DNA of 64,000 nucleotides from Actinoplanes xinjiangensis (GTDB lineage Bacteria; Actinomycetota; Actinomycetes; Mycobacteriales; Micromonosporaceae): NCBI RefSeq assembly GCF_003148685.1, contig NZ_QGGR01000001.1, positions 186,001 to 250,000 of the forward strand, in the 5' to 3' direction. Numbering within the stretch: position 1 is the stretch's first letter; each line of letters begins with the position of its first letter. The position numbers and the translations under genes are program-made. The notes beneath the pieces are model-generated. The model was not told where the DNA came from and did no database searches. It worked only from the letters and a program-made list of their open reading frames with translations. Shown in pieces: positions 1 to 64,000 of the stretch.

Positions 1-69
1 GCACGCCACCGACACCCCGGCCTCGGCCGCGACGTCGGCGAGCGTGATCCGCCGCTCCCCTGAACGCAT
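1..69 (-). CDS. LacI-family transcriptional regulator, N-terminus only (partial)
   Basis: Only the first 23 codons are inside the window; the gene runs off the left edge. The visible residues include TLADVAAEAGVS, which matches the helix-turn-helix opening of LacI-family repressors (TLxDVAxxAGVS) and starts only about seven residues after the ATG, as in LacI and unlike TetR. A Cys stands where LacI proteins usually have Thr (VSVAC for VSxAT). A TACCAT box (76-81, minus strand) lies 6 nt before the ATG, so the mRNA is probably leaderless. The gene is divergent from the MFS exporter at 144, and two perfect TAGAACGTTCTA palindromes with the central CG typical of LacI operators lie between them, so it is the likely repressor of both exporters and of itself (inference). 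Confidence 0.7.
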   Translation of the reverse strand, partial: MRSGERRITLADVAAEAGVSVAC

Positions 70-95
70 GCCGCGATGGTACGGGGTGTGACGAC

Positions 96-132
96 TAGAA
101 CGTTCTATCGGCACAGCAACTAGAACGTTCTA
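96..132. promoter_or_regulatory. Double LacI-type operator, exporter copy 1
   Basis: Two identical 12-bp palindromes, TAGAACGTTCTA, at 96-107 and 121-132 have centres 25 bp apart. The second extends to a 14-bp palindrome (120-133). The last bases of the second operator form the start of a TAGGAT -10 box (131-136), followed after 7 nt by the GTG at 144. A bound repressor would cover the promoter. Confidence 0.75.
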
Positions 133-143
133 GGATGCGGTGG

Positions 144-1367
144 GTGGACACCCTCACCCGCGGCCGCCGCTGGGCCGCCCTGCTCGCGCTCTCCCTCGGC
201 GGCTTCGGGCTCGGTCTCACCGAGTTCTCCGCCATGGGCCTGCTGCCCGAGATGGCCCGTGACCTGCTGCCCACCGAATACGCCACCTCGCCGCCCGACG
301 CCGTCGCCAAAGCCGGCTGGATGATCACGAGTTACGCCCTCGGTGTCGTGGCCGGCGCGCCCACCATCGCCGCGCTCACCGCCCGGCTCCCCCGCAAACA
401 CCTGGTCCTCGGGCTGCTCGGGCTCTTCCTCGTCGGCACGGTGCTGTCCGTCGCCGCCCCCACGTTCGAGCTCGTCCTCGCCGGCCGGTTCGTCGGGGCC
501 CTCGCGCACGGCGCCTACTTCGGCGCCGCCGCGATCCTCGCCGGCCGCATCCTCGGCCCCGGCAACCAGGGCAAGGGCTTCGCGATCGTGCTCGGCGGCC
601 TGACCGCGTCCAACCTGCTCGGGGTGCCACTGGTCACCAGCCTCGGCCAGAGCCACGGATGGCGTACGGCGTACCTCGTCGTCGCCCTGGTCTTCGCCCT
701 CAGCCTCCTGGCCGTGCTCGCAACCGTGCCCACCGTCGCCGCCGCCCCCGGCGGCTCGCCGCGCGCCGAACTCCGCGCGTTCCGCTCCCCGCGCGTGTGG
801 CTGGCCTCCGCGGTCGTCGCCGTCGGCACCGCCGGGTTCTTCGCCGTCAACAGCTACATCGCGCCGCTCACCACCCAGGTCGCCGGGCTGTCCGACAGCG
901 CCGTCCCGTGGGTGATGGCGCTCATGGGACTCGGCATGACCGTCGGCATCGCCGCCGGCGGAGCCGCCGCCGACCGCGACCTCCGGCGCACCATCCGCTA
1001 CGGCTTCGTGGCCGTCATCGCCGCGGTCGTCGTCTTCGGCGTCGCCGCCGGTCACCCGGCCGCCCTGTTCCCGGCAGCCTTCCTGGTCGGCGCCACCAGC
1101 GCGTTCATCGGGCCGGCACTGCAATCACACCTGATCGAGTCGGCGCCCGGCACCCAGCTGATGGGCGCCGCCGTCAACCAGTCCGCCGCCAACGTCGCCA
1201 ACAGTCTCGGGGCCGCCCTCGGCGGAGCCGCCATCGCCGCCGGCTGGGGGTACCTGTCACCGGTGTGGATCGGCGCCGTCCTGGCCGCGGCCGGGTTCCT
1301 GCTCGCCGTCCGCAGCCTGCGCCCGGTCCCCGCCACCGCCCCGGCCCCCGACCCGGTCGCGGCCTGA
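144..1367 (+). CDS. MFS transporter, drug/arabinose efflux type (copy 1)
   Basis: A 12-helix major facilitator of about 407 residues, DHA1/AraJ-like, predicted to export a small molecule by proton antiport at the cytoplasmic membrane. The start region (GLGLTEFSAMGLLPEMARDL) is typical of this efflux group, and hydrophobic segments run throughout. I place the start at GTG 144 rather than ATG 135: a TAGGAT box at 131-136 lies 7 nt upstream, and the equivalent GTG of the second copy has the same distance from its operator (11 nt). The substrate cannot be read from sequence. The gene is strongly similar along its whole length to the exporter at 1561, so the pair arose by tandem duplication. The 3' end has been partly re-duplicated (1306-1491). 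Confidence 0.85.
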   Translation: MDTLTRGRRWAALLALSLGGFGLGLTEFSAMGLLPEMARDLLPTEYATSPPDAVAKAGWMITSYALGVVAGAPTIAALTARLPRKHLVLGLLGLFLVGTVLSVAAPTFELVLAGRFVGALAHGAYFGAAAILAGRILGPGNQGKGFAIVLGGLTASNLLGVPLVTSLGQSHGWRTAYLVVALVFALSLLAVLATVPTVAAAPGGSPRAELRAFRSPRVWLASAVVAVGTAGFFAVNSYIAPLTTQVAGLSDSAVPWVMALMGLGMTVGIAAGGAAADRDLRRTIRYGFVAVIAAVVVFGVAAGHPAALFPAAFLVGATSAFIGPALQSHLIESAPGTQLMGAAVNQSAANVANSLGAALGGAAIAAGWGYLSPVWIGAVLAAAGFLLAVRSLRPVPATAPAPDPVAA

Positions 1368-1491
1368 ACCCCGTCCGCAGCCTCCGCCCGGTCCCCCCGA
1401 CCCCCGACCCGGTCGCGGCCTGAACCCCGTCCGCAGCCTCCGCCCGGCCCGCACCACACCCCGGCCCCCGACCCGTCGCGGCCTGAACCCC
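1306..1491 (+). repeat. Tandem re-duplication of the exporter 3' end
   Basis: The last codons and stop of the first exporter (unit from 1306) are followed by two degenerate copies of the same segment, starting at 1371 and 1427. Each begins CCGTCCGCAGCCT and ends with GTCGCGGCCTGAACCCC. The extra copies carry the same in-frame-looking tail and stop but no gene body. Confidence 0.85.
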
Positions 1492-1512
1492 GCCGGCGGG
1501 CACTGTGATTGC

Positions 1513-1549
1513 TAGAACGTTCTATTCCCGGGACTACTAGAACGTTCTA
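1513..1549. promoter_or_regulatory. Double LacI-type operator, exporter copy 2
   Basis: The same TAGAACGTTCTA palindrome occurs at 1513-1524 and 1538-1549, again with centres exactly 25 bp apart. A TAGGGT -10 box (1548-1553) overlaps the second operator and sits 7 nt before the GTG at 1561. The architecture matches that at 96-132, so the control region was duplicated along with the gene. Confidence 0.75.
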
Positions 1550-1560
1550 GGGTCGGCACC

Positions 1561-2793
1561 GTGGACACACTGAACGCCGGGCGCCGCTGGGCGGCACTCC
1601 TCGCCCTGTCGCTGGGTGGCTTCGGGCTCGGGCTCACCGAGTTCGTCGCCATGGGGCTGCTTCCCGAGATGGCCCGTGACCTGCTGCCCGGGGCGTATGC
1701 GGCGTCGGTTCCGGATGCCCTCGCCCAGACCGGATGGATGATCACGATCTACGCGCTCGGTGTCGTGGTGGGGGCGCCCACCATCGCCGTCCTGACCACC
1801 CGGGTGCCCCGGCGGCGGCTCGTCGTCGGGTTGCTGGTGCTGTTCGTCGTCGCGACCGCGGCCTCGGCGCTCGCACCCACCTTCGAACTGGTGCTGGCGG
1901 CCCGGTTCGTCGCCGCCCTCGGGCACGGGGCGTACTTCGGGGCGGCGGGGATCCTCGCGGCCACCATCCTCGGGCCTGGCAACCACGGCAAAGGCGTGTC
2001 CATCGTCATCGGCGGGCTCACCGCGGCCAGCCTGGTCGGGGTTCCGCTGATCACGGTGCTCGGACAGGAACGTGGGTGGGAGGCGGCCTACCTGGCGGTG
2101 GCGGCCGTGTTCGCGTTCAGTCTTGTCGCGGTGCTCACGACCGTACCGTCGACGGGGGCCGCGACCGGCGGATCACCCCGCGCCGAACTGCGGGCCTTCC
2201 GCTCGCCGCAGGTCTGGCTCGTCGCTCTCGCCGTCGCCGTCGGTACCAGCGGATTCTTCGCGGTGAACACCTACATCGCGCCGATCACCACGCACGTCGC
2301 CGGGCTCGACGAGTCGACGGTCCCGTGGGTGCTGGCGGCGATGGGGCTCGGCATGACCGTCGGGATCGCGCTCGGTGGTGTCGCCGCCGACCGTGACCTG
2401 CGGCGCAGCGTGCTGTTCGGGTTCGGTGGGCTGATCGGGTCGGTGGCGTTCTTCGCACTGGTCGCCGGGCATCCGGCCGGACTGGTCGTCGGCGCGTTCC
2501 TGGTCGGGGCGGCCAGCCTGTTCATCGTTCCGGCACTGCAGTCCCGGCTCATCGCGGTGGCGCCCGGCGCACAGCTGATGGGCGCGGCCGTCAACCAGTC
2601 GTCGCTGAACATCGCCAACAGCATCGGCGCCGCCCTCGGTGGCACGGTCATCGCGGCCGGCTGGGGATACCTGGCGTCGGCGTGGCTGGGGATCGGCCTG
2701 TCGATCGCGGGGCTGCTGCTGGCACTGGTCAGCTTCCGCCTCGACCGCACACCCGAGCCGGCCGCTTCGGTCGAGGAGCCCGCACTCGTCTGA
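1561..2793 (+). CDS. MFS transporter, drug/arabinose efflux type (copy 2)
   Basis: A 410-residue major facilitator paralogous to the preceding gene, with colinear similarity from the first residues (MDTLNAGRRWAALLALSLGG) to near the end. It is predicted as a 12-helix DHA1 efflux pump of unknown substrate. The GTG start is set by the TAGGGT box 7 nt upstream; there is no Shine-Dalgarno. The two copies differ in many synonymous and some non-synonymous positions, so the duplication is not recent, but both keep the double operator. The C-terminal tails differ: this one ends in an acidic stretch (EEPALV), while copy 1 ends in a Pro/Ala-rich tail. Both are probably repressed by the LacI-type protein at the window edge (inference). 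Confidence 0.85.
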   Translation: MDTLNAGRRWAALLALSLGGFGLGLTEFVAMGLLPEMARDLLPGAYAASVPDALAQTGWMITIYALGVVVGAPTIAVLTTRVPRRRLVVGLLVLFVVATAASALAPTFELVLAARFVAALGHGAYFGAAGILAATILGPGNHGKGVSIVIGGLTAASLVGVPLITVLGQERGWEAAYLAVAAVFAFSLVAVLTTVPSTGAATGGSPRAELRAFRSPQVWLVALAVAVGTSGFFAVNTYIAPITTHVAGLDESTVPWVLAAMGLGMTVGIALGGVAADRDLRRSVLFGFGGLIGSVAFFALVAGHPAGLVVGAFLVGAASLFIVPALQSRLIAVAPGAQLMGAAVNQSSLNIANSIGAALGGTVIAAGWGYLASAWLGIGLSIAGLLLALVSFRLDRTPEPAASVEEPALV

Positions 2794-2843
2794 GCGGGCC
2801 GCTCCCCGGCTACGGGTGACCGCCCGCGGACCGCGGCCCGCCC

Positions 2844-3089
2844 GGCTGGCTGTCACCGCTGCCTCAAGACGCCTGAGACAACGCTGACAACCAGCCAAAA
2901 CCACACGGCTGGCTGGTTGTCAGCGTTGTCTCGAGACGCTTGAGACAGCGGTGACGACCAGCCAGAACCACACGGCTGGCTGTCACCGTTGTCTCGAGAC
3001 GCTTGAGACAGCGGTGACGACCAGCCGGAATGACGCGGCTGGCGGCTACCGCTGTCTCAGCTCCGCTGAGACAGCGGTGAGGACCAGCT
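2844..3089. repeat. Array of four long palindromic repeats (dispersed family)
   Basis: Four units at about 2844-2896, 2907-2963, 2974-3026 and 3037-3089, spaced 63-67 bp. Each has arms GGCTGGCTGTCACCGCTGTC and its near-perfect complement around a short loop, able to form a hairpin of more than 20 bp. Short A/C-rich spacers (ACCACAC) separate the units. Related single copies are at 14694-14748 and 62294-62346. The array fills most of the gene-free stretch 2794-3173 between the exporter and the convergent Crp-like gene, where it may end transcription from both sides (inference). I see no gene in this stretch. Confidence 0.85.
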
Positions 3090-3173
3090 GCATGATTCGC
3101 CGCCCTGCGCGTCGTCCGGGCGCGGCTGCCCAGCGTGGACGGGCCCGGATGACAGGCGGGTTCCGGCTGGGGG

Positions 3174-3833
3174 TCAACGGATTCCGGGGGCGGTGAAGGC
3201 GGCCAGGCGGGTGCGGTCGGTGACGGTGATGCCGCCCGGCGTGAGCTGGATCGCGGCGGCGCGGGTCAGCCGGGACAGGGCACGGTTGACGGTCACCCGG
3301 CTCAGGCCGAGAACGCGGGCCAGCTCGTCCTGGGTGCCGGGCCAGGCCGTCCGGCGCTGTGGATCCTGGTCGAGCAGGCAGGAGGCGATGCGGGCCACCG
3401 CGGGCAGTGTCACCGCGTGAAGGAGTTCGCGCCGGCCAGCCAGAGCGTCGCGGGCCAGGGCGGCCAGCACGTGGGCACGGACCTGCGGCTCGTCGTGCAG
3501 CAGGCGCAGGAATCCGGCGGCCGGCAGCAGCCCGGCTGTGGCGGCGGTGATCGCGCGGAGTCCGGTCGGGGACGGTTCGCCGCTGAGGACAGCCGGTTTG
3601 TCGGCGATCGCGGGACCGGTCCATCTGGCCGGCCACACCTCACCTCCGCTTGCGGTGTCGTGGGTGGCCACGACCGTACCGGTGAGAAGGAAGACCACGT
3701 CGGATGCTCGATCGCCGGGCCGGCGCAGTGTGTCGCCCGCCGCGAAGCGTGCTGGCCTGGCCCGCCGGCCGAGGTCGGCGAGCCGGTCCGGCGGGAGGTC
3801 ACGCAGTGCCGGGATCGTGCCTAGGGAAGTCAC
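3174..3833 (-). CDS. Crp/Fnr-family transcriptional regulator
   Basis: 219 residues, the usual Crp/Fnr length. The N-terminal half is a cyclic-nucleotide-binding-like beta-barrel (FAAGDTLRRPGDRASDVVFL, about residues 30-50). The C-terminal part has a Crp-type winged helix with recognition sequence TQDELARVLGLSRVTVNRAL (about 166-185). The canonical cAMP-contact segment is not convincingly conserved, and there is no Fnr-type cysteine cluster, so the ligand is unknown. The GTG start at 3833 abuts a GTATCA-N2-TGATAC palindrome, which suggests autoregulation and a leaderless mRNA. It is divergent from the YciI-like gene at 3884, its most likely target. Confidence 0.85.
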   Translation of the reverse strand: MTSLGTIPALRDLPPDRLADLGRRARPARFAAGDTLRRPGDRASDVVFLLTGTVVATHDTASGGEVWPARWTGPAIADKPAVLSGEPSPTGLRAITAATAGLLPAAGFLRLLHDEPQVRAHVLAALARDALAGRRELLHAVTLPAVARIASCLLDQDPQRRTAWPGTQDELARVLGLSRVTVNRALSRLTRAAAIQLTPGGITVTDRTRLAAFTAPGIR

Positions 3834-3847
3834 GTATCAACTGATAC
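3834..3847. promoter_or_regulatory. Palindrome between the Crp-like gene and yciI
   Basis: GTATCAACTGATAC is a 6-2-6 inverted repeat immediately upstream of the GTG of the Crp-like gene and about 25 bp upstream of the TAGCGT -10 box (3871-3876) of the divergent gene. The position fits an operator shared by both genes. The half-site is not the classical Crp (TGTGA) or Fnr (TTGAT) sequence, although TTGAT is read on the minus strand. Confidence 0.45.
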
Positions 3848-3883
3848 ATCCCCGGGACGTACGGGCGGCATAGCGTCGGGTGC

Positions 3884-4144
3884 ATGTGGATCGTCGAACT
3901 TGCGTTCACCTCGGCGCCGGAGCGGCTCGCCGCGCGGCCCGTCCATCGGGAGCGGCTGACCGGGCTGCACCGCGACGGGGTCGTCCGGATGGCCGGCCCG
4001 CTGGCCGACGACAGCGGGGCACTGATCGTCGTGGACGTCACCGACCGTGCCGCGGTGCAGGGGTTTCTGGCCGCGGACCCCTACTTCAGCACTCCCGGCG
4101 TCGAGGTGCGTGGCGTGCGGGAGTGGAGCCCCTTCCTGCTCTGA
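3884..4144 (+). CDS. YciI-like protein
   Basis: An 86-residue protein of the YciI/dimeric alpha-beta-barrel family. It shows the expected start (MWIVELAFTS), an Arg/His-containing segment (RPVHRERLTGLHRDG) with the conserved His of the family, and the closing pattern DPYFSTPGVEVRGVREWSPF. The family comprises small soluble enzymes or binding proteins, mostly of unknown substrate. A TAGCGT box at 3871-3876 lies exactly 7 nt before the ATG, so the transcript is probably leaderless. It is divergent from the Crp-like regulator. Confidence 0.75.
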   Translation: MWIVELAFTSAPERLAARPVHRERLTGLHRDGVVRMAGPLADDSGALIVVDVTDRAAVQGFLAADPYFSTPGVEVRGVREWSPFLL

Positions 4145-4470
4145 CACCGCTGGCGTGCTTCGATCGGACCCGCTTCCTGCCCTCGGGCCGGGCGTTACGA
4201 GGGCCCGTTGCAGCAACGCCGAGTGGCGACGGCAGGTGGCGACCGCGGGTGGCGACGGTGAGGCCGGTGTCGGCCGGGATGCGGACCGCGTCGACCGGGC
4301 CTGGGTCGAGTTCGACGGACCCGGTCGACGGGGCCGGTCGCCGGACCCGGTCAACGGACCCGGTCCACGGGGCCCGGTCGCCCGGCCGGTTGTCGGGCCG
4401 GTCGCCGGGCCGGCCGCTGTACCCGGGGGACCGATTTGGAACACTCATCGGCCCGGTGCGGCGACCGGTT
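4145..4470. other. Gene-free stretch with GACCCGGTC-type repeats
   Basis: 326 bp between the yciI-like gene and the convergent SDR gene. From about 4290 to 4425 it consists of short degenerate repeats of GGACCCGGTC and GGGCCGGTCGCC, which could fold into GC-rich stem-loops. No credible coding sequence, RNA gene or defined terminator was seen. Confidence 0.5.
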
Positions 4471-5235
4471 TCAGCGCGGCAGTGCGGCCGCCTTCGCGAA
4501 GAAGCGGCCGAGCAGGCGCGACGCCGTGCGGGTCGGCAGGATCCGGCTGAACACGAACGCCTGGGCGGCGTAGAAACGGCCGTCGACGACGGCGGGCGCT
4601 CGCCCGCGCAGTGCCGCCATCACCGTGTCGGCCACCTGGTCGGGGCGGCGCTTGCCACGGAAGTGACCGGGATTCATCGGCGTCTCGACAGCGCCGGGGC
4701 TCACCGCGACCACCCGGACCCCGGTGCCCTCGGTCTCCACCGCCAGTGCCTGCGTGAAGGAGAGCACGAACGATTTCGAGGCCGCGTAGGCGGCGTTCCA
4801 CGGCGCCGGGGAGTACGCGGCGGTGCTGGCGATGTTGACGACGGCACCCCGGCCGCGGGCGAGCATGGCGGGCAGGAACCGCGCGGTCGTCTCGGCGACG
4901 GCCGCGGCGTTCAGGTCGACCGTCGCACGGATCCGGCCGGGGCCGGTGTCGGCGACCGTTCCGACGTGGGCCACGGCGGCGTTGTTGATCAACAGGTCGA
5001 CCTCGGTCCCGGCGAGGTGTTCGGCCAGCTCGGCGGGTGCCTCCGGCCGGGACAGGTCCAGGGAGAGGGTCCGCACCTCGATCCCGTGCGCGGCCCGCAG
5101 CCGTCCGGCCGTCTCGTCGAGGCGGGCGACGTCCCGTGATACCAGGATGAGGTTCGTGCCTTCCGCGGCCAGCCGTTCGGCGATGGCCGCCCCGATACCG
5201 GTGCCGGCCCCGGTGATCAACCCGTAGTTCGTCAT
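4471..5235 (-). CDS. Short-chain dehydrogenase/reductase (classical SDR)
   Basis: A 254-residue NAD(P)-dependent oxidoreductase with every classical SDR landmark: dinucleotide motif TGAGTGIG (residues 8-15), NNAA (84-87), Asn109, and the catalytic Ser137, Tyr150 and Lys154 (YAASK). The end of the first beta-alpha unit (LVSRDVARL) has an Arg suited to NADP. The substrate is unknown. The ATG at 5235 has a TAGCGT box 7 nt upstream and, 20 bp further, TTGACA: a stretched spacer typical of MerR-controlled promoters. The divergent merR gene at 5383 is therefore the likely regulator. This MerR/SDR pairing is common in actinomycetes. Confidence 0.9.
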   Translation of the reverse strand: MTNYGLITGAGTGIGAAIAERLAAEGTNLILVSRDVARLDETAGRLRAAHGIEVRTLSLDLSRPEAPAELAEHLAGTEVDLLINNAAVAHVGTVADTGPGRIRATVDLNAAAVAETTARFLPAMLARGRGAVVNIASTAAYSPAPWNAAYAASKSFVLSFTQALAVETEGTGVRVVAVSPGAVETPMNPGHFRGKRRPDQVADTVMAALRGRAPAVVDGRFYAAQAFVFSRILPTRTASRLLGRFFAKAAALPR

Positions 5236-5242
5236 GCCGGGA

Positions 5243-5274
5243 ACGCTAAACTTTCACGTTGACGTCAATGTCAA
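5243..5274 (-). promoter_or_regulatory. MerR-type promoter of the SDR gene
   Basis: Read on the minus strand: TTGACA (5274-5269), a 20-bp spacer containing the palindrome TTGACGTCAA, and TAGCGT (5248-5243), 7 nt before the ATG. Over-long spacers with a palindrome in the middle are the hallmark of promoters that MerR proteins activate by DNA distortion. Confidence 0.65.
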
Positions 5275-5372
5275 GCCGAGGTCGCCGCTGAGCGCCGACT
5301 CCGGATCGAGGACGTCGACGTCAATGTCAAACCGAGGTCGCCGCTGAGCGCCGACTCCGGATCGAGGACGGG
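5261..5372. repeat. 56-bp tandem duplication carrying the MerR operator
   Basis: Units 5261-5316 and 5317-5372 are identical except for one interior base (G versus A in TCAAGCCG/TCAAACCG) and the last few bases. Each contains GACGTCAATGTCAA. The first copy forms the SDR promoter; the second lies just upstream of merR. Confidence 0.9.
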
Positions 5373-5382
5373 TGGGGTAACG

Positions 5383-5781
5383 GTGCGGATCGGGGAACTC
5401 GCCAGGGCCGCCGGGGTCAGCACCCGGGCGTTGCGGTATTACGAGGAGCAGGGTCTGCTGGCCGCCGAGCGGCGCGGCAACGGCTACCGGGAGTACGACG
5501 AGCAGGCGGTCCGCCAGGTCGCCTTCATCCAGGACCTCTACAGCGCGGGCCTGCCGTCGGAGGTGATCCGGGAGATCCTGCCGTGCGCGGGGACGGCCGG
5601 CCCGACCGGTGACTGCAGCGCGTTGCAGGCCCGGGTGCAGGAGGTCCGCGACCGGCTGGCCCGTCAGGAGCAGCAGATCGCACAGCGTCGCGAGATGCTC
5701 GAACGCTACCTGGCGGGCGATGCGGCCCCGGCCGGCTTCCCCACCGAGGAGAGTGTGGCGGCCGGCGTCCTCAGCGGGTAG
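5383..5781 (+). CDS. MerR-family transcriptional regulator
   Basis: A 132-residue one-component regulator. The N-terminus is a canonical MerR winged helix (MRIGELARAAGVSTRALRYY, then EEQGLL), followed by the coiled-coil dimerisation helix (about residues 75-110, QARVQEVRDRLARQEQQIAQ). The effector region has two cysteines (LPCAG and GDCSAL, about residues 66 and 77), as seen in many actinobacterial MerR proteins near SDR genes; whether they sense a redox or electrophile signal is unknown. The GTG start follows a GGTGGGG ribosome-binding-like sequence. It is divergent from the SDR gene, with the duplicated operator between them. Confidence 0.9.
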   Translation: MRIGELARAAGVSTRALRYYEEQGLLAAERRGNGYREYDEQAVRQVAFIQDLYSAGLPSEVIREILPCAGTAGPTGDCSALQARVQEVRDRLARQEQQIAQRREMLERYLAGDAAPAGFPTEESVAAGVLSG

Positions 5782-5805
5782 GAACCCGGCGGGCAGCCAC
5801 AGCGG

Positions 5806-7029
5806 TCAGCGGATTCCGGCGTCCGCCAGCAGGCGGGTGATCACCCGGGCGGGCAGGGCCGGGTTGGCGGCGGCCGCTTCGGCGGTGGGCGGGTCGTCGA
5901 GCAGTTCGAGCAGGCGGGGCTGTGGGAGCCGGGGATCGGTGGCCATGGCGCGACGGACCGCGGTGGACGGGTCCCGGCTGAGCCGGTCGATCAGTTCCGG
6001 CGGGGCGGCGGGATCCAGCGCCACCAGGGCCCGGGCCTCCGGTGACGGGTCGTCGGCGAGGCGGGCCAGGCCCGTACCCGAAAAGGCCGGATGCCGCAGC
6101 AGGTCCTCGTCGCCGGTGGCGAGGTAGGTGTCCAGCACGAGTTCGCCGGGGACGTGTGCCTGGTGGGAGCAGAGCAGGGCCCGGACCGCGGGATCGGGGT
6201 CGGCGGTGAGGGCGGCGAGCAGGTCGGCGGGCAGGTCCGGGTGGCAGGCGGCGCTGCGCCGCAGGACGGGATGAGCCGACCGTACGCACCGGTCCAGTTC
6301 GGCCGGCCCGGCGGCGAGCACCCAGTCCAGTGCGGGGGTGGCGTCGGCCGGGAGGACCGGGTAGTCGATGGCGGCGCGCTGGGCCTCGGTGAGCTCGGGA
6401 CGGGTGGAGACGGCCAGGCGGACCCGGGGCGACGGATCGGCGGCGAGCGTGGTGATCCACTCGGCGGGCAGGGCCGGGTCGGTGGCGGCGCGTTCCCGGT
6501 TCCAGTCGGAGCCGCCGGAGGCGAACAGCACCGCCTGGTCACGGCCGAGGGAGGCGGGCTGGTACGGCTTGCGGTCCAGCAGGGCGCGGGCGGCGTCGGC
6601 GATGCCGGGATGCCGGTCCCGGGCGAGCAGCGCCACCACGTCGCGGGGTGTGCCGGGCAGGTAGGTGAGCAGGTCACGGACCAGGGGCTCGGGGTGTTCG
6701 GCGAGCCGGCGGTGCACCCGGCCGGGCAGCGGGCCGGCCCAGCGGGTCGGCGGGCCCTCGAGAACGGCCTGCAGGACCCGGATGCTGAGGTCACCGGCGA
6801 GCCGGGCGCGCTGTTCACCGGTGGCGCCGGGGCTCTGGGCGAGCGCCTCCCGTACCTCCGGGTCGGGGTGTGCGGCGAGGGTGTCGAACGCCTCGTCGGT
6901 CCATGCGCGCCGGGCGGTGAGGTCCCACCGGCTGATCCGGTCGTCGCCGGCGAGCCGCACCAGGGCGGCAGCCGGGAGGGCCGGGTTGCGAACCAGGCCG
7001 CGCAGGGGGTTGGACACGATGACGAACAT
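5806..7029 (-). CDS. Helical-repeat protein of the leucine-rich-repeat-variant type
   Basis: 407 residues composed of about fourteen degenerate repeats of roughly 24-26 residues with the pattern NPALPxxLLxxLAxDPxxxVRxAVAxxP (for example NPALPAAALVRLAGDDRISR near the start and DPSTAVRRAMATDPRLPQPR near the end). Such right-handed alpha-solenoids (LRV/HEAT-like) mediate protein contacts. There is no signal peptide, membrane helix or catalytic motif. It is convergent with merR (24 bp apart) and upstream of nothing obvious, so context gives no function. The ATG at 7029 is used; a GTG at 7017 (VSNPLRG) is an alternative. Confidence 0.7.
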   Translation of the reverse strand: MFVIVSNPLRGLVRNPALPAAALVRLAGDDRISRWDLTARRAWTDEAFDTLAAHPDPEVREALAQSPGATGEQRARLAGDLSIRVLQAVLEGPPTRWAGPLPGRVHRRLAEHPEPLVRDLLTYLPGTPRDVVALLARDRHPGIADAARALLDRKPYQPASLGRDQAVLFASGGSDWNRERAATDPALPAEWITTLAADPSPRVRLAVSTRPELTEAQRAAIDYPVLPADATPALDWVLAAGPAELDRCVRSAHPVLRRSAACHPDLPADLLAALTADPDPAVRALLCSHQAHVPGELVLDTYLATGDEDLLRHPAFSGTGLARLADDPSPEARALVALDPAAPPELIDRLSRDPSTAVRRAMATDPRLPQPRLLELLDDPPTAEAAAANPALPARVITRLLADAGIR

Positions 7030-7116
7030 TACGGAACTTCGGTTCGGCTATCCACGGGCTGTCGGCGGAGTGACCGAAATGGACCCCCAGGCGGGAGCCG
7101 GGCGGAAAGCGCGGCA

Positions 7117-7143
7117 ACCGGGCCGGCGCGAAGCCGGCCCGGT
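7117..7143 (-). terminator. Hairpin terminator after the cutinase gene
   Basis: ACCGGGCCGGC, loop GCGAA, GCCGGCCCGGT: a perfect 11-bp stem located 16 bp beyond the cutinase stop codon. There is no U-tract, as usual in high-GC actinomycetes. Confidence 0.6.
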
Positions 7144-7158
7144 CTCGCCACCGGGAGG

Positions 7159-8034
7159 TCAGCTCAGCGGGCAGGTGCTGCGGTAGTCCGAGATCGAGCT
7201 GCTGCTCGGCCCCGGGCAGATGAACTGGTCGTAGCGGGTGTCGTTGTCGACGAACCGCTTGAGCCAGGCGACCGCCTGCACCGCGGTCGGGGTGTTGGTG
7301 GACTGCGGGAAGAAGTGGCTGGCGTTGTTCAGTTCCAGGTACGACTTCTCCGCCGAGGCGGGGATGCTGTTGTAGAACGGGATGGAGTGCGAGGAGACCG
7401 ATGCGATGCTGTCGCTCTCGCCACCGATGATCAGCGTCGGGACCCGGAGTTCGGTCCACGACTTGTCGGCGTTCCACGGGGCCAGCGGGACGGCGGCCTG
7501 AAGGGACGGCCGGTCGCTGGCGGCTTCGAGGCTGCCGCCGCCACCCATCGAGTGCCCGGACACCGCGAGCCGGCTCGCGTCGATGCGGGTACGCACCGAG
7601 CTGCGCTGGGTCAGGTAGTCGAGGGCGGCCAGCAGCTGGGAGCCGCGGGAGGCCGGCTGGTCGAGGGTGGTGTTGGTCTCGATGCCGATGACCACGAATC
7701 CGTGTGAGGCGAGCCGCGGCCCGAGCCAGGAGATGCTCGACCAGTAGGCGGTGTACCCGGGCGAGATGGCGATCGCGCCGAAGGTGCCGTCACCGGTGCT
7801 GGTCGGGTAGTAGATCTCACCGCCGCCGAAGCCGGAGACGGACAGGCTGGACACCGAGGTCTGGCTGACCGCGTACGGTCCGCGGGACGCCTGGAGGGCG
7901 GAGAGGGTGGGTGCGGGGCCCCGCTCGTACGGGTTGGCGGCGGCCTGTGCGGCGACGGCGGTGCCGGTGGTGAGGGTGATCGCGGTGGCCGCAACGGCCA
8001 GCCAGCGCAGAGCTCGCTTCGGGACAGATGTCAC
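7159..8034 (-). CDS. Secreted cutinase / polyester hydrolase (PET-hydrolase type)
   Basis: A 291-residue secreted alpha/beta hydrolase closely resembling Thermobifida cutinases and the PETase family, enzymes that cleave cutin and aliphatic or aromatic polyesters outside the cell. The signal peptide ends near [12 protein letters not shown], and the mature start matches the family. Visible catalytic residues are Ser162 ([10 protein letters not shown]), Asp208 (GGESDS) and His240 (NNASHFFP). The oxyanion hole is Tyr94 (SPGYT) and Met163, and the aromatic clamp Trp187 (LAPWN). Cys273 and Cys288 form the expected C-terminal disulfide ([17 protein letters not shown]). His216 is cutinase-like where Ideonella PETase has Ser. 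The GTG start at 8034 has a good AGGAGA six nt upstream; longer in-frame starts add nothing. It is divergent from the LAL regulator. Confidence 0.9.
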
Positions 8035-8206
8035 GTCGACTCTCCTAACCTGGGGGATTGCATCGACGGAGGTCAGTCTTGGCAGTGCGACAACAAGCAC
8101 GCATCGGTGAAATCGCCTGCGTTCTGTCATCGGACGGCAACATCCCGGAAATTTCATTTACCGCAACGCTGTTCCGTTCCGGCCCTGGGCACGGCACACT
8201 CGCCGC

Positions 8207-11047
8207 ATGATTGATGCACCGGCAGTGCAGAAACTTGGGCTGGCCGGACGCGGTGACGCCCTCGCCGACATCGGCCGTCTGACCTCGGCGGCCGCGGCCG
8301 GGCGCGGCGGCGTCCTGGTGATCTCCGCGGGCCCCGGCGAGGGACGGACCGCGCTGCTGCACGCCGTCGCCGAGGCCGCCGACGGCTGGACGGTGCTCAC
8401 CGCCACCGGCTTCGCCGACGAGCGCGATCTGCCGTACGCAAGCCTGCAGACCCTGCTCACACCCCTGCGTGACCGGCTCGCCGACCTGGCCCCGGCGACG
8501 CGCCAAGCGCTGTCGCGCGCCTTCGGCGGCGACCCCGGCGATCCCCTCGCGGCCGGCCTCGCCTCGCTATCCCTCGTCCGTACGGCCACCCGCACCCGCC
8601 CGGTGCTGTGCCTCGTCGACGACGCCCACCTGCTGGACCCGTCCTCGTGGCGGGCCGTCGTGTTCGCCGCCCGCCGGATCGGCACCGAGCGGATCGCGAT
8701 CGTCGCCGCCGTCCCGGCCGGCGCCGAACCGGCCGGCTTCCCGGTGCACCGACTGGGCCCGCTCGGCCCCGCCGCCGCCCGGCAGGTGCTCACCGCACAC
8801 GCCCCCGACCTCGCCGAGGACGTCGCCGGCAGCCTCGCCGAGATCGCCGCCGGGCACCCGGGCGCCCTCATCGACCTGGTCCGCGGCCTGAGCCCGGAGC
8901 AGCGCCGCGGCTACGCTCCCCCGCCGGAGACGCTGCCGCCGGACAGTCCGCTGCGCCGCCGGCTGGCCGCCGAACTGCACGTCCTGCCGCCCCGCACCCG
9001 CGAGTTGCTGCTGCTCGCCGCCGCGGCCCCGGACGCCGCCCCCGACACGCTGCTGACCGCGGCCGCCGCCCTCCGCGAAGCCGACCAGAACGGCGACGCG
9101 GCGAACGGCGGCGACCCGAAAGACGACGCGACGGACGGCGATGAGCCGCAAGCCGACGCGACGAACGGCGGCGACCCGAAAGCCGGCACGGCGAACAATG
9201 GCGACCCGGAGGATCACGCGGGCGGGCTCGCCGACTTCGCGGCAGCCGAGCGGCGGGGGCTGATCACGGTCACGGCCGCGGGAGTCGGTTTCCGCGGGCC
9301 ACTGATGCGCGGGGTCGCGTACGCCGAGATGCCTGTCGCCCGCCGGCGGGCGGCCCACGCCGCGCTCGCCGCGGTGCTGGAGGAACGCGGCGCCCGGCTG
9401 CCCGCGCTGCTGCAACGTGCCGCCGCGACCACCGGCCCGGACGCGGCCCTGGCGCGGGATCTGGCCGGTGCCGCGCGGTCGGCGGATCCGGGGGTCGCCG
9501 CGGAGGCCGCCCGGTACGCCGCCGGCCTGTGCCCGACCCCTGCGGAGAAGGCGGGCCTGTTGCTGGCGGCGGCCCGTTCGGCGTGGCTGGCGGGCCGGCC
9601 GCACCAGGCCGGCCAGCTGATCCGCCGGATTCCCGCGGCCGCCGGCAACGCCCGGGTCCGCGCCCGCGGCCTGACCGCCGAGATGAGCCTGCCGGAGGGC
9701 CGTCCCGGTGCCCGCGATGTGCTCTTGGACGTCGCCGCCGAACTCGCCGAGTCCGACCCGGGTACGGCGCTGGAGGCGCTCGCCCTGGCCGGCGAGTCGG
9801 CGTGCCGTTCCGGGGAGCAGAACCGGTACGCCGCCCTGGCCCGCCGGGTCGCGGCCGGGCAGCGGGGCGACGAGCCGCCCGCGGTGGCGCTGGCGTTCCA
9901 TCACGTCGCCGGGCTGGCGTGCATCGCCGACGGCGACGAGGCGGCGTCGTTCGTCCGGCTGCGGCAGGCGGTCGCGCTGGCCGACCGGGTCGCCGAGCCG
10001 GGACCGCTGCTGCGGGCCGCGACCGCGGGCATCCTGATCGGTGACGCCCGCCGGGCCGCCGCCCTGGCCGGGCGGGCCGCGGTCATGGCCCGGGAGGCGG
10101 GGGCGTCGGTGCTGGTGCCGCAGGCCCTGGAGCTGGCGGCGCTGGCCGGGATGGCGTCCGGCGACTACCCGGCCGCGAACGAGGCCGCGATGGACGGGGC
10201 CGCGGTGGCCCGCGGCACCGGCCAGCAGGTTCTGGCCGGGGCGCATCTGGCCGTGCTGGCGGTACTCGCCGCCCTGGTCGGCGACCGGGACACCGCCCTG
10301 AGCCGGATCGCGTCGGTGCCCGACGGACCGTCCCGGCCGCTGTGCGAGTGGGCGCTGGCACTGCTCGACATGGTCGACGGCCGTTGTCAGGTCGCCGCCG
10401 AGCGTCTGCTGGCCGTGGTGGCGGCACCGCCCGGCCCGGGTTCGGCGCTGCTGCGGGTGGCCGTGGTGCCGCATCTGCTGGAGACGGCGGCGCAGATCGG
10501 GGCGCGGGAGGCGGTCGAGCCGGTGGCGGTGGCCTTCGACCGGTGGGCGGGGCGGACCGGGCAGCCGGGCTGGCTGGCGTTGCGTGACCGCTGCCGGGCG
10601 CTGCGCGCCGACGACGGCGAGTCCGCGGCGTGGCATTTCGAGACGGCGCTGGGGCGCGAGGGCGAGGCGGGTTTCCCGCGGGCACACACCGAGCTGTTGT
10701 ACGGCCGATCACTGCGCCGCCGCCGCCGCAACGTGGCGGCCCGCACCCACCTGCGCCGGGCCGCCGAGACGTTCCAGCTGCTGGACGCCGCCCCGTGGGC
10801 GGAGCAGAGCGTACGGGAGCTGCGCGCCGCCGGGGAACGCGTGGAGACGCCACCTCCGGCGGGGCCGGCGCTCACCGCCCAGCAGGAGCGCATCGCGTCC
10901 CTGGTCGCCGGCGGTGCAACCAATCGGGAGGTGGCGCAGGAGCTGCACCTGAGCCCGCGGACCGTCGACCACCATCTGCGTAACGTCTTCGCCCGCCTGG
11001 GAGTGCGGTCGCGCACCGAGATGGCCCGGCTACTGACCGCCCGTTAG
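8207..11047 (+). CDS. LAL-type LuxR-family regulator with AAA ATPase domain
   Basis: A 946-residue large ATP-binding LuxR regulator. The N-terminal part has a P-loop-like sequence (AGPGEGRTALL, residues 41-51) in which the Walker A Lys is replaced by Arg47, and a Walker B LCLVDDAHLLD (about 138-148). The middle is a helical TPR-like region. The C-terminus is a LuxR winged helix (LTAQQERIASLVAGG, then NREVAQELHLSPRTVDHHL). Between ATPase and TPR parts (about residues 290-340) a hydrophilic Asp/Gly/Asn-rich linker contains near-repeats of NGGDPK-type units. The ATG has no Shine-Dalgarno; a CACACT box 6 nt upstream suggests a leaderless transcript. It is divergent from the cutinase gene, which is a possible target (inference). 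Confidence 0.88.
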   Translation: MIDAPAVQKLGLAGRGDALADIGRLTSAAAAGRGGVLVISAGPGEGRTALLHAVAEAADGWTVLTATGFADERDLPYASLQTLLTPLRDRLADLAPATRQALSRAFGGDPGDPLAAGLASLSLVRTATRTRPVLCLVDDAHLLDPSSWRAVVFAARRIGTERIAIVAAVPAGAEPAGFPVHRLGPLGPAAARQVLTAHAPDLAEDVAGSLAEIAAGHPGALIDLVRGLSPEQRRGYAPPPETLPPDSPLRRRLAAELHVLPPRTRELLLLAAAAPDAAPDTLLTAAAALREADQNGDAANGGDPKDDATDGDEPQADATNGGDPKAGTANNGDPEDHAGGLADFAAAERRGLITVTAAGVGFRGPLMRGVAYAEMPVARRRAAHAALAAVLEERGARLPALLQRAAATTGPDAALARDLAGAARSADPGVAAEAARYAAGLCPTPAEKAGLLLAAARSAWLAGRPHQAGQLIRRIPAAAGNARVRARGLTAEMSLPEGRPGARDVLLDVAAELAESDPGTALEALALAGESACRSGEQNRYAALARRVAAGQRGDEPPAVALAFHHVAGLACIADGDEAASFVRLRQAVALADRVAEPGPLLRAATAGILIGDARRAAALAGRAAVMAREAGASVLVPQALELAALAGMASGDYPAANEAAMDGAAVARGTGQQVLAGAHLAVLAVLAALVGDRDTALSRIASVPDGPSRPLCEWALALLDMVDGRCQVAAERLLAVVAAPPGPGSALLRVAVVPHLLETAAQIGAREAVEPVAVAFDRWAGRTGQPGWLALRDRCRALRADDGESAAWHFETALGREGEAGFPRAHTELLYGRSLRRRRRNVAARTHLRRAAETFQLLDAAPWAEQSVRELRAAGERVETPPPAGPALTAQQERIASLVAGGATNREVAQELHLSPRTVDHHLRNVFARLGVRSRTEMARLLTAR

Positions 11048-11602
11048 CGTCTGGCGGACCTGCCAGTAGGTCTCGGCCTCGGCGAGGACGACTTCCAGCG
11101 TCGCGGTGCCGAAGACCGGGCGGAAGTCGTCGTCGTCCTTCTCGCCGCCGCCGAACCACTTCCACTCGGGGTACAGGTCCACCAGCCTCAGGAAGACGCC
11201 GTGCTGGTACTCGTACTTCCGCATCAGCCCCTGCAGGGAGATCTCGGTGCCGCCGCGTTCGTCGCCGGGGCGGACCTCGGCCGTCTTCATCTCGATGATC
11301 AGCAGGTTGTTGGCGGGGCCGCGACCGGTCCGCCGGTGCACGACCAGGTCGGCCCGGCGCACCTGGTCCGACGGGTCCCGTTTGACCTCGTTCTCAAGGG
11401 CCCGGTTGTACTCGACGTCGACGTCCCACGTCTTCGGCAGCGTCGGCGCCAGGTGCCGGGCGAGTTGAGAGCAGAAGGCGACCTCGGAGACCCCCCGGTC
11501 GCCGGCCCAGGGGATGAACAGGGAGTACTCGTCGACGATCAGGCTCCGGATCGCCACCCGGAGCCGCGTCTTCACCGTTTCACGTCGCATTCCGCCGATC
11601 AT
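11030..11602 (-). CDS. Predicted PD-(D/E)XK-fold protein, function unknown
   Basis: 190 residues. The strand pair RRADLVVHRR (Asp85) and NNLLIIEMKTAEV (Glu104, Lys106), preceded by a helix with Glu40, matches the D...ExK core of the PD-(D/E)XK nuclease superfamily. I cannot assign a subfamily or confirm nuclease activity. The C-terminal half is rich in aromatic and acidic residues (YPEWKWFGGGEKDDDDFRP). The ATG at 11602 overlaps the TGA of the upstream gene (ATGA), indicating translational coupling with the receiver-like protein; Met5 at 11590 is an alternative start. The stop overlaps the convergent LAL gene by 18 bp. Confidence 0.6.
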   Translation of the reverse strand: MIGGMRRETVKTRLRVAIRSLIVDEYSLFIPWAGDRGVSEVAFCSQLARHLAPTLPKTWDVDVEYNRALENEVKRDPSDQVRRADLVVHRRTGRGPANNLLIIEMKTAEVRPGDERGGTEISLQGLMRKYEYQHGVFLRLVDLYPEWKWFGGGEKDDDDFRPVFGTATLEVVLAEAETYWQVRQTLTGGQ

Positions 11603-12003
11603 GCCCCGGTCAGGTCCACCGCCGCCCAACGATCGGAGAGCTGACGGCGGCGGCAGGCGACCAGGTGCCCGGCCAGGATGCCGGGGTGGCCGCCGCGCAC
11701 GCAGACGTCGGCGCCGGCGGTCAGGACACCGGAGACCAGTTCGGCGGCGGCCCAGTCGTCGATCAGGGCGATCACCCGGGTGGCCTGCGGCAGCACGGCC
11801 CGGGCCAGGCCCACGTCGTGCACGGTGGCGCCGCTGATCACCAGCAGTTCCCCGGGACGGACGGCGTCGAGGCCGTCGACCATGCGCATCAGCCAGCCGT
11901 GCGGCAGGTGCTGCGGCAGGGCCGCGACCCGGCTGCGCTGCCCGAGGACGGCGACGGTCGGCTGCGCGGCGGGGGCGATGTCGTGTTCGGTCTGCACAAG
12001 CAT
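11599..12003 (-). CDS. Receiver-like small protein, coupled to the PD-(D/E)XK gene
   Basis: 134 residues starting at ATG 12003 behind a strong AGGAGA. The alternation of hydrophobic strands and helices (LLVISGATVHDVGLAR, VIALIDDWAAAELVSG, GADVCVRGGHPGILAGHL) resembles a response-regulator receiver domain late in the fold. The acidic pocket and phospho-Asp/Lys pattern are not clearly present, so it would be a pseudo-receiver at most. No output domain is present. It is translationally coupled to the downstream gene by a 4-bp overlap. The assignment is tentative; it may be simply a conserved hypothetical protein. Confidence 0.5.
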   Translation of the reverse strand: MLVQTEHDIAPAAQPTVAVLGQRSRVAALPQHLPHGWLMRMVDGLDAVRPGELLVISGATVHDVGLARAVLPQATRVIALIDDWAAAELVSGVLTAGADVCVRGGHPGILAGHLVACRRRQLSDRWAAVDLTGA

Positions 12004-12121
12004 GGTGGTCTCTCCTAGCCCGGTTCCCTCGTGTGATCTCCACGATTCGCCTCGCGCCTGTGCGCCACCATGTGCGCATCCTGTGTGTTGGTTGTCAGCT
12101 CGACGGCCCTGGCCTGGCCTT

Positions 12122-12694
12122 TCAGGCGTGCGCGTTCCAGGTGGCGAGCACCGGGTCGCTGTCATGTTCGAAACCGAGCGCCGAGTAGGTGGCGGTGTCC
12201 AGTTTCAGCAGGCCACCACCGGCCGGGGGCAGGCCGATCCAGCGGGCGCCGGCCACCCGCAGGCAGTGACCGTGGCCGATCAGCGCCACGTCACCGCCGG
12301 CCAGCAGCTCCCGCGCGCGGGCCAGGACCCGGTCGAGGCGGGCACCGACCTGCTCCGGCGACTCACCGCCGGGGCAGCCGTCGGCCCACAGCGACCAGCC
12401 GGGCCGCCCCGCGCGGATCTGCGGGGTGGTGATGCCCTCGTAGTCGCCGTAGTTCCACTCGGCCAGATCCTCGGTCACCTCCGTCACGGTGAGCCCGGCC
12501 AGCTCGGCGGTGTGCCGGGCCCGCTGCCGCGGGCTGGCGAGGACGGCGGTGAACGCACGCCCGGCGATCCGCTCACCGGCGGCGCGGGCCTGCCGCTCGC
12601 CTTCGGGGGTCAACGGCAGATCGGTGTACGACGTATGCCTGCCGTTGGCACTCCACTCGGTCTGCCCGTGCCGGATCAGCACGATCTCCGCCAT
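12122..12694 (-). CDS. Histidine phosphatase family protein
   Basis: 190 residues of the phosphoglycerate-mutase-like histidine phosphatase superfamily. The catalytic motif LIRHGQTEWS (His9) opens the protein. The second basic residue pair is in ASPRQRARHTAEL, the acid is in LAEWNYGDYEG (Glu near 83), and the second His is in ALIGHGHCLRV. The WNYGDYEG and SLWADGCPGGESPEQV motifs are those of the small actinobacterial phosphatases. It is soluble; the substrate is unknown. It starts at ATG 12694 with GGAGGAGA just upstream. Confidence 0.88.
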   Translation of the reverse strand: MAEIVLIRHGQTEWSANGRHTSYTDLPLTPEGERQARAAGERIAGRAFTAVLASPRQRARHTAELAGLTVTEVTEDLAEWNYGDYEGITTPQIRAGRPGWSLWADGCPGGESPEQVGARLDRVLARARELLAGGDVALIGHGHCLRVAGARWIGLPPAGGGLLKLDTATYSALGFEHDSDPVLATWNAHA

Positions 12695-12726
12695 GACGTC
12701 TCCTCCTCCCCGCGTCCGGACGGACG

Positions 12727-13035
12727 TCAGGGATGAGCATCATCCCAGGGAACGTTCATCGGGTGGCGTGCCTCGTCGCGGGCGGCGATCTGTTCCTGGG
12801 CGCGCAGATACTGCGAGCGGGTGATCTCCCCGGCGATCAACTGGGCGGTGAGCACACCTTCCAGGCTGCTCGGGGCGGCCGGCTCGGCGTGCCCGCCCTC
12901 CGGTGCCGTCGCGGCCCGGTCCGGCTCGCCCCGTTCGTCGCGGGACGGCCAGAAGGCCAGCGCGGCAGCGGCGATCAGGCCCAGCGTCGCCACCAGCAGG
13001 ACCACCATTCGGCACCACCACCCCTCCTGTGACAT
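12727..13035 (-). CDS. Small membrane-anchored SHOCT-domain protein
   Basis: About 102 residues: one N-terminal membrane helix (MVVLLVATLGLIAAAALAFW), a Pro/Ala/acidic linker, and a C-terminal SHOCT helix-turn-helix (LEGVLTAQLIAGEITRSQYL). SHOCT domains occur at the C-termini of small membrane proteins of unknown function. The start is uncertain: ATG 13035 is used here, while ATG 13008, just before the membrane helix, has an AGGAGGGG about 14 nt upstream. The stop lies 32 bp upstream of the histidine phosphatase start, so the two may be cotranscribed. Confidence 0.6.
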   Translation of the reverse strand: MSQEGWWCRMVVLLVATLGLIAAAALAFWPSRDERGEPDRAATAPEGGHAEPAAPSSLEGVLTAQLIAGEITRSQYLRAQEQIAARDEARHPMNVPWDDAHP

Positions 13036-13241
13036 CTTCGTCACACCCCGCAATGATCGGCAGGCAAAGCCCGAAAGATCCCTTTCGACACACCCGCCGG
13101 AGCCCTCCGGAGATGACTACGGGCCAGGGCTGTGCCCGGGCTGTCGTTTCGCCGTGGACCCCCCGGCAGGCACCGGGCCGGCCGTCCGGTACGCGGGGAG
13201 CCGTACCCACCGGGGGGCCGTTGGACCCGAAACGGGCGGGA

Positions 13242-13260
13242 CCTTCGCGGGCCCGGAAGG
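13242..13260. promoter_or_regulatory. Imperfect palindrome upstream of doxX-like gene
   Basis: CCTTCGCGGGCCCGGAAGG is an imperfect inverted repeat (CCTTC...GAAGG) about 75 bp upstream of the DoxX-family start, in an otherwise gene-free 280 bp. It is reminiscent of the GGGAC/GGCCC-type boxes of dormancy regulators (DevR/DosR) in actinobacteria, but the match is loose. Low confidence. Confidence 0.25.
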
Positions 13261-13335
13261 GGGTCTTCGGCACGGGCGCCGACGCCCGGCGCGGCGGACA
13301 GTCATAGGTGAGGACATCGCCTGGAGGAGGACCAG

Positions 13336-13920
13336 ATGGCCACCACCGCTCGCCACCACGTCACACAGCTCGAGCAGGTCGAGGCACCCGGCTCGATGAT
13401 CACGCACACCGCCGCCCGGCTGCTGGCGGCCCTGCGGATCGGCACCGGATTCGTCTTTCTCTGGGCCTTTCTCGACAAGACCTTCGGCCTCGGGTACGCG
13501 ACTCCCGCGGCCAAGGCCTGGATCAACGGCGGATCGCCGACCAAGGGATTCCTCTCCGGAGTCGCGGTCGGACCGTTCGAGAGCTTCTTCCACACCATCG
13601 CCGGCGCCGTCTGGGCCGACTGGCTGTTCATGCTGGGCCTGCTCGGCGTCGGCGTCGCGCTGATCCTCGGCATCGGCCTGCGGATCGCCGCCGTCGCCGC
13701 CGGCCTGATGATGGCCTTCATGTGGGTCGCCGAATGGCCGCTCGCCCAGGAGACCAGCGCCGGTGAGGCCACCCGGTCGAGCAACCCGCTCGTCGACTAC
13801 CACGTCGTCTACGGCGTCACCGCCGCGGTGCTCGCCCTGACCTACGCCGGGCACACCTGGGGCCTGGGCCGCTGGTGGGCGAAGCTGCCGATCGTGCAGA
13901 AGAACCGCTGGCTCATCTGA
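13336..13920 (+). CDS. DoxX-family membrane protein
   Basis: A 194-residue integral membrane protein with about four hydrophobic helices, related to DoxX/DoxD, the quinone-linked thiosulfate oxidoreductase small-subunit family. The first helix carries LRIGTGFVFLWAFLDKTFGL, which is typical of the family, and the long periplasmic loop has KAWINGGSPTKGFLSG. It starts at ATG 13336 after GGAGGAGG with ideal spacing. No partner subunit is adjacent, so an actual sulfur role is not supported; many DoxX proteins have redox-membrane roles that are unknown. Confidence 0.8.
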   Translation: MATTARHHVTQLEQVEAPGSMITHTAARLLAALRIGTGFVFLWAFLDKTFGLGYATPAAKAWINGGSPTKGFLSGVAVGPFESFFHTIAGAVWADWLFMLGLLGVGVALILGIGLRIAAVAAGLMMAFMWVAEWPLAQETSAGEATRSSNPLVDYHVVYGVTAAVLALTYAGHTWGLGRWWAKLPIVQKNRWLI

Positions 13921-13935
13921 AACCACCCCGCACCA

Positions 13936-13963
13936 AGCCCGGCCGGGCACACCCGGCCGGGCT
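13936..13963 (+). terminator. Hairpin terminator after doxX-like gene
   Basis: AGCCCGGCCGGG, loop CACA, CCCGGCCGGGCT: a perfect 12-bp stem starting 16 bp after the stop codon. Confidence 0.75.
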
Positions 13964-14142
13964 CTGTCGTGCGCCGTAGGGTGGCGCGAGTGACGGACAT
14001 CGTTGAACACGAGGTCGACGCCGGGATCGGGCCGTCATCGGACTGGTCGCCCTCGCCGGGGCGGCTGCCCGCCCGGCTGACCGAGGTCGGCATCGTGACC
14101 ACCTGGGCGGTCTCGACGTCCCGTTCGTGGCAGCATGGCCGG

Positions 14143-14652
14143 ATGACACCGGAGGAACTTGTCGGTCGGGCACTGGAGGTCGCCGAGGAGGGCCTGCGGG
14201 CCGGTGAGATGCCGATCGGCGCGGTCGTCGCGATGGGCGACGAGATCATCGGCCGGGGCCACACGTCGGAGCGGACCCGCGGCCGCCGCCTGGTGCACGC
14301 CGACCTGCTGGCCATGATCGAGGCCGACGAGCGTCTCGGCTGGACCCGCCGGGAGCAGCCGCTGGTGCTCGGCATCACGATGGAGCCGTGCCTGATGTGC
14401 CTGGGTACCGCCCTGACCCTGGGGGTTTCGGAAATCTACTTCGGGCTGGACGCCCCCGATGACGGCGCGGCCGGTGTGGCCTCGGTGTGGCAGCCGGGCA
14501 CGCAGGACGGGATCTTCTTCCCGCTCCCGGCGATGACCGGCGGTTTCCTGCTCGCGGAGTGCCGGGACCAGTTCCGGCGGTATGCGGACATGACCACGAA
14601 GCCCCATCTGCGCCGCTACGCCGAGGCGATGGCCGGTCTCCCCGCCCACTGA
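14143..14652 (+). CDS. Nucleoside/tRNA deaminase-like protein with HAD for HAE
   Basis: 169 residues of the cytidine/adenosine deaminase (CDA/TadA) fold. Zinc ligands are visible: His52 in LVHADLLAM, and Cys83 and Cys86 in EPCLMCLG. The canonical motif is H-A-E, where Glu shuttles the proton; here it is H-A-D (Asp54), an unusual substitution at the catalytic base. The rest (PIGAVVAMGDEIIGRGH) follows TadA-like nucleoside deaminases. The long C-terminal extension (about residues 120-169) exceeds minimal TadA. The ATG at 14143 is used because family homology begins there; a weak CAGCAT box lies 6 nt before it. Confidence 0.8.
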   Translation: MTPEELVGRALEVAEEGLRAGEMPIGAVVAMGDEIIGRGHTSERTRGRRLVHADLLAMIEADERLGWTRREQPLVLGITMEPCLMCLGTALTLGVSEIYFGLDAPDDGAAGVASVWQPGTQDGIFFPLPAMTGGFLLAECRDQFRRYADMTTKPHLRRYAEAMAGLPAH

Positions 14653-14693
14653 ACGGCCGCCCGCTGAACGGTCCGGGCGCCCGCCCGGCCTGA

Positions 14694-14748
14694 CGGCTGG
14701 CTCTCACCGCTGTCTCAGGTCGGCTGAGACAGCGGTGAGAGCCAGCCG
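14694..14748. repeat. Perfect 25-bp-arm palindrome (dispersed family)
   Basis: Arms CGGCTGGCTCTCACCGCTGT followed by CTCAG and the exact complement, around loop GTCGG. It is the most perfect member of the palindrome family seen at 2844-3089 and 62294-62346. It sits 42 bp after the deaminase stop and may terminate its transcript. The rest of 14653-14914 holds no gene. Confidence 0.85.
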
Positions 14749-14914
14749 AGGTCGAAGCGGCTTCCGGCGCCGGCCGGGCGCGGATCATCGAGCAGGGCCG
14801 ATTCTTCCTCTCCTGGCGGTCACCGACGGTCGTGAACAAAGTTCGATGCGTGGTTGAACCGATCCAACGTGGCGCGGGTACACCCGGGCGTCCGTCCTGG
14901 GAGGAGCACAACCG

Positions 14915-15193
14915 ATGACCGATCGACTGCACGTCGACCCCGTGTCGCTGGAAGGGATCGCCGACCGGTTGCGGCGCTCCGGCGGTGCCCTGCGGGCCGC
15001 CAGCGGCGGCGGCCCCGGCACACCGGACGCCGGCACCGACACACCCATCTTCGAAGACCTGATCACCCGGCTCGTGCAGAACGCCACCGCACTCGCCGGC
15101 GGCCTCGACGAGGCCGCCGCCCGGGTTCTTCAGGCCAACCGGACGTACGCCGACGAGGACCTCGGCAACGCCCGGAACATCGGGAGCCGATGA
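14915..15193 (+). CDS. Small ESX/WXG100-like protein
   Basis: 92 residues, soluble and helical, with the start MTDRLHVDPVSLEGIADRLR typical of ESX-secretion-associated small proteins (DUF2580/WXG100-like, where a helix-turn-helix protein pairs with a partner). The usual central W-x-G is absent, but the arrangement of a leading helix, a Gly/Pro-rich turn and a trailing helix ending in Ala-rich heptads (LDEAAARVLQANRTYADEDL) fits. It starts at ATG behind GGGAGGAG. Its stop overlaps the next start (ATGA), so the two proteins are made together and may form a heterodimer (inference). No type VII core genes are in the window. Confidence 0.6.
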   Translation: MTDRLHVDPVSLEGIADRLRRSGGALRAASGGGPGTPDAGTDTPIFEDLITRLVQNATALAGGLDEAAARVLQANRTYADEDLGNARNIGSR

Positions 15194-15861
15194 TGCCGAT
15201 CGACACCCGCCTCGACGGCGGTCCCGTGACGCTGTACGCCGGCTCCCGGTATCTGCGCGACCGGCTCGGATTCGAGGTGGACGGCAGCGCCACCACGCTG
15301 CGTGCCGCCGGCGACGAGGCCCGGCACGGCTGGCTGGGGTCGGCCGGTGCCGCCTTCGGTGACCGGATGGCCGCGGCCGCGGTCCGGGCCGACGCACTGC
15401 GCGCCGAGGTCGACGCGACCGCGCTGACGCTCTCGGAGTACGCCGACACGCTGACCGGCGCGCAGACCACGATGCTCGCCGCCCGGCAGCTCGCGGCGGC
15501 CCAGGGTCTCATCGTGGCCGGGACGATGATCCTCGACCCGTACTCCCCGGATCCGGTCGTCCACCAGCAGCAGCGTCTGGCGTACGCGGTCGCCCTCCAG
15601 CAGGTCTCGCAGGCCCGCGCGATGATGGTGACCGCCCGCGCCGTCGCGCAGGCCCGGCAGGCGGCGGCGCACGCCCAGCCGATGATCCGGCCCGGCGACG
15701 TGGTGAGCGGTCCCGGCGGCGGTGCACCCGTGCAGAGACCCGCGGCCACCGACGGCGACATCCCGTTCGCCCCGGAGCAGCGCGAACCAGCCGCGGCCCA
15801 TGAGCTCAACCATGTGGTGCAGCAGCGCAACGGCCCGCCCACGCCGGCGGTGACGCGGTGA
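15190..15861 (+). CDS. WxG-type protein with DUF4157-like HExxH C-terminus
   Basis: 223 residues. The N-terminal half is WXG100-like: two helices around GWLGSAGAAF (about residues 45-54; Trp-Leu-Gly), then a long Ala-rich helical region. The C-terminal tail, after a Pro/Gly linker with VQRP, contains DIPFAPEQREPAAAHELNHV followed by VQQR. The HELNHVVQQ signature is that of the DUF4157 putative metallopeptidase domain (consensus HELxHVVQQ) found on effectors and toxins, notably of extracellular contractile injection systems. Only the last third of DUF4157 is present, so enzyme activity is doubtful. It starts within the overlapping ATGATG at 15190. It shares translational coupling with the upstream ESX-like gene. 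Confidence 0.6.
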   Translation: MMPIDTRLDGGPVTLYAGSRYLRDRLGFEVDGSATTLRAAGDEARHGWLGSAGAAFGDRMAAAAVRADALRAEVDATALTLSEYADTLTGAQTTMLAARQLAAAQGLIVAGTMILDPYSPDPVVHQQQRLAYAVALQQVSQARAMMVTARAVAQARQAAAHAQPMIRPGDVVSGPGGGAPVQRPAATDGDIPFAPEQREPAAAHELNHVVQQRNGPPTPAVTR

Positions 15862-15948
15862 CGGCGCCGGGACCGGCGGCACCGCGCCGGTGACGCTACA
15901 ACCGGGCGGCAACCGTTCCCGCAACCGTGCTGGGGCAGAGTGCGCCCC

Positions 15949-16047
15949 ATGCGAAAACTCGGAGCAACCGTCGCCGTCGTCGCGTCCATCCTCGGGGTGG
16001 CCGGAAGTATCGCCGGTCCCCTGTACGCCGCGTTCGGGGCGAGCTGA
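15949..16047 (+). CDS. Tiny hydrophobic protein (32 aa)
   Basis: An ORF of 32 residues starting MRKLGATVAVVASILGVAGS and ending LYAAFGAS. It has a basic N-terminus and a single hydrophobic segment, like a small membrane or secreted peptide. It lies between the DUF4157-like gene and the helicase; the stop is 15 bp before the helicase ATG. There is no clear Shine-Dalgarno, so it may not be translated. Confidence 0.4.
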   Translation: MRKLGATVAVVASILGVAGSIAGPLYAAFGAS

Positions 16048-16062
16048 CACACTTGACCGATC

Positions 16063-18549
16063 ATGACGCTGACCGATCGCATCCCGGGCTCCCCCGAACC
16101 TGACGCCGTCTTCGACGCCTTTCAATCGTGGGTGGCGGAGCAGGGCCTGACCCTGTATTCGCACCAGGAGGAGGCGCTTATCGAGATCGCGACCGGGGCG
16201 AACGTCATCCTGAACACCCCGACCGGCTCGGGTAAGAGCCTGGTCGCGACCGGCGCGCACTTCGCGGCGCTGGCCGACAACCGCACCACCTTCTACACCG
16301 CGCCGATCAAGGCACTGGTGAGTGAGAAGTTCTTCGCCCTGTGCGCGGTCTTCGGCGCCCAGAACGTGGGCATGCTGACCGGTGACGCGAATGTCAACGC
16401 GGATGCCCCGATCATCTGCTGCACCGCGGAGATCCTGGCGAACCTGGCGCTGCGGGAGGGCACCGGCGCCGACGTCGGCCAGGTCGTCATGGACGAGTTC
16501 CACTTCTACGCCGAACCGGACCGGGGCTGGGCGTGGCAGGTGCCGCTGATCGAGCTGCCGCAGGCCCAGTTCATCCTGATGTCGGCGACCCTCGGGGACA
16601 CCGCCAGGTTCAAGGACGATCTGACGAAGCGGACCGGGCGGGACACCGCCGTCGTCGCGAACGCCGAACGGCCGGTGCCGCTGACCTTCGAGTATGCGAT
16701 GACACCGCTGCACGAGACGATCGAAGAGCTGCTGACGACGAAACAGGCGCCGGTCTACATCGTGCACTTCACGCAGGTGGCGGCGCTGGAGCGGGCGCAG
16801 TCGCTGATGAGCATCAACATGTGCACGCGGGCGGAGAAGGACGCGATCGCCGCGGCGATCGGCAACTTCCGGTTCACCGCAGGCTTCGGGCGCACGTTGT
16901 CACGGCTGGTCCGGCACGGCATCGGCGTGCACCACGCGGGCATGCTGCCGAAGTACCGGCGGCTGGTGGAGACGCTCGCCCAGGCCGGCCTCCTCAAGGT
17001 CATCTGCGGCACGGACACCCTCGGTGTCGGTATCAACGTGCCGATCCGCACGGTGCTGTTCACCGGCCTGTCGAAGTACGACGGGGTCAAGACCCGCCTG
17101 CTCAAGGCCCGGGAGTTCCACCAGATCGCGGGCCGGGCGGGCCGGGCCGGCTACGACACCATGGGCACGGTGATCATCCAGGCGCCGGAGCACGTGATCG
17201 ACAACGAGCGGGCGCTGGCCAAGGCCGGTGACGACCCGAAGAAGCGCCGCAAGGTGGTGCGCAAGAAGCCGCCGGAGGGGCAGATCGGCTGGGGCCGGCC
17301 GACGTTCGAGCGGCTGGTCGACGCCGAGCCGGAGCCGTTGACGTCGTCGTTCCAGGTGTCGCACGCGATGCTGCTGAACGTGATGAACCGGGGCGGCGAC
17401 CCGTACCCGGCCCTGAAGCACCTGCTGACGGAGAACCACGAGGAGCGGCCCGCCCAGCGCCGGCACATCCGCAGGGCGGTCGGGATCGCGCGGGCACTCG
17501 TCGCGGGTGGCGTCATCGAACGTACCGAAGAGGGCGTTTATCGGCTCGTCGAGGATCTGCAGCTGGACTTCGCGCTGAACCAGGCGCTGTCGCCGTTCGC
17601 CTTGGCCTGCCTGGAGCTGCTCGACAAGGAGTCCCCGGAGTATCCGCTGGACGTGGTCTCGGTGATCGAGTCGACGCTGGAGGACCCGCGGCAGATCGTC
17701 TCCGAGCAGCGTAAGAAGGCGCGCGGCGAGGCGATCAACGCGATGAAGGCCGAGGGCATCGAGTACGAGGAGCGCATGCAGCTCCTGGAGGACGTGACCT
17801 GGCCGCAGCCGTTGAAGGAGCTGCTCGACGCGGCGTACGAGACGTACCGTCGCGGGCATCCGTGGGTCGCCGACTACGAGCTCAAGCCCAAGTCGGTGGT
17901 CCGTGACATGTACGAGCGGGCCATGACGTTCACCGAGTACGTGTCGTTCTACGGCCTGTCCCGCTCCGAGGGCCTGGTGCTGCGCTACCTCGCCGACGCG
18001 TACCGCGCGCTGCGCCAGACCGTGCCGGAGGACGCCCGTACCGAGGAACTGACCGACCTGATCGAATGGCTCGGGGAGCTGGTCCGGCAGGTCGACTCCA
18101 GCCTGCTCGACGAGTGGTCGCGCCTGCAGAACCCGGACGCTCCGGTAGCGGAGGTCCGCATCGACGACAAGCCCCCCGCGGTCACCCGCAACACCCGCGC
18201 GTTCCGGGTGCTGGTCCGCAACGCCATGTTCCGCCGGGTCGAGCTGGCCGCGCTGCGCCGCTGGGATCTGCTCGGCGAGATGGACGCCGAGCACGGTTGG
18301 ACCTCGGAACGCTGGCAGAAGGCCATCCAGGAGTACTTCGAGGAGTACGACAGGCTGGGCACCGGCCCGGCGGCCCGCGGCCCGGCGTTCCTGCACATCG
18401 AGCAGGGCGCCACCCAGTGGCTCGTCCGGCAGGTCTTCGAGGACCCCGAGGGCGACCACGACTGGGGCATCGACGCCACGGTCGACCTGGCCGAGTCCGA
18501 CGAGGCCGGCACCGCCGCGATCACGGTCACCGCCGTCGGCCCGCACTGA
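16063..18549 (+). CDS. Ski2-like DEAD/DEAH-box helicase
   Basis: 828 residues, an SF2 RNA/DNA helicase. Visible motifs: Q-like region with SHQEEALIEI, motif I NTPTGSGKSLV (residues about 49-59), motif Ia TAPIKALVSE, motif II VMDEFHFY (DEFH variant of DExH), motif III LMSATL, motif V GTDTLGVGINVPI, and motif VI HQIAGRAGRAG (Ski2/Mtr4 style). A long C-terminal region (about residues 430-828) is helical, as in actinobacterial helicases of the HelY/DOB1 type. It is predicted to unwind structured RNA in turnover or processing. A second helicase follows after a 31-bp repeat block. Confidence 0.9.
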   Translation: MTLTDRIPGSPEPDAVFDAFQSWVAEQGLTLYSHQEEALIEIATGANVILNTPTGSGKSLVATGAHFAALADNRTTFYTAPIKALVSEKFFALCAVFGAQNVGMLTGDANVNADAPIICCTAEILANLALREGTGADVGQVVMDEFHFYAEPDRGWAWQVPLIELPQAQFILMSATLGDTARFKDDLTKRTGRDTAVVANAERPVPLTFEYAMTPLHETIEELLTTKQAPVYIVHFTQVAALERAQSLMSINMCTRAEKDAIAAAIGNFRFTAGFGRTLSRLVRHGIGVHHAGMLPKYRRLVETLAQAGLLKVICGTDTLGVGINVPIRTVLFTGLSKYDGVKTRLLKAREFHQIAGRAGRAGYDTMGTVIIQAPEHVIDNERALAKAGDDPKKRRKVVRKKPPEGQIGWGRPTFERLVDAEPEPLTSSFQVSHAMLLNVMNRGGDPYPALKHLLTENHEERPAQRRHIRRAVGIARALVAGGVIERTEEGVYRLVEDLQLDFALNQALSPFALACLELLDKESPEYPLDVVSVIESTLEDPRQIVSEQRKKARGEAINAMKAEGIEYEERMQLLEDVTWPQPLKELLDAAYETYRRGHPWVADYELKPKSVVRDMYERAMTFTEYVSFYGLSRSEGLVLRYLADAYRALRQTVPEDARTEELTDLIEWLGELVRQVDSSLLDEWSRLQNPDAPVAEVRIDDKPPAVTRNTRAFRVLVRNAMFRRVELAALRRWDLLGEMDAEHGWTSERWQKAIQEYFEEYDRLGTGPAARGPAFLHIEQGATQWLVRQVFEDPEGDHDWGIDATVDLAESDEAGTAAITVTAVGPH

Positions 18550-18638
18550 GGACAGCGCCCGCCGTGGGCTCTCGCTGAGAGGACAATCCTCGCCGTAGGC
18601 ACTCGCTGAGAGGACAGTGCTCGCCGTTGGCTCTCACT
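18548..18638 (+). repeat. 31-bp tandem repeats between two helicase genes
   Basis: Three imperfect units begin at 18548, 18577 and 18608 with the pattern GAGAGGACAnnnCTCGCCGT followed by GGCTCTCGCT. The TTG start of the downstream helicase is inside the last unit. The units contain CTCTCGCTGAGAG, an inverted repeat, and may be protein-binding or regulatory. Confidence 0.8.
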
Positions 18639-21590
18639 GAACGGACCGTTCTGGCCGTCCTGGCGGAGCTGGCCCCGGCCGGCACCGACCGGATCCTGGA
18701 CGTCACCCACGGTTCGCAGCCGCTGGTGTGGCTCGCCGACTCCGAGCGGGCCACCCGCCGGGAGGGCGACCGGCTCGCCGCCGTCGACGCCCTGCACCGC
18801 GAGGAGCGGATCCTGCACCGCGGCTGGGGTTTCCTGGCCGGCCGCACCGAGATCGACGGCAGGATGCGCAAGGTCCGGGTACCGCTGCTCAGCCAGCCGG
18901 TGCGGCTGGAACGGGCGCTCACCGGCTACCGGGTGACAGTCGCCGGCGACAGCGCGGTCACCCCGCTGATCGCCGACCGGGCGCTGGCGGCGTCCCTGGA
19001 GAACGCGCCGGGCCTCGGCATCCCCGGCTGGCTGGAAGTGATCGGCGCCCGCGCCTGGCTGACCGCGGCCGCCGAGGCCACCGGTCTGGACTTCGACGCC
19101 GTCACCGAACCCGGCGGCCGCCTGCCCACCGACCGCCTGGTGCTGGTGGCGGGCGCGGCGCTGTACGTGGTCCGCGATGTCTTCGGCGCCGCCCCACGCG
19201 ACAGTCTGCGCAGTTGGGCCGGTCGCGACCTGTCGCAGACGGCGCTGGCCGCCGTGTACGGCTCGTCCCCGGCCGCCACGTCGACCACCGCGTCGCCGCC
19301 CGGCCGGCCTGCCCCTTCATCACGCCCGTCGGCGGCGTTTCCACCGGACGCTGCCGTGGCGTCCGATTTCTCCCTCGCCGAGGATACCGACGACGACGTG
19401 GTCTCGCCGCTTCCGCTGAGCGGGGCGCAGGCCCGGGTGGTGGCGCGGGCCCGGTCCGCGCCGGTCACCGTCGTGTCCGGGCCGCCCGGCAACGGCAAGA
19501 GCCACACCGTCGTCGCGGCCGCCCTCGAAGTCGTGCACAGCGGTGGTTCGGTGCTGATCGCCACCCAGTCCCCGCATGCCGCGGAGGTGCTCGCGGCCCT
19601 GCTGGCCCGCTACCCGGCCCCGGAGCCGGTGCTGTTCGGCGACACCGGCAGCCGCGACGGCCTGGCCACCTGGCTGGCCGCGGGCGCCGACGAAGGCGTC
19701 AGCTCGCGGCAACTGCGCGCCGACCGGCAGGCGGTCACCGAGAACCTCCATACGGTACGAACCATCCGATCCGAGATACAAGGGATCCTGCGGGCCGAAC
19801 AGTCCGCAGCCGTACTGCCCGCCTTCGAACCGTTGCTGGCCGCCCTGGCCGTCGACGTGCCCGGAGCCTTCGACGACACCGTCGACCTCCCGTCGGTGAT
19901 CCGTCTGCTCGGCACTCCCCCACCCTGGGCCGCCCGCCCCGCAACCACGGGCGACGCCGGTCTGGTCACCCCCATGGATCCCACCGGCTCTCCGCCGGCA
20001 ATCGACACCGGTGTGCTGTTCGCGGGTGCCGGCAGCGGGCCGGACGAGCCGACCGGATGGTGGGCCCGGTGGCGGGCGGGCTCGGCGGTGAAGCGGGCCC
20101 GGCGGTTGGTGCGGGCGCGTCCGGACGTACCTCTGGCGCGGGTCTGGGAGGCGGTGGCGGCGGCGACCGCGCAGCGGGCCGCGGCACGTCTCGCGGTGAC
20201 CGGCGGGGGTGATCTCGCACGCCGGTGGGAGGCGTTGCACGAGGCCGAGGCGGTGTTGCGGGCGTCCGCCGGTACCGCAATGCGGCATGCGGGCCGCAGC
20301 GAGAAACGCTGGGACACCGACGGTCGACGGGCCGCGTCCGCGCTGGCCACCGCCCTGCGCGCGGGTCGCAGCCGACGACGGGAACTGCTGGCACGGATGG
20401 ATGCGGCGCCGTTGGTGCGGGCGCTGCCGTTGTGGATCGGCACGGTCGCCGACGTGGAGGATCTGCTGCCCGCGGCGCCCGGAATGTTCGATCTGGTGGT
20501 GATCGACGAGGCGTCGCACGTCGACCAGATCCGGGCCGCGCCGGTGCTGGCCCGTGCGCGGCGGGCACTTGTCGTCGGCGATCCGCGCCAGTTGCGGTTC
20601 GTGTCGTTCGTCAGCGACGCCGGGGTCAGTGAGGTCCTCGACCGGCACGGCGCCGACGACCGGCTCGACGTACGCCGGGTCAGCACGTTCGACCTGGCCG
20701 CCTCGGCCGCGCCGACGACCTGGCTGACGGAGCATTACCGCAGCGTGCCGCACTTGATCGGGTTCTCGGCACGTCGTTTCTACGGCGGCCGGATCGCAAC
20801 GATGACGCGCACCCCGGCCACCGACGCCACCGACGCGATCGACGTCGTCCCGGTCGGTGGTGCCGCGGTCGAGGACGGTGTCAACGCCGCCGAGGTGGCT
20901 GCCGCGATCGATGCGGTCGAGAAACTGGCCGGGGCCGGGTTCCGCAGCATCGGGGTGATCACACCGTTCCGTGCCCAGGCCGACGCGCTCGAATCCGCCC
21001 TGGTCGCCGCCTTCCCGGTGGAACGCATCGAGGAACTGGGCCTGCGGGTCGGCACGGTCCACTCCTTCCAGGGCAGTGAGGCCGACGCGGTCGTGGTCTC
21101 CCTCGGCCTGGTCGACGGTGACGCGGCCGGCCGGCGGCGTTTCGTCACCGACCCCCAACTGTTCAACGTGATGATCACCCGAGCCCGTCACCGCCTGGTC
21201 CTCCTGTCGTCGCTGACCGCCGCGGACGGCCTGATCGGCGACTACATCGCCTACGCCGACGCACCGGCCAGGGCGCTTCCGGACGATGCCGCGCCCACCG
21301 GATGGGCGGCACGGCTCGCCACCGAGCTGGAACGCCTGGACGTCCCGGTCCGCCCCGGCTACGCCGTCGGATCGTGGCGCCTCGACCTGTGCGCCGGTCC
21401 GGCCGGCGCCGCCATCGGCGTCCTGTGCGGGGTCCACCCGGACGGCCCGGACGCGCACCTGGACCGTCAGTCGGCCCTGCACCGGGCCGGATGGCAGCTG
21501 GTCGACGCCTTCCCGAGCCGCTGGGACGGCGACCCACGCAGGGCGGCCCTGGAGATCGCCGCCCTGGCGGGCGCCACACCGGCCGGCTGA
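18627..21590 (+). CDS. SF1 helicase/nuclease-like ATPase (AAA_11/AAA_12)
   Basis: 987 residues. A DNA2/UPF1-type superfamily 1 helicase core sits in the C-terminal two-thirds: motif I VVSGPPGNGKSHTV (about residues 287-300), motif II LVVIDEASHVDQ, motif III VVGDPRQLRFVSF, motif V VGTVHSFQGSEADAVVVSLG, and motif VI NVMITRARHRLVLLSS. The first 270 residues lack recognisable motifs and may bind substrate. The ORF begins at a TTG inside the tandem repeat, so the true start is uncertain. The end resembles a restriction-endonuclease-like (DUF559/vsr-type) tail (VPVRPGYAVGSWRLDLC), but no catalytic motif could be confirmed. It is probably cotranscribed with the preceding helicase. Confidence 0.85.
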   Translation: MALTERTVLAVLAELAPAGTDRILDVTHGSQPLVWLADSERATRREGDRLAAVDALHREERILHRGWGFLAGRTEIDGRMRKVRVPLLSQPVRLERALTGYRVTVAGDSAVTPLIADRALAASLENAPGLGIPGWLEVIGARAWLTAAAEATGLDFDAVTEPGGRLPTDRLVLVAGAALYVVRDVFGAAPRDSLRSWAGRDLSQTALAAVYGSSPAATSTTASPPGRPAPSSRPSAAFPPDAAVASDFSLAEDTDDDVVSPLPLSGAQARVVARARSAPVTVVSGPPGNGKSHTVVAAALEVVHSGGSVLIATQSPHAAEVLAALLARYPAPEPVLFGDTGSRDGLATWLAAGADEGVSSRQLRADRQAVTENLHTVRTIRSEIQGILRAEQSAAVLPAFEPLLAALAVDVPGAFDDTVDLPSVIRLLGTPPPWAARPATTGDAGLVTPMDPTGSPPAIDTGVLFAGAGSGPDEPTGWWARWRAGSAVKRARRLVRARPDVPLARVWEAVAAATAQRAAARLAVTGGGDLARRWEALHEAEAVLRASAGTAMRHAGRSEKRWDTDGRRAASALATALRAGRSRRRELLARMDAAPLVRALPLWIGTVADVEDLLPAAPGMFDLVVIDEASHVDQIRAAPVLARARRALVVGDPRQLRFVSFVSDAGVSEVLDRHGADDRLDVRRVSTFDLAASAAPTTWLTEHYRSVPHLIGFSARRFYGGRIATMTRTPATDATDAIDVVPVGGAAVEDGVNAAEVAAAIDAVEKLAGAGFRSIGVITPFRAQADALESALVAAFPVERIEELGLRVGTVHSFQGSEADAVVVSLGLVDGDAAGRRRFVTDPQLFNVMITRARHRLVLLSSLTAADGLIGDYIAYADAPARALPDDAAPTGWAARLATELERLDVPVRPGYAVGSWRLDLCAGPAGAAIGVLCGVHPDGPDAHLDRQSALHRAGWQLVDAFPSRWDGDPRRAALEIAALAGATPAG

Positions 21591-21836
21591 CACCGGCCCG
21601 AAGACAAGGCCCCGCCCCACCGATCCGCACCGCGACCCCGACCCGACCGAACGCCGAGCCACCCCACGACACCGGCCCGCGCGGAGCCGGCCCACCGGCC
21701 CGCACCCGCCCCGCGGCCCCGAGCCGCCCGGACGCCGAACCGCTCCGCCCATCCGCGCCCGCCACGGGGCACCCGCTCGCGCGGAGCCGAGCCGCTTCGG
21801 ATCTCCACCCGCCGGGTGGTGGCGGGTGGCTTCGGG

Positions 21837-23636
21837 TCAGGGCCGGGGTGGTCGGTTGTCCAGGATGCGGGCTATGTCGGTGACCGCGGGCAGCCGGACG
21901 GTGAAGGTGGTGCCGAGGCCCGGCTCGCTGGTGGCGGTGACGTCACCGCCCTGGTCGGCGACGATACGCCGGACGATGGTGAGACCGAGCCCGGAGCCAC
22001 CGGTGGCGCGCTGGCGGGCCGGGTCGGCTCGCCAGAACCGGTCGAAGACGCGGGCCACCTCGTCGGCGTTCATGCCGACGCCGGTGTCGTGGACGGTGAG
22101 GACCGCGTCCGGTCCGTCGCGGCTGACCCGCAACTCGACGCGGCCGCCCGCGTCGGTGTAACGGATCGCGTTGCTCATCAGGTTGCTGACCACCTGCCGC
22201 AGGCGGTCGGGGTCGGCGCACACCTCGACCGGCTCGGGGGCGTCCACGATCACGTCGATGCCGGCGTGCCCGGCGATCACGCGGTGTGCGGTCGCGGCCA
22301 TCTCGGTCAGTTCGGACAGGTCGAACGGCACCGGGTCGTAGCCGAGTTCACCGGCCTCGGCCAGCGCCAGGACCTGCAGGTCGTCGAGGATACGGCGCTG
22401 GAGCAGGGTCTCCTCGTGCAGCGACGCGAACAGTTCCGGCGACGGCTCGATCACCCCGTCGGCCAGGCCCTCCAGATAACCGCGCAGGTTCGACAGCGGC
22501 GTGCGCAGCTCGTGGGCGACGTCGGCGACCAGCCGCCGCTGGCGTTCCTCGCTGCGCTGGAGCGCCTCGGCCATCGCGTTGAACGCCCCGGACAGGCGTG
22601 CCAGCTCGTCCTCGCCGCGGGTCGGCACCCGCACGTCCAGCCGGCCGGCGGCCAACTGGAGGGAGGCTCCGGTCAGCAGCCGCACCGGCCGGCTCACCCG
22701 CCGGGCGATACCGGCGGTGCCGAGGGCGGCGAGCAGCAGCAGCGCGGCGACACCGAGCAGCGCGGGTTGCTGAAGCACGTCCAGGTCCTGGTCCTGCCGC
22801 GCACCGAAATAGATCTCCACGGGTACGACCGAAGGGCTCGCCACCGCCTGCTGGAAGCCGATGAAAAGGCATTTGTCATACCCGGCGCCGGTGATCTCAC
22901 AGTCGCCCATCCGGGCCCAGGCCTCGTCGCGCCACGTCGTGTCGCGACGGACCGCGGTGATGCCGTCCTCGACGCATTTCGGCTCGGCGTTGAGGCGCTC
23001 GTCATCGAGGTACGGTGGCCGGTCGGTGGTCAGGGCCGAGGACCAGTCGCCGACCTCGGCCATGCAGCGGACCGCGATCAGCGCCGCCCGATACTGCGCG
23101 GCCTGGACCAGCGCCCGCACCGATGGTGATGCGGTGGTGCTCTCCGCCTGGAACAGGTCCGCCGGCAGGTCGGGGCGCCTCGGCACGGTGACCGGCAGCA
23201 CCCCCGGCGTGCGCCTGCCCGCGGCGGCCAGTTTCGACTCGATCGCCGCGCCGGCCTTCTGCGCGGCGATCTGGATGGCCGTGTCCAGCGACGGGACCGG
23301 CTCGACGTTGCTGGGCAGCAGCTGCACCGGGCCGGCCGCCCGTCGCTCCAGGTTGTCGGAGTCGGTCAGCACCTCACCGTCGCGGGTCTCCACCCGGATG
23401 TGCAGGCCGGTCTGGTCGGAGAGCTCGCTGACCACCGCGTCGATGCCGAGCCACTGGCCGTTGAGCACGCCGAACAGCCGGATCGCGTCGACGATCTCGG
23501 CCTCGTGCCGGTCGCGTGCCTCCGCCACCCGGGCCACCTCGCGGGAGGCCAGGCTCAGCGTCAGCCAGGCGGTCGCGCCGATCGCCGAACCGGCGACGAC
23601 CAGCACGAGCAGGAAGATCCGCAGACGGAAACTCAC
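21837..23636 (-). CDS. Sensor histidine kinase
   Basis: A 599-residue membrane sensor kinase. TM1 is at about residues 6-28 and TM2 at 292-312, enclosing an extracytoplasmic domain of about 260 residues with four cysteines (around 191, 221, 246, 256) that could form disulfides. A HAMP domain (315-365) follows, then HisKA with the phospho-acceptor His375 (LVADVAHELRTPLSNLRGYL) and a HATPase_c domain with N box (LMSNAIRYTDAG), G1 (VHDTGVGM) and G2 (GSGLGLTIV). It phosphorylates the response regulator encoded just upstream. The GTG start overlaps that gene's TGA (GTGA). The external ligand is unknown. Confidence 0.92.
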   Translation of the reverse strand: MSFRLRIFLLVLVVAGSAIGATAWLTLSLASREVARVAEARDRHEAEIVDAIRLFGVLNGQWLGIDAVVSELSDQTGLHIRVETRDGEVLTDSDNLERRAAGPVQLLPSNVEPVPSLDTAIQIAAQKAGAAIESKLAAAGRRTPGVLPVTVPRRPDLPADLFQAESTTASPSVRALVQAAQYRAALIAVRCMAEVGDWSSALTTDRPPYLDDERLNAEPKCVEDGITAVRRDTTWRDEAWARMGDCEITGAGYDKCLFIGFQQAVASPSVVPVEIYFGARQDQDLDVLQQPALLGVAALLLLAALGTAGIARRVSRPVRLLTGASLQLAAGRLDVRVPTRGEDELARLSGAFNAMAEALQRSEERQRRLVADVAHELRTPLSNLRGYLEGLADGVIEPSPELFASLHEETLLQRRILDDLQVLALAEAGELGYDPVPFDLSELTEMAATAHRVIAGHAGIDVIVDAPEPVEVCADPDRLRQVVSNLMSNAIRYTDAGGRVELRVSRDGPDAVLTVHDTGVGMNADEVARVFDRFWRADPARQRATGGSGLGLTIVRRIVADQGGDVTATSEPGLGTTFTVRLPAVTDIARILDNRPPRP

Positions 23637-24328
23637 GGCTCGGCCATCCGATACCCCCGCCCGTAGACCGTCTGCACATACCGCGGCTCGGCCGGGTTCA
23701 CCTCGATCTTGCGGCGCAGGTTGACGACGTGCGCGTCGACGGTGCGCTCGGACACCTCGTTCTCGAAGCCGAACGTCTTGTCCAGGATCTGGCCGCGGGT
23801 GAACACCCGGCCCGGCTCACGTGCCAGCAGCTCCAGGATGCCGAACTCCTTGGCCGTGAGCCGCACGGGGGCGCCGTTCACCCGTACCTCGAATCGGGGT
23901 GCGTCGACCTCGATCGCGCCGACCCGCAGGATCTCGGAGGCCTCGTTGCCGCGTGTGCGGCGCAGCAGGGCGCGGATGCGCGCGGTGAGCTCGCGCGGGC
24001 TGACCGGTTTGCTCAGGTAGTCGTCGGCGCCGATGTCCAGGCCCAGGAGCATGTCGTTCTCCGCGGAACGGGCGGTGACCAGCAGGATCGCGACGTTGGC
24101 GAGGGCGGCGTCGGAGTCGGCGCGCAGGATCCGGCAGACGTCGAGGCCGTCGACCTCCGGCATCATCCAGTCCAGGACGACCAGGTCGGGACGGCGGGCC
24201 CGGGTCTGTTCCAGGGCAGCCCGACCGTCACCCACGGTCAGCACCTGATGACCCTCGCGCTCCAGGTAGAGGCGGATCAGCTGGGCGTGCTTGGGATCGT
24301 CGTCGGCTACGAGGATGCGGGCGGTCAC
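23633..24328 (-). CDS. OmpR/PhoB-family response regulator
   Basis: 231 residues. The receiver domain has Asp10-11 (VADDD), phospho-acceptor Asp53 (VLDWMMPEVDG) and Lys near 109 (YLSKPVS). The C-terminal winged helix is OmpR-type (LTAKEFGILELLAREPGRVF, then SERTVDAHVVNLRRKI, ending YGRGYRM). The start is GTG 24328 (MTARILVADDD); a longer in-frame version has no family support. It forms a two-component pair with the kinase, with which it overlaps by 4 bp. It is divergent from the asnB-like gene, which may be a target. Confidence 0.93.
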   Translation of the reverse strand: MTARILVADDDPKHAQLIRLYLEREGHQVLTVGDGRAALEQTRARRPDLVVLDWMMPEVDGLDVCRILRADSDAALANVAILLVTARSAENDMLLGLDIGADDYLSKPVSPRELTARIRALLRRTRGNEASEILRVGAIEVDAPRFEVRVNGAPVRLTAKEFGILELLAREPGRVFTRGQILDKTFGFENEVSERTVDAHVVNLRRKIEVNPAEPRYVQTVYGRGYRMAEP

Positions 24329-24380
24329 GGCTCGAATTCTGTCCCAGGCTGTCCAGGCCGGCCAACAATGCGAGGAACCT

Positions 24381-24506
24381 ATGAAGATCAGGTCCCGGAT
24401 TCGTGCCGCGCACATTCTCGGCATCTTCCGCACAGGTTCTTCACAGGTCGAGGCCTACGGTCGGCTCCTTGAATCGTTGAGGAGGATCTTTCGATGTGTG
24501 GCCTGA
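24381..24506 (+). CDS. Possible 41-aa leader peptide overlapping asnB start
   Basis: ATG at 24381 follows GAGGAACCT (a weak ribosome-binding site) and opens 41 codons: MKIRSRIRAAHILGIFRTGS and then SQVEAYGRLLESLRRIFRCV. It ends at 24506, thirteen bases inside the asnB coding sequence. It is cationic and amphipathic. It could couple translation of asnB or be a chance ORF; the adjacent gene is a full amidotransferase, and I find no other RiPP gene. Confidence 0.3.
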   Translation: MKIRSRIRAAHILGIFRTGSSQVEAYGRLLESLRRIFRCVA

Positions 24507-26431
24507 GCGCTTTTGTCAGCAGCCGCCCCGACCCGGGGCCGCTGGACGCCACGTTCCGTGAGGCCTTCGCCGCCGCACTGGCGACCCTGCACCACCGTGG
24601 CCCGGACGACACCCAGATCGAATTCGGCGACGGGTTCGCGTTCGGTTTCAAGCGTCTCGCAATCATCGACCGGGAGCACTCGGTCCAGCCGCTGCACTAC
24701 GCCGACCGGTGGACGGTCGTCTTCAACGGTGAGATCTACAACTACCGGGAGCTGCGGGCCGAGCTGATCCGGGTGCACAACGCCGTCTTCGCGACCGAGG
24801 GCGACAGCGAGGTGCTGGCGGCGGCGTTCCACTACTGGGGCGAGGCGGCGCTGCCCCGGCTGCGCGGCATGTTCGCGTTCGTGGCCTACGACCACCGCAC
24901 CGGCACCCTGCACGCGGCCCGCGACGCCTTCGGGATCAAGCCGCTCTACATGCTGGAGACCGCTGACGGGCTGTTCCTGGGCAGCGAGCGCAAGGCCCTC
25001 GACCCGTTCGCGGCGCCGGCCGGCGCGGCCCTGGAGACCGAGGCGCTGGCGCACTACCTGACGTTCCAGTTCGTGCCCGACCCGATGAGCCTGCACCGGC
25101 ACATCCGCCGGCTGCCGCCGGGTCACCGGATCATCTGGACGCCGGGTGGCGGCGTGCGCATGCACCGCTGGTTCCGGCCGTCGCTGCGCCCGCTGCGGGT
25201 CGAGCCGGAGGACGCGTACCAGAGGATCCGCGAGGCGCTGACCGCCAGCGTCCACGCCCACATGCACGCCGAGGTGCCGGTCGGGACGTTCCTGTCCAGC
25301 GGCGTCGACTCGTCGGCGATCGCGGCGCTGGCCGTCCGGGAGAAGCCGGACCTGCACGCGTTCACCGCCGGGTTCGCCGCCCAGGGCTACTCGGAGATCG
25401 AGATCGCCCAGGACACCGCCAACCAGCTCGGGATCCGGCTCACCCCGACGGTCGTCAGCGACGAGGACGTGCTGACCCACCTGCCGCGGATCATCCAGCT
25501 GCTCGACGACCCGATCGCCGACCCCTCGCTGATCCCGCTGTTCTTCCTGGCCCAGACGGCGTCCCGGTTCGTGACCGTGGTCCTGTCCGGGGAGGGGTCG
25601 GACGAGCTGTTCGGCGGCTACACCATCTACCGCGAGCCGCTGTCGCTCGACCGCGTCGACCGGCTGCCGCCCGGCATGAAGCGGGGCCTGAAGCACCTGG
25701 CCGAGGTGCTGCCCGAGGGGGTGCGGGGCCGGTCGTTCCTGGAGCGCGGCACCACCCCGATCGAGCAGCGCTACTACGGCAACGCGCGGATCTTCGACCC
25801 GGAGGAGAAGGCCCGGGTGATGCGGTTCACGTCGCAGCCGCACACCGCGATCACCGCACATCTGTATGCGGAGACCGCCGACGTCGACCACGTCGCCTCC
25901 ATGCAGTATGTGGATCTGCACACCTGGCTGCCCGGCGACATCCTGGTCAAGGCCGACCGCATGTCGATGGCGCACAGCCTGGAACTGCGGGTGCCGTTCC
26001 TGGACCAGCAGGTGTATGCCGCGGCCGCCGGCCTGCCGACCGACCTGAAGCTGCCGCCCGGCGTCACCACCACCAAGCACGCGCTGCGTGAGGCGATGAA
26101 GGGCATCGTGCCCGAGTCGGTGCGCTCGGCCAAGAAGCTGGGCTTCCCGACGCCGACCCGGCTGTGGCTGCGCGGCCAGATCGGCGACTGGGTGGACCAC
26201 CTGCTCAGCACCTCCCAGGCCGGCGACCTGATCGACCTGGAGTATGTGCGGGGCCTGCTCGCCGAGCACCGGGCCGGAGGCGCCGACCGCTCCCGCAAGG
26301 TGTGGACCGTCGCGATGTTCTGCCTGTGGCACGCCATCGCCGTGGAACGCTCGATCATCGTGGACGACCCGCTGCCCACCCGGGTGCCGGTTCAGCGCCA
26401 GGAGCCGGGTCTGTCGCACGTTTTCGGCTGA
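24494..26431 (+). CDS. asnB: Asparagine synthetase (glutamine-hydrolysing)
   Basis: A 645-residue AsnB-type enzyme that converts aspartate, glutamine and ATP to asparagine. The N-terminal glutaminase domain has Cys2 exposed (MCGLSAF), plus HHRGPDD, and NGEIYNYRELR. The synthetase domain has the ATP pyrophosphatase loop (SSGVDSSA) and SGEGSDELFGGY. The C-terminal region has KADRMSMAHSLELRVPFLD. The gene is preceded by GAGGAGG 8 nt before the ATG. It is divergent from the response regulator. It may be a biosynthetic-type or housekeeping enzyme; no lasso-peptide partners (PqqD-like or transglutaminase) are adjacent. Confidence 0.92.
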   Translation: MCGLSAFVSSRPDPGPLDATFREAFAAALATLHHRGPDDTQIEFGDGFAFGFKRLAIIDREHSVQPLHYADRWTVVFNGEIYNYRELRAELIRVHNAVFATEGDSEVLAAAFHYWGEAALPRLRGMFAFVAYDHRTGTLHAARDAFGIKPLYMLETADGLFLGSERKALDPFAAPAGAALETEALAHYLTFQFVPDPMSLHRHIRRLPPGHRIIWTPGGGVRMHRWFRPSLRPLRVEPEDAYQRIREALTASVHAHMHAEVPVGTFLSSGVDSSAIAALAVREKPDLHAFTAGFAAQGYSEIEIAQDTANQLGIRLTPTVVSDEDVLTHLPRIIQLLDDPIADPSLIPLFFLAQTASRFVTVVLSGEGSDELFGGYTIYREPLSLDRVDRLPPGMKRGLKHLAEVLPEGVRGRSFLERGTTPIEQRYYGNARIFDPEEKARVMRFTSQPHTAITAHLYAETADVDHVASMQYVDLHTWLPGDILVKADRMSMAHSLELRVPFLDQQVYAAAAGLPTDLKLPPGVTTTKHALREAMKGIVPESVRSAKKLGFPTPTRLWLRGQIGDWVDHLLSTSQAGDLIDLEYVRGLLAEHRAGGADRSRKVWTVAMFCLWHAIAVERSIIVDDPLPTRVPVQRQEPGLSHVFG

Positions 26432-26437
26432 CCGCCG

Positions 26438-26536
26438 GGCCTGATCCACGCCGGGTCTCGCCCCGGTGCGGCGCCGAACGTCCGGGCCGCCACCCGGAGG
26501 CGCCGCACCGAGCCGTGGCCTGGCGCGGATCAGGCC
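26438..26536. terminator. Nested inverted repeats after asnB
   Basis: The outer arms GGCCTGATCCACGCC (26438-26452) and GGCGCGGATCAGGCC (26522-26536) differ by one base from perfect complementarity. The inner arms CGGTGCGGCGCC (26464-26475) and GGCGCCGCACCG (26499-26510) are perfectly complementary. Together they can form a long branched hairpin 7 bp after the asnB stop, probably a terminator. Confidence 0.65.
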
Positions 26537-26717
26537 ATCAGGGGTAAGCCGTTCCCGGCCCGGTCTTTCGTGGGGATCGGCCGTGCCGGAGCCGACCGGG
26601 GGGTCGGCCGGGGCCGGCCGGGTCCATGGAGGGCCGGGCGGGACGGGATCGGCCCTTCGGGGGGATCGGCCGATCCACGGTGGCCCGGCAGTGGGGAACT
26701 TTAGGCCGCGCAGCCTC

Positions 26718-26833
26718 CCCGCTGCCGGGCTGCCGCACCGCCGGGCTGCCGCACCGCCGCACTGCCGGGCCGCCGCACCGCCGCACTGTCGGGGCGCCGC
26801 ACCGCCGCACTGTCGGGCCGCCGAGCCGCCGCC
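26718..26833. repeat. 24-bp tandem repeats in the asnB-downstream gap
   Basis: About four degenerate units of CGCCGCACCGCCGCACTGTC plus GGGC, period 24 bp, within the gene-free stretch 26432-26974. The remainder of that stretch, including about 26540-26700, is G/C-rich with short GGATCGGCC-type repeats and no plausible gene. Confidence 0.7.
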
Positions 26834-26974
26834 GGTACCGCGCCCGCGGTCGCCGATACCGGGCCGTCGCCCACCTCTGTTACCGCCGCTCCAGGGCGCT
26901 CGCCGCCGTTCCTTACCTTCGCTGTCCTGGCAGTCGCCCGCATGGGGTGGTGGGGAATCCGGCAGGATGGCGGT

Positions 26975-27592
26975 GTGACCGTTCTGGAACAGGCCATGAT
27001 CGACGCGGCCGCTGATCCGCGGTCGGCAGCATGGGACGTCGTCTGGCACGAGTCGATCAACCAGGGCGACGCGGTCCTGGGCAGCGAGAGACTGTTGCCG
27101 TGGCTGGCGGATGCCTGTGCCGGATTCACGGTCGGTGAGCGGGAGAAGGCCCTCGTACTGGGCGGGCTGATCGCCGTCGACATCGTCGGCCGTGACCGGG
27201 AACAATATGCGCCGGAGATTGCGGCGTTGCGGGCGCTGACGATCGAGAACCTCGCGGCCGGTGCCTCCGACGAACGGATGTTCGTATACATGCAGCAGGC
27301 CGTCCTCGGGTTCGACGGGGACGACACGTGGGGCCGGCAGCTCGACCTGATCAACGACGGTGAAGTGGGCGTCGAATGCCCCTCGTGCGAGGCGGAGCAG
27401 CTGCTGTCGCTGGACCCCACCGACTCGCGGATCGAGCCGGACCTGTCGGTTTCACTTGCGGCCCGCCTGCACGCTGAGGCGCTGACCAGCGGGTTTCCGG
27501 AGGTGGCGGCCACGGTCGGCCTGCTGTTCGGTCGATGTTCCTGCCCCGAGTGCGGTGCCGAGTTCCGGGTCGCCGAGCGGGTGGCCGCCTGA
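26975..27592 (+). CDS. Conserved hypothetical protein with two CxxC pairs
   Basis: 205 residues from GTG 26975 (VTVLEQAMIDAA). The first 120 residues are helical and acidic. The C-terminus has VECPSCEAEQ and CSCPECGAEF: two CxxC pairs about 60 residues apart that could bind a zinc ion as a split zinc ribbon. No catalytic motif or membrane helix is present. No Shine-Dalgarno; CAGGAT lies 6 nt before the GTG. I do not recognise the family. It lies between two repeat-rich gaps. Confidence 0.55.
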   Translation: MTVLEQAMIDAAADPRSAAWDVVWHESINQGDAVLGSERLLPWLADACAGFTVGEREKALVLGGLIAVDIVGRDREQYAPEIAALRALTIENLAAGASDERMFVYMQQAVLGFDGDDTWGRQLDLINDGEVGVECPSCEAEQLLSLDPTDSRIEPDLSVSLAARLHAEALTSGFPEVAATVGLLFGRCSCPECGAEFRVAERVAA

Positions 27593-27705
27593 CCGCCGCC
27601 AGCGGGACAGCAAGACAAAGACGCGACAGCGGATTCGCGGGACGGCGGCAGGCGGACGAGACAGCGGGGTCGCGGGACAGCAGCAGGCAGGCGACAGCGA
27701 CGGGC

Positions 27706-27782
27706 GAGCGACGAGCGACGAGCGACGAGCAACGGCGGGCGGCGGGCGGCGGGCGGCGGGCGGCGGGCGGCGGGCGGCGGGC
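27706..27782. repeat. Eleven-unit heptanucleotide array
   Basis: Three GAGCGAC units and one GAGCAAC (27706-27733) run directly and in phase into seven perfect GGCGGGC units (27734-27782). The array has a strict 7-bp period throughout. It lies in the gene-free stretch 27593-27972, which otherwise contains GCGGGACAGC-like repeats (27600-27700) and no recognisable gene. Confidence 0.95.
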
Positions 27783-27972
27783 GTGATAGAACGGGAGCGG
27801 CCGACCGGGCAAGGTCCGTGCCGAGCCCCGTGGTCCGCCGCCGTGTGGACGGTCGTGGTCTCCGCCCCGGCGTAACACCGACGTAGTGATGGGTGACATC
27901 CCGCCGGCACCTGCGGAATCCTGCCCGGTCGGCCAGCGATGAGTTCCGGGGCCGGCGGCGGTCACCTACAGC

Positions 27973-28311
27973 ATGGGGGACTCTGCGGTTCGGTTCGCGG
28001 TCGGTGTGGTGGTCACGCGCGCCGACATTCCGGTGCTGTGTGCCCGTCTGGCCGATCTGTTGCGCGGACGGGCCGGCGAACTGGTGGAATTCGACGTCGG
28101 CGGGATCCGCGAACCGGATGTGGTGGTGGTCGAGGCGGTGGCCCGGTTGCGGCTGACCGCCCGCCGCCACGGACGGCGTCTGGTGGTCGTCGGCGCCGGG
28201 CCGGATCTGCTGCTGCTGTTCGCTCTGCTCGGTCTCACCGACCTGGTGGCCCCGGGCACGGCCGTCCCGCGCCCTACCAGCGCCGGCAACGGGACGCCGC
28301 TGACGGAGTGA
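27973..28311 (+). CDS. STAS-domain protein (anti-anti-sigma/MlaB-like)
   Basis: A 112-residue single STAS domain. It follows the pattern of actinobacterial STAS proteins: strand VEFDVGGI, then REPDVVVVEAVARLRLTARR, and LLLLFALLGLTDLV. The phosphorylatable Ser/Thr of anti-anti-sigma factors is not evident in the loop after FDVGGIREPD, so classical SpoIIAA-type partner switching is not supported. It could be a lipid-transport MlaB-like domain. A repeat-rich gap follows, then the convergent ECF sigma gene. Confidence 0.65.
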   Translation: MGDSAVRFAVGVVVTRADIPVLCARLADLLRGRAGELVEFDVGGIREPDVVVVEAVARLRLTARRHGRRLVVVGAGPDLLLLFALLGLTDLVAPGTAVPRPTSAGNGTPLTE

Positions 28312-28560
28312 AGCCGAACAGGACCGGCCTACGGCGCACCGACACTGCGGCACCGAAATAGAGCCCGACATGACCGGCCCACGGCACAGCGACACGGGTG
28401 ACGGCGGAATGGAGCCGAACACGACCGGCCCACGACCCGCCGACACCCGGCACAACGACACCGGTGACAGCGCAGTGGAGCCGGACACGACCGGGCCCAC
28501 GGCCCACCGGGACCCGGCACGGTGACGGCGGCGGAGGGCCGCCGGACACGAGCGGCCCCG
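28311..28560 (+). repeat. Degenerate about 51-bp repeats between STAS and sigma genes
   Basis: Four divergent units begin at about 28311, 28361, 28412 and 28478, each with GAGCCGAACACGACCGGCCC or a variant followed by ACGGC and GACAC. The third unit carries an insertion of about 15 bp. A 50-codon ORF can be read through them, but its repetitive Pro/Thr/Asp composition suggests chance. Confidence 0.65.
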
Positions 28561-28610
28561 GGCGGGTCCGTCCCCACGACGGACCCGGCGGGGCCGGGCA
28601 ATCGTGACCG

Positions 28611-29606
28611 TCAGGGCAGGTCGGTCGGCGGGAGGTGCGATGGGAGACCGAACAGGGGGAACAGCCGGGCGGTGTCGAGGAAGTTGTTGACGGCGGCGAT
28701 GCGGCCGTCGGCGATCTCCAGGACGATCAGGGCCCACGGGTCGTGGCCGTCGCCGGTGGGGCTGGCACGGTACTGGCCGAAGGCGGGCAGGCCGTTGGCG
28801 ATCACCGGGATCAGGCGGGAGCCCTCGCAGCCGCTGCCGGTACCGGACATCCACGCGCTGATGTCGTCGTGACCGCGGAGCCACAGGGCCAGCGGCGGCA
28901 TCGACAGGGTGGCGTCCTCGTGCAGGAGTGTGGTGAGGGCGCGCAGATCGTACGCCTCGAAGGCTTTGACATAGCGGGCGAGAAGCTCGCGCTGCTCGGC
29001 GTCGAGGGGCCGGTAGGTGTCGCCCGCCGACGGCGTGGCGGCCGCGAGTGTGGCGCGTGCCCGTTGCAGGGCGCTGTTGACGCTGGCCACCGAGGTGTCG
29101 AGCAGGTCGGCGACCTCCTGCGCCGACCAGGCCAGCACCTCGCGCAGGATCAGCACGGCCCGCTGCCGGGACGGCAGGTGCTGGAGTGCGGCGACGAACG
29201 CCAGGCGGATGGATTCGCGTTCGGCGATCAGGTTCGCCGGGTCGGAGCCTTCGGGCAGGATGCGCTCGTCGGGGACCGGGCCGACCCAGATCTTCTCGGG
29301 GTGGATCGCGCCGGGGTCGGTGGCGTGGCCGGAGCCGGCGGGGCCGAGGTCCATCGGCCGGATCCGCCGCTGGGCGCTGTCGACCATGTTGAGGCACACG
29401 TTCGTGGCGATCCGGTAGATCCAGGAGCGCAGCGACGAGCGGCCCTCGAAACTGTCGTGGCCGCGCCATGCGCGGATCATGGTCTCCTGCACGGCGTCCT
29501 CGGCTTCGAAGGCCGAGCCGAGCATCCGGTAGCAGTAGCCGGTCAGCTCCGGCCGGAAGCGTTCCAGCTGGGCTTCGATGGGTGGGTCTGTCACCGCGTC
29601 ACTCAC
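28611..29606 (-). CDS. ECF RNA polymerase sigma factor with SnoaL-like C-terminus
   Basis: 331 residues from GTG 29606. Sigma-70 region 2 is seen in [20 protein letters not shown] and in [20 protein letters not shown]. Region 4 is [20 protein letters not shown], then [20 protein letters not shown]. The C-terminal 120 residues form a SnoaL/NTF2-like domain ([20 protein letters not shown]), typical of the sigma-70 TIGR02960/ECF56-like group, in which this domain controls activity without a separate anti-sigma factor. A TAGGTT -10 box (29619-29614, minus strand) lies 7 nt before the GTG, so the message appears leaderless and the start well placed; a GTG at 29594 is possible. Confidence 0.9.
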
Positions 29607-29710
29607 GCGCCCGAACCTATCGCGGATTCTTTTCCACGGCAGCGATGAGTTTCCGGTACGGGCCCGGTCCACCCGATGTAGGCATTGCTGAACAGTATGA
29701 GGGAGTCGTC

Positions 29711-30502
29711 ATGAGCTACGCCGAGGTCAACGGGATCAACCTGTACTTCGAGACGCACGGGGCCGGCCGGCCGCTGATCCTGCTGCACGGCGGGCTCGGC
29801 TCGGGTGAGATGTTCGGGGCGTCGCTGCCGGCGTTCGCCGAGAATCACCAGGTGATCCTGGTCGACCTTCAGGGGCACGGGCGGACCGCGGATGTGGACC
29901 GGCCGTTGGATTACACCCTGATGGCCGACGATGTCGCGGCGCTGATCGACCACCTGGGCCTGGACCGCCCGGACGTGGTCGGATTCTCCCTCGGCGGCGG
30001 AGTCGGTCTCCATCTGGCGAGCCGCCACCCGGGGAAGGTCGGCAGGTTGGTGGCGACGTCGGCGGGGATCCGGCGCACCGCCTTCTACCCGGACCTGCTG
30101 GAGCAGCAGGCCCAGGTGAACGCGGCAGCCGTCGAGTTCATGAAGGAGACCCCGATGTACGAGCTGTACCAGCGGGTGGCGCCGCGCCCGGAGGACTTCC
30201 CGCGGCTGCTCGACAAGATCGGCGAGGCGATGCAGCGGGATTTCGACTTCACCGAGGAGGTCCGGGGGCTCCAGGTGCCCACCCTGATCATGGGCGCCGA
30301 CGCCGACATGGTCCCGCCGAGCCACTTCGCGGAGATCTTCGCCCTGCTCGACGGTGGTCAGCGCGACGGCGGCTGGATGCGCGACGGCCGGCCCAAGGGT
30401 GGGCATGCGCTGGCGATCCTGCCGGGCACCACCCACTACGACATCATCGACTCCCCGCTGTTCGCCACGACCGCGCTGGCGTTCCTCTCCCAGGAGATGT
30501 AG
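29711..30502 (+). CDS. Alpha/beta hydrolase
   Basis: A 263-residue soluble hydrolase. The nucleophile elbow is GFSLGGGVGL (Ser near 97), the oxyanion-side motif is LLHGGLGSGEMF, the acid is probably in MGADADMVP, and His is in LPGTTHYDI. It is the same size as actinobacterial haloperoxidase-like or esterase-type hydrolases. It starts at ATG 29711 behind GAGGGAG. Its substrate is unknown. It is divergent from the sigma factor, and its 3' end overlaps the convergent UvrA-like gene by 67 bp. Confidence 0.85.
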   Translation: MSYAEVNGINLYFETHGAGRPLILLHGGLGSGEMFGASLPAFAENHQVILVDLQGHGRTADVDRPLDYTLMADDVAALIDHLGLDRPDVVGFSLGGGVGLHLASRHPGKVGRLVATSAGIRRTAFYPDLLEQQAQVNAAAVEFMKETPMYELYQRVAPRPEDFPRLLDKIGEAMQRDFDFTEEVRGLQVPTLIMGADADMVPPSHFAEIFALLDGGQRDGGWMRDGRPKGGHALAILPGTTHYDIIDSPLFATTALAFLSQEM

Positions 30503-32745
30503 TCGCGCAGGTGCCGGGCGGTCAGGGTGTCGGACTTGGCGACGAGTTCGGCGGGGGTGCCGGTGAAGACGACGGTGCCGCCGTCGTGGCCGGCGCCCGG
30601 CCCCAGGTCGATGATCCAGTCGGCGTGGGCCATGACGGCCAGGTGGTGTTCGATGACGATGACCGTGTTGCCGCTGTCGACGAGGCGGTCGAGGAGGGCG
30701 AGCAGTTGGTCGACGTCGGCCAGGTGCAGGCCGCTGGTCGGCTCGTCGAGCAGGTAGGTGGCGACGCCGCTGCCCATGTGGACGGCGAGTTTGAGTCGCT
30801 GCCGTTCGCCGCCGGACAGGGTGTTGAGCGGCTGGCCGAGGGTGATGTAGCCGAGCCCGACGGCGTTGAGGCGTTCCAGGATCGCGCGGGCCGGCTTCTC
30901 GGTGAAGAAGTCGAGGGCCTCGCTGACCGGCATGGCCAGGACCTCGCTGATGTCGCGGCCGCGGAGTTTGTACTCCAGCACCCGGGCGATGAAGCGTTTG
31001 CCCTCGCACTCCTCGCAGACCCCGGCGACGCCGGCCATCATCGCCAGGTCGACGTAGACCAGGCCGATGCCTTTGCAGTTCGGGCAGGCGCCTTCGGAGT
31101 TGGCACTGAACAGGGCGGCCTTGACGCCGTTGGCCTTGGCGAAGGCGGTACGGACGGCGTCGAGCAGGCCGGTGTAGGTGGCCGGGTTGCTGCGCCGGGA
31201 GCCGCGGATGGCGGACTGGTCGACGACGATGACGCCGTCACGCTGCGGCAGTGATCCGTAGATCAGGGAGCTCTTGCCGGATCCCGCAACGCCGGTGACG
31301 ACGGTCAGCACACCGGTGGGGACGTCGACCGAGACGTTCTTGAGATTGTGGGTAGCCGCGTCTCGAATGGGTATTTGTCCGGTATGTGGCCTTGTCGAGG
31401 CTTTGAGTTCGACGCGATGCCCGAGGTAGCGCCCGGTCAGGGTGTCCGAGGCACGCAGGGCGGGCACGTCGCCCTCGAACTGGATGCGGCCGCCGGCCGG
31501 ACCGGCACCGGGGCCGATGTCGACCACGTGGTCGGCGATCGCGATCGTCTCCGGCTTGTGCTCGACCACCAGGACCGTGTTGCCCTTGTCCCGCAGGCGC
31601 AGCAGCAGCCCGTTCATCCGCTGGATGTCGTGCGGGTGCAGGCCCACCGTCGGCTCGTCGAACACATACGTGATGTCGGTCAGGCTCGAGCCGAGGTGCC
31701 GGACCATCTTGACCCGCTGCGCCTCCCCACCGGACAACGTGGCCGACTCCCGGTCCAGCGACAGATATCCCAGCCCGATCTCCACCAGCGAGTCCAGGGT
31801 CTGCCGCAGGTTCGCCACGACCGGGCCCACCGACGGCGCCGTGACCCCGGCCAGGAACTCCGCCAGGTCACTGACCTGCATGGCCGAGCACTCGGCGATG
31901 TTCCGGCCGTCGATGCGCGAGTCCAGGACCGACGGCTTCAACCGGCTGCCCCCGCAGTCCGGGCACGCCGCGAACGTGGCCGCCCGGTCGATGAACGCCC
32001 GGATGTGGGGCTGCACCGACTCCCGTTCCTTCGTCAGGTACATCCGCTGCACCTTGACCACGAGGCCCTCGTACGTCGTGTTGATGCCGTTGACCTTGAT
32101 CTTGATCGACGGTTTGTAGAGGAAGTCGTCGAGCTCGGCCGCGGTGAACTCACGCACCGGTTTGTCCGGGTCGAACAGCCCCGACTCGGCGAACCCGCGC
32201 ACATACCAGCCGTCGACACTGAAGTTCGGGACCGTGATCGCACCCTCGTTGATCGACTTCGACCGGTCGACGAGCTGGTCCAGGTCGAGGCTGGAGACCT
32301 TGCCCAGACCCTCGCAGCCCGGGCACATGCCCTCGGCGTTGAACGAGTAGGCGAGCGCACTGCCGGCGCTCGGCGACCCCAGCCGGCTGAAGACGATCCG
32401 GAGCATCGTGTACGCGTCGGTGGCCGTCCCCAGAGTGGAGCGGGCATTGGCACCCATCCGCTCCTGATCGACGACGATCGCCGCGCTCAGATTGTGCAGG
32501 GCGTCCACGTCGGGCCGGGCCGGACTGCCCATGAACGACTGCAGGAACGCCGAATACGTCTCGTTGATCATCCGCTGCGACTCGGCGGCGATGGTACCGA
32601 ACACCAGCGACGACTTGCCGGAACCGGAGACACCGGTGAAGACGGTCAGCCGCCGTTTCGGGATGTCCAGCGAGACGTCGCGAAGATTGTTCTCCCGGGC
32701 CCCGCGGACCTGGATGACACCGTGGCTGTCTGCGATGTGAGTCAC
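30436..32745 (-). CDS. Short UvrA paralogue (UvrA2 type)
   Basis: 769 residues, against about 950 for UvrA, a double ABC ATPase of the drug-associated UvrA2 type (DrrC-like). Walker A motifs: GVSGSGKSSLVFG (about residues 38-50) and GVAGSGKSSLIYG. Signatures: LSGGEAQRVKM and LSGGERQRLKL. Zinc-finger Cys clusters are CPGCEGLG, CPDCGGSRL, CPNCKGIG and CEECEGK. These proteins lack the UvrB-interacting insertion and are linked to resistance to DNA-intercalating or DNA-binding drugs in producers; that is inference here. GTG 32745 is preceded by TACTGT 6 nt upstream (leaderless). The C-terminal 20 residues lie inside the convergent hydrolase gene. Confidence 0.92.
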   Translation of the reverse strand: MTHIADSHGVIQVRGARENNLRDVSLDIPKRRLTVFTGVSGSGKSSLVFGTIAAESQRMINETYSAFLQSFMGSPARPDVDALHNLSAAIVVDQERMGANARSTLGTATDAYTMLRIVFSRLGSPSAGSALAYSFNAEGMCPGCEGLGKVSSLDLDQLVDRSKSINEGAITVPNFSVDGWYVRGFAESGLFDPDKPVREFTAAELDDFLYKPSIKIKVNGINTTYEGLVVKVQRMYLTKERESVQPHIRAFIDRAATFAACPDCGGSRLKPSVLDSRIDGRNIAECSAMQVSDLAEFLAGVTAPSVGPVVANLRQTLDSLVEIGLGYLSLDRESATLSGGEAQRVKMVRHLGSSLTDITYVFDEPTVGLHPHDIQRMNGLLLRLRDKGNTVLVVEHKPETIAIADHVVDIGPGAGPAGGRIQFEGDVPALRASDTLTGRYLGHRVELKASTRPHTGQIPIRDAATHNLKNVSVDVPTGVLTVVTGVAGSGKSSLIYGSLPQRDGVIVVDQSAIRGSRRSNPATYTGLLDAVRTAFAKANGVKAALFSANSEGACPNCKGIGLVYVDLAMMAGVAGVCEECEGKRFIARVLEYKLRGRDISEVLAMPVSEALDFFTEKPARAILERLNAVGLGYITLGQPLNTLSGGERQRLKLAVHMGSGVATYLLDEPTSGLHLADVDQLLALLDRLVDSGNTVIVIEHHLAVMAHADWIIDLGPGAGHDGGTVVFTGTPAELVAKSDTLTARHLRDYISWERNASAVVANSGESMMS

Positions 32746-32784
32746 GCAGCGACAGTAGCCAGCAATGCGGCCAGAAACCGTCCG

Positions 32785-33333
32785 CTATCCCGCGCGACGC
32801 CGGGCCCGGCGGGCCGCCAGCTCATCGTTGCCATCCGGGACGGCAACGGCACCGACCGGCTGCGGGCCGGTGGCGGGCTCCGCCGGCAGGTGCGACAGCG
32901 AACCCTGGATCTCCTTGAACGCCCCGCCGATCGCGATGCCGAACACACCCTGGCCGCCCTGCAACAGGTCCACGACCTCCTCCGGCGACCGGCACTCATA
33001 CACCGTCGTCCCGTCCGAGATCAGCGTGATCTCGGCCAGATCGTCCACCCCGCGCGACCGCAGCGTCTCGATCGCCCGCCTGATGTTCTGCAACGACACC
33101 CCGGCATCCAGCAGGCGCTTGACCACCTTGAGAACGACCAGGTCACGGAACGAGTAGAGCCGCTGGGTGCCGGAACCGGACGCGTCCCGCACGCTCGGGA
33201 TCACCAGCGTGGTCCGCGCCCAGTAATCGAGCTGCCGATAGCTGATCCCGACCGCCTGACAGGCGGTGACACCGCGATAACCGACCTCGCCGTCCTCGCC
33301 GACGAGTGGGCCTTCAAGAGGTTGCTCGTGCAC
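32785..33333 (-). CDS. MerR-like regulator (Rv1830-type)
   Basis: 182 residues, matching the third gene of the garA-ftsR-nuclease-merR block (Rv1827-Rv1830 order). The N-terminal winged helix is YRGVTACQAVGISYRQLDYW, followed by RDLVVLKVVKRLLDAGVSLQ and NIRRAIETLRSRGVDDLAEI. In Mycobacterium the homologue is an essential or growth-related regulator. The C-terminal 60 residues are basic and disordered. The GTG start is preceded by GGGGGAGG with 7-nt spacing. Confidence 0.88.
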   Translation of the reverse strand: MHEQPLEGPLVGEDGEVGYRGVTACQAVGISYRQLDYWARTTLVIPSVRDASGSGTQRLYSFRDLVVLKVVKRLLDAGVSLQNIRRAIETLRSRGVDDLAEITLISDGTTVYECRSPEEVVDLLQGGQGVFGIAIGGAFKEIQGSLSHLPAEPATGPQPVGAVAVPDGNDELAARRARRRAG

Positions 33334-33477
33334 GCGACTACCTCCCCCGCGCCCATGATCAAAATCTAGGCGGTGTGCCGGTTCACCTGGACTTCACGAG
33401 CGTATATCTCAATCACGGCCGAAACATGGAGGTAACCGCTCGACACGCCGCGCACGGACGAACGGCGCCGGTCGATG

Positions 33478-33942
33478 TCAGCCCGCGAAATCCTCCGGCC
33501 GCACCTGGTCGAGGAACTCGCGGAACTTCTCCACCTCGTCCTCCTGCTCGTCAGGGATCACGATCCCCGCCTCGGTGAGAACCTGGTCGGCACACCGGAT
33601 CGGCGCACCCACCCGCAACGCCAGCGCGATCGAGTCACTCGGCCGCGCCGACACCCGCAGATTGTCACCGATCAGCAGATCGGCGTAGAAGACGTTGTCC
33701 TTCAGCTCGGTGATCTCGACCGCCTTCAGCGGCGCCTTCAGCGCCGCCAGGATGTCGCGCAGGAGATCATGCGTCAGCGGCCGTGCCGGCTTGACGCCCT
33801 GCTGCTCATAGGCGATCGCGGTGGCCTCGACCGCACCGATCCAGATCGGGAGATAACGGTCGCCGTCGACCTCCCGCAGCAACACGATCGGCTGGTTGCT
33901 GGGCAGCTCCACCCGGACCCCGACCACGCTCAGCTCACGCAC
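33478..33942 (-). CDS. Bifunctional-nuclease-domain protein (DUF151)
   Basis: 154 residues of the DUF151 bifunctional nuclease family, the Rv1829-type member of this syntenic block. The features are VRELSVVGVRVELPSNQPIV, GDRYLPIWIGAVEATAIAYE and ISDSIALALRV-like SARPSDSIALALRVGAPI. Plant and archaeal relatives show nuclease activity; the role in actinobacteria is unproven. The start is GTG 33942 because GGAGG precedes it by 5 nt; upstream codons in the same frame show no family similarity. Confidence 0.88.
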   Translation of the reverse strand: MRELSVVGVRVELPSNQPIVLLREVDGDRYLPIWIGAVEATAIAYEQQGVKPARPLTHDLLRDILAALKAPLKAVEITELKDNVFYADLLIGDNLRVSARPSDSIALALRVGAPIRCADQVLTEAGIVIPDEQEDEVEKFREFLDQVRPEDFAG

Positions 33943-34040
33943 CGCCGCCTCCGTGTCGTTATCGTCTCGGCTGCAGCGCAGCCGCCCTAACCTGCACGGT
34001 ACACGCACACCACGGGCACCTGATCCGCACGGCGGCGGGT

Positions 34041-34781
34041 TCAGCGACCCAACTCACCCCGTAGGCCCGAACGGACCAGCGCCGCGTGCAGCCGCTGCGA
34101 AAGCGCCTGCAGCTCACGTGCGGTCTCCACGGCACGCGCCCGCGCCGCCGGGTCCTGCTGACGGGCCAACGGCGCCAGCAACTGTGTGAACAGGCCCACC
34201 TCACGGTCCGCGCCGTTGCGGAAGGCACGCAGGTGACGAACCTCCAGCCCATACTGGGCCAGACCCACCACAGCCTCCACAATGATCACCTGATCGGCGT
34301 CATACCACCCCGGCGGACGCGCCGTCACCAGCCCGATCTGCTCCAGCTCGGCCAGCAGCGCCTCATCGACACCGGTCCGCTCCAGCAGATCCGCCTTCGG
34401 CACCCGGGTGTCCGCCGGATCCCGGGCCTGCTGCGCACCCACCGCCACCAGCGTGGGCCGCTGCGGAACCACCGGCTCCTTCTCCATCCGGTCCAACTGC
34501 TCCCGGATCACCCGCAAGGGAAGATACTGGTCGCGCTGAGCGGTCAGCACGAACCGCAACCGGGCCACGTCGTTCCACGAATACTTCCGGTACCCGGAGG
34601 CGGTGCGTTGCGGGTCGACCAGACCCTCCGCCTCCAGGAACCGCAACTTCGAGATCGTGGTGTCGGGGAACTCGGTGCGCAGATGGGCCAGCACCTCCCC
34701 GATGCTCATCAGCGCACCCTCACGCCCGTCCTGAGGGCGCGAAGCCCCCGGATCACGCGCTGCCGCCCCCGACTCCGTCAC
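34041..34781 (-). CDS. ftsR: MerR-family regulator FtsR
   Basis: 246 residues. A MerR winged helix (SIGEVLAHLRTEFPDTTISK, then LRFLEAEGLVDPQRTASGYR) lies at about residues 25-70, followed by a long C-terminal region. By order (after garA, before the nuclease) it is the Rv1828/FtsR orthologue, which in Corynebacterium activates ftsZ. The first 25 residues are Gly/Ala-rich and disordered. The GTG start overlaps the garA stop by 4 bp (GTGA), so the two are translationally coupled. Confidence 0.88.
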   Translation of the reverse strand: MTESGAAARDPGASRPQDGREGALMSIGEVLAHLRTEFPDTTISKLRFLEAEGLVDPQRTASGYRKYSWNDVARLRFVLTAQRDQYLPLRVIREQLDRMEKEPVVPQRPTLVAVGAQQARDPADTRVPKADLLERTGVDEALLAELEQIGLVTARPPGWYDADQVIIVEAVVGLAQYGLEVRHLRAFRNGADREVGLFTQLLAPLARQQDPAARARAVETARELQALSQRLHAALVRSGLRGELGR

Positions 34782-35227
34782 GCCCGGCCCTCGCCCTCCG
34801 GCCGCGGACCGGCGATGAACACCAGACGGAACTTGCCGATCTGGACCTCGTCGCCATTGCTGAGCGTCGCGGCTTCAACCCTTTCGCGGTTCACATACGT
34901 ACCGTTGAGGGAGCCGACGTCGCGAACGGTGAAGATGCCACCGTCGCGGTGGAACTCGGCGTGGCGGCGCGACACGGTCACGTCGTCGAGGAAGATGTCA
35001 CTGTCCGGGTGACGGCCACTGGTCGTCACGTCGTGATCGAGGAGGAAGCGGGCGCCGGCGTTGGGCCCACGGCGCACCACCAGCAGAGCCATCCCCGGGG
35101 GGAGCGAGCCGGCCACACGGCTCGGAACCACGTCCGTCTCGGGTCCCTCCAGCACCTCGTCAAGGGCGCCAAGGTTCAGCGTGGACGTGACGTCGAGCGG
35201 GGGGAACTCGTCGTCTGGGCGCGTCAT
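34778..35227 (-). CDS. garA: FHA-domain regulator GarA/OdhI
   Basis: 149 residues. The FHA domain (about residues 50-135) has the phosphothreonine-binding residues in SGRHPDSDIFLDD, TVSRRHAEFH and GSLNGTYVNRE. The N-terminal tail has TSTLNLGAL, taking the place of the ETTSVF motif phosphorylated by Ser/Thr kinases in GarA; here the diagnostic motif is PPLDVTSTLNLG with candidate Thr residues 14 and 16. GarA controls 2-oxoglutarate dehydrogenase and glutamate metabolism by binding in its unphosphorylated form. It starts at ATG behind GAGGTGG. Translationally coupled to ftsR. Confidence 0.9.
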   Translation of the reverse strand: MTRPDDEFPPLDVTSTLNLGALDEVLEGPETDVVPSRVAGSLPPGMALLVVRRGPNAGARFLLDHDVTTSGRHPDSDIFLDDVTVSRRHAEFHRDGGIFTVRDVGSLNGTYVNRERVEAATLSNGDEVQIGKFRLVFIAGPRPEGEGRA

Positions 35228-35359
35228 CGGACCACCTCACGGATCAGTTGGTCGTCGCCTCCCGGCGAGGCCAGCGACGTTGCGGCCCCGCCAGGGCCAT
35301 ATCGGCCCGACGCACGACTATCGGTTTCAAAGGAATAACAGTTCTTCGTGTGCTCCGCG

Positions 35360-35389
35360 AGCCTAGTCAGCGCCAATATCGCTGGGCAA
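35360..35389 (-). promoter_or_regulatory. Putative sigma-70-type promoter of garA-ftsR
   Basis: Minus strand: TTGCCC (35389-35384), 18-bp spacer, TAGGCT (35365-35360), about 130 bp upstream of the garA ATG. It gives a long untranslated leader in the otherwise gene-free 35228-35438. Confidence 0.4.
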
Positions 35390-35438
35390 CCGGACTCGCG
35401 GAAGAAACGAATGGACGGGCATGAAAATGCCCGCGGCG

Positions 35439-35819
35439 TCAGCTTTCGGTGAGCGCCCGGTACGCCGCGGCGTCCAGCAGCGCGGCCACCGACGCCGGAT
35501 CATCCGGCGCGATCTCCACCAGCCAGCCCGCCGCATACGGCTCGCCGTTGATGATTTCCGGCTCATCGGTCAGCGTCGCGTTCTTCGACACCACCGTGCC
35601 GGAAATCGGCGCGTAGATCTCCGAGACGCTCTTGGTCGACTCGATCTCACCGAGCGAGTCGCCCGCCTGCACCACCGTGCCCTCGTCGGGCAACTGCACA
35701 TACACGATGTCACCCAGCGCGTCCTGCGCGAAATGGGTGATGCCCACCCGCACGGGCCCACTGCCGTCACCGGCGATCCACTCGTGCTCCGCGGTATACC
35801 GCAGATCCTCAGGAATCAA
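35439..35819 (-). CDS. gcvH: Glycine cleavage system H protein
   Basis: 126 residues. Lipoyl-carrier protein of the glycine cleavage system, which shuttles the aminomethyl group between the P, T and L proteins. The lipoylation site is Lys63 in GEIESTKSVSEIYAPISG. The start is a TTG (35819) with an excellent GGAGG five nt upstream, which decides the start. The other gcv genes are not adjacent. It lies between the DUF881 gene (15 bp) and garA, as in Mycobacterium. Confidence 0.95.
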   Translation of the reverse strand: MIPEDLRYTAEHEWIAGDGSGPVRVGITHFAQDALGDIVYVQLPDEGTVVQAGDSLGEIESTKSVSEIYAPISGTVVSKNATLTDEPEIINGEPYAAGWLVEIAPDDPASVAALLDAAAYRALTES

Positions 35820-35834
35820 CGCTTCCTCCGTTAA

Positions 35835-37169
35835 TCACGACACCGGACGCGCGTATCGCAGGGCTGCTGCCTTACGCACCGTGGTCACTTCGACCAGGGA
35901 ACGCGAGTCCATGGTCACGCTACCGCCGTCACTCTTCGCCTGCGCCACCACCCCGCCCGGGATCTGCAGCGCCGTACTCATCGTGCTCGCCGGACCGATC
36001 ACCAGCAGATGGAACGGACCGGTCAGCTCCTCACCGTCGGCGATGATGCCACCACCCGACGCGTCCACGAAGAAACTCGACGCGACCAGCCGTACCGCCG
36101 CCCCGTTCGCCCCGTTGAGCTGCATCACCTCACCGCCGGCGCCCCGCAGCTCCTGCACCGTGTTCAGCACGTCCGACGCCCGCACGTCGCTCAGCGTGAT
36201 GTCCAGACCCGGACCACGACCCGGCACCGTCCCGGCCAGCAGCCCCAGATCCTGACTGCGCCGCTCGGCCTCCGCCAGAGCCGCCTCACGGCCTCCCACC
36301 TCGGAGTTCAACTGCTGTTTACTCTGCTCCAGCGCCTGGATCTGAGCCAGCAGACGACTGTCCTCCGACTCCAGATCACTCAGGATCCGGACCAGGTCCT
36401 CCTGCCGCGTCGCCGCCAGCCCGTCATCCGCGTCGTTGCTGCGCAACTGCACCACCAGCGTGAACCCGAGCAACGCCAGCAGCACCCAGATCAACGTCCC
36501 GGCCGGCGCCGGCCGCCGGAGCCGCGGGCGACCAGGATCACTTTCCGTGGGCGCCGTCGCCGCCCCGGAAATCGACGGATCGGGTGACGTGTCCGACGTC
36601 TCCCCCGCCTCACCCGTCCGGGGCGCGCCGGCCGGCTCCCGACCACCGAGATCAAGATCACCAGGGGGTACGGCCGGAGCACCGGCCCGCCCGTGCTCCT
36701 CCCCGGGGCCGCCGGACAGCACACGATAAGCACCCGAACCGAACATCTCCGGCACTTCGGCTCGCTGCCCGGTCACAGCTTCCCCGTCAGCGCGAACCCC
36801 GGCCGCCACTTCCCGACCACCGTCGTTGCGGGTCGCTTCGGCCGCACTCAACCCGGCCCCGTCGATCCCGGCCAGCGGCGTCCTGGCCGAAGGCGTCCCG
36901 GTGGAAGACGTCCCGGCCAGCGGCGTCCCGGTGGAAGGCGTCCCGGTGGAAGACGCCCCGGCCGCGTCCGTCCCGGGGGCGTCCGGGCCCGGCGCGGACA
37001 GGTCGCGGCCCGCCAGGGAGACGGTCGGCTCGTCGCCGTCGATCGAGGCGTCCAGCAGGGGGACCGCGGCGAACGGAACGGTCGGCTCCTCACCGGCACG
37101 CGGTGGAACGACGGAGGCCGTACCCCCGTCGTCGTCATGCGGCCGCGCCACGCGGTCAGGATCGGTCAT
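35835..37169 (-). CDS. DUF881 membrane protein with N-terminal tandem pentapeptides
   Basis: 444 residues. A long disordered N-terminal region is cytoplasmic; a single membrane helix (TLIWVLLALLGFTLVVQLRS, about residues 240-260) follows; then a coiled-coil (LEQSKQQLNSEVGGREAALA) and a C-terminal DUF881 domain (VRASDVLNTVQELRGAGGEV). DUF881 proteins flank sbp in this conserved block and are thought to work near the cell-division or envelope machinery, but their function is not known. The disordered part includes tandem pentapeptides of the type TPSTG/TPLAG/TSSTG (residues about 70-105), encoded by 15-bp DNA repeats (about 36865-36965). Confidence 0.85.
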   Translation of the reverse strand: MTDPDRVARPHDDDGGTASVVPPRAGEEPTVPFAAVPLLDASIDGDEPTVSLAGRDLSAPGPDAPGTDAAGASSTGTPSTGTPLAGTSSTGTPSARTPLAGIDGAGLSAAEATRNDGGREVAAGVRADGEAVTGQRAEVPEMFGSGAYRVLSGGPGEEHGRAGAPAVPPGDLDLGGREPAGAPRTGEAGETSDTSPDPSISGAATAPTESDPGRPRLRRPAPAGTLIWVLLALLGFTLVVQLRSNDADDGLAATRQEDLVRILSDLESEDSRLLAQIQALEQSKQQLNSEVGGREAALAEAERRSQDLGLLAGTVPGRGPGLDITLSDVRASDVLNTVQELRGAGGEVMQLNGANGAAVRLVASSFFVDASGGGIIADGEELTGPFHLLVIGPASTMSTALQIPGGVVAQAKSDGGSVTMDSRSLVEVTTVRKAAALRYARPVS

Positions 37170-37177
37170 CTCGCGTC

Positions 37178-37510
37178 CTATGCCCGGAAGAGGTGCCGTC
37201 GGATCGCCGCGACGTTACCGAAGATCCGCACGCCCAGCACGACCACGACACCCGTGGACAACTGACCACCGACCCCCAGCTGGTCGCCGACGTAGACGAT
37301 CAGGCCCGACACCAGCACGTTCGAGATGAACGACACCACGAACTGCTTGTCGTCGAAGATGCCGTCCAGCTTCGCGCGCACCCCGCCGAACACCGCGTCC
37401 AGCGCCGCGACCACTGCGATCGGCAGATACGGCACCAGTTCGGGTGGCACCGACGGTTCGAACAGGATGCCCAGCAGGACACCGGCAAGCAGGGCGAGTA
37501 CGGCGATCAT
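37178..37510 (-). CDS. sbp: Small basic membrane protein Sbp (DUF1290)
   Basis: 110 residues, four hydrophobic segments. It carries the family features PYLPIAVVAALDAVFGGVRA and SFISNVLVSGLIVYVGDQLG. It is a small integral membrane protein of unknown function placed between two DUF881 genes here as in Rv1823-Rv1825. The ATG overlaps the upstream DUF881 stop (ATGA). The DUF881 gene follows after 8 bp. Confidence 0.9.
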   Translation of the reverse strand: MIAVLALLAGVLLGILFEPSVPPELVPYLPIAVVAALDAVFGGVRAKLDGIFDDKQFVVSFISNVLVSGLIVYVGDQLGVGGQLSTGVVVVLGVRIFGNVAAIRRHLFRA

Positions 37511-38595
37511 CGGCCGCCTTCCGTCACTGACGAGTCCGGCACGGGCGACCCCGCACCGGACGACACGTTCGCGGAGCCCGACGGAGCGGGCGCGATGCTG
37601 GGCTCGGCCGACCGCAGCTTCAGGCCGGTCGCCGCCTCCAGCGTCACGTCATCGGCCTCGGCGGTCTTGAAGGAGATCCCGAACCGCGCCGACAGCGTCT
37701 CGAAGAACCGGCCCGCATACCCCTCGCGGAAGTCGTCGGCCAGATCGTCCGGCCCGATCGCCACGATCTCGTACGGCGACCCCACCGGCCGGATGTCCAC
37801 CAGGATCGCCTCACCGGCCTGCCGGATCCGCGACGTCGCCGTCAGCCGCTGCCCGTTGATCATGATGGCCTCGGCCCCGGCCTCCCACAGCGCGTTCGCC
37901 GCCAGCTGGAGATCGGTGTCCTTGACCTGCGCCTCGACCCGCCGCTGCCCGGTCACCGCGTCCACCGACGTCGGCCCGTCGGTCAGCGTGATCCGCGCCC
38001 CCGAACCGCGCACCCGCGCCAGCCCGGTGAGCGCCTCCAGGTCACGTAACCGCGCCGCCGTCTGCCCGCCCAGCTCCCGGTCGCGCAGCGCTGCCACCTC
38101 GTCGGCCAGTTCGTCCGCACGCCGCTGGAGCTTCCCGGTCTCCTCGCGCCGGTTCTGCACCTGGCCGATCAGCTGGTCCCGCGCCTGCGTCCGGGCCGGT
38201 TCCTCGGCCATCGTCTGCCGGTAGGCCACCACCAGCAGGAAGCCGATCACCGTGAGGGTCAGCGTCACCGACACGCCCGCCACCCGCCGGCGCACACCGG
38301 TCCGGGGGCCCTCCTTGGCCCGCCGGGCGGCGGCATCCGCGTAGCCGGGATCGAGCGGGTTCTGGAACAACTCGGTCAGGAAGTCCGGCGCGTACGTCCG
38401 TTTACCCGAGCCGCCGTCCGGGTCCGGCGGCCCGCCTATGCTGCCCAGGCCCTCCCAGGAGCCGCTCGGCTCCCGCAACGCGGCCCTGGCACCCCCCGCG
38501 GCGTCGGACGAAGCCGGCCGGATCCCAGGGCTCTCGCCCGCCGGCTCCGGCCGGACCGGGACACCGCCCGGGTCGCCGGCGGGCGGACGGCTCAC
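37507..38595 (-). CDS. DUF881 membrane protein
   Basis: 362 residues from GTG 38595, which overlaps the pgsA stop (GTGA); longer in-frame starts add only low-complexity residues. One membrane helix (VSVTLTLTVIGFLLVVAYRQ, near residue 125), a coiled-coil (GKLQRRADELADEVAALRDR) and a DUF881 domain (LWEAGAEAIMINGQRLTATS). Ends in a Ser/Pro-rich tail. It is the Rv1823 equivalent by order. The role is unknown; it is probably exposed outside the membrane. Confidence 0.85.
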   Translation of the reverse strand: MSRPPAGDPGGVPVRPEPAGESPGIRPASSDAAGGARAALREPSGSWEGLGSIGGPPDPDGGSGKRTYAPDFLTELFQNPLDPGYADAAARRAKEGPRTGVRRRVAGVSVTLTLTVIGFLLVVAYRQTMAEEPARTQARDQLIGQVQNRREETGKLQRRADELADEVAALRDRELGGQTAARLRDLEALTGLARVRGSGARITLTDGPTSVDAVTGQRRVEAQVKDTDLQLAANALWEAGAEAIMINGQRLTATSRIRQAGEAILVDIRPVGSPYEIVAIGPDDLADDFREGYAGRFFETLSARFGISFKTAEADDVTLEAATGLKLRSAEPSIAPAPSGSANVSSGAGSPVPDSSVTEGGR

Positions 38596-39194
38596 GAGGA
38601 GCCCTCGCGGTCGGCGCGCAGCACACGCACCGCCTGGACCACGTAGAGAGCGGCCGCACACCAGTACAGACCGAGCGCCCACCAGGACAGGCCCCAGCCC
38701 ACCGGCCCGATCCACCAGTCGATCGACGGCACCGCCTTGGCCAGCAGGATCAGCGGGAACGACGCCAGCAGCAGGAACGTCCCGGTCTTGCCGACGTAGT
38801 GGACCGGCGGAGGCCCGTAGCCGTGGCGGCGCAGGATCAGCAGCACCACGCCGAGCACGGCCTCGCGCAGCAGCAGCGCGCCGGTCAGCCAGAGCGGGAT
38901 CACCTCACGCACGGTGAACCCGAGCAACGTCGCCACGATGTAGAGCCGGTCAGCGAACGGGTCCAGCAGCTCCCCGAGCCGGCTCACCGAGTTCATCCGG
39001 CGGGCGACGTAACCGTCGACCCAGTCGGTCGAGCCGCCGACCATCAGCACGATCACGGCGGCGATGTCGTTCTCCACGCCGAGCAGCAGGTAGAGGAAGA
39101 GCGGCACACCGAGCAGCCGGACGAAGCTGATCGCGTTCGGCAGGGTCCAGATCCGATCGGAGGATTGGATGGACGGCGCAGGTTGCTGCGACAT
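38592..39194 (-). CDS. pgsA: CDP-alcohol phosphatidyltransferase (PgsA type)
   Basis: 200 residues with several membrane helices. The catalytic signature is complete: Asp57, Asp60, Gly61, Ala64, Arg65, Gly74, Asp78 and Asp82 (STDWVDGYVARRMNSVSR and LGELLDPFADRLY). It transfers a phosphatidyl group from CDP-diacylglycerol to an alcohol such as glycerol-3-phosphate; the exact substrate cannot be told from sequence. The start is ATG 39194, preceded by GAGGAA; the in-frame extension to 39311 is low-complexity. First gene of the conserved block. Confidence 0.88.
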   Translation of the reverse strand: MSQQPAPSIQSSDRIWTLPNAISFVRLLGVPLFLYLLLGVENDIAAVIVLMVGGSTDWVDGYVARRMNSVSRLGELLDPFADRLYIVATLLGFTVREVIPLWLTGALLLREAVLGVVLLILRRHGYGPPPVHYVGKTGTFLLLASFPLILLAKAVPSIDWWIGPVGWGLSWWALGLYWCAAALYVVQAVRVLRADREGSS

Positions 39195-39485
39195 CGCGAC
39201 TTCCTCTCCCCCTCGGCCGAGGCCCCCGCCCGGCTCATTCGCGAGCCCGGTCCCGATCGCCGCCGCATCCGGGCGGTCGTGCGCATACGTTCCCGGTCGC
39301 TCGCCGAGCAACTATAACCAGCCGCGTCCTCCCACCTGACGCGCAGTCACACCGGCCACACTCGCCAGCCCATCCTAGGAGGCTGGTCCTCTGATCTCGC
39401 CCCCGCGCGCCGACCGCCTCTCAGCGGACGGCGCGACAGCGGCGACGGTGCCGTGATCCGCCGGAGCGCCGCCTGCCGGAGGGTG
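39195..39485. other. Gene-free stretch upstream of pgsA with promoter and stem
   Basis: 291 bp. A TATAGT -10-like hexamer (39316-39311, minus strand) could start the pgsA transcript about 110 nt upstream of its ATG; no convincing -35 box was seen. At 39365-39386 CCAGCC, TCCTAGGA and GGCTGG form a short stem. No gene seen. Confidence 0.4.
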
Positions 39486-41441
39486 TCAGCGAGGACGGCG
39501 GCCGAGGCGGGCCCGGACGTAGTCGTCGATGACGTAGCGGCCCAGGTCGGCCGGATCGGGACTGAAGACGCGGCCGCCGTTGCGGTGCGCCACGGCGGAG
39601 ACGAAACGGCGCAGACCCGGATCCTCGCCGAGCATGAACACGTTCAGGGTGGCGCCGAAGCGGGTCAGCAGGTCCACCTCGTGGATGGTCGCCTGGACCG
39701 TCTCCGGCATGGGTGGCCACCAGAACACGGCCTCGCCGTCCGGCTCCAGGTGGGAGGTGGGCTCGCCGTCGGTGACGACCAGGATCACCGGCTCGGCCCC
39801 CGGGTGGCGGCGCACATGCCGGGCGGCCAGTTTGAGGGCGTGCTGAAGATTCGTGCCCTTCTCGATCGTCGGCTCGATGGCGGCCAGCTCACCCTGCGAC
39901 AGCGTCTGGGCGTACCGGCCGAAACCGATGATCTGGAGGGCGTCCTGCGGGTACTTGGTCGCCACCAGATGCGACAGGGCCAGGGCGGTCTGTTTCATCG
40001 GGCCCCAGCGACCGTCGGCATACATCGAATAGGACAGGTCCACGCAGAGGGCCACCGCCGCCGAGGCGCGCCGCTCGGTCTCGGCGACCTCGAAGTCGTC
40101 GGGCTCCAGGCGTACCGGAAGGGTGGCGGAACGGCCGGCGGCGCGGCGCCGGACCGCATTGCCGATGGTGCGCACCACGTCCAGGGGTTGATCGTCGCCG
40201 AACTCCCACCGGCGGGAGGAGCCGATCAGGTCGCCGGCCGCGCCGGCGTCGCGCATGTCGTGCTGACCGCGTTTGCCGGTGACGTCCCGGAAGATCGCGG
40301 ACAGCGCGGTACGGCCGAGGCGGCGCAGCGCCTTCGGGGACAGGGTCAGCCCGTCGGCGTCGCGTTGCACCCAGCCCTGACGGCGCAGTTCGCGTTCGAG
40401 TTCACGCAGGCGGCGCAGGTCGTCGGCGGCGGACCGGCCGAGCTGCCGTTCGACCGCCTCGACGTCGACGTCGTCCAGAGTGGCGCCCGGGTGTTCCTGA
40501 CCGAGCTGGTCGATCAGCTCGTCGAGGTCGGCGATCTCGCCGAGGGCGGAGGCGGCGTCGCCGTAACCCAGATCGGCGGGGCCGCGCATCCGTTCGCCGC
40601 GGCCCCAGTTGAGGCCGGGACGCAGGGCACGGAGGTTGTCGGTGAGTTCGGCGAGCTGCCCCCGCAGCGGACCCTCGCCGAGTGCCTGGGCCATCAGCTG
40701 CTCGAGTTCCTCGCGCTGCTGCGGGCTGAGCAAGCGCATCAGGCGTTCGGCGGCGGCGGCCTGCCGGGCCAGGGAGTCGATCAGTTCGTCGACGTCGGCC
40801 GGATCATCCGGGAAGAAGCGCCCGTGCCGCTGCATGAAGTCACGGAACGCGTCGCCGGTGTCCTCACCGCGGGCATGCCGGGCCAGCAGATCGTTGAGAT
40901 CCGTCAGCATCGCCGAGACGTCGGACATGTCGCCCTGCTGGAGCGCCTGTTTCATGCCCGCGAAGCGCTGCGACACCACCTCATCACGCAGACCGGCGAG
41001 GATCTGCCGGTAGATGTCGCGCGCCTCGGCGGAGGACCAGTCGTAGTCGGACAGGTCGGAGACGGCCTGCGAGACCGAGCGGGGCAGATTGTCCAGCACG
41101 GCCTCGTTGAACCGGGCCGCGTCGTCGTCCCGGGCCGCCAGCGAGTCACGCTCGGTGGCCAGCGCCTGATCGAGCATCTGCCGCGCCCGGGTCACCGCCC
41201 CGTCCAGGTTGCCGCGCCGCAGCGCGTCCCGGCGCAGGCGCCGGGCCCGTTCGCGCAGCGATTCCAGCCCGCGCCCGTCCCTCGGGCCGCGCCGGATCAG
41301 ATCCCGCAGCGCGTCCCGCAGGCTGTCGCCGGCGAGGACCCGCTCCCCCATCTCGTCGACGGCGGCCCGGACGTCGTAGGGCGGTGCGAGGGGATCGGGC
41401 CCGTCCCGCCAGGCCCCGTACCGGAAGACGTTCCCGCTCAT
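39486..41441 (-). CDS. VWA-domain protein (MoxR partner)
   Basis: 651 residues. The first 450 are helical and charged (many Arg/Glu/Asp), and the last 186 form a von Willebrand A domain with the metal-site residues Asp468, Ser470, Ser472 (CVDLSYSM), then ILVVTDGEPTSHL. MoxR-VWA pairs are chaperone-like systems that assemble or metallate enzymes. It starts at ATG 41441, 57 bp downstream of the MoxR gene stop, with which it is cotranscribed. It has no signal peptide; presumed cytoplasmic. Confidence 0.85.
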   Translation of the reverse strand: MSGNVFRYGAWRDGPDPLAPPYDVRAAVDEMGERVLAGDSLRDALRDLIRRGPRDGRGLESLRERARRLRRDALRRGNLDGAVTRARQMLDQALATERDSLAARDDDAARFNEAVLDNLPRSVSQAVSDLSDYDWSSAEARDIYRQILAGLRDEVVSQRFAGMKQALQQGDMSDVSAMLTDLNDLLARHARGEDTGDAFRDFMQRHGRFFPDDPADVDELIDSLARQAAAAERLMRLLSPQQREELEQLMAQALGEGPLRGQLAELTDNLRALRPGLNWGRGERMRGPADLGYGDAASALGEIADLDELIDQLGQEHPGATLDDVDVEAVERQLGRSAADDLRRLRELERELRRQGWVQRDADGLTLSPKALRRLGRTALSAIFRDVTGKRGQHDMRDAGAAGDLIGSSRRWEFGDDQPLDVVRTIGNAVRRRAAGRSATLPVRLEPDDFEVAETERRASAAVALCVDLSYSMYADGRWGPMKQTALALSHLVATKYPQDALQIIGFGRYAQTLSQGELAAIEPTIEKGTNLQHALKLAARHVRRHPGAEPVILVVTDGEPTSHLEPDGEAVFWWPPMPETVQATIHEVDLLTRFGATLNVFMLGEDPGLRRFVSAVAHRNGGRVFSPDPADLGRYVIDDYVRARLGRRPR

Positions 41442-41498
41442 CGTGCCGCCCCGGCATGCGCGGCGGGGGCGGGGGTGGCGAAGGTGGGCATCAGCGGC

Positions 41499-42923
41499 TC
41501 AGCTTCCGTAGATGGTGCGGCCGTCGTCGGTCAGCTCCTTCGCCAGGCGGCGGGTCAGGTGCAGGCCCTCCAGCGCGAACTCGATGCCGGAGGCCGCCTG
41601 ACCGGGGCTGGGCGCGTCGCCGAGGTCGAGCCGGTCGAGGACCTTGGCCAGGCCGGGCACCGTGCCGATCTGATCGAGCAGCTCCTCGGCGCTGACCAGG
41701 TCACCGGTCTGGATGATGGCACCCTCGGCGACGAGGTCGGTGAAACCGGACAGGTCGAGACCGGCGAGCCGGGCCCGGAACGTCTCGGCGGTGGCGACGC
41801 GCAGCAGATGGCCGAGGATCTCGGTCTCCCGGCCCTCCTCACCGCTCTCGAACTCGACCTTGCCGCGCAGCGTCGACGTCACCGACACGGTGTCGCAGAC
41901 GCGGGCGACGGCCTCGCGCTCACCACGGAGCCCGGCCCGGCGCAGCGCGGACGCGGCGACGGTCTCGGCGGCGGCGATCGCGAACCGGGCGGACACCCCG
42001 GAGCGGGCGTCGACCGACGGCGACTCGCGGACCCCGCGCGTGTAGCGGGCCAGCACCTCCACCAGGAAGGCCGGCAGCTGCGCGACCAGGGACGCCTCCT
42101 GCCGGATCAGCGCGATCTCCAGCTCGAGGTCGACCGGGTAGTGGGTACGGATCTCCGCCCCGAACCGGTCCTTGAGCGGCGTGATGATCCGGCCGCGGTT
42201 GGTGTAGTCCTCCGGGTTGGCCGACGCCACGAGCAGCAGGTCCAGCGGCAGCCGCAGCTGGTAGCCACGGACCTGGATGTCGCGTTCCTCGAGCACGTTG
42301 AGCAGCGACACCTGGATGCGCTCGGCGAGGTCGGGCAGCTCGTTGACGGCGAAGATGCCCCGGTTGGTGCGCGGCACGAGACCGAAGTGGATGGTCTCCG
42401 GGTCGCCGAGCGCGCGGCCCTCGGCCACCTTGATCGGGTCGACGTCGCCGATCAGGTCACCGACGCTGGTGTCCGGGGTGGCGAGCTTCTCCCCATAGCG
42501 CTCCGAGCGGTGCAGCCACGCGACCGGCAGGAGGTCACCGGACTCGGCGGCCCGCCGGCGGGCGGCCGGGGTGAGCGGATGGTACGGATGTTCGTGCAGC
42601 TCGGAGCCCTCGATGTAGGGCGTCCACTCGTCGAGGAGGCCGACGAGCGCACGGATGAGCCGGGTCTTGCCCTGCCCCCGCTCGCCGAGCAGAACCATGT
42701 CGTGGCCGGCGAGCAGCGCCCGCTCGACCTCGGGCAGCACGGTGTCCTCGTAGCCGACGATGCCGGGGAAGCGTGGCTCACCGGAACCGAGCCGGGTCAG
42801 CAGGTTGTCGCGCAGCTCCTCCTTGACGGTGCGGAACTCGTGCCCGGAGGCACGCAACTCGCCCACGGTGCGGGGCAGATCGGCGGGCGGGACGGGTGTG
42901 ATCGCGAAGGGCGCCTGTGTCAC
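41499..42923 (-). CDS. MoxR-type AAA+ ATPase
   Basis: 474 residues. Walker A GERGQGKTRL (80-89), Walker B-type FAVNELPDL, sensor ASANPEDYTN and an arginine-finger region LKDRFGAEI. The overall pattern matches the larger MoxR/magnesium-chelatase-like AAA+ family (IVGYEDTVLPEVERAL start). It works with the VWA protein downstream. GTG 42923 is the start: TAGCGT lies 7 nt upstream (42936-42931, minus strand) with no Shine-Dalgarno. Confidence 0.88.
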   Translation of the reverse strand: MTQAPFAITPVPPADLPRTVGELRASGHEFRTVKEELRDNLLTRLGSGEPRFPGIVGYEDTVLPEVERALLAGHDMVLLGERGQGKTRLIRALVGLLDEWTPYIEGSELHEHPYHPLTPAARRRAAESGDLLPVAWLHRSERYGEKLATPDTSVGDLIGDVDPIKVAEGRALGDPETIHFGLVPRTNRGIFAVNELPDLAERIQVSLLNVLEERDIQVRGYQLRLPLDLLLVASANPEDYTNRGRIITPLKDRFGAEIRTHYPVDLELEIALIRQEASLVAQLPAFLVEVLARYTRGVRESPSVDARSGVSARFAIAAAETVAASALRRAGLRGEREAVARVCDTVSVTSTLRGKVEFESGEEGRETEILGHLLRVATAETFRARLAGLDLSGFTDLVAEGAIIQTGDLVSAEELLDQIGTVPGLAKVLDRLDLGDAPSPGQAASGIEFALEGLHLTRRLAKELTDDGRTIYGS

Positions 42924-43035
42924 CGCAAGAACGCTACCCCTGTCCTGTGACAAACAACGACTGTGCGGGCGGACACATCCAGGGCCGCGGGATTGGCTCT
43001 GGTCGCGGTTCCGGCCGCGCGGCACGCTTCGCCTC

Positions 43036-43872
43036 ATGACGACGAGCGAGCCGACCACCGGGATCCAGCGGTACGCCGCATTCACCCTCGACCCCGCCGG
43101 CGGCAACCCGGCCGGCGTGGTCCTCGACGCGGGCGCCCTGGACGACGCCGCCATGCAGGCGATCGCCGCGGACGTCGGCTACTCGGAGACCGCGTTCGTG
43201 ACGGCCCGTGACGGCGACCGGTTCCGGGTGCGGTACTTCAGCCCGCTGGCCGAGGTCCCGTTCTGCGGGCACGCCACGGTGGCGACGGCGGTCGCGCTGG
43301 GGCCGGGCGAGCACCTGTTCGAGACCAACGCGGGTCTCGTGCCGGTCATCGTCGACGGCTCCGGGACGGCCACACTGACCAGCGTGGATCCGCACGTCAC
43401 GGAGCTGGCGGCGGACGATCTGGCGGCCCTGCTGGCGGCGCTGCGCTGGGACGCCGGTGACCTGGACCCGCTTCTTGCGCCGAAGGTGGGGTTCGGTGGG
43501 GCGTACCACCCGATTCTGGCCGTGCGGAGCCGTGCGCGGCTCGCGGACCTGGACTACGACGTGCCGGCGCTGAAGGCGCTGATGACCGGGCGTGGCTGGA
43601 CCACGGTGCAGCTGGTGTTCCGGGCCGGGGAGAACGAGTTCGACGTGCGTGATCCGTTCCCGGTGGGCGGGGTGTATGAGGACCCGGCGACCGGGGCGGC
43701 GGCCGCGGCCTTCGGCGGTTATCTGCGGGAGCTGGGCCTGGTGGGCGCCGCCGCGACGGTCACCCTGCGGCAGGGCGACGACATGGGGCGGCCGAGCCGC
43801 ATCACCGTCCGCCTGGATCCGGAGATCAAGGGGGTACGGGTCAGCGGCACGGCCGTCCCGATCGTCAGCTGA
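43036..43872 (+). CDS. PhzF-family isomerase/epimerase-like protein
   Basis: 278 residues of the PhzF (phenazine biosynthesis) fold, related to diaminopimelate epimerase but using a Glu. Catalytic Glu51 is in GYSETAFV. Family motifs PFCGHATVA and YEDPATGAAAAA are both present. No other phenazine gene is in the window, so a role in phenazine synthesis is not supported; many such proteins are of unknown function. It starts at ATG 43036; a CACGCT box is 7 nt upstream. It overlaps the convergent peptidase gene by 8 bp. Confidence 0.88.
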   Translation: MTTSEPTTGIQRYAAFTLDPAGGNPAGVVLDAGALDDAAMQAIAADVGYSETAFVTARDGDRFRVRYFSPLAEVPFCGHATVATAVALGPGEHLFETNAGLVPVIVDGSGTATLTSVDPHVTELAADDLAALLAALRWDAGDLDPLLAPKVGFGGAYHPILAVRSRARLADLDYDVPALKALMTGRGWTTVQLVFRAGENEFDVRDPFPVGGVYEDPATGAAAAAFGGYLRELGLVGAAATVTLRQGDDMGRPSRITVRLDPEIKGVRVSGTAVPIVS

Positions 43873-45673
43873 GCGCCGGCTCGCCGGGGAGGCGGCTGAG
43901 CCGGGCGGTCAGGAACGACGCCCCGGGCCGGACACCGACGACCGTCCCGGACGGGTACCGCAGCGTGTGGTCGCGGTCGGTGGAGATCAGCACCACGCCG
44001 ATCCGGTGCCCGGCCGCGAACACGTGGTCGGTGCTCTGCAACGCGAACCGGAACGTGTACGCCTCCCCGGCCGTGACCGGCGTGGTCCACGACGGCGAGA
44101 TCCGGTTGCGCACGTCGATCCAGCCGCGGGTGACGATCTCGTAGTCCGACGGTGCCGTCACGTACTCCCGTCTGGCGAAGCAGCCGGGGTCGCCCTCGAT
44201 GCCGGGCCCGATGCAGTCCTGTTCGGTCAGGGTGCGCACCCGGACGAACCGGTCGGCGGTCCCGTAGTCGACCAGCAGCGCCGTCAGATACGGCGAGTCG
44301 CCGGCCAGGTCGGCCCGGACGCTGATCCGGGGTGTCCCGGTGAGCCGGACGTCGGCGGTCAGCGGCGCGGTCAGGTGGGCGAACCGGTTCGGGTCGGCGG
44401 CGTCCGGTGCGGCGGCCAACGACCCGGCGGTACGGGAGGTGTCGTCCACGAACGTCCGCCGCGGCCCGTCACCGAGTCGCAGCGTGGTGTCGCGGCCCCG
44501 CAGCGGCCAGGACGTCGAGGTCGTCCACCGGCCGGGCGCGACCTCCACGTCGGCGATGGGCTCCCGCATGATCCCGGTGTCGATGCCGTGGAGCCACTGG
44601 TCGAACCACCGGTGCAGGGTGTCCAGCCACGCGTCGCGGCGGATGTTGAACGGGTCGGTGTGCCCGGCCTGGTGCAGCCAGATCTTGCGGGGTACGTGGT
44701 TGCGGCCGAGCGCGTCCCACCACTGTCCGGCGTGCAGGGTCCGCACGTTGAAGTCGTGCAGCCCGTGCACCAGCAGCACACTGGCCCGCACCCGGTCGGC
44801 GTCGCGCAGGTAGTTCCGCTCGTTCCAGTAGCGGCTGTAGTCGCCGGTCTCCCGGTCCTGCTCCCGTTCCAGTTCGGCCGTCACCCCGGCACACCTCTCC
44901 GGGTCGGCCCGGGTCAGGACGGCCTTGGCCAGGATGTCGGTGTCCTCGCCCTGGAATCCGCCGGGCGCGACGACACCGCCGTTGGCGCGGTAGTAGTCGT
45001 ACCAACTGGAGATCGCCGCGATCGGCACGATCGTCTCCAGGCCGCGCACCCCGGTCGCGGCGACCGCGTTCGGCAGGGTGCCGTTGTAGGAGACGCCGAT
45101 CATGCCGGTCCGCCCGGTCGTCCAGCCGGCCCGCACGGGTGCCCCGGCGGCGTCGAAGCCGGGCGCCCGCCCGTTCAGCCAGTCGATCACGGCCTTCATG
45201 CCGAGGGTCTCGTTGCGGCCGCCGGAGGTCGGGCAGCCGTCCGAGCCGCCGCTGCCCAGGCTGTCGGCGAAGATCACGGCGTAGCCGCGGGGCACGAAGT
45301 AGTTGTCCAGGTAACCGGCGAACGTGATCACTCCGGCGCGGTCCACTGTCGAGGACCGTGCCGACGCACCGCCGTCGCGGTCGACGTCGTCGTGGTTCGG
45401 GATGTCGTTGAGGCCCGCGTAATACGGGCTGGGCTGGAAGATCACCGGCACCTTGCGGGTGGTGGCGGGCCGGATGATCCGCACGGCGACCCGGTCCGGC
45501 CGGCCGTCGGAGTCACTGTCGACCGGGGTCTGCACCCAGACCTGTTCCCGGATGGCGGCGGCGTAGTCGTGGTCCGGCCGGGTCCCGGTCGCGGCGTGGG
45601 CCGGCGTCGCGGCGGTGACCGCGGAGCCGGCGAGAACCATCAGCACGGTGAGGCTTCTGGCGAGCAGTGGCAT
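43865..45673 (-). CDS. Secreted X-Pro dipeptidyl-peptidase (CocE/NonD family)
   Basis: 602 residues with an N-terminal signal peptide (PLLARSLTVLMVLAGSAVTA, cleavage near AHA-ATG). Catalytic triad: Ser196 (GVSYNGTLP), Asp307 (VHGLHDFNV) and His338 (HQAGHTDPF), then the jelly-roll C-terminal domain of the X-Pro dipeptidyl-peptidase/CocE family. It is predicted to remove N-terminal X-Pro dipeptides outside the cell. Start at ATG 45673 because a TATGGT box (45685-45680, minus strand) lies 6 nt upstream, which makes the GTG at 45679 impossible for a leaderless mRNA. Confidence 0.88.
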   Translation of the reverse strand: MPLLARSLTVLMVLAGSAVTAATPAHAATGTRPDHDYAAAIREQVWVQTPVDSDSDGRPDRVAVRIIRPATTRKVPVIFQPSPYYAGLNDIPNHDDVDRDGGASARSSTVDRAGVITFAGYLDNYFVPRGYAVIFADSLGSGGSDGCPTSGGRNETLGMKAVIDWLNGRAPGFDAAGAPVRAGWTTGRTGMIGVSYNGTLPNAVAATGVRGLETIVPIAAISSWYDYYRANGGVVAPGGFQGEDTDILAKAVLTRADPERCAGVTAELEREQDRETGDYSRYWNERNYLRDADRVRASVLLVHGLHDFNVRTLHAGQWWDALGRNHVPRKIWLHQAGHTDPFNIRRDAWLDTLHRWFDQWLHGIDTGIMREPIADVEVAPGRWTTSTSWPLRGRDTTLRLGDGPRRTFVDDTSRTAGSLAAAPDAADPNRFAHLTAPLTADVRLTGTPRISVRADLAGDSPYLTALLVDYGTADRFVRVRTLTEQDCIGPGIEGDPGCFARREYVTAPSDYEIVTRGWIDVRNRISPSWTTPVTAGEAYTFRFALQSTDHVFAAGHRIGVVLISTDRDHTLRYPSGTVVGVRPGASFLTARLSRLPGEPALS

Positions 45674-45716
45674 CGGCACACCATATCGTCATGCGTGAAT
45701 ATCAGAGGATGGTCGG

Positions 45717-47339
45717 ATGAGCGCCACACTGATCGCCCGGCAACTCGCGGCGGGACACGGGGACCGCACCCTCTTCACCGAGCTCGACCTGGTCGTCGCG
45801 CCGGGCGACGTGATCGGCCTGGTCGGGGTGAACGGCGCGGGCAAGACGACGCTGCTGCGTACCCTCGCCGGGTCGATCCCCACGGAGAGCGGCAGCGTCT
45901 CGCTGAGCCCGCCCACCGCCAACGTCGGATATCTCCCGCAGGAGCGGGAGCGCCGGCCCGGCGAGAGTGTGCGCGACTTCCTGGGCCGCCGCACCGGCGT
46001 CACCGCGGCGCAGGAGGCGATGGACGCCGCCGCCGAGGAGCTGAGCCGGGAGGTGCCGGGCTCCGACGACCGCTATGCCGCGGCGCTGGACACCTGGCTG
46101 GACCTCGGCGGCGCCGACCTGGACGAGCGGATCGCCGAGGCCGACCTCGGGTTCGCGCTGGACCTGCCGATGACCGCACTCTCCGGCGGCCAGGCGGCCC
46201 GCGCCGGAATGGCGTCGTTGCTGCTCAGCCGCTACGACATCTACCTGCTCGACGAGCCGACCAACGACCTCGACCTGGACGGGCTGGCCCGGCTGGAGGC
46301 GTTCGTGGCCGGGCTGCGCGCTGGTGCCGTGCTGGTCAGTCACGACCGCGAGTTTCTCACCCGGACCGTGACCAAGGTGCTCGAACTCGATCTCGCACAG
46401 AACCGGGTCAACCTGTTCGGCGGCGGCTACGACTCCTATCTCGAGGAACGCGACCGGGCCCGCCGGCACGCCCGCGAGGAGTTCGAGGAGTACGCCGACA
46501 AGAAGGACGACCTGCTCGAACGCGCCCGGATGCAGCGTGGCTGGGCGGACAAGGGGGTGCGCAACGCCCGCCGCAAGGCCACCGACAACGACAAGAACAT
46601 CAAGGCGTTCCGGGCCGACTCCAGCGAGAAGCAGGCCGCGAAGGCCCGCCAGACCGACCGGATGATCGAGCGCCTGGAGGTGGTCGAGGAGCCCCGTAAG
46701 GAGTGGGACCTGCGGATGGAGATCGCCACCGCGCCCCGGGCCGGCGCGATCGTGGCCACCCTCCGCGACGCCGTGGTCCGCCGCGGCGACTTCACACTGG
46801 GCCCGGTGACGTTGCAGATCGACTGGGCCGACCGGGTGGCGATCACCGGCGCCAACGGGTCCGGCAAGTCGACTCTGCTGGCGGCCCTGCTCGGCCGGAC
46901 TTCCCTGGAGTCGGGCACGCAGCACCTCGGCCCCGGCGTCGTGGTCGGCGAGGTCGACCAGGCACGCGGCCTGTTCCTCGGCGGCGAGCCGCTGGCCCGG
47001 GCGTTCGGCGCCGCCGTGCCGGACTGGCCGGACGCCGAGGTGCGCACCCTGCTGGCGAAATTCGGCCTGCGCTCGGAGCACGTGCTGCGCCCGGCGGTCA
47101 CCCTCTCCCCCGGCGAGCGCACCCGTGCCGCCCTGGCGCTGCTCCAGGCCCGCGGGGTCAACCTGCTGGTCCTCGACGAGCCGACCAACCACCTCGACCT
47201 GGCGGCCATCGAGCAGCTGGAGTCGGCGCTGGCCTCCTACACCGGCACGCTGCTGCTGGTCACCCACGACCGCCGGATGCTGGAGGCGGTCGCCACCGAC
47301 CGCCGCCTCGAGGTCGCCGACGGCCGGGTCACCGGCTGA
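45717..47339 (+). CDS. ABC-F family ATPase
   Basis: 540 residues with two ABC ATPase domains and no membrane domain. Walker A: GVNGAGKTTLLRTL (about residues 38-51) and GANGSGKSTLLAAL; signatures LSGGQAARAGM and LSPGERTRAAL; Walker B in YLLDEPTNDLDLD and LVLDEPTNHLDLA. The inter-domain linker is charged and helical (about 240-320). ABC-F proteins act on the ribosome, and some give resistance to ribosome-targeting antibiotics. The linker is not of a length I can assign to a resistance subtype. Divergent from the peptidase. GAGG precedes the ATG. Confidence 0.9.
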   Translation: MSATLIARQLAAGHGDRTLFTELDLVVAPGDVIGLVGVNGAGKTTLLRTLAGSIPTESGSVSLSPPTANVGYLPQERERRPGESVRDFLGRRTGVTAAQEAMDAAAEELSREVPGSDDRYAAALDTWLDLGGADLDERIAEADLGFALDLPMTALSGGQAARAGMASLLLSRYDIYLLDEPTNDLDLDGLARLEAFVAGLRAGAVLVSHDREFLTRTVTKVLELDLAQNRVNLFGGGYDSYLEERDRARRHAREEFEEYADKKDDLLERARMQRGWADKGVRNARRKATDNDKNIKAFRADSSEKQAAKARQTDRMIERLEVVEEPRKEWDLRMEIATAPRAGAIVATLRDAVVRRGDFTLGPVTLQIDWADRVAITGANGSGKSTLLAALLGRTSLESGTQHLGPGVVVGEVDQARGLFLGGEPLARAFGAAVPDWPDAEVRTLLAKFGLRSEHVLRPAVTLSPGERTRAALALLQARGVNLLVLDEPTNHLDLAAIEQLESALASYTGTLLLVTHDRRMLEAVATDRRLEVADGRVTG

Positions 47340-47340
47340 G

Positions 47341-48036
47341 TCACCGGCCGGCCGGCGCGAGCCTGGCGACGGCCTTGCGGGCCGCGGCCTCCAGGTCGGC
47401 GACCTTCAGGTCGGTCTCACTCATCAGCAGGACGGTGACGTAGGCCTTCCCGGCGGCGGCCGCCAGGAGGCGCCCCTTCACGGTCAGCTTCATGGTGGGC
47501 ACGGTCATCACGAAACTCACGGCCGCCGACGCGTCGCCGATCTTCGGAGCCAGGGGGTACGGGCTGAGCGCGAACCCCATGTCCATCGGCAGCTCCCCCG
47601 CCGCCCGGGTGAACGACGAGCAGCCCGGCAGCAGCCCGGCGAGTTTGGCGACCGCCGCACGCGCCGCGTCGGCTCCCGGCTCGGCCAGGGTCTCCACCAG
47701 CAGTTCCTCGTCGCCGGGGCCGCGCACGTACTCGCGGTACACCGTCCCGGCCGGTACCCGGGCACCGTTGCCGCAGGCCGCGATCTCCGCCGGGATCCGG
47801 GCGAACAGATCGTCGGTGGTGTCCGCCTGCGGTGCGAACCCGGCCGGCACCTCACCGGCGGGCAGCAGCGCCGCGGTGAGCCGCGCGCCGGCCGGATCGT
47901 CGGGTGGCGGCGGCAGGACGCCGGCACCGCCCGGCCGCACGGCCGTCGCACCGGGCGGGACGGCGAGTCCCGCGGACGGCAGGGCGAGCACGGTGGCGAG
48001 CGTGACGGCGGCCGTGAGCGTGATCATTCGGGGCAC
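47341..48036 (-). CDS. Secreted protein, possibly PknH-like sensor domain
   Basis: 231 residues. Signal peptide MPRMITLTAAVTLATVLALP, cleavage near GLA-VPP. The mature part has LLPAGEVPAGFAP, two cysteines (CGNGAR, LLPGCSSF) that may form a disulfide, and a C-terminal strand-rich part typical of the PknH-like extracellular sensor domain, but the similarity is weak. Convergent with the ABC-F gene, one base between stops. Function unknown. Confidence 0.5.
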   Translation of the reverse strand: MPRMITLTAAVTLATVLALPSAGLAVPPGATAVRPGGAGVLPPPPDDPAGARLTAALLPAGEVPAGFAPQADTTDDLFARIPAEIAACGNGARVPAGTVYREYVRGPGDEELLVETLAEPGADAARAAVAKLAGLLPGCSSFTRAAGELPMDMGFALSPYPLAPKIGDASAAVSFVMTVPTMKLTVKGRLLAAAAGKAYVTVLLMSETDLKVADLEAAARKAVARLAPAGR

Positions 48037-48084
48037 GGCTCACGCTATCTCCGTGGACCGCACCTTCGCCGACCGAACGCCGGA

Positions 48085-49707
48085 TTATCCAGCGGTGGTG
48101 AACGGGCTGCTCAGCGGACCTTCGTTGGCGGACCGGTCGAGGCCGCTGACGCAGTAGGTGGCGGGACCGGCCGGTGGCTTCGGGTCGACCACGGCGGTGC
48201 CCGCCCGGCCGGTCGCGACGAGGGCGGACGTGTTGCCGTCCGTACGGTAGAGGGCCCAGCTCGCGCCGCCACCGTCGGCGACCGTCAGGGTCACCGCGCC
48301 CGTCCCGGACCTGGTCGCCGCGGTGATCCGCGGCGCCGCCGGTGGTGCGGCCGGAAGCCGCGCGATCCGCGGGAGCAGCGCCGGCGTCGCGTAGTGCTTC
48401 GCCCGGTAGCGGGTGGTCGCGCCGAGCCGGTCGGAGCGCACCGACGCGGCACTGTAGTGGACCTGGCCCTGCACGCCGAACCTGTCGTTCAGGACCATCT
48501 GCCGGTCCAGTTCGGCCGGATCGCTCCAGTCGCCCTTCTCACCGACCCGGTAGTCGCCCATCCCGATGTAGAGCTGCACGCCGGTGCCCTTGACCGTTTT
48601 CGCCCACCAGGGCAGCACCTTGGCGTAGTCGGCCTTGTCGAATCCGACCGTCCAGTACAGCTGCGGCACGATGTAGTCGAGCCAGCCCTCGCGCACCCAG
48701 GTACGGGTGTCGGCGAAGATGGCGCTGTAACTCTCCAGGCCGCTGGTGTCCGAGCCCTCGCCGCCGTTGCGCCAGATGCCGAACGGGCTGATCCCGAACT
48801 TGACCCACGGTTTGACCTCGGCGATCCGCTGTTTCATCTCGCGGACCAGGGTGTTGACGTTGTCGCGGCGCCAGTCGGCGCGGCTCCTCCCGCCGCCGTA
48901 CTTCGCGAACGACGCGTCGTCGGGGAACTCCTGCCCCTTGCCGTCACCCGGGTACGGGTAGAAGAAGTCGTCGAAGTGGACACCGTCGACGTCGTACCTC
49001 GCGACCGCCTCCAGCATCGCGTCCTCGACGAACTTGCGGGCCTCCGGGTTGCCCGGGTCGTAGTAGAAGCGGCCCTTGGCACCGGACGGGTGCGCGATGC
49101 GCCACTCCGGGTGCACCACCAGCGGATGGTTCGCGGGCAGCTTCGACAGGTCGGTGCCCGCGCCGGACGGGGCGAACTGGGTGCCCCGGTAGGGGTTGAA
49201 CCAGGCGTGGAACTCCAGGTTGCGCCGGTGGGCCTCGTCGACCATGAACGCCATCGGGTCCCAGCCGGGGTCCGCGCCGTCCAGCCGGCCGGTCAGCCAG
49301 TTCGACCAGGGGGCGTAGTCGGACTTCCAGAACGCGTCGCCGCTCGGGCGCACGTGCACGAAGATCGCGTTGTGGTTCTGCGCGACGGCCAGATCCAGCC
49401 AGCGCAGATATTCCGCGCGGACCTGCTCCTGCGGCAACCCCGGCCGGCTCGGCCAGTCGATGTTGTAGACCGTGGTGAGCCACATGCCGCGCAGCTCCCG
49501 CGGGGCGGACACCGGCACGGCCCCGCACAGCCCGGTCACGGTCTGCGTGGGTGCGTCGGCCACCGCCACGGTGTCGGCCTCGCCGGTCCGCGCGGGCGGC
49601 TCGTAGAACGCGGCCCGGACCAGGCCGATCCCCAGCACCGCTCCGGCGAACAGGACCGCCGACAGCAGCATCGCCACCCGCACCGGTGGCCGGCGCAGCA
49701 GACTCAC
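48085..49707 (-). CDS. GHL10-family glycosyl hydrolase-like protein (DUF187)
   Basis: 540 residues. An N-terminal membrane anchor or signal (VAMLLSAVLFAGAVLGIGLV), the TIM-barrel GHL10/DUF187 domain (RGMWLTTVYNIDW, VHVRPSGDAFWKSDYAP, FHAWFNPYRG, DGVHFDDFFYPYP) with acidic pairs such as DFFYP, then a FN3-like C-terminal domain (SGTGAVTLTVADGGGASWAL). Such proteins act on cell-envelope glycans. GTG 49707 overlaps the glgM stop by 4 bp (GTGA); hence it is cotranscribed with glgM. Extracytoplasmic. Confidence 0.85.
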   Translation of the reverse strand: MSLLRRPPVRVAMLLSAVLFAGAVLGIGLVRAAFYEPPARTGEADTVAVADAPTQTVTGLCGAVPVSAPRELRGMWLTTVYNIDWPSRPGLPQEQVRAEYLRWLDLAVAQNHNAIFVHVRPSGDAFWKSDYAPWSNWLTGRLDGADPGWDPMAFMVDEAHRRNLEFHAWFNPYRGTQFAPSGAGTDLSKLPANHPLVVHPEWRIAHPSGAKGRFYYDPGNPEARKFVEDAMLEAVARYDVDGVHFDDFFYPYPGDGKGQEFPDDASFAKYGGGRSRADWRRDNVNTLVREMKQRIAEVKPWVKFGISPFGIWRNGGEGSDTSGLESYSAIFADTRTWVREGWLDYIVPQLYWTVGFDKADYAKVLPWWAKTVKGTGVQLYIGMGDYRVGEKGDWSDPAELDRQMVLNDRFGVQGQVHYSAASVRSDRLGATTRYRAKHYATPALLPRIARLPAAPPAAPRITAATRSGTGAVTLTVADGGGASWALYRTDGNTSALVATGRAGTAVVDPKPPAGPATYCVSGLDRSANEGPLSSPFTTAG

Positions 49708-50906
49708 CGCACCGACCGGTAGATCTCTAGGGTGTCCTCGGCGATCCGGGACCAGCTGAACATCTCCACGGCACGGCGACGGCCGGCCCGGCCCATCTCC
49801 GCGGCCAGCTGCGGGTCGTTCAGCACGCGGGTCAGGGTGGCGGCGAGGTCGGCGACGAACCGCTCCGGGTCGACGGGCGTACCCGTACCGTCCTGGACCT
49901 GGTCGATGCCGACCAGCAGGCCGGTCTCGCCGTCCGCGACCACCTCGGGGATGCCGCCGGTCGCGGTGGCGACCACCGCGGTCTCGCAGGCCATCGCCTC
50001 CAGGTTGACGATGCCCATCGGCTCGTAGATCGACGGGCAGACGAAGACGGTGGCGTGCGTGAGGACCTGGATGACCTCCTGCTTCGGCAGCATCTCCTGC
50101 ACCCAGATCACGCCCTGCGGGTCACGCGTCCCGCGCAGGTCCCGGGCCAGCGACTCCACCTCGGCGGCGATCTCCGGCGTGTCCGGTGCGCCGGCCAGCA
50201 GGATGATCTGCGCCTCGGCGGGCAGCTGACGGCAGGCCCGCATCAGGTAGGGCAGGCCCTTCTGCCGGGTGATCCGGCCGACGAACACGACGCTCGGCCG
50301 GTTGCGGTCGATGCCGAGCCGGTCGACCACGTCGGTGCCGTGATCCGGCTGGTACAGCTCGGTGTCGATGCCGTTGTAGACGACGTGGATCCGGTCCGGG
50401 TCGACCGACGGGTACGCCCGGAGCACGTCACGCCGCATCCCGCCGGAGACCGCGATGATCGCGTCGGCGTTCTCGATCGCGGTCCGCTCGCAGAACGAGG
50501 AGAGCGCGTAGCCGCCACCGAGCTGCTCCGCCTTCCACGGGCGCAGCGGCTCCAGGCTGTGCGTGGTCACCACGTGCGGGACGCCGTGCAGCAGTTTCGC
50601 GGTGTGGCCGGCGAAATTCGCATACCAGGTGTGACTGTGCACCACGTCGGCGCCGGCGCAGCCCTGGGCGATGGCCAGGTTGACCCCCATGGTGCGCAGC
50701 GCGGCGTTGGCCTTAGCCAGCTCGGCGGGCTCCGGGTAGGCCGTGACACCGGCCTCGTCGCGCGGGGCGCCGAAGCAGTGCACCCGCACGTCGGCCAGCC
50801 CGCGCAGGTCACGGGCCAGATATTCGAGGTGGACCCCGGCGCCGCCATAGACCTCCGGCGGGTACTCACGGGTGATCAGGTCGGCGCGCAGTCGGGAGTC
50901 CGTCAC
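49704..50906 (-). CDS. glgM: GT-B glycosyltransferase GlgM (alpha-maltose-1-phosphate synthase)
   Basis: 400 residues of the actinobacterial GlgA/GlgM group (GT4): REYPPEVYGGAGVHLEYLAR, HSHTWYANFAG, VGRITRQKGLPYLMRACRQL, PSIYEPMGIVNLEAMACE. In Mycobacterium the orthologue next to glgC makes maltose-1-phosphate for GlgE-type glucan synthesis from ADP-glucose. GTG 50906 has a TAAGCT box 6 nt upstream (50918-50913, minus strand). In Mycobacterium glgM and glgC are adjacent and divergent; here two c-di-GMP genes lie between. Confidence 0.88.
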   Translation of the reverse strand: MTDSRLRADLITREYPPEVYGGAGVHLEYLARDLRGLADVRVHCFGAPRDEAGVTAYPEPAELAKANAALRTMGVNLAIAQGCAGADVVHSHTWYANFAGHTAKLLHGVPHVVTTHSLEPLRPWKAEQLGGGYALSSFCERTAIENADAIIAVSGGMRRDVLRAYPSVDPDRIHVVYNGIDTELYQPDHGTDVVDRLGIDRNRPSVVFVGRITRQKGLPYLMRACRQLPAEAQIILLAGAPDTPEIAAEVESLARDLRGTRDPQGVIWVQEMLPKQEVIQVLTHATVFVCPSIYEPMGIVNLEAMACETAVVATATGGIPEVVADGETGLLVGIDQVQDGTGTPVDPERFVADLAATLTRVLNDPQLAAEMGRAGRRRAVEMFSWSRIAEDTLEIYRSVR

Positions 50907-50941
50907 GACTGGAGCTTAGCCGCCGTCCCTCAGGTCGGCCC

Positions 50942-52480
50942 GTGGCGGTGACGATGAGTGCGGGCGTGAGACGCCTCGACCGCCGGCTGTGGTACGGCTT
51001 CCTGCTCGGCGGTGCCGCGGCGGCCGCCGTCGCCCTGGTGCTGCCCGCACCCGCCGCCCGATGGGCACTGGCCGGGGTGGAGGTGGGCGCCGGCCTGGCC
51101 GTCCTGGCCGGGATCCGCCGGCACCGGCCGGAGGGTGCGCTGTTCTGGAGACTGCTGGCGGGCGGGCTGTTCCTCTTCGCCCTGACCCACCTGGCCGGCT
51201 CGCACGGCCCCGGCTCCCTGCTCGCCCTGAGCGGCGCCTTCCTGCTGGTCACCGTGGCGATGCTGGTGCGGGTACGGGCCTGTTCGCGGCCCGGCCACCA
51301 TCGGGCCAACGTCCTCGACGGCGCCATGGTGGTGCTCGGTGTGATGGCCGGCACCTGGCCGGTGGTGATCGGCCCGGTGCTGGCCGAACGCTGGAATCAC
51401 CCGACACCGGCCGCCGTGTTCGGCTTCTGCACGATCCTCATGCTGCTGCGGGTCGCCGGAGCCGCGGTCCTGCTGCTGGCCGGCGACCCGCGCAACCGGG
51501 CCCATCAGCTGGTCGTGGCCAGCACGTTCCTGCTGTTCGCCGCGGACGCCACCTTCGCGGTCTCGGACCGCCCGCCGACCGTCTGGCACATCCTGGCCTG
51601 GATGGCCGGGCATCTGATGATCGGGGCGGCCGCCCTGCACCCGTCGATGGCCCGCGCCGAGCGGGGCGCCGACCCGGAGACCCTGTCCCGTACCCGGCTC
51701 GGCCTGTTCGCCGTGCTGACCGCGTTCTACCCGCTGATGACCGGGCTGAACGCGCTGCCGAGAATGGCCGGCGGACCGCCGCCGGACGGGCCGCCGCCCG
51801 GGGAGAGCGGGCTGCACATGTTCGTACTCCCGATGCTGCTCGGCGTCGGGGTGAGTGTGCTGCTGGTGCTGCGCATGGGCATGCTCGGCAACCTGGCCCA
51901 GCGCCGGGCCCGGGCCCTGGACGCCGCCCTGCGCGAGCAGGAGGCGCTGCGCGCCGAGCTGGAGCACCGGGCCACCCACGACCCGCTGACCGGTCTCGGC
52001 AACCGGGCCGCGCTCACCGAGGCCCTCACCGTGGCCGTCGGCCGTCCACCCGGGGCACGCGGCTGGCTGCTGCTGCTGGACCTGGACGGCTTCAAGGAGG
52101 TCAACGACACCCTGGGCCATCCGGTCGGCGACGAACTGCTGGTGGCTCTCGGTACCGAGTTCCGGCGGCTCGCCGCGGACGGGCTGGTGGCCCGGCTCGG
52201 TGGTGACGAGTTCGCGGTGATCGTGCCCGGTGCCGCCCTGGACACCGCCGACACGCTGCTGCACGCCGCCGCCCGCGACCGGACGCTCGGCGGCCACCCG
52301 GTCCGGGTCTCGGCCAGCATCGGCGTGCTCGCCCTCGACGACGTGCACACCTGCGCCGACGCGCTGCGCGACGCGGACGTGGCCCTCTACGCCGCGAAGG
52401 CCGCCGGCCGTGGTTGCTATCGGGTGCACGCTCCGGAAAGTGACCGCCACGGCAACCGGACCGCAACCGGAGTCGGATGA
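50942..52480 (+). CDS. Diguanylate cyclase with membrane sensory region (GGDEF)
   Basis: 512 residues. About eight hydrophobic segments in the first 320 residues make a membrane-embedded sensory module. The GGDEF domain (about 345-500) is complete: DPLTGLGNRAAL, LLDLDGFKEVND (metal Asp present), and RLGGDEFAV (GGDEF about 420-424). No RxxD inhibitory site was seen just upstream. It should make c-di-GMP from GTP. ATG 50954 is an alternative start. It is divergent from glgM with 35 bp between starts. Confidence 0.88.
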   Translation: MAVTMSAGVRRLDRRLWYGFLLGGAAAAAVALVLPAPAARWALAGVEVGAGLAVLAGIRRHRPEGALFWRLLAGGLFLFALTHLAGSHGPGSLLALSGAFLLVTVAMLVRVRACSRPGHHRANVLDGAMVVLGVMAGTWPVVIGPVLAERWNHPTPAAVFGFCTILMLLRVAGAAVLLLAGDPRNRAHQLVVASTFLLFAADATFAVSDRPPTVWHILAWMAGHLMIGAAALHPSMARAERGADPETLSRTRLGLFAVLTAFYPLMTGLNALPRMAGGPPPDGPPPGESGLHMFVLPMLLGVGVSVLLVLRMGMLGNLAQRRARALDAALREQEALRAELEHRATHDPLTGLGNRAALTEALTVAVGRPPGARGWLLLLDLDGFKEVNDTLGHPVGDELLVALGTEFRRLAADGLVARLGGDEFAVIVPGAALDTADTLLHAAARDRTLGGHPVRVSASIGVLALDDVHTCADALRDADVALYAAKAAGRGCYRVHAPESDRHGNRTATGVG

Positions 52481-52489
52481 CATGGCGAC

Positions 52490-54691
52490 GTGCCCATCCC
52501 TCGCATCCCGGCCTGGCAGCTCACCCTCGCGGGTGGCGCCGCCGCCGTGCTCGTCCTCCATCTGGTGGGCGGCGACCACGCCTGGCTGATCATGCAGGCG
52601 GCCGGGACCGCGATCCTGTTCCGGGCCGCGCGCCGGCACCGGTGCGGCTGGTGGCTGTTCTTCGCGGCGAGCGCCGCCGGGACCGCCACGTCCCTCTGGT
52701 GGAGCATCCGGGGCGGCGAACCGGCGATCACGCCGATGGGCCTGTCCCTGGCCCTGCAGTACACCCTGCACGCGGCCGCGGCCGTCCAGTTCACCCGCCG
52801 CCGCAAGCCCGGCGGCGCCGCCGAGGCCGGGGCCGTGGTGCTGGCCGTGGCCATGCTGGCCTGGTCCTTCGTCGTCCTGCCCTATCTGGGGCAGCCCGGG
52901 TACCGGCTGGTCGACGACGCGCTGGCGGCCTTCTACGCGCTGCTCGACCTGGCGATCCTGGCGACCGTGCTGCGGACCGCGGCCGACTCCCGCCGGGTGC
53001 CCGGCATCCTGGTCGCCGGCGCCGGGTCGATGCTGCTCGGCGCCCACCTCCTCTACGCCGCGACGTCGGCCGAGGGCACCCGCCCGTTCCTGTCCGGCGG
53101 CGGGCCGCACCTGCTGATCCAGCTCTGGTGGGTGCTGATCGTCGCCGCGTCGGTGCACCCGCGGGCCGCCCAGCCGCTCGCCACCGACCTGGCGCCCGGC
53201 CGGTCCACCCTCGCCGTCATGTACACCGTCGCCGTCGCCGGCCCGCTGCTGCCGGCCGTCGCCGCCCCCTCGGCGGTGGTCGTCGTGCCGGCGGTGCTGA
53301 CCGCCGCGCTGTGCGGGCTCCTGCTGCTGCGGATCGTGGTGCTGGCCCGGCTCGCCGAGCGCCGGGCCCGGCAGGCCCGGGAGGCCCTGCAGGAGCAGCA
53401 GGTGCTCCAGCGGCGGCTCGCCTACCGGGCCGGGCACGACTCGCTGACCGGACTGGCCAACCGCGACCTGCTCCTGGACCACCTGGGCCGGGCCGTCGCC
53501 GGGGACCGCCCGTACGCGCTGATCCTCTGCGCGCTCGACGGGTTCAAGGAGATCAACGACACGTACGGGCATCACGTCGGCGACACCGTGCTGCGCCAGG
53601 TGGCCGGGAGGCTGCTGCTGTTCGCGCCCGAGGTGGAGCTGGTGGCCCGGCTGGGCGGGGACGAGTTCGGGTTCCTGGTCACCTCCGGCACCGACGCCGG
53701 CGAGCTGGCCGACCGGGTCGTGACGGCGGTGTCGGCGGCGCCGTACGCCGTCGACGAGCGCCGCATCCCCCTGACCGCCCGGGCCGGACTGGCCGACGGA
53801 ACGCCCGGCAACGACGCCGTCCTCGGTGACGCCGACCTGGCCCTGCGCGCCGCCAAGCAGGCCGGTGGGGCCCGTACCGCCCGGTTCGACGAATCGCTGC
53901 GCGCCGAGCAGTCGGAACGGGCCCGGATCGCCGCCGGGCTCCGGCAGGCCCTCGCCGACGGCACCCTGTTCATGCACTACCAGCCGGTCGTCGACACCGG
54001 CACCGGCCGGGCCACCGGGGTGGAGGCCCTGATGCGCTGGCGCCGCGACGGCGAGCTGGTGCCGCCGGGCGTGTTCATCCCGGTCGCCGAGCAGACCGGC
54101 CTGATCGGGGCGATCGGGGCCCGGGCGCTGCGGCTGGCGTGCGCGCAGGCCGCCGCCTGGCACCGCGAGCACGGCCTCTACCTGACCGTCAACGTCTCCA
54201 CCCACCAGCTGCGCGACCCCGGTTTCACCGCGACGGTGCTGGAGACCCTCGCCGACACCGGGCTGCCCGCCGCGGCGCTGGTGCTGGAGATCACCGAATC
54301 GGTCCTCATCGACGCCGCGGACACCCCGGTGCTGGGTGAGTTGCGGGCGCACGGCATCCGGATCGCGATCGACGACTTCGGCACCGGGTACTCGTCGCTG
54401 GCGTACCTGCACGCCCTGCCGGTCGACATCCTGAAGATCGACCAGTCGTTCATCCGCCGCCACCAGGACCCGCCGCGGGCCCAGGACGTAAGCCTGACCA
54501 GGGCGATCCTGGAGCTGGCCCGCGGCCAGGACCTGCTCGCGGTGGCCGAGGGCGTGGAGACGGCGGGCCAGGCGCAGCTGCTGCGCGACCTGGGATGCCC
54601 GCTCGTGCAGGGGTACCACTTCGGCCGCCCGGCCGATGCCGACACGATCGACACGCTGATGCGTGAGTATGCTTTCCACGCCCCGGTCTGA
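52490..54691 (+). CDS. GGDEF-EAL protein, membrane-bound; GGDEF likely degenerate
   Basis: 733 residues. About eight N-terminal hydrophobic segments, then GGDEF (DSLTGLANRDLL, RLGGDEFGF at about 389-393) and EAL domains. The first GGDEF metal site reads CALDGFKEIND: Ala348 replaces the first metal-binding Asp of (D)xDxFKxxND, so cyclase activity is doubtful although GGDEF itself is intact. The EAL domain is complete: GVEALMRW (Glu512), EITES, DDFGTGYSS, KIDQSF, VAEGVETAGQ and QGYHFGRP. A phosphodiesterase regulated by GTP binding is the simplest reading. Start is 10 bp after the GGDEF gene stop. Confidence 0.88.
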   Translation: MPIPRIPAWQLTLAGGAAAVLVLHLVGGDHAWLIMQAAGTAILFRAARRHRCGWWLFFAASAAGTATSLWWSIRGGEPAITPMGLSLALQYTLHAAAAVQFTRRRKPGGAAEAGAVVLAVAMLAWSFVVLPYLGQPGYRLVDDALAAFYALLDLAILATVLRTAADSRRVPGILVAGAGSMLLGAHLLYAATSAEGTRPFLSGGGPHLLIQLWWVLIVAASVHPRAAQPLATDLAPGRSTLAVMYTVAVAGPLLPAVAAPSAVVVVPAVLTAALCGLLLLRIVVLARLAERRARQAREALQEQQVLQRRLAYRAGHDSLTGLANRDLLLDHLGRAVAGDRPYALILCALDGFKEINDTYGHHVGDTVLRQVAGRLLLFAPEVELVARLGGDEFGFLVTSGTDAGELADRVVTAVSAAPYAVDERRIPLTARAGLADGTPGNDAVLGDADLALRAAKQAGGARTARFDESLRAEQSERARIAAGLRQALADGTLFMHYQPVVDTGTGRATGVEALMRWRRDGELVPPGVFIPVAEQTGLIGAIGARALRLACAQAAAWHREHGLYLTVNVSTHQLRDPGFTATVLETLADTGLPAAALVLEITESVLIDAADTPVLGELRAHGIRIAIDDFGTGYSSLAYLHALPVDILKIDQSFIRRHQDPPRAQDVSLTRAILELARGQDLLAVAEGVETAGQAQLLRDLGCPLVQGYHFGRPADADTIDTLMREYAFHAPV

Positions 54692-54765
54692 CCGGTAAGA
54701 AGGCGGCAGCACCAGCAAGATATTTCGAACCGCCCTTTCGGGTGGCGCCGGGGCGGCCGGAATAT

Positions 54766-54771
54766 TAGCGT
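54766..54771 (+). promoter_or_regulatory. glgC promoter -10 (leaderless)
   Basis: TAGCGT exactly 7 nt before the glgC ATG at 54779. No Shine-Dalgarno is present, so translation probably starts at the mRNA 5' end. Confidence 0.6.
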
Positions 54772-54778
54772 CCTCCCC

Positions 54779-56011
54779 ATGGCAGTCAAGGTGCTTGCGA
54801 TCGTTCTGGCTGGTGGAGAAGGCAAGCGCCTGATGCCGTTGACGGCTGACCGGGCCAAACCCGGTGTGCCCTTCGGCGGCATCTATCGCATGATCGACTT
54901 CGTGCTGTCCAACCTCGCGAACGCGGGATATCTCAAGATCGTCGTGCTGACGCAGTACAAGTCGCACTCGCTCGACCGGCACATCTCCAAGACGTGGCGC
55001 ATGTCGACGCTCCTGGGCAACTACGTCACCCCGGTCCCCGCGCAGCAGCGACTCGGGCCCCGCTGGTTCGCCGGCTCCGCCGACGCGATCTACCAGAGCC
55101 TCAACCTGATCAACGACGAGTCACCCGACTACGTGATCGTGTTCGGCGCCGACCACATCTACCGCATGGACCCGAAGCAGATGGTCAACGACCACATCGC
55201 CTCGGGCGCCGCGGTCACCGTCGCGGGCATCCGCCAGCCGCTGTCGCTGGCCGACCAGTTCGGTGTCATCGACGTCGGGCCGGACGGCCGGAAGATCAAG
55301 GCGTTCCGGGAGAAGCCGAAGGACGCGGTCGGCCTGCCCGACTCCCCCGACGAGGTCTACGCGTCGATGGGCAACTACGTCTTCACCACCCGGGCCCTGT
55401 GCGAGGCGGTCTCCGCCGACGCGCAGAACCCGGACAGCAAGCACGACATGGGCGGCAACATCATCCCGATGCTGGTGGAGAAGGGCGAGGCGAACGTCTA
55501 CGACTTCCGCGACAACGAGCTGCCCGGCGCCACCGACCGGGACCGCGGCTACTGGCGCGACGTGGGGACGCTCGACTCCTTCTACGAAGCCCACATGGAC
55601 CTCATCGCCACCCTGCCCATCTTCAACCTCTACAACCACGACTGGCCGATCTTCACCAACTACGGCTCCTGGCCGCCCGCCAAGTTCGTGCACGGCTACG
55701 ACGACCGGCAGGGCCGCGCCATCGACTCGATGATCTCCCCCGGCGTGGTCGTCTCCGGCGCCCTGGTGGAACGCTCGATCATCTCACCGAACGTCCGCGT
55801 CAACTCGTGGGCCCACGTCGACGGCGCGGTCATCATGGAGGGCGTCTCGGTCGGCCGGCGCGCGGTCATCCGCAACGCCATCATCGACAAGAACGTGGTG
55901 ATCCCCGAGGGCGCCCAGATCGGTGTCGACCTGGACCGCGACCGCAAGCTCTACACCGTCAGCGACAACGGGGTGGTCGTCATCGGCAAGGGCCAGCGCG
56001 TCGAGCTCTGA
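54779..56011 (+). CDS. glgC: Glucose-1-phosphate adenylyltransferase
   Basis: 410 residues. ADP-glucose synthesis from glucose-1-phosphate and ATP. Nucleotidyltransferase signature [20 protein letters not shown]; then [36 protein letters not shown] and the left-handed beta-helix C-terminus ([20 protein letters not shown]). It feeds GlgM and glycogen-type glucan. Divergent from glgM but separated from it by the two c-di-GMP genes. Leaderless start as above. Confidence 0.95.
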
Positions 56012-56036
56012 CCCGCCCGCGACGGCCGTGCCGGAT

Positions 56037-57050
56037 TCAGCGGCGGTCCCGGAGGGTCTGCGACGGTGAGGTGCCGAACCGGTCGCGGTAGGCACCCGCG
56101 AAGCGGCCCAGGTGGGTGAACCCCCACCGGTAGGCGACCTCGCTCACGCTGACCTGCCCCGGATCGGATCGGGACAGTTCGGCGTGCACCTCGTCGAGGC
56201 GGCAGCGGCGCAGGTAGGCGAGCGGCGGGATCCCGACGTGCCGGCGGAACGACTCCTGGAGGACGCGGACACCGACACCGGCCAGAGCCGCCAGATCGTG
56301 GATGGTCCAGGGCCGCCACGGCTCGGTGTGGATGGCGTCGAGAGCACGTTTCACGGTGCGCGGCCGGTGCGGGCCCTGGAGACCGGCGGGCTCCTCGCCG
56401 TAGGGGTGCTCGACGGTGAGGGCCAGCCCACTGACCACCATGTCGCGCCAGCGGGCCGCCATCCGCGGGCGGCTGGCCAGGGCGTCCGGGCAGCGCAACT
56501 CGTGCAGCAGTAGACGGGTCAGAGCGGCCCAGGTCCGGCCGGGGCCGTCGACCAGGTCGAAGCTCGCCCCGAGCGGCAGCGGCGAGACGACCCGGTGGTC
56601 GAGGGCCGCGTCCACCTCGCGTTCCAGGGCGGCGCGGTCGACCTTGACGCTCAGCAGCCGGCTGTCGCCGGGCCAGTCGAGCTCGATGTCACCGGTCGGC
56701 CGGTAGACGACCGCCCGGGTGCAGTCGGCCCGGACCACCGTGCCGCGGTGCCGGGAGCGGACCGCGCCGCTGAGCGGGACCAGCACGTGGTACGCCGTCT
56801 CGAGCGCGGCGATCGTGATACGGATGTCGGTCCCGTACCGCACCTCGCCGAGGGTGATCGGGCCGATCGTGACCACGTCGGCGGCGAACCGCATCCGGCC
56901 GGGGTCACCGACCGGATCGATCCGCAGTGGTCCGTAGTAGAGCTTGCGACAGAACTCCCGGGCCTCGTCCATGTCGGAGGTGCGCAGGCCGACATGAACC
57001 GGGACGTCCGCGCCCGGCGATGCCGGGCCCGGGAGCCGACCGCCTGCCAT
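56037..57050 (-). CDS. AraC-family transcriptional regulator
   Basis: 337 residues. N-terminal AraC_binding_2-like domain, C-terminal double helix-turn-helix (WTIHDLAALAGVGVRVLQES, then SVSEVAYRWGFTHLGRFAGA, ending YRDRFGTSPSQTL). The ligand is unknown. Start ATG 57050: TAGTCT box (57063-57058, minus strand) 7 nt upstream; the box overlaps the stop of the upstream gene. Convergent with glgC, 25 bp apart. Confidence 0.88.
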   Translation of the reverse strand: MAGGRLPGPASPGADVPVHVGLRTSDMDEAREFCRKLYYGPLRIDPVGDPGRMRFAADVVTIGPITLGEVRYGTDIRITIAALETAYHVLVPLSGAVRSRHRGTVVRADCTRAVVYRPTGDIELDWPGDSRLLSVKVDRAALEREVDAALDHRVVSPLPLGASFDLVDGPGRTWAALTRLLLHELRCPDALASRPRMAARWRDMVVSGLALTVEHPYGEEPAGLQGPHRPRTVKRALDAIHTEPWRPWTIHDLAALAGVGVRVLQESFRRHVGIPPLAYLRRCRLDEVHAELSRSDPGQVSVSEVAYRWGFTHLGRFAGAYRDRFGTSPSQTLRDRR

Positions 57051-57060
57051 GGCGTCCAGA

Positions 57061-57435
57061 CTAGACCGCCACCGGTGTCCGTCCCGCAGTCAGATTCGCC
57101 GGCCAGGTGACCTCGGCGACCGCCCCGCCGTGGACTTCCACCTGCGTGAGCGGGGTGTCGTCGTCCTGCCAGACCACGTAACGGCCCTCCGGAAGACTGT
57201 CGATGACCACGCAGAAGGTGACACCCGACCGGACGTACCGGGCACGGACCGCGGCGTGGGTCCGGTTTCCGGTGTCGCCGACCGGGGACACCTCGATCTC
57301 GTGGCCGTGCAGCGTGCCCGGCGTGTGGATGATCAGCGCGCCGATCGTGCCGCCGATGTTCAGCATCACCGTGCCCTGCCCGGACGGGGCGTAGGTGTGG
57401 TGGTGATGGTGGTGGTCGCCATGTCCGAGGCTCAT
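57061..57435 (-). CDS. His-rich small protein next to DUF4331 gene
   Basis: 124 residues. N-terminal natural hexahistidine (MSLGHGDHHHHHHTYAPSG), then a beta-rich domain (TVMLNIGGTIGALIIHTPGT, and VEVHGGAVAEVTWPANL). The His cluster suggests metal binding. No signal peptide. Start at ATG 57435 with GGGAG. It lies 24 bp after the DUF4331 stop and is probably cotranscribed. I do not recognise the family. Confidence 0.6.
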   Translation of the reverse strand: MSLGHGDHHHHHHTYAPSGQGTVMLNIGGTIGALIIHTPGTLHGHEIEVSPVGDTGNRTHAAVRARYVRSGVTFCVVIDSLPEGRYVVWQDDDTPLTQVEVHGGAVAEVTWPANLTAGRTPVAV

Positions 57436-57459
57436 GCCGAAACTCCCTCGAGGGTCGCG

Positions 57460-58851
57460 TCAGGACGGGTTGTTGAAGCCGTCGAACGGGGTGGGCAGGA
57501 AGGGGAACTTCTTGAGCAGCGAGGCGCTGACATCCTTGATGCTCAGGCCCTGCTCGACCAGCCCGGACGCGGCGTCCGCCTTGAACTCCTTGTTCACCAG
57601 CGGCAGCGTGGCACCGGCGATCGCCTTGATCGAGATGGAGACCACGTCGTCGGCGATCCGGCGGCCGTTCGGGAAGCCGGCGAGGTCACCCCCGACGACA
57701 CCGAAGGCGTTCTCCTTCTTCGCCGGCGGGATGGCCGTGTTGAGGCGCAGCATGTCGGCCTGAAGGGCGCCGGTGTTGTTCTGGAAGCCCTCGATCACGC
57801 CGTCCGGGATACCGGTCAGCAGGATGGCCAGCAGATCGGCACGGGCGTCCTTGGTCTTGTTGAACGCGGCCAGGTTGTCGAAGAGGCCCGGGTAGAGCGC
57901 CGGCAGGAGCGCTCCCAGCTCGGGCGTGGCGACGAACTCGGCGAACCGCTTGTCCTCGCTCGGCGGCAGGCTGTTCCACTTGTCCTTCTGTGCCATCGGC
58001 ACGATGACCTCGTTGAACAGCGGGTTACCCAGACGGGAGACCTGCACCTGCGGCCCGACCACGACGTCGCCGCCGCCCTTCTCACCGCGCACCTCGACCT
58101 GACGGCGGCTGGCGGAGGTCCACACACCGATCACGGCGCCGGCGTCCTTGGCCCGAACCCGCTTCTTGCCCTCGCGGCGGACCATGTCCAGCGGGATCTG
58201 GATCGCGATGCTGTGCACGTTGGTCTTGTCGGTGGCGTTGACCGCCTTGCCGGCGTAGTTGAACAGCTGCGAGCCGACCAGGTGCTTGTCCTGGAACGGG
58301 CGCAGCGTACCCAGGTCGAAGATCGAGCCCAGGTCGACGAAGAAGGCGTCGGCGCGCTGGCCGGCGAAGACCTTCTCGCGGCTCTTCAGCTTGTGGACGG
58401 CGTCCTCGGCGAGCTTGGCGTAGTCCGGGATCGAGATCTTGCCGACGTTGCAGGGCGGGCACGGCAGCTTGCTCGCCAGCACCGTGCTCTTGCCGTGGCT
58501 GTCCACCTTCGTCACCGAGTAGAACTGGCGACGGTTCCAGTTCTCGTCGTCGAGCGACTTGATCTGACCGGTGTTGTACAGGAACGTCTTGTCGTTGCGC
58601 AGCTCGGTGCGGAACCGGAACTGGTAGGTGATGTCCGGGCGGGCGTCACCGTTCGCGTCGATGTGGATCTCGTACAGCACGTCGTCGCCGAACTCGAAGA
58701 AGTTCGGGCCGCTCGACGGGAGTTGCAGAGGCACATAGTTGGCGATGATCGTGACCGTGTCCGGATCGTCGGGGCTGACGAACGCGTACAGGTCTGAACT
58801 GTCGGCAACCGGGTCCTTGCTGATCTCCGGCGCTTCGCGATGTGAAGACAT
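57460..58851 (-). CDS. DUF4331-domain protein
   Basis: 463 residues of the DUF4331 family: MSSHREAPEISKDPVADSSD start, YAFVSPDDPDTVTIIANYVP, QFRFRTELRNDKTFLYNTGQ, then KLPCPPCNVGK with a CxxC. No signal peptide or membrane helix; the opening SHREAP is typical. The function of the family is unknown; it is often beside predicted redox or Tat-exported genes. It starts at ATG 58851. Cotranscribed with the small Tat protein upstream. Confidence 0.85.
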   Translation of the reverse strand: MSSHREAPEISKDPVADSSDLYAFVSPDDPDTVTIIANYVPLQLPSSGPNFFEFGDDVLYEIHIDANGDARPDITYQFRFRTELRNDKTFLYNTGQIKSLDDENWNRRQFYSVTKVDSHGKSTVLASKLPCPPCNVGKISIPDYAKLAEDAVHKLKSREKVFAGQRADAFFVDLGSIFDLGTLRPFQDKHLVGSQLFNYAGKAVNATDKTNVHSIAIQIPLDMVRREGKKRVRAKDAGAVIGVWTSASRRQVEVRGEKGGGDVVVGPQVQVSRLGNPLFNEVIVPMAQKDKWNSLPPSEDKRFAEFVATPELGALLPALYPGLFDNLAAFNKTKDARADLLAILLTGIPDGVIEGFQNNTGALQADMLRLNTAIPPAKKENAFGVVGGDLAGFPNGRRIADDVVSISIKAIAGATLPLVNKEFKADAASGLVEQGLSIKDVSASLLKKFPFLPTPFDGFNNPS

Positions 58852-58906
58852 GTTCGGGGGATCTCCTGTCGGAAACGTTTAGGTCGAAACGTCGAAACGT
58901 CGGAAG

Positions 58907-59182
58907 TCAGCGGCCGGCGGCTTTGAGCAGGCTGGCCACGAGCTTCTTGTCGGTGATCGTCTTGACCTTCTCGCCGGAGAAGACATCGATCGTGCCCTTC
59001 TTGACATCGCGCAGCGAGATGACGAGCGGCGCACCGTCGTCATCGCTGTCCGCCGTGCCGGCGAGACTCAGACCGGCCACACCGGCGGCGGAGACGCCCA
59101 CACCTGTCGCGGCGAGGGCCAGCACGCGGCGGCGGGACAGCCACGAGGTGCGGCCCGGTGCGCGGTAACGAACACGACTCAT
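58907..59182 (-). CDS. Small Tat-exported protein, upstream of DUF4331 gene
   Basis: 91 residues from ATG 59182. A twin-arginine signal (LSRRRVLALAATGVGVSAAG) precedes a short mature domain with VKKGTIDVFSGEKVKTITDK. It resembles small TAT-signal companions of DUF4331 proteins. Mature part about 50 residues; no cofactor motif. It lies 55 bp upstream of the DUF4331 start. Confidence 0.65.
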   Translation of the reverse strand: MSRVRYRAPGRTSWLSRRRVLALAATGVGVSAAGVAGLSLAGTADSDDDGAPLVISLRDVKKGTIDVFSGEKVKTITDKKLVASLLKAAGR

Positions 59183-59286
59183 GCTTGGCCTTTCGTCGTT
59201 GGGGGGGCCTGACAGGCAATGCATCGTCGACGCCCGTCAGTACGAGATCCAGAAGCCGGCGGTTCAACAAAAATTTTCGAAGACCC

Positions 59287-60171
59287 TCAACGGGTTTCGC
59301 GGCGCCGCAGTCGGGAAAGGCCCGCACCGGCCCCCACCAGCACGGCGACGGCCAATGCGCCGCCGACGAGCCAGTGACCGAGACCGATCATTGATTCATC
59401 GGCCGCCGACAGACCGGCGGCGAGCTCCGGTACGGCACTCGGCGTCGCCGTGGGCGCGACCGTTGCCGGGGCCGCCGACGTCCGCCTGACCGCCGCCGTC
59501 TGCTTGACCACCGGGGCGGCACTCCTCGTGGCCGACGGCGTGACAGCGGGTGCGGCGGCGGCGGGGAACACCAGATCGGAGCAGGAGTAGTAGGTGTCCG
59601 GCGTGCTGGACGTCTCCCACACCATGTAGAGGATGTGCCGGCCGGTCCGTTTCGGCAGCGTCACCCTCATCCGGTACGCACCGTCGGTCAACGGCGGATC
59701 CTTGACCTCGGTGAGCGGGTCACCCAGGTCGCCCCAGGTCAGCTTCCGCGCCGGGTCGTACCCCGCCCGGGTGAGGAAGATCCGAAACGAGCCCTGGTGC
59801 GGGATCGTCCCCCGGTAGGTGATCCTCAGGTTCTGCCCGGACTTCACCGCGGTCGACGGGAAGTCGTCGCGCGCCAGGTCGAGGCCCCGGTAGAGGTCGA
59901 TGCCGGCACTGCACAACTTCCCGTCGGGCACCCGGTCCCGGTCGTCCTTCACGTTCGCCAGGCGCAGGTTGTCGTAGGCGCCGAGGAACCCGTCGGTGGC
60001 CTTCAGGGCCGCCCTGCAGGCCGCGGCGCCCCGCTGGACACCGTTTCCGGCGCAGGCGGCGCTGCGGCTGATCGGCGTCATCGGCGCCCCGTGCGCATTC
60101 GCGGGCGAGGGCGCGGCGGGGACGGTCGCCGCGGCGACCAGGGCGACGGCGGCGATGCGACGGACAAACAT
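59287..60171 (-). CDS. Membrane-anchored lytic polysaccharide monooxygenase (AA10)
   Basis: 294 residues. The signal peptide ends ANA, leaving His27 at the mature N-terminus (HGAPMTPISRSAACAG) as required for the copper histidine brace; the second His is His125 (TIPHQGSFRIFL). Aromatic and Cys features DTYYSCSDLVF are present. After the AA10 domain comes a Thr/Ala/Pro linker and a C-terminal membrane helix (WLVGGALAVAVLVGAGAGLS) with a basic tail, rather than a carbohydrate-binding module. It oxidatively cleaves chitin or cellulose. GGGAGA precedes the ATG. Confidence 0.9.
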   Translation of the reverse strand: MFVRRIAAVALVAAATVPAAPSPANAHGAPMTPISRSAACAGNGVQRGAAACRAALKATDGFLGAYDNLRLANVKDDRDRVPDGKLCSAGIDLYRGLDLARDDFPSTAVKSGQNLRITYRGTIPHQGSFRIFLTRAGYDPARKLTWGDLGDPLTEVKDPPLTDGAYRMRVTLPKRTGRHILYMVWETSSTPDTYYSCSDLVFPAAAAPAVTPSATRSAAPVVKQTAAVRRTSAAPATVAPTATPSAVPELAAGLSAADESMIGLGHWLVGGALAVAVLVGAGAGLSRLRRRETR

Positions 60172-60291
60172 GAGATCTCCCGGGTACGGCAGTGCAGAGC
60201 CACCCGGGGGTACGGAGTTCAGGCACCGCTCGTTCACCGGCCATCGACCTGTGATTGCATGGCCGAGTCAGGTAAGAAACCAGGAGGATTC

Positions 60292-60660
60292 ATGCACAAG
60301 CCCGATGTCGGCCCCATTCCCGATGCTCCGGCCAGCGAACTGCTGATCGAGGACATCGTCCAGGGCGAGGGCCAGGAGGCGAAGGCCGGCGACTTCGTCA
60401 GCGTCCACTACGTGGGTGTCGCCCAGTCCACGGGCAAGGAGTTCGACGCCTCCTACAACCGGGGCGAGCCGTTCGGGTTCCGGGTGGCCGGCCAGCAGGT
60501 CATCGCCGGCTGGGACCAGGGCGTCGCCGGGATGAAGGTGGGCGGCCGCCGCAAGCTGATCATCCCGCCGCACCTGGGTTACGGCGCGCGGGGCGCGGCC
60601 GGCGCGATCAAGCCCAACGAGACCCTCGTCTTCGTGGTGGACCTGCTCGAGGTCCACTGA
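60292..60660 (+). CDS. FKBP-type peptidyl-prolyl cis-trans isomerase
   Basis: 122 residues, one FKBP domain: GDFVSVHYVG, FDASYNRGEPFGF, GWDQGVAGMKVGGRRKLIIP, LGYGARG, and ETLVFVVDLLEV. Cytoplasmic, no signal peptide. The ATG follows AGGAGG. Divergent from the LPMO gene. Confidence 0.93.
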   Translation: MHKPDVGPIPDAPASELLIEDIVQGEGQEAKAGDFVSVHYVGVAQSTGKEFDASYNRGEPFGFRVAGQQVIAGWDQGVAGMKVGGRRKLIIPPHLGYGARGAAGAIKPNETLVFVVDLLEVH

Positions 60661-60666
60661 GACACC

Positions 60667-60712
60667 GCTCGCGGCGGCCGCGTCCCGCGATGGCGACGCG
60701 GCCGCCGAGAGC
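60667..60712 (+). terminator. Long hairpin terminator after FKBP gene
   Basis: An 18-bp stem with one mismatch: GCTCGCGGCGGCCGCGTC (60667-60684) and GACGCGGCCGCCGAGAGC (60695-60712), loop 10 nt. Confidence 0.75.
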
Positions 60713-60756
60713 GAACGACAGAGGGCCGGCACCCGGCTCCGTCCCGAAAGACGACC

Positions 60757-61311
60757 ATGCAGCCGATGGAGAACCCCGGAGTGACCACGGTACGCGTCGC
60801 GCCCACCGCCGACCTGCCCCCGGACGAGCGCGCCGCCGTCCGTGACCTGCTCGATCTGGCCTTCGACGGCGGCTTCGACGTCCACGACTGGGACCACACA
60901 CTCGGCGGCCTGCACCTGATCGTCACCAGGGCCGGCCTGCCGGTCGCACACGGCGCCGTGGTCCAGCGCCGCTTCCTGCTCGACGGCCGGTCACTGCGCT
61001 GCGGCTACGTCGAGGCGGTCGCGGTACACCCACGATGGCGTGGGCACGGCCTGGCCGCCGCGGTGATGACCGAGGCCGAACGACTCATCGACGGCGGGTA
61101 CGACCTCGGCGCACTCTCCGCCTCGACGGAGGGACGCGGCCTGTACCTGGCCCGCGGCTGGGTGCCGTGGACCGGCCCGACCGCGGTGCTCACCCCGTCC
61201 GGAGTGACCCGCACCCCCGACGACGACGACAGCACCCTGGTACGCCCCACGCCCGGCCTCGCCCTCACCGGCACCCTCACCTGCGACTGGCGTGACGGCG
61301 ACGTCTGGTAA
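60757..61311 (+). CDS. GNAT acetyltransferase, AAC(2')-like
   Basis: 184 residues matching aminoglycoside 2'-N-acetyltransferases: DHTLGGLHLIV, VAHGAVVQRRFLLDGRSL, GYVEAVAVHPRWRGHGLAAA (acetyl-CoA loop), YDLGALSASTEGRGLYLARG, and the closing LTCDWRDGDVW, which is a family hallmark. It would acetylate the 2'-amino group of aminoglycosides; chromosomal members in Mycobacterium may have a physiological role instead. No aminoglycoside biosynthesis gene is nearby. GTG 60781 is an alternative start. Confidence 0.85.
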   Translation: MQPMENPGVTTVRVAPTADLPPDERAAVRDLLDLAFDGGFDVHDWDHTLGGLHLIVTRAGLPVAHGAVVQRRFLLDGRSLRCGYVEAVAVHPRWRGHGLAAAVMTEAERLIDGGYDLGALSASTEGRGLYLARGWVPWTGPTAVLTPSGVTRTPDDDDSTLVRPTPGLALTGTLTCDWRDGDVW

Positions 61312-61360
61312 CCCGCCGCCCCTCCCGCGCCCTTCCCCGGACGCTTCCCCCGCCCCCGCC

Positions 61361-61564
61361 GCCTTCCCGCGGCCCCGGGTACTCTCACCGCCTCCCAGCA
61401 GCCGGGCCTCTCACCGCTGGCGCCCGCCGCCTTCCCGCAGCCCCGAGGGCTCTCACCGACTCCCAGCGGCCGGGCCACTCGCCACAGGCGCCCGCCGCCT
61501 TCCCGCAGCCTCTGGGACTCTCACCGCCTTCCCGCGGCCGGACCTCTCACTGTTGGCCGCTGCT
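61361..61564 (+). repeat. 68-bp tandem repeats downstream of AAC(2')-like gene
   Basis: Three units begin at 61361, 61429 and 61497 with GCCTTCCCGCGGCC or variant, each containing CTCTCACCG and GGGCC. Identity is partial but the 68-bp spacing is exact. They fill most of the gene-free stretch 61312-61657; no gene seen there. Confidence 0.75.
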
Positions 61565-61657
61565 GGCCTCGCGCCGCTGCCCGGCCGCGATCCTGTTGGA
61601 TTCCGACACGCTGTCATCGCGGAACTCCACAACGTCGGGACGGCACAGCGGTCCTGG

Positions 61658-62233
61658 TCAGCGGGCGGTCCACAGCCGTTCGAGCAGGGTCCGCAGCGGG
61701 ACCCCCTCGCCCGGATGGTCGAGTGCCGGCCCGGGCCGGGCGAGCGCCTGCGCGTCGGCCACGCCGATCACCGCCGCGGTCGCCGCGGTGATCAGTTCCA
61801 GTCCGGGACCCGCGTCGATCAGGCCGATCCGAACACCGTCGGCCACCATCGCGGCGATCCACTCTCCACCCTGCCCGGGAGCGGGCGGGGCGGCGGCCAG
61901 CACCGCGCGATCGTCCGGGTGCTCCCGCAGGTGCCCGGACAGCCGCGCGGACCCGGCGGCGAACTGCTCCCAGAGGTCGTCCGCGGTCCGCACCGATGTC
62001 CAGCGGCCGAGCACCGCCAACACCCGGGCCGCGGTGTCCGCGGCGACGGCGGCGAACAGGTCGTCCTTGCCGTCGAAGTAGTGGTAAGCGCTGGTCTTGG
62101 AGATGCCGCAATCCGCGATGATCCGATTGAGCGAGGCACCGTCCCGGCCGTCGCGAGCGAAGTGCGACCGGGCCACGGCAAGAATCGCGGCGCGGGCGTC
62201 CGGCGCGAGCCGGTCGAATCGGGGCAGCGGCAT
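61658..62233 (-). CDS. TetR-family transcriptional regulator
   Basis: 191 residues. HTH at about residues 33-55: SLNRIIADCGISKTSAYHYF. The ligand-binding domain is unlike specific named families. ATG 62233 has a TAGGGT box (62246-62241, minus strand) exactly 7 nt upstream, so a leaderless promoter exists inside the stop codon of the upstream gene, in addition to possible readthrough from the membrane-protein gene. Confidence 0.88.
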   Translation of the reverse strand: MPLPRFDRLAPDARAAILAVARSHFARDGRDGASLNRIIADCGISKTSAYHYFDGKDDLFAAVAADTAARVLAVLGRWTSVRTADDLWEQFAAGSARLSGHLREHPDDRAVLAAAPPAPGQGGEWIAAMVADGVRIGLIDAGPGLELITAATAAVIGVADAQALARPGPALDHPGEGVPLRTLLERLWTAR

Positions 62234-62243
62234 CGTCAGGACC

Positions 62244-62873
62244 CTACCGGCCCGGCCGCCGGCCGCCCGGTTTCACCGACGCGGACGTTGGGTGGCTGGC
62301 TCCCACCGCTGTCTCAACGGCGTTGAGACAGCGGTGGGAACCAGCCGCACCCGGACCAGCCGCGTCCGGAGCGGCGGCGTGGCGGGCCAGGCGGCGGTTG
62401 AGGCGGGTGGTCAGCGCCCAGTGCGCGGCCCAGAGCGGCAGTGCCCCCACTCCCCCGGCCAGCCCGGGCACGCCGGGTAGCAGCGACACGATCTGCAGGG
62501 TGCACCAGCCGTACCCGAGGAGTTCCCATCGGCGCACCTCGCGGGCCGGGGTCCCGGCGGCGGCCAGCGAACCGGCCACCGCCCGGACGATGAAGAAGTC
62601 CTCGACGAAGTTGTGCGGGACGGCGAACATCCACCACACCGAGCCCGGCCGGGCCCGGCGCGCGGCCGGCCGGATCAGGGTCAGGGTGCGCTGGAGGGCC
62701 CGGCAGTAGAGGGCGACCAGGCCGAGGAACCCGGCGATGATGGCGGCGCTAGCCCAGAGGGGCTGCCCCGCGATCTCCCCCAGCAGGCCGTCGCCCCACT
62801 GCGGGGCCCACATCGGGTAGGTCAGCAGGATCGTCACGCAGGACGTACCGGCGATCCTCGTCACGATGCCCAT
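62244..62873 (-). CDS. Membrane protein with palindrome-derived C-terminal tail
   Basis: 209 residues, about four hydrophobic segments (SAAIIAGFLGLVALYCRALQ, then VPHNFVEDFFIVRAVAGSLA and others). The last 35 residues (GSHRCLNAVETAV and onwards) are encoded by a dispersed palindromic repeat (62294-62346), so the natural C-terminus was probably earlier, near RRLARHAA. No family recognised. It shares the tail context with the TetR gene 10 bp downstream. Confidence 0.6.
   Translation of the reverse strand: MGIVTRIAGTSCVTILLTYPMWAPQWGDGLLGEIAGQPLWASAAIIAGFLGLVALYCRALQRTLTLIRPAARRARPGSVWWMFAVPHNFVEDFFIVRAVAGSLAAAGTPAREVRRWELLGYGWCTLQIVSLLPGVPGLAGGVGALPLWAAHWALTTRLNRRLARHAAAPDAAGPGAAGSHRCLNAVETAVGASHPTSASVKPGGRRPGR
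62294..62346. repeat. Dispersed palindrome, copy inside a coding region
   Basis: GGCTGGCTCCCACCGCTGTC, TCAACGGCGTTGA, and the complementary right arm GACAGCGGTGGGAACCAGCC; arms differ by one base. It is the same family as 2844-3089 and 14694-14748. It lies in the 3' part of the membrane-protein gene. Confidence 0.85.
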
Positions 62874-62894
62874 GAAGCCGAAGTGTACTAGCAG

Positions 62895-62913
62895 GGTGTA
62901 CTACTGGTACACC
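62895..62913. promoter_or_regulatory. Candidate TetR operator
   Basis: GGTGTAC, TACTG, GTACACC: a perfect 7-5-7 inverted repeat 22 bp upstream of the membrane-protein start. A second half-site TGTACTA lies at 62884-62890, and TACACT on the minus strand (62888-62883 region) may be the -10. Confidence 0.5.
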
Positions 62914-62939
62914 GTCGTGGACCGGTTCGCCGATCGGGT

Positions 62940-63833
62940 TCATGCCTGCCTCCGGAGGTCGGCGCACTCCTTCTCGTCCGGCAGCAGCGGCCGGAACTTG
63001 ATCTGCCACTTCTTGCCGGCCGACTCCCACGGGGTCCGCTCGTTGGCCTTGGCCGCCAGCGCCAGCACCTCGTCCTTCACCGCACCCTCGACGGTCAGGC
63101 AGTTGATCCGCAGCTCCTCGTTGAGGAAGCCGCCGGGCAGGTCCGCGGCCGGCCACTTGACCGGAGCGCCGGCCAGACCGTCGCCGGCGTCCTGATAGGG
63201 CGTGGCCAGAACGGCGAGCCGCTGCGCCGGGTAGGGCTTCGCGGCCGGGCTCGCCGCCTCCGCGAACAGGGCGTGCAGCGACGCCACGAAATCACTGAGC
63301 TTCTTACGGGCGGCCTGCTGCTGCGCGGTGAGGGAGGCGTCGTCGGGGCGGGCCTCGCTCAGGGCCATCACCTCGACGACCTGCTCGCCACCGGCGGTGA
63401 CGACGGTGATCCTCGTGCTGGGGATGTCGGCGACTCCCGGCGTACCGAAATCGACGCCGGAGGTGACGCCCGCGGCGACCGCCCCGGCGGTCAGGTCCCG
63501 GAGCTGGGCCTCGCTGAGGGTGATCTCCCGCAGATTGGGCAGGGCCGCGCCGGGATAGATGAGCGTGACCGGGCCCTCGCTGATCGCGCGGCCGTCGGCG
63601 TAGATGCTGAACAGCGGGATCCGGGAGGGGATGGTCTCGGCCGGGACGAAGCCGCCGCGGTACTCGACACGCAGGGCGATCGTCGGATCGGTGGTGGCGC
63701 TCTCGGTGACCGGAGCGGCGGAGGCCGGCGCGCCGGCCTCGCCGGCCTCGCCGGCGACGCCGGGCCGGGCGCAGGCGCCCAGCAGGAGAAGGGGGACGGC
63801 GACGGCGGTCAGCAGACCGCGGTTGGTGGTCAT
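62940..63833 (-). CDS. Lipoprotein of unknown function
   Basis: 297 residues from ATG 63833. Lipobox LLLLGACARP with Cys near residue 20, then a Gly/Ala/Glu-rich spacer and a beta-rich domain (VEYRGGFVPAETIPSRIPLF, ISEGPVTLIYPGAALPNLRE, STRITVVTAGGEQVVEVMAL), with a hydrophilic C-terminus. It is exposed on the outer face of the membrane. No enzyme motif recognised. Convergent neighbours: none; divergent from the membrane-protein operon. Confidence 0.7.
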   Translation of the reverse strand: MTTNRGLLTAVAVPLLLLGACARPGVAGEAGEAGAPASAAPVTESATTDPTIALRVEYRGGFVPAETIPSRIPLFSIYADGRAISEGPVTLIYPGAALPNLREITLSEAQLRDLTAGAVAAGVTSGVDFGTPGVADIPSTRITVVTAGGEQVVEVMALSEARPDDASLTAQQQAARKKLSDFVASLHALFAEAASPAAKPYPAQRLAVLATPYQDAGDGLAGAPVKWPAADLPGGFLNEELRINCLTVEGAVKDEVLALAAKANERTPWESAGKKWQIKFRPLLPDEKECADLRRQA

Positions 63834-63876
63834 GACCGGTACGACGAGACGGGCCCCACCGAGGTTCCGGCCGGCG

Positions 63877-64000
63877 CTAAGAAACCACCCGGGCCCGGCG
63901 GCCCTGAACCTCGACCACGTCACCGGGGTGCAGCTGCCGGCCGCGGCGCACGTCGATCTCGCCGTTGACGCTCACGTCCCCGGACGCGATGAGGATCTTG
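63877..64000 (-). CDS. S4-domain RNA-binding protein, C-terminus only (partial)
   Basis: The last 40 codons and the TAG stop are visible; the gene continues past the right edge. KILIASGDVSVNGEIDVRRG followed by RQLHPGDVVEVQGRRARVVS matches the S4 RNA-binding domain of small YaaA/RqcP-type proteins (SGxVxVNGEVxxRRGxxLxxGDVV). Confidence 0.75.
   Translation of the reverse strand, partial: KILIASGDVSVNGEIDVRRGRQLHPGDVVEVQGRRARVVS

Follow-up and report, generated by a model that had tools for sequence, protein, structure and literature searches.

A PET-hydrolase-family esterase of Actinoplanes xinjiangensis, with a conserved promoter box and a divergent LAL regulator gene as its candidate switch

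A 64,000-nucleotide stretch of the Actinoplanes xinjiangensis genome (the window) carries a gene for an esterase of the LipA/PET-hydrolase family, and we consider it quite probable that the enzyme is secreted and that its gene is switched by a divergently transcribed LAL (large ATP-binding LuxR-type) regulator acting via a promoter box. The enzyme alone would be one more candidate in a heavily sampled family; the regulatory side matters more. As far as we are aware, little has been established about what actinomycete PET hydrolases act on in nature or what induces them. A conserved promoter box together with a candidate regulator provides a direct handle on the natural signal. The features of the locus are as follows.

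7159–8034, minus strand: type I PET-hydrolase-like alpha/beta hydrolase of 291 aa, beginning with GTG at 8034 and ending in TGA
7942–8034, minus strand: signal-peptide-like leader, residues 1–31, judged by eye, no predictor
8041–8046, minus strand: ribosome-binding site AGGAGA, its AGGAG conserved in the alignment
8075–8080, minus strand: -10-like element AAGACT, its ACTG-type core starting 24 nt past the box
8102–8117, minus strand: near-palindromic box GGCGATTTCACCGATG (consensus CGGTGATTTCRCCGATG), proposed LAL operator
8139–8156, minus strand: upstream element TGAAATTTCCGGGATGTT, about 41 nt upstream of the box, clearest in Actinoplanes
8207–11047, plus strand: LAL regulator, 946 aa, AAA_16 and GerE domains, divergent from the hydrolase gene

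The original prediction, a polyester (PET-type) hydrolase candidate at 7159–8034, had left the strand unstated; the open reading frame is real, its coordinates are correct and its strand is minus. All 12 aligned Actinoplanes relatives keep AGGAG ahead of GTG, so a 332-aa frame reaching 8157 is unlikely to be the gene. In translation, the leader combines a basic start, a hydrophobic core and AQA/A, after which the protein continues with ANPYERGP, and the solved relatives among the PDB sequence matches begin at the equivalent of ANPY; with such a leader, the hydrolase is probably exported from the cell. On the same strand, 3′ of the hydrolase gene, positions 5806–7029 of the window encode an LRV (leucine-rich-repeat-variant) protein, which occupies this place at ten named Actinoplanes loci; we know of no link between LRV proteins and esterases. 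Elsewhere in the window, the block at 32001–36000 has a G+C fraction of 0.671, compared with 0.688–0.755 in the remaining 4-kb blocks.

A profile search against the cutinase and PETase families, which had been suggested as a check, matched residues 30–289 to positions 1–263 of the Pfam model PF12740 (PETase) with 411.8 bits (E = 1.4e-123), and placement outside the cutinases was not seen. The curated PF12740 cut-off of 28 bits is lenient, as matches in 4 of 14 control genomes (e.g. E. coli) pass it or come near, but the window hydrolase exceeds it by a wide margin. No match of the window hydrolase to PF01083, the true cutinases, was found at E ≤ 0.001. Against the NCBIfam equivalog NF051441, “bis(hydroxyethyl) terephthalate hydrolase”, the protein reached 493.5 bits where the cut-off is 520, and it is therefore not entitled to that name. 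Among PDB entries, 186 distinct sequences matched at E ≤ 0.001 (best E = 1.7e-129), headed by Thermomonospora curvata 7yko (434 bits), ancestral PETases, the Streptomyces exfoliatus lipase 1jfr and PET40. Identity over the mature part is 70.9% to 8eu1, 68.8% to 1jfr, 68.3% to PET40 and 54.7% to the Piscinibacter PETase, and the nearest named relative, from Actinoplanes italicus, is 93% identical across the whole protein. An AF2 model built from a 23-sequence input (mean pLDDT 88, pTM 0.89) has 7ykq (TM 0.95), 7yko, 7ykp and then 1jfr as its Foldseek neighbours; as modelled, the hydrolase folds like polyester hydrolases. The enzyme is a new sequence in a well-mined PET-hydrolase family.

We built a protein tree of 57 sequences, comprising the window protein, five PDB references, the Piscinibacter PETase (L101) and 50 selected loci (38 of the 79 named loci and 12 paralogue or relative loci). 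The window protein falls together with Micromonosporaceae, Streptosporangiaceae and 7yko; forks with support of 97/91 and 100/96 part the protein from Thermobifida, Piscinibacter, PET40 and the Streptomyces LipA-like rows. Support is weak at several inner forks, and details of the tree are uncertain because there is only one Thermobifida row and both this row and L101 form long branches. The original assignment to the Thermobifida-type cutinases stands as far as the type I, cutinase-like layout is concerned, but the closest enzymes of solved structure are those of T. curvata (74.3% identity to 7yko, against 62.1% to the Thermobifida cutinase 5zoa), with a supported split from the Thermobifida row. 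CaPETase was ruled out as the nearest relative, since PMC10382486 assigns it 7YM9/7YME, and 7yko/7ykq belong to T. curvata. A plasmid origin of the gene was also considered: a plasmid-collection search matched six records, five covering at least 80% of the query, with identities of 28–76%. The best match is an 11.9-Mb Nonomuraea record and thus probably a chromosome, and these matches lend no support to transfer.

The triad Ser162-Asp208-His240, the oxyanion pair Tyr94/Met163 and Trp187 had been named in advance, and all are numbered exactly in the translation. Trp187 and Tyr94 occupy positions that, in this family, clamp an acyl or aromatic group. The C-terminal disulfide likewise agrees with the translation, where C273 and C288 are the only two cysteines; the bond is deduced from this pair, and the loop between them is of low confidence in the AF2 model. 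PET hydrolases are divided into types I and II, type I being defined by His and Phe at the S214/I218 positions, a single disulfide pair and no extended loop. With H216/F220 rather than S/I, a single pair of cysteines and no loop extension following the catalytic His, the window hydrolase has the classic-cutinase layout that had been claimed for it, not that of Ideonella. PMC4231364 gives S130/D176/H208 as the T. curvata triad and F62/M131 as its oxyanion residues, which map onto S162/D208/H240 and Y94/M163 with a constant offset of 32. The M5-PETase motif, as described in PMC12224614, consists of SMGGGG on the Ser helix, [PG]G[YF], an aromatic clamp, a full triad and DxDxR(Y)xxFxC, and the genera with motif-complete PETases listed there include Actinoplanes. 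Compared by eye with this description, the window hydrolase carries PGY at 92–94, GHSMGGGG from 160, W187, the full triad and the C-terminal element. CaPETase has a phenylalanine, F248, two residues past its catalytic His, according to PMC10382486; the window hydrolase has F242 at the matching position. High PET activity is therefore compatible with a bulky residue at this site.

The rim of the active site had been described as unlike that of the best-known enzymes. It does differ from the Thermobifida cutinase and the Piscinibacter PETase, but it is nearly shared with 7yko and so, judging from the alignment, has a precedent in T. curvata. The T. curvata enzymes Tcur1278 and Tcur0390 (7yko, 7ykp, 7ykq) resemble the window hydrolase in the triad and oxyanion positions and in the PWNxDK and NASHFFPQ rim, and 7yko also in W98 of the first loop. 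They differ in their thermophilic source, in a Phe where the window enzyme has Y94 and, in 7yko, in a Leu where it has A189. We infer that 7yko is Tcur1278, whose Tcur1278-F primer, read in frame, gives DPTESL, as does 7yko. The Thermobifida cutinases (5zoa, and 4cg1 by fold) share H/F at 216/220 and one C-terminal cysteine pair, whereas 5zoa has a PWHLNK and FAPN rim and a longer loop between its cysteines. The Ideonella-type enzyme of Piscinibacter gummiphilus shares the family, the triad and the oxyanion methionine but has GWSMG, with Trp before the Ser, S/I in place of H/F, a Cys at the F242 position and a three-residue insertion after the His.

In the mechanism that we propose, S162, activated by H240 and D208, would attack the ester carbonyls of insoluble lipids and polyesters outside the cell, with the backbone NH groups of Y94 and M163 forming the oxyanion hole. 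The enzyme would cleave acylglycerols and aliphatic polyesters, with amorphous PET as a side activity. PET activity is likely, and the natural substrate is probably acylglycerols or plant polyesters. The T. curvata polyester hydrolases are reported to degrade PCL and PET nanoparticles, and Tcur1278 also to cleave a long-chain polyester. In PMC12455559, PET activity is reported for 115 of 212 tested family members, and DP043, from Actinoplanes sp. DH11 and thus of the same genus as the window enzyme, is among the most performant PET hydrolases of the first round and has a crystal structure. DH11 itself has four strong PF12740 paralogues, the nearest to the window gene (L014/L089) being 89.5% identical over 258 aa; when three of these paralogues were used as PDB queries, no identical chain came up.

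A less probable reading, but one that deserves weight, is that the enzyme is a true triacylglycerol lipase or esterase with LipA function and negligible PET activity, in which case the PETase label would reflect family homology only. The lipase 1jfr, which we take to be the product of lipA, shares fold and family with the window enzyme and is among its closest solved relatives, at the identity given above. The remaining 97 of the 212 screened family members are without PET activity in PMC12455559, and the gene and its neighbouring regulator resemble the lipA–lipR pair as described in PMC12134079. W187, H216 and F220, however, are intact, and the closest solved relatives of all, those of T. curvata, share the rim and, as noted above, degrade both PCL and PET. 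There is no conflict between a lipase role and polyesterase activity on the side.

The complement of related genes bears on a further reading, which we regard as somewhat unlikely: the enzyme would be a dedicated cutin or suberin depolymerase for the colonisation of litter or pollen, and the LAL would sense a polymer-derived signal. The lifestyle of Actinoplanes is linked to the colonisation of litter and pollen. A search of the organism’s own genome (10.8 Mb, 86 contigs) found four further full-length PF12740 members, at 64, 62, 60 and 54% identity, a gene fragment and two PF01083 cutinase-family genes (G000:C25:32419-32955 and C2:460280-460831), which favours this reading and indicates that several possible polyester hydrolases coexist in the genome. 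Related enzymes bearing a CBM13 have been suggested to act on cutin or suberin (PMC12455559), but a domain search found no carbohydrate-binding domain in the window hydrolase.

More widely, 48 of 60 related genomes have a PF12740 match above the cut-off, distant hydrolases included, and the four Actinoplanes genomes that were examined closely have three to five full-length homologues each. The sixth PF12740 match of the own genome (L006, G000:C32:46646-47143) covers only the C-terminal 166 residues, at 47% identity, and looks like a gene fragment. One paralogue lineage (L005 at G000:C13:77757-78599, L096 and L097) keeps Ser-Asp-His and sits on a very long branch; in L005 and L097, the two that were aligned, the Trp clamp is replaced by His or Tyr and the His/Phe pair by Arg/Leu, so this lineage probably has a different substrate. 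In Actinomadura craniellae, a single 8.9-kb locus contains two PF12740-type matches (L055 and L055_1), suggesting a duplication.

The regulatory part of the proposal starts from the gene at 8207–11047. LAL proteins are ATP-dependent sensor-activators, and we propose that this one is a LipR-like activator of the hydrolase gene. The model is the Streptomyces lipA gene, which forms an operon with downstream lipR; according to PMC12134079, LipR, of the LuxR family, activates lipA via conserved sequences upstream of the -35 element. As in that pair, a gene for a LuxR-family regulator, here one with AAA_16 and GerE domains, adjoins the hydrolase gene; a conserved box at the corresponding place upstream of the promoter may be the counterpart of the Streptomyces sequences. 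The locus differs in that the genes are divergent here, whereas the Streptomyces operon lies on one strand with the regulator downstream, and the regulators are only distantly alike in sequence. The S. exfoliatus system is bldA-dependent, in contrast to the present locus, where neither the hydrolase gene nor the LAL gene has a TTA codon, the codon through which bldA dependence acts. A full-text search, mostly without subscription papers, found no published link between a PET hydrolase and a LuxR transcriptional activator, which is weak evidence of novelty.

Among the 79 named loci, which were drawn from the best 80 of 169 matches and are biased to close relatives, 58 have a LAL-like open reading frame scoring above 90 bits near the hydrolase gene: 28 divergent and upstream, 18 downstream on the same strand, 11 in tandem upstream and one unclassified because of an over-long frame. 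For 12 of the 21 loci without a nearby LAL, we searched the whole genome. Six of these genomes (G063, G064, G065, G066, G067 and G071) have a LAL on the hydrolase’s contig, 3.7–9.3 kb from the box; three (G069, G070 and G074) have their best LAL on a separate contig; the best LALs of G068 and G075 have no established tie to the hydrolase gene; and in G076 the search found no LAL at E ≤ 1e-25. Hydrolase and LAL genes can thus be divergent, in tandem, downstream or kilobases apart.

The linked LALs themselves are diverse. In the own genome, the next best match to the window LAL, which is unlinked, scores 102 bits, or 174 bits by blastp. In Asanoa, Planotetraspora, Nonomuraea and Streptosporangium, linked LALs reach blastp scores of 335–405 bits at nine loci and 112–278 bits at three others (L033, L045 and L053), and the adjacent LALs of Streptomyces score 120–228 bits, hardly above the unlinked LAL of the own genome. 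A LAL tree, from which L102, L075, L106 and L103 were left out, unites 33 Micromonosporaceae LALs with a support of 98. We dropped this tree as proof of one regulator lineage, because not all linked LALs are united against the unlinked L104 and L105 and long branches meet.

The sequence upstream of the hydrolase gene is far more constant. Alignment of the window with 12 Actinoplanes relatives revealed two blocks of conservation, TGAAATTTCC..GATGTT and GRYGATTTCRCCGATG, which are spaced by about 41 nt and followed by a conserved ACTG. We defined a strict box, GATTTCNCCGATG with at most one mismatch, and searched 280 nt upstream plus 40 nt of each gene; L016 was left out of the counts because its upstream sequence is shorter than 150 nt. 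For the best 80 of 169 matches, 67 of the 78 upstream regions contain the strict box, namely those of all 12 loci used to define it and of 55 among the other 66; so do 10 of 3746 control tiles cut from these loci. A relaxed pattern, devised after the strict results had been seen, occurs in 69 of 78 upstream regions and in 14 of 3746 control tiles. One or other form is present at 74 of 78 named loci from five families, within the same best 80 of 169 matches; L062, L070, L072 and L084 have neither. Upstream of the paralogues, by comparison, a search of 400 nt found the relaxed box at none of 13 loci, the fragment L006 among them.

When 75 sequences were placed in the register of the box, the information content was 1.0–2.8 bits at all but one of the 20 positions from -6 to +13; the 13 pattern positions were favoured by the search itself, and the others were not. 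Positions +14 to +33 past the box carry at most 0.42 bits. A loosely defined four-base -10-like core follows the box, its first occurrence lying at a distance of 23 or 24 nt in 69 of 75 rows, and at L008 and L042 the core of the box is a perfect inverted repeat, CGGTGA-TT-TCACCG. We propose that the box is the operator of the adjacent LAL. The gene would stay off until the LAL binds the box, just upstream of the -35 element, and recruits RNA polymerase. The second element at 8139–8156 is possibly another copy of the box; lying about four helical turns away in Actinoplanes, it may be a second LAL site or serve the LAL’s own promoter.

Such conservation upstream of a start codon might also be expected of a structured RNA, such as a riboswitch or leader, and for this the stretch is unusually conserved. 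No Rfam family was found at gathering score across 7900–8350, however, and the stretch folds no better than its shuffles (z = -0.59). The box also lies upstream of the -10-like element and so should not be transcribed. We rejected an RNA leader on the Rfam search and the shuffle test, and consider an RNA element in place of a DNA operator very improbable.

A stronger challenge, although one we still think doubtful, is that some other regulator, perhaps a global or carbon-source one, binds the box in place of the adjacent LAL. The box is still present where the LAL lies 3.7–9.3 kb away or was not found, the adjacent LALs vary strongly in sequence where the box does not, and outside PF12740 loci both exact and one-mismatch copies are more numerous than in the reversed control. 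Against this, just one exact copy in the own genome is not within a long open frame, and two genomes with an unlinked LAL have the box in the upstream region of that LAL (exact in one, with one mismatch in the other). The numbers behind these statements are as follows. Exact GATTTCNCCGATG occurs twice in the own genome and not at all in the reversed control, the second copy lying within an open frame of 586 aa, which by eye resembles an AMP-forming ligase. In 61 genomes, GGYGRTTTCRCCGATG has 50 sites, against 4 for the reversed control. By coordinate comparison, 22 of the 50 exact sites lie just upstream of a PF12740 gene, and 28 have no adjoining listed PF12740 gene. In 11 other genomes, allowing one mismatch, there are 5–16 box sites each, compared with 0–3 for the control.

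Pure chance was ruled out for the sites away from hydrolase genes by their number, 28 against 4 in the reversed control; codon bias in coding DNA or further targets may account for them. The promoter signature, which could be checked at 32 of the 50 sites, is present at 14 of 16 hydrolase-linked sites and at 1 of 16 others, which speaks against most of the latter being promoters of this type. A long open frame around a box is not diagnostic, since hydrolase-linked sites also lie within such frames.

We return to the LAL as the proposed activator at this locus. Whether consensus CGGTGATTTCRCCGATG and the LAL together form an old, actinomycete-wide switch with one main target, a single PET-hydrolase lineage, kept through gene rearrangement, is in our judgement an evenly balanced question. 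If the proposed switch is real, the box marks the dedicated inducible member among the PETase homologues, the LAL would report the natural inducer, and the box becomes a sequence rule for choosing the regulated homologue among the three to five per Actinoplanes genome. Should GGTGANNNNRCCGATG match the LipR binding sequences, the box would be a known LipR site.

Three box sites merit separate description. At G004:C50:137630-137793 (L146), counted among the 22 exact sites ahead of a PF12740 gene, the box and promoter signature lie about 30 nt before a remnant of a hydrolase C terminus (43 model positions in a 55-aa frame), as if the gene body had been lost and the promoter kept. In Actinomadura craniellae (L207:4463), an exact box lies between the best LAL and a VWA/solute-binding gene, and in Microtetraspora (L208:4264) a one-mismatch box lies between the best LAL and a Peptidase_S15 (X-Pro dipeptidyl-peptidase-like) gene. 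No PETase was found in the 8-kb stretch around either of these two boxes. Their position upstream of LAL genes ties box and LAL together, but indicates that a LAL of this kind is not always the partner of a hydrolase.
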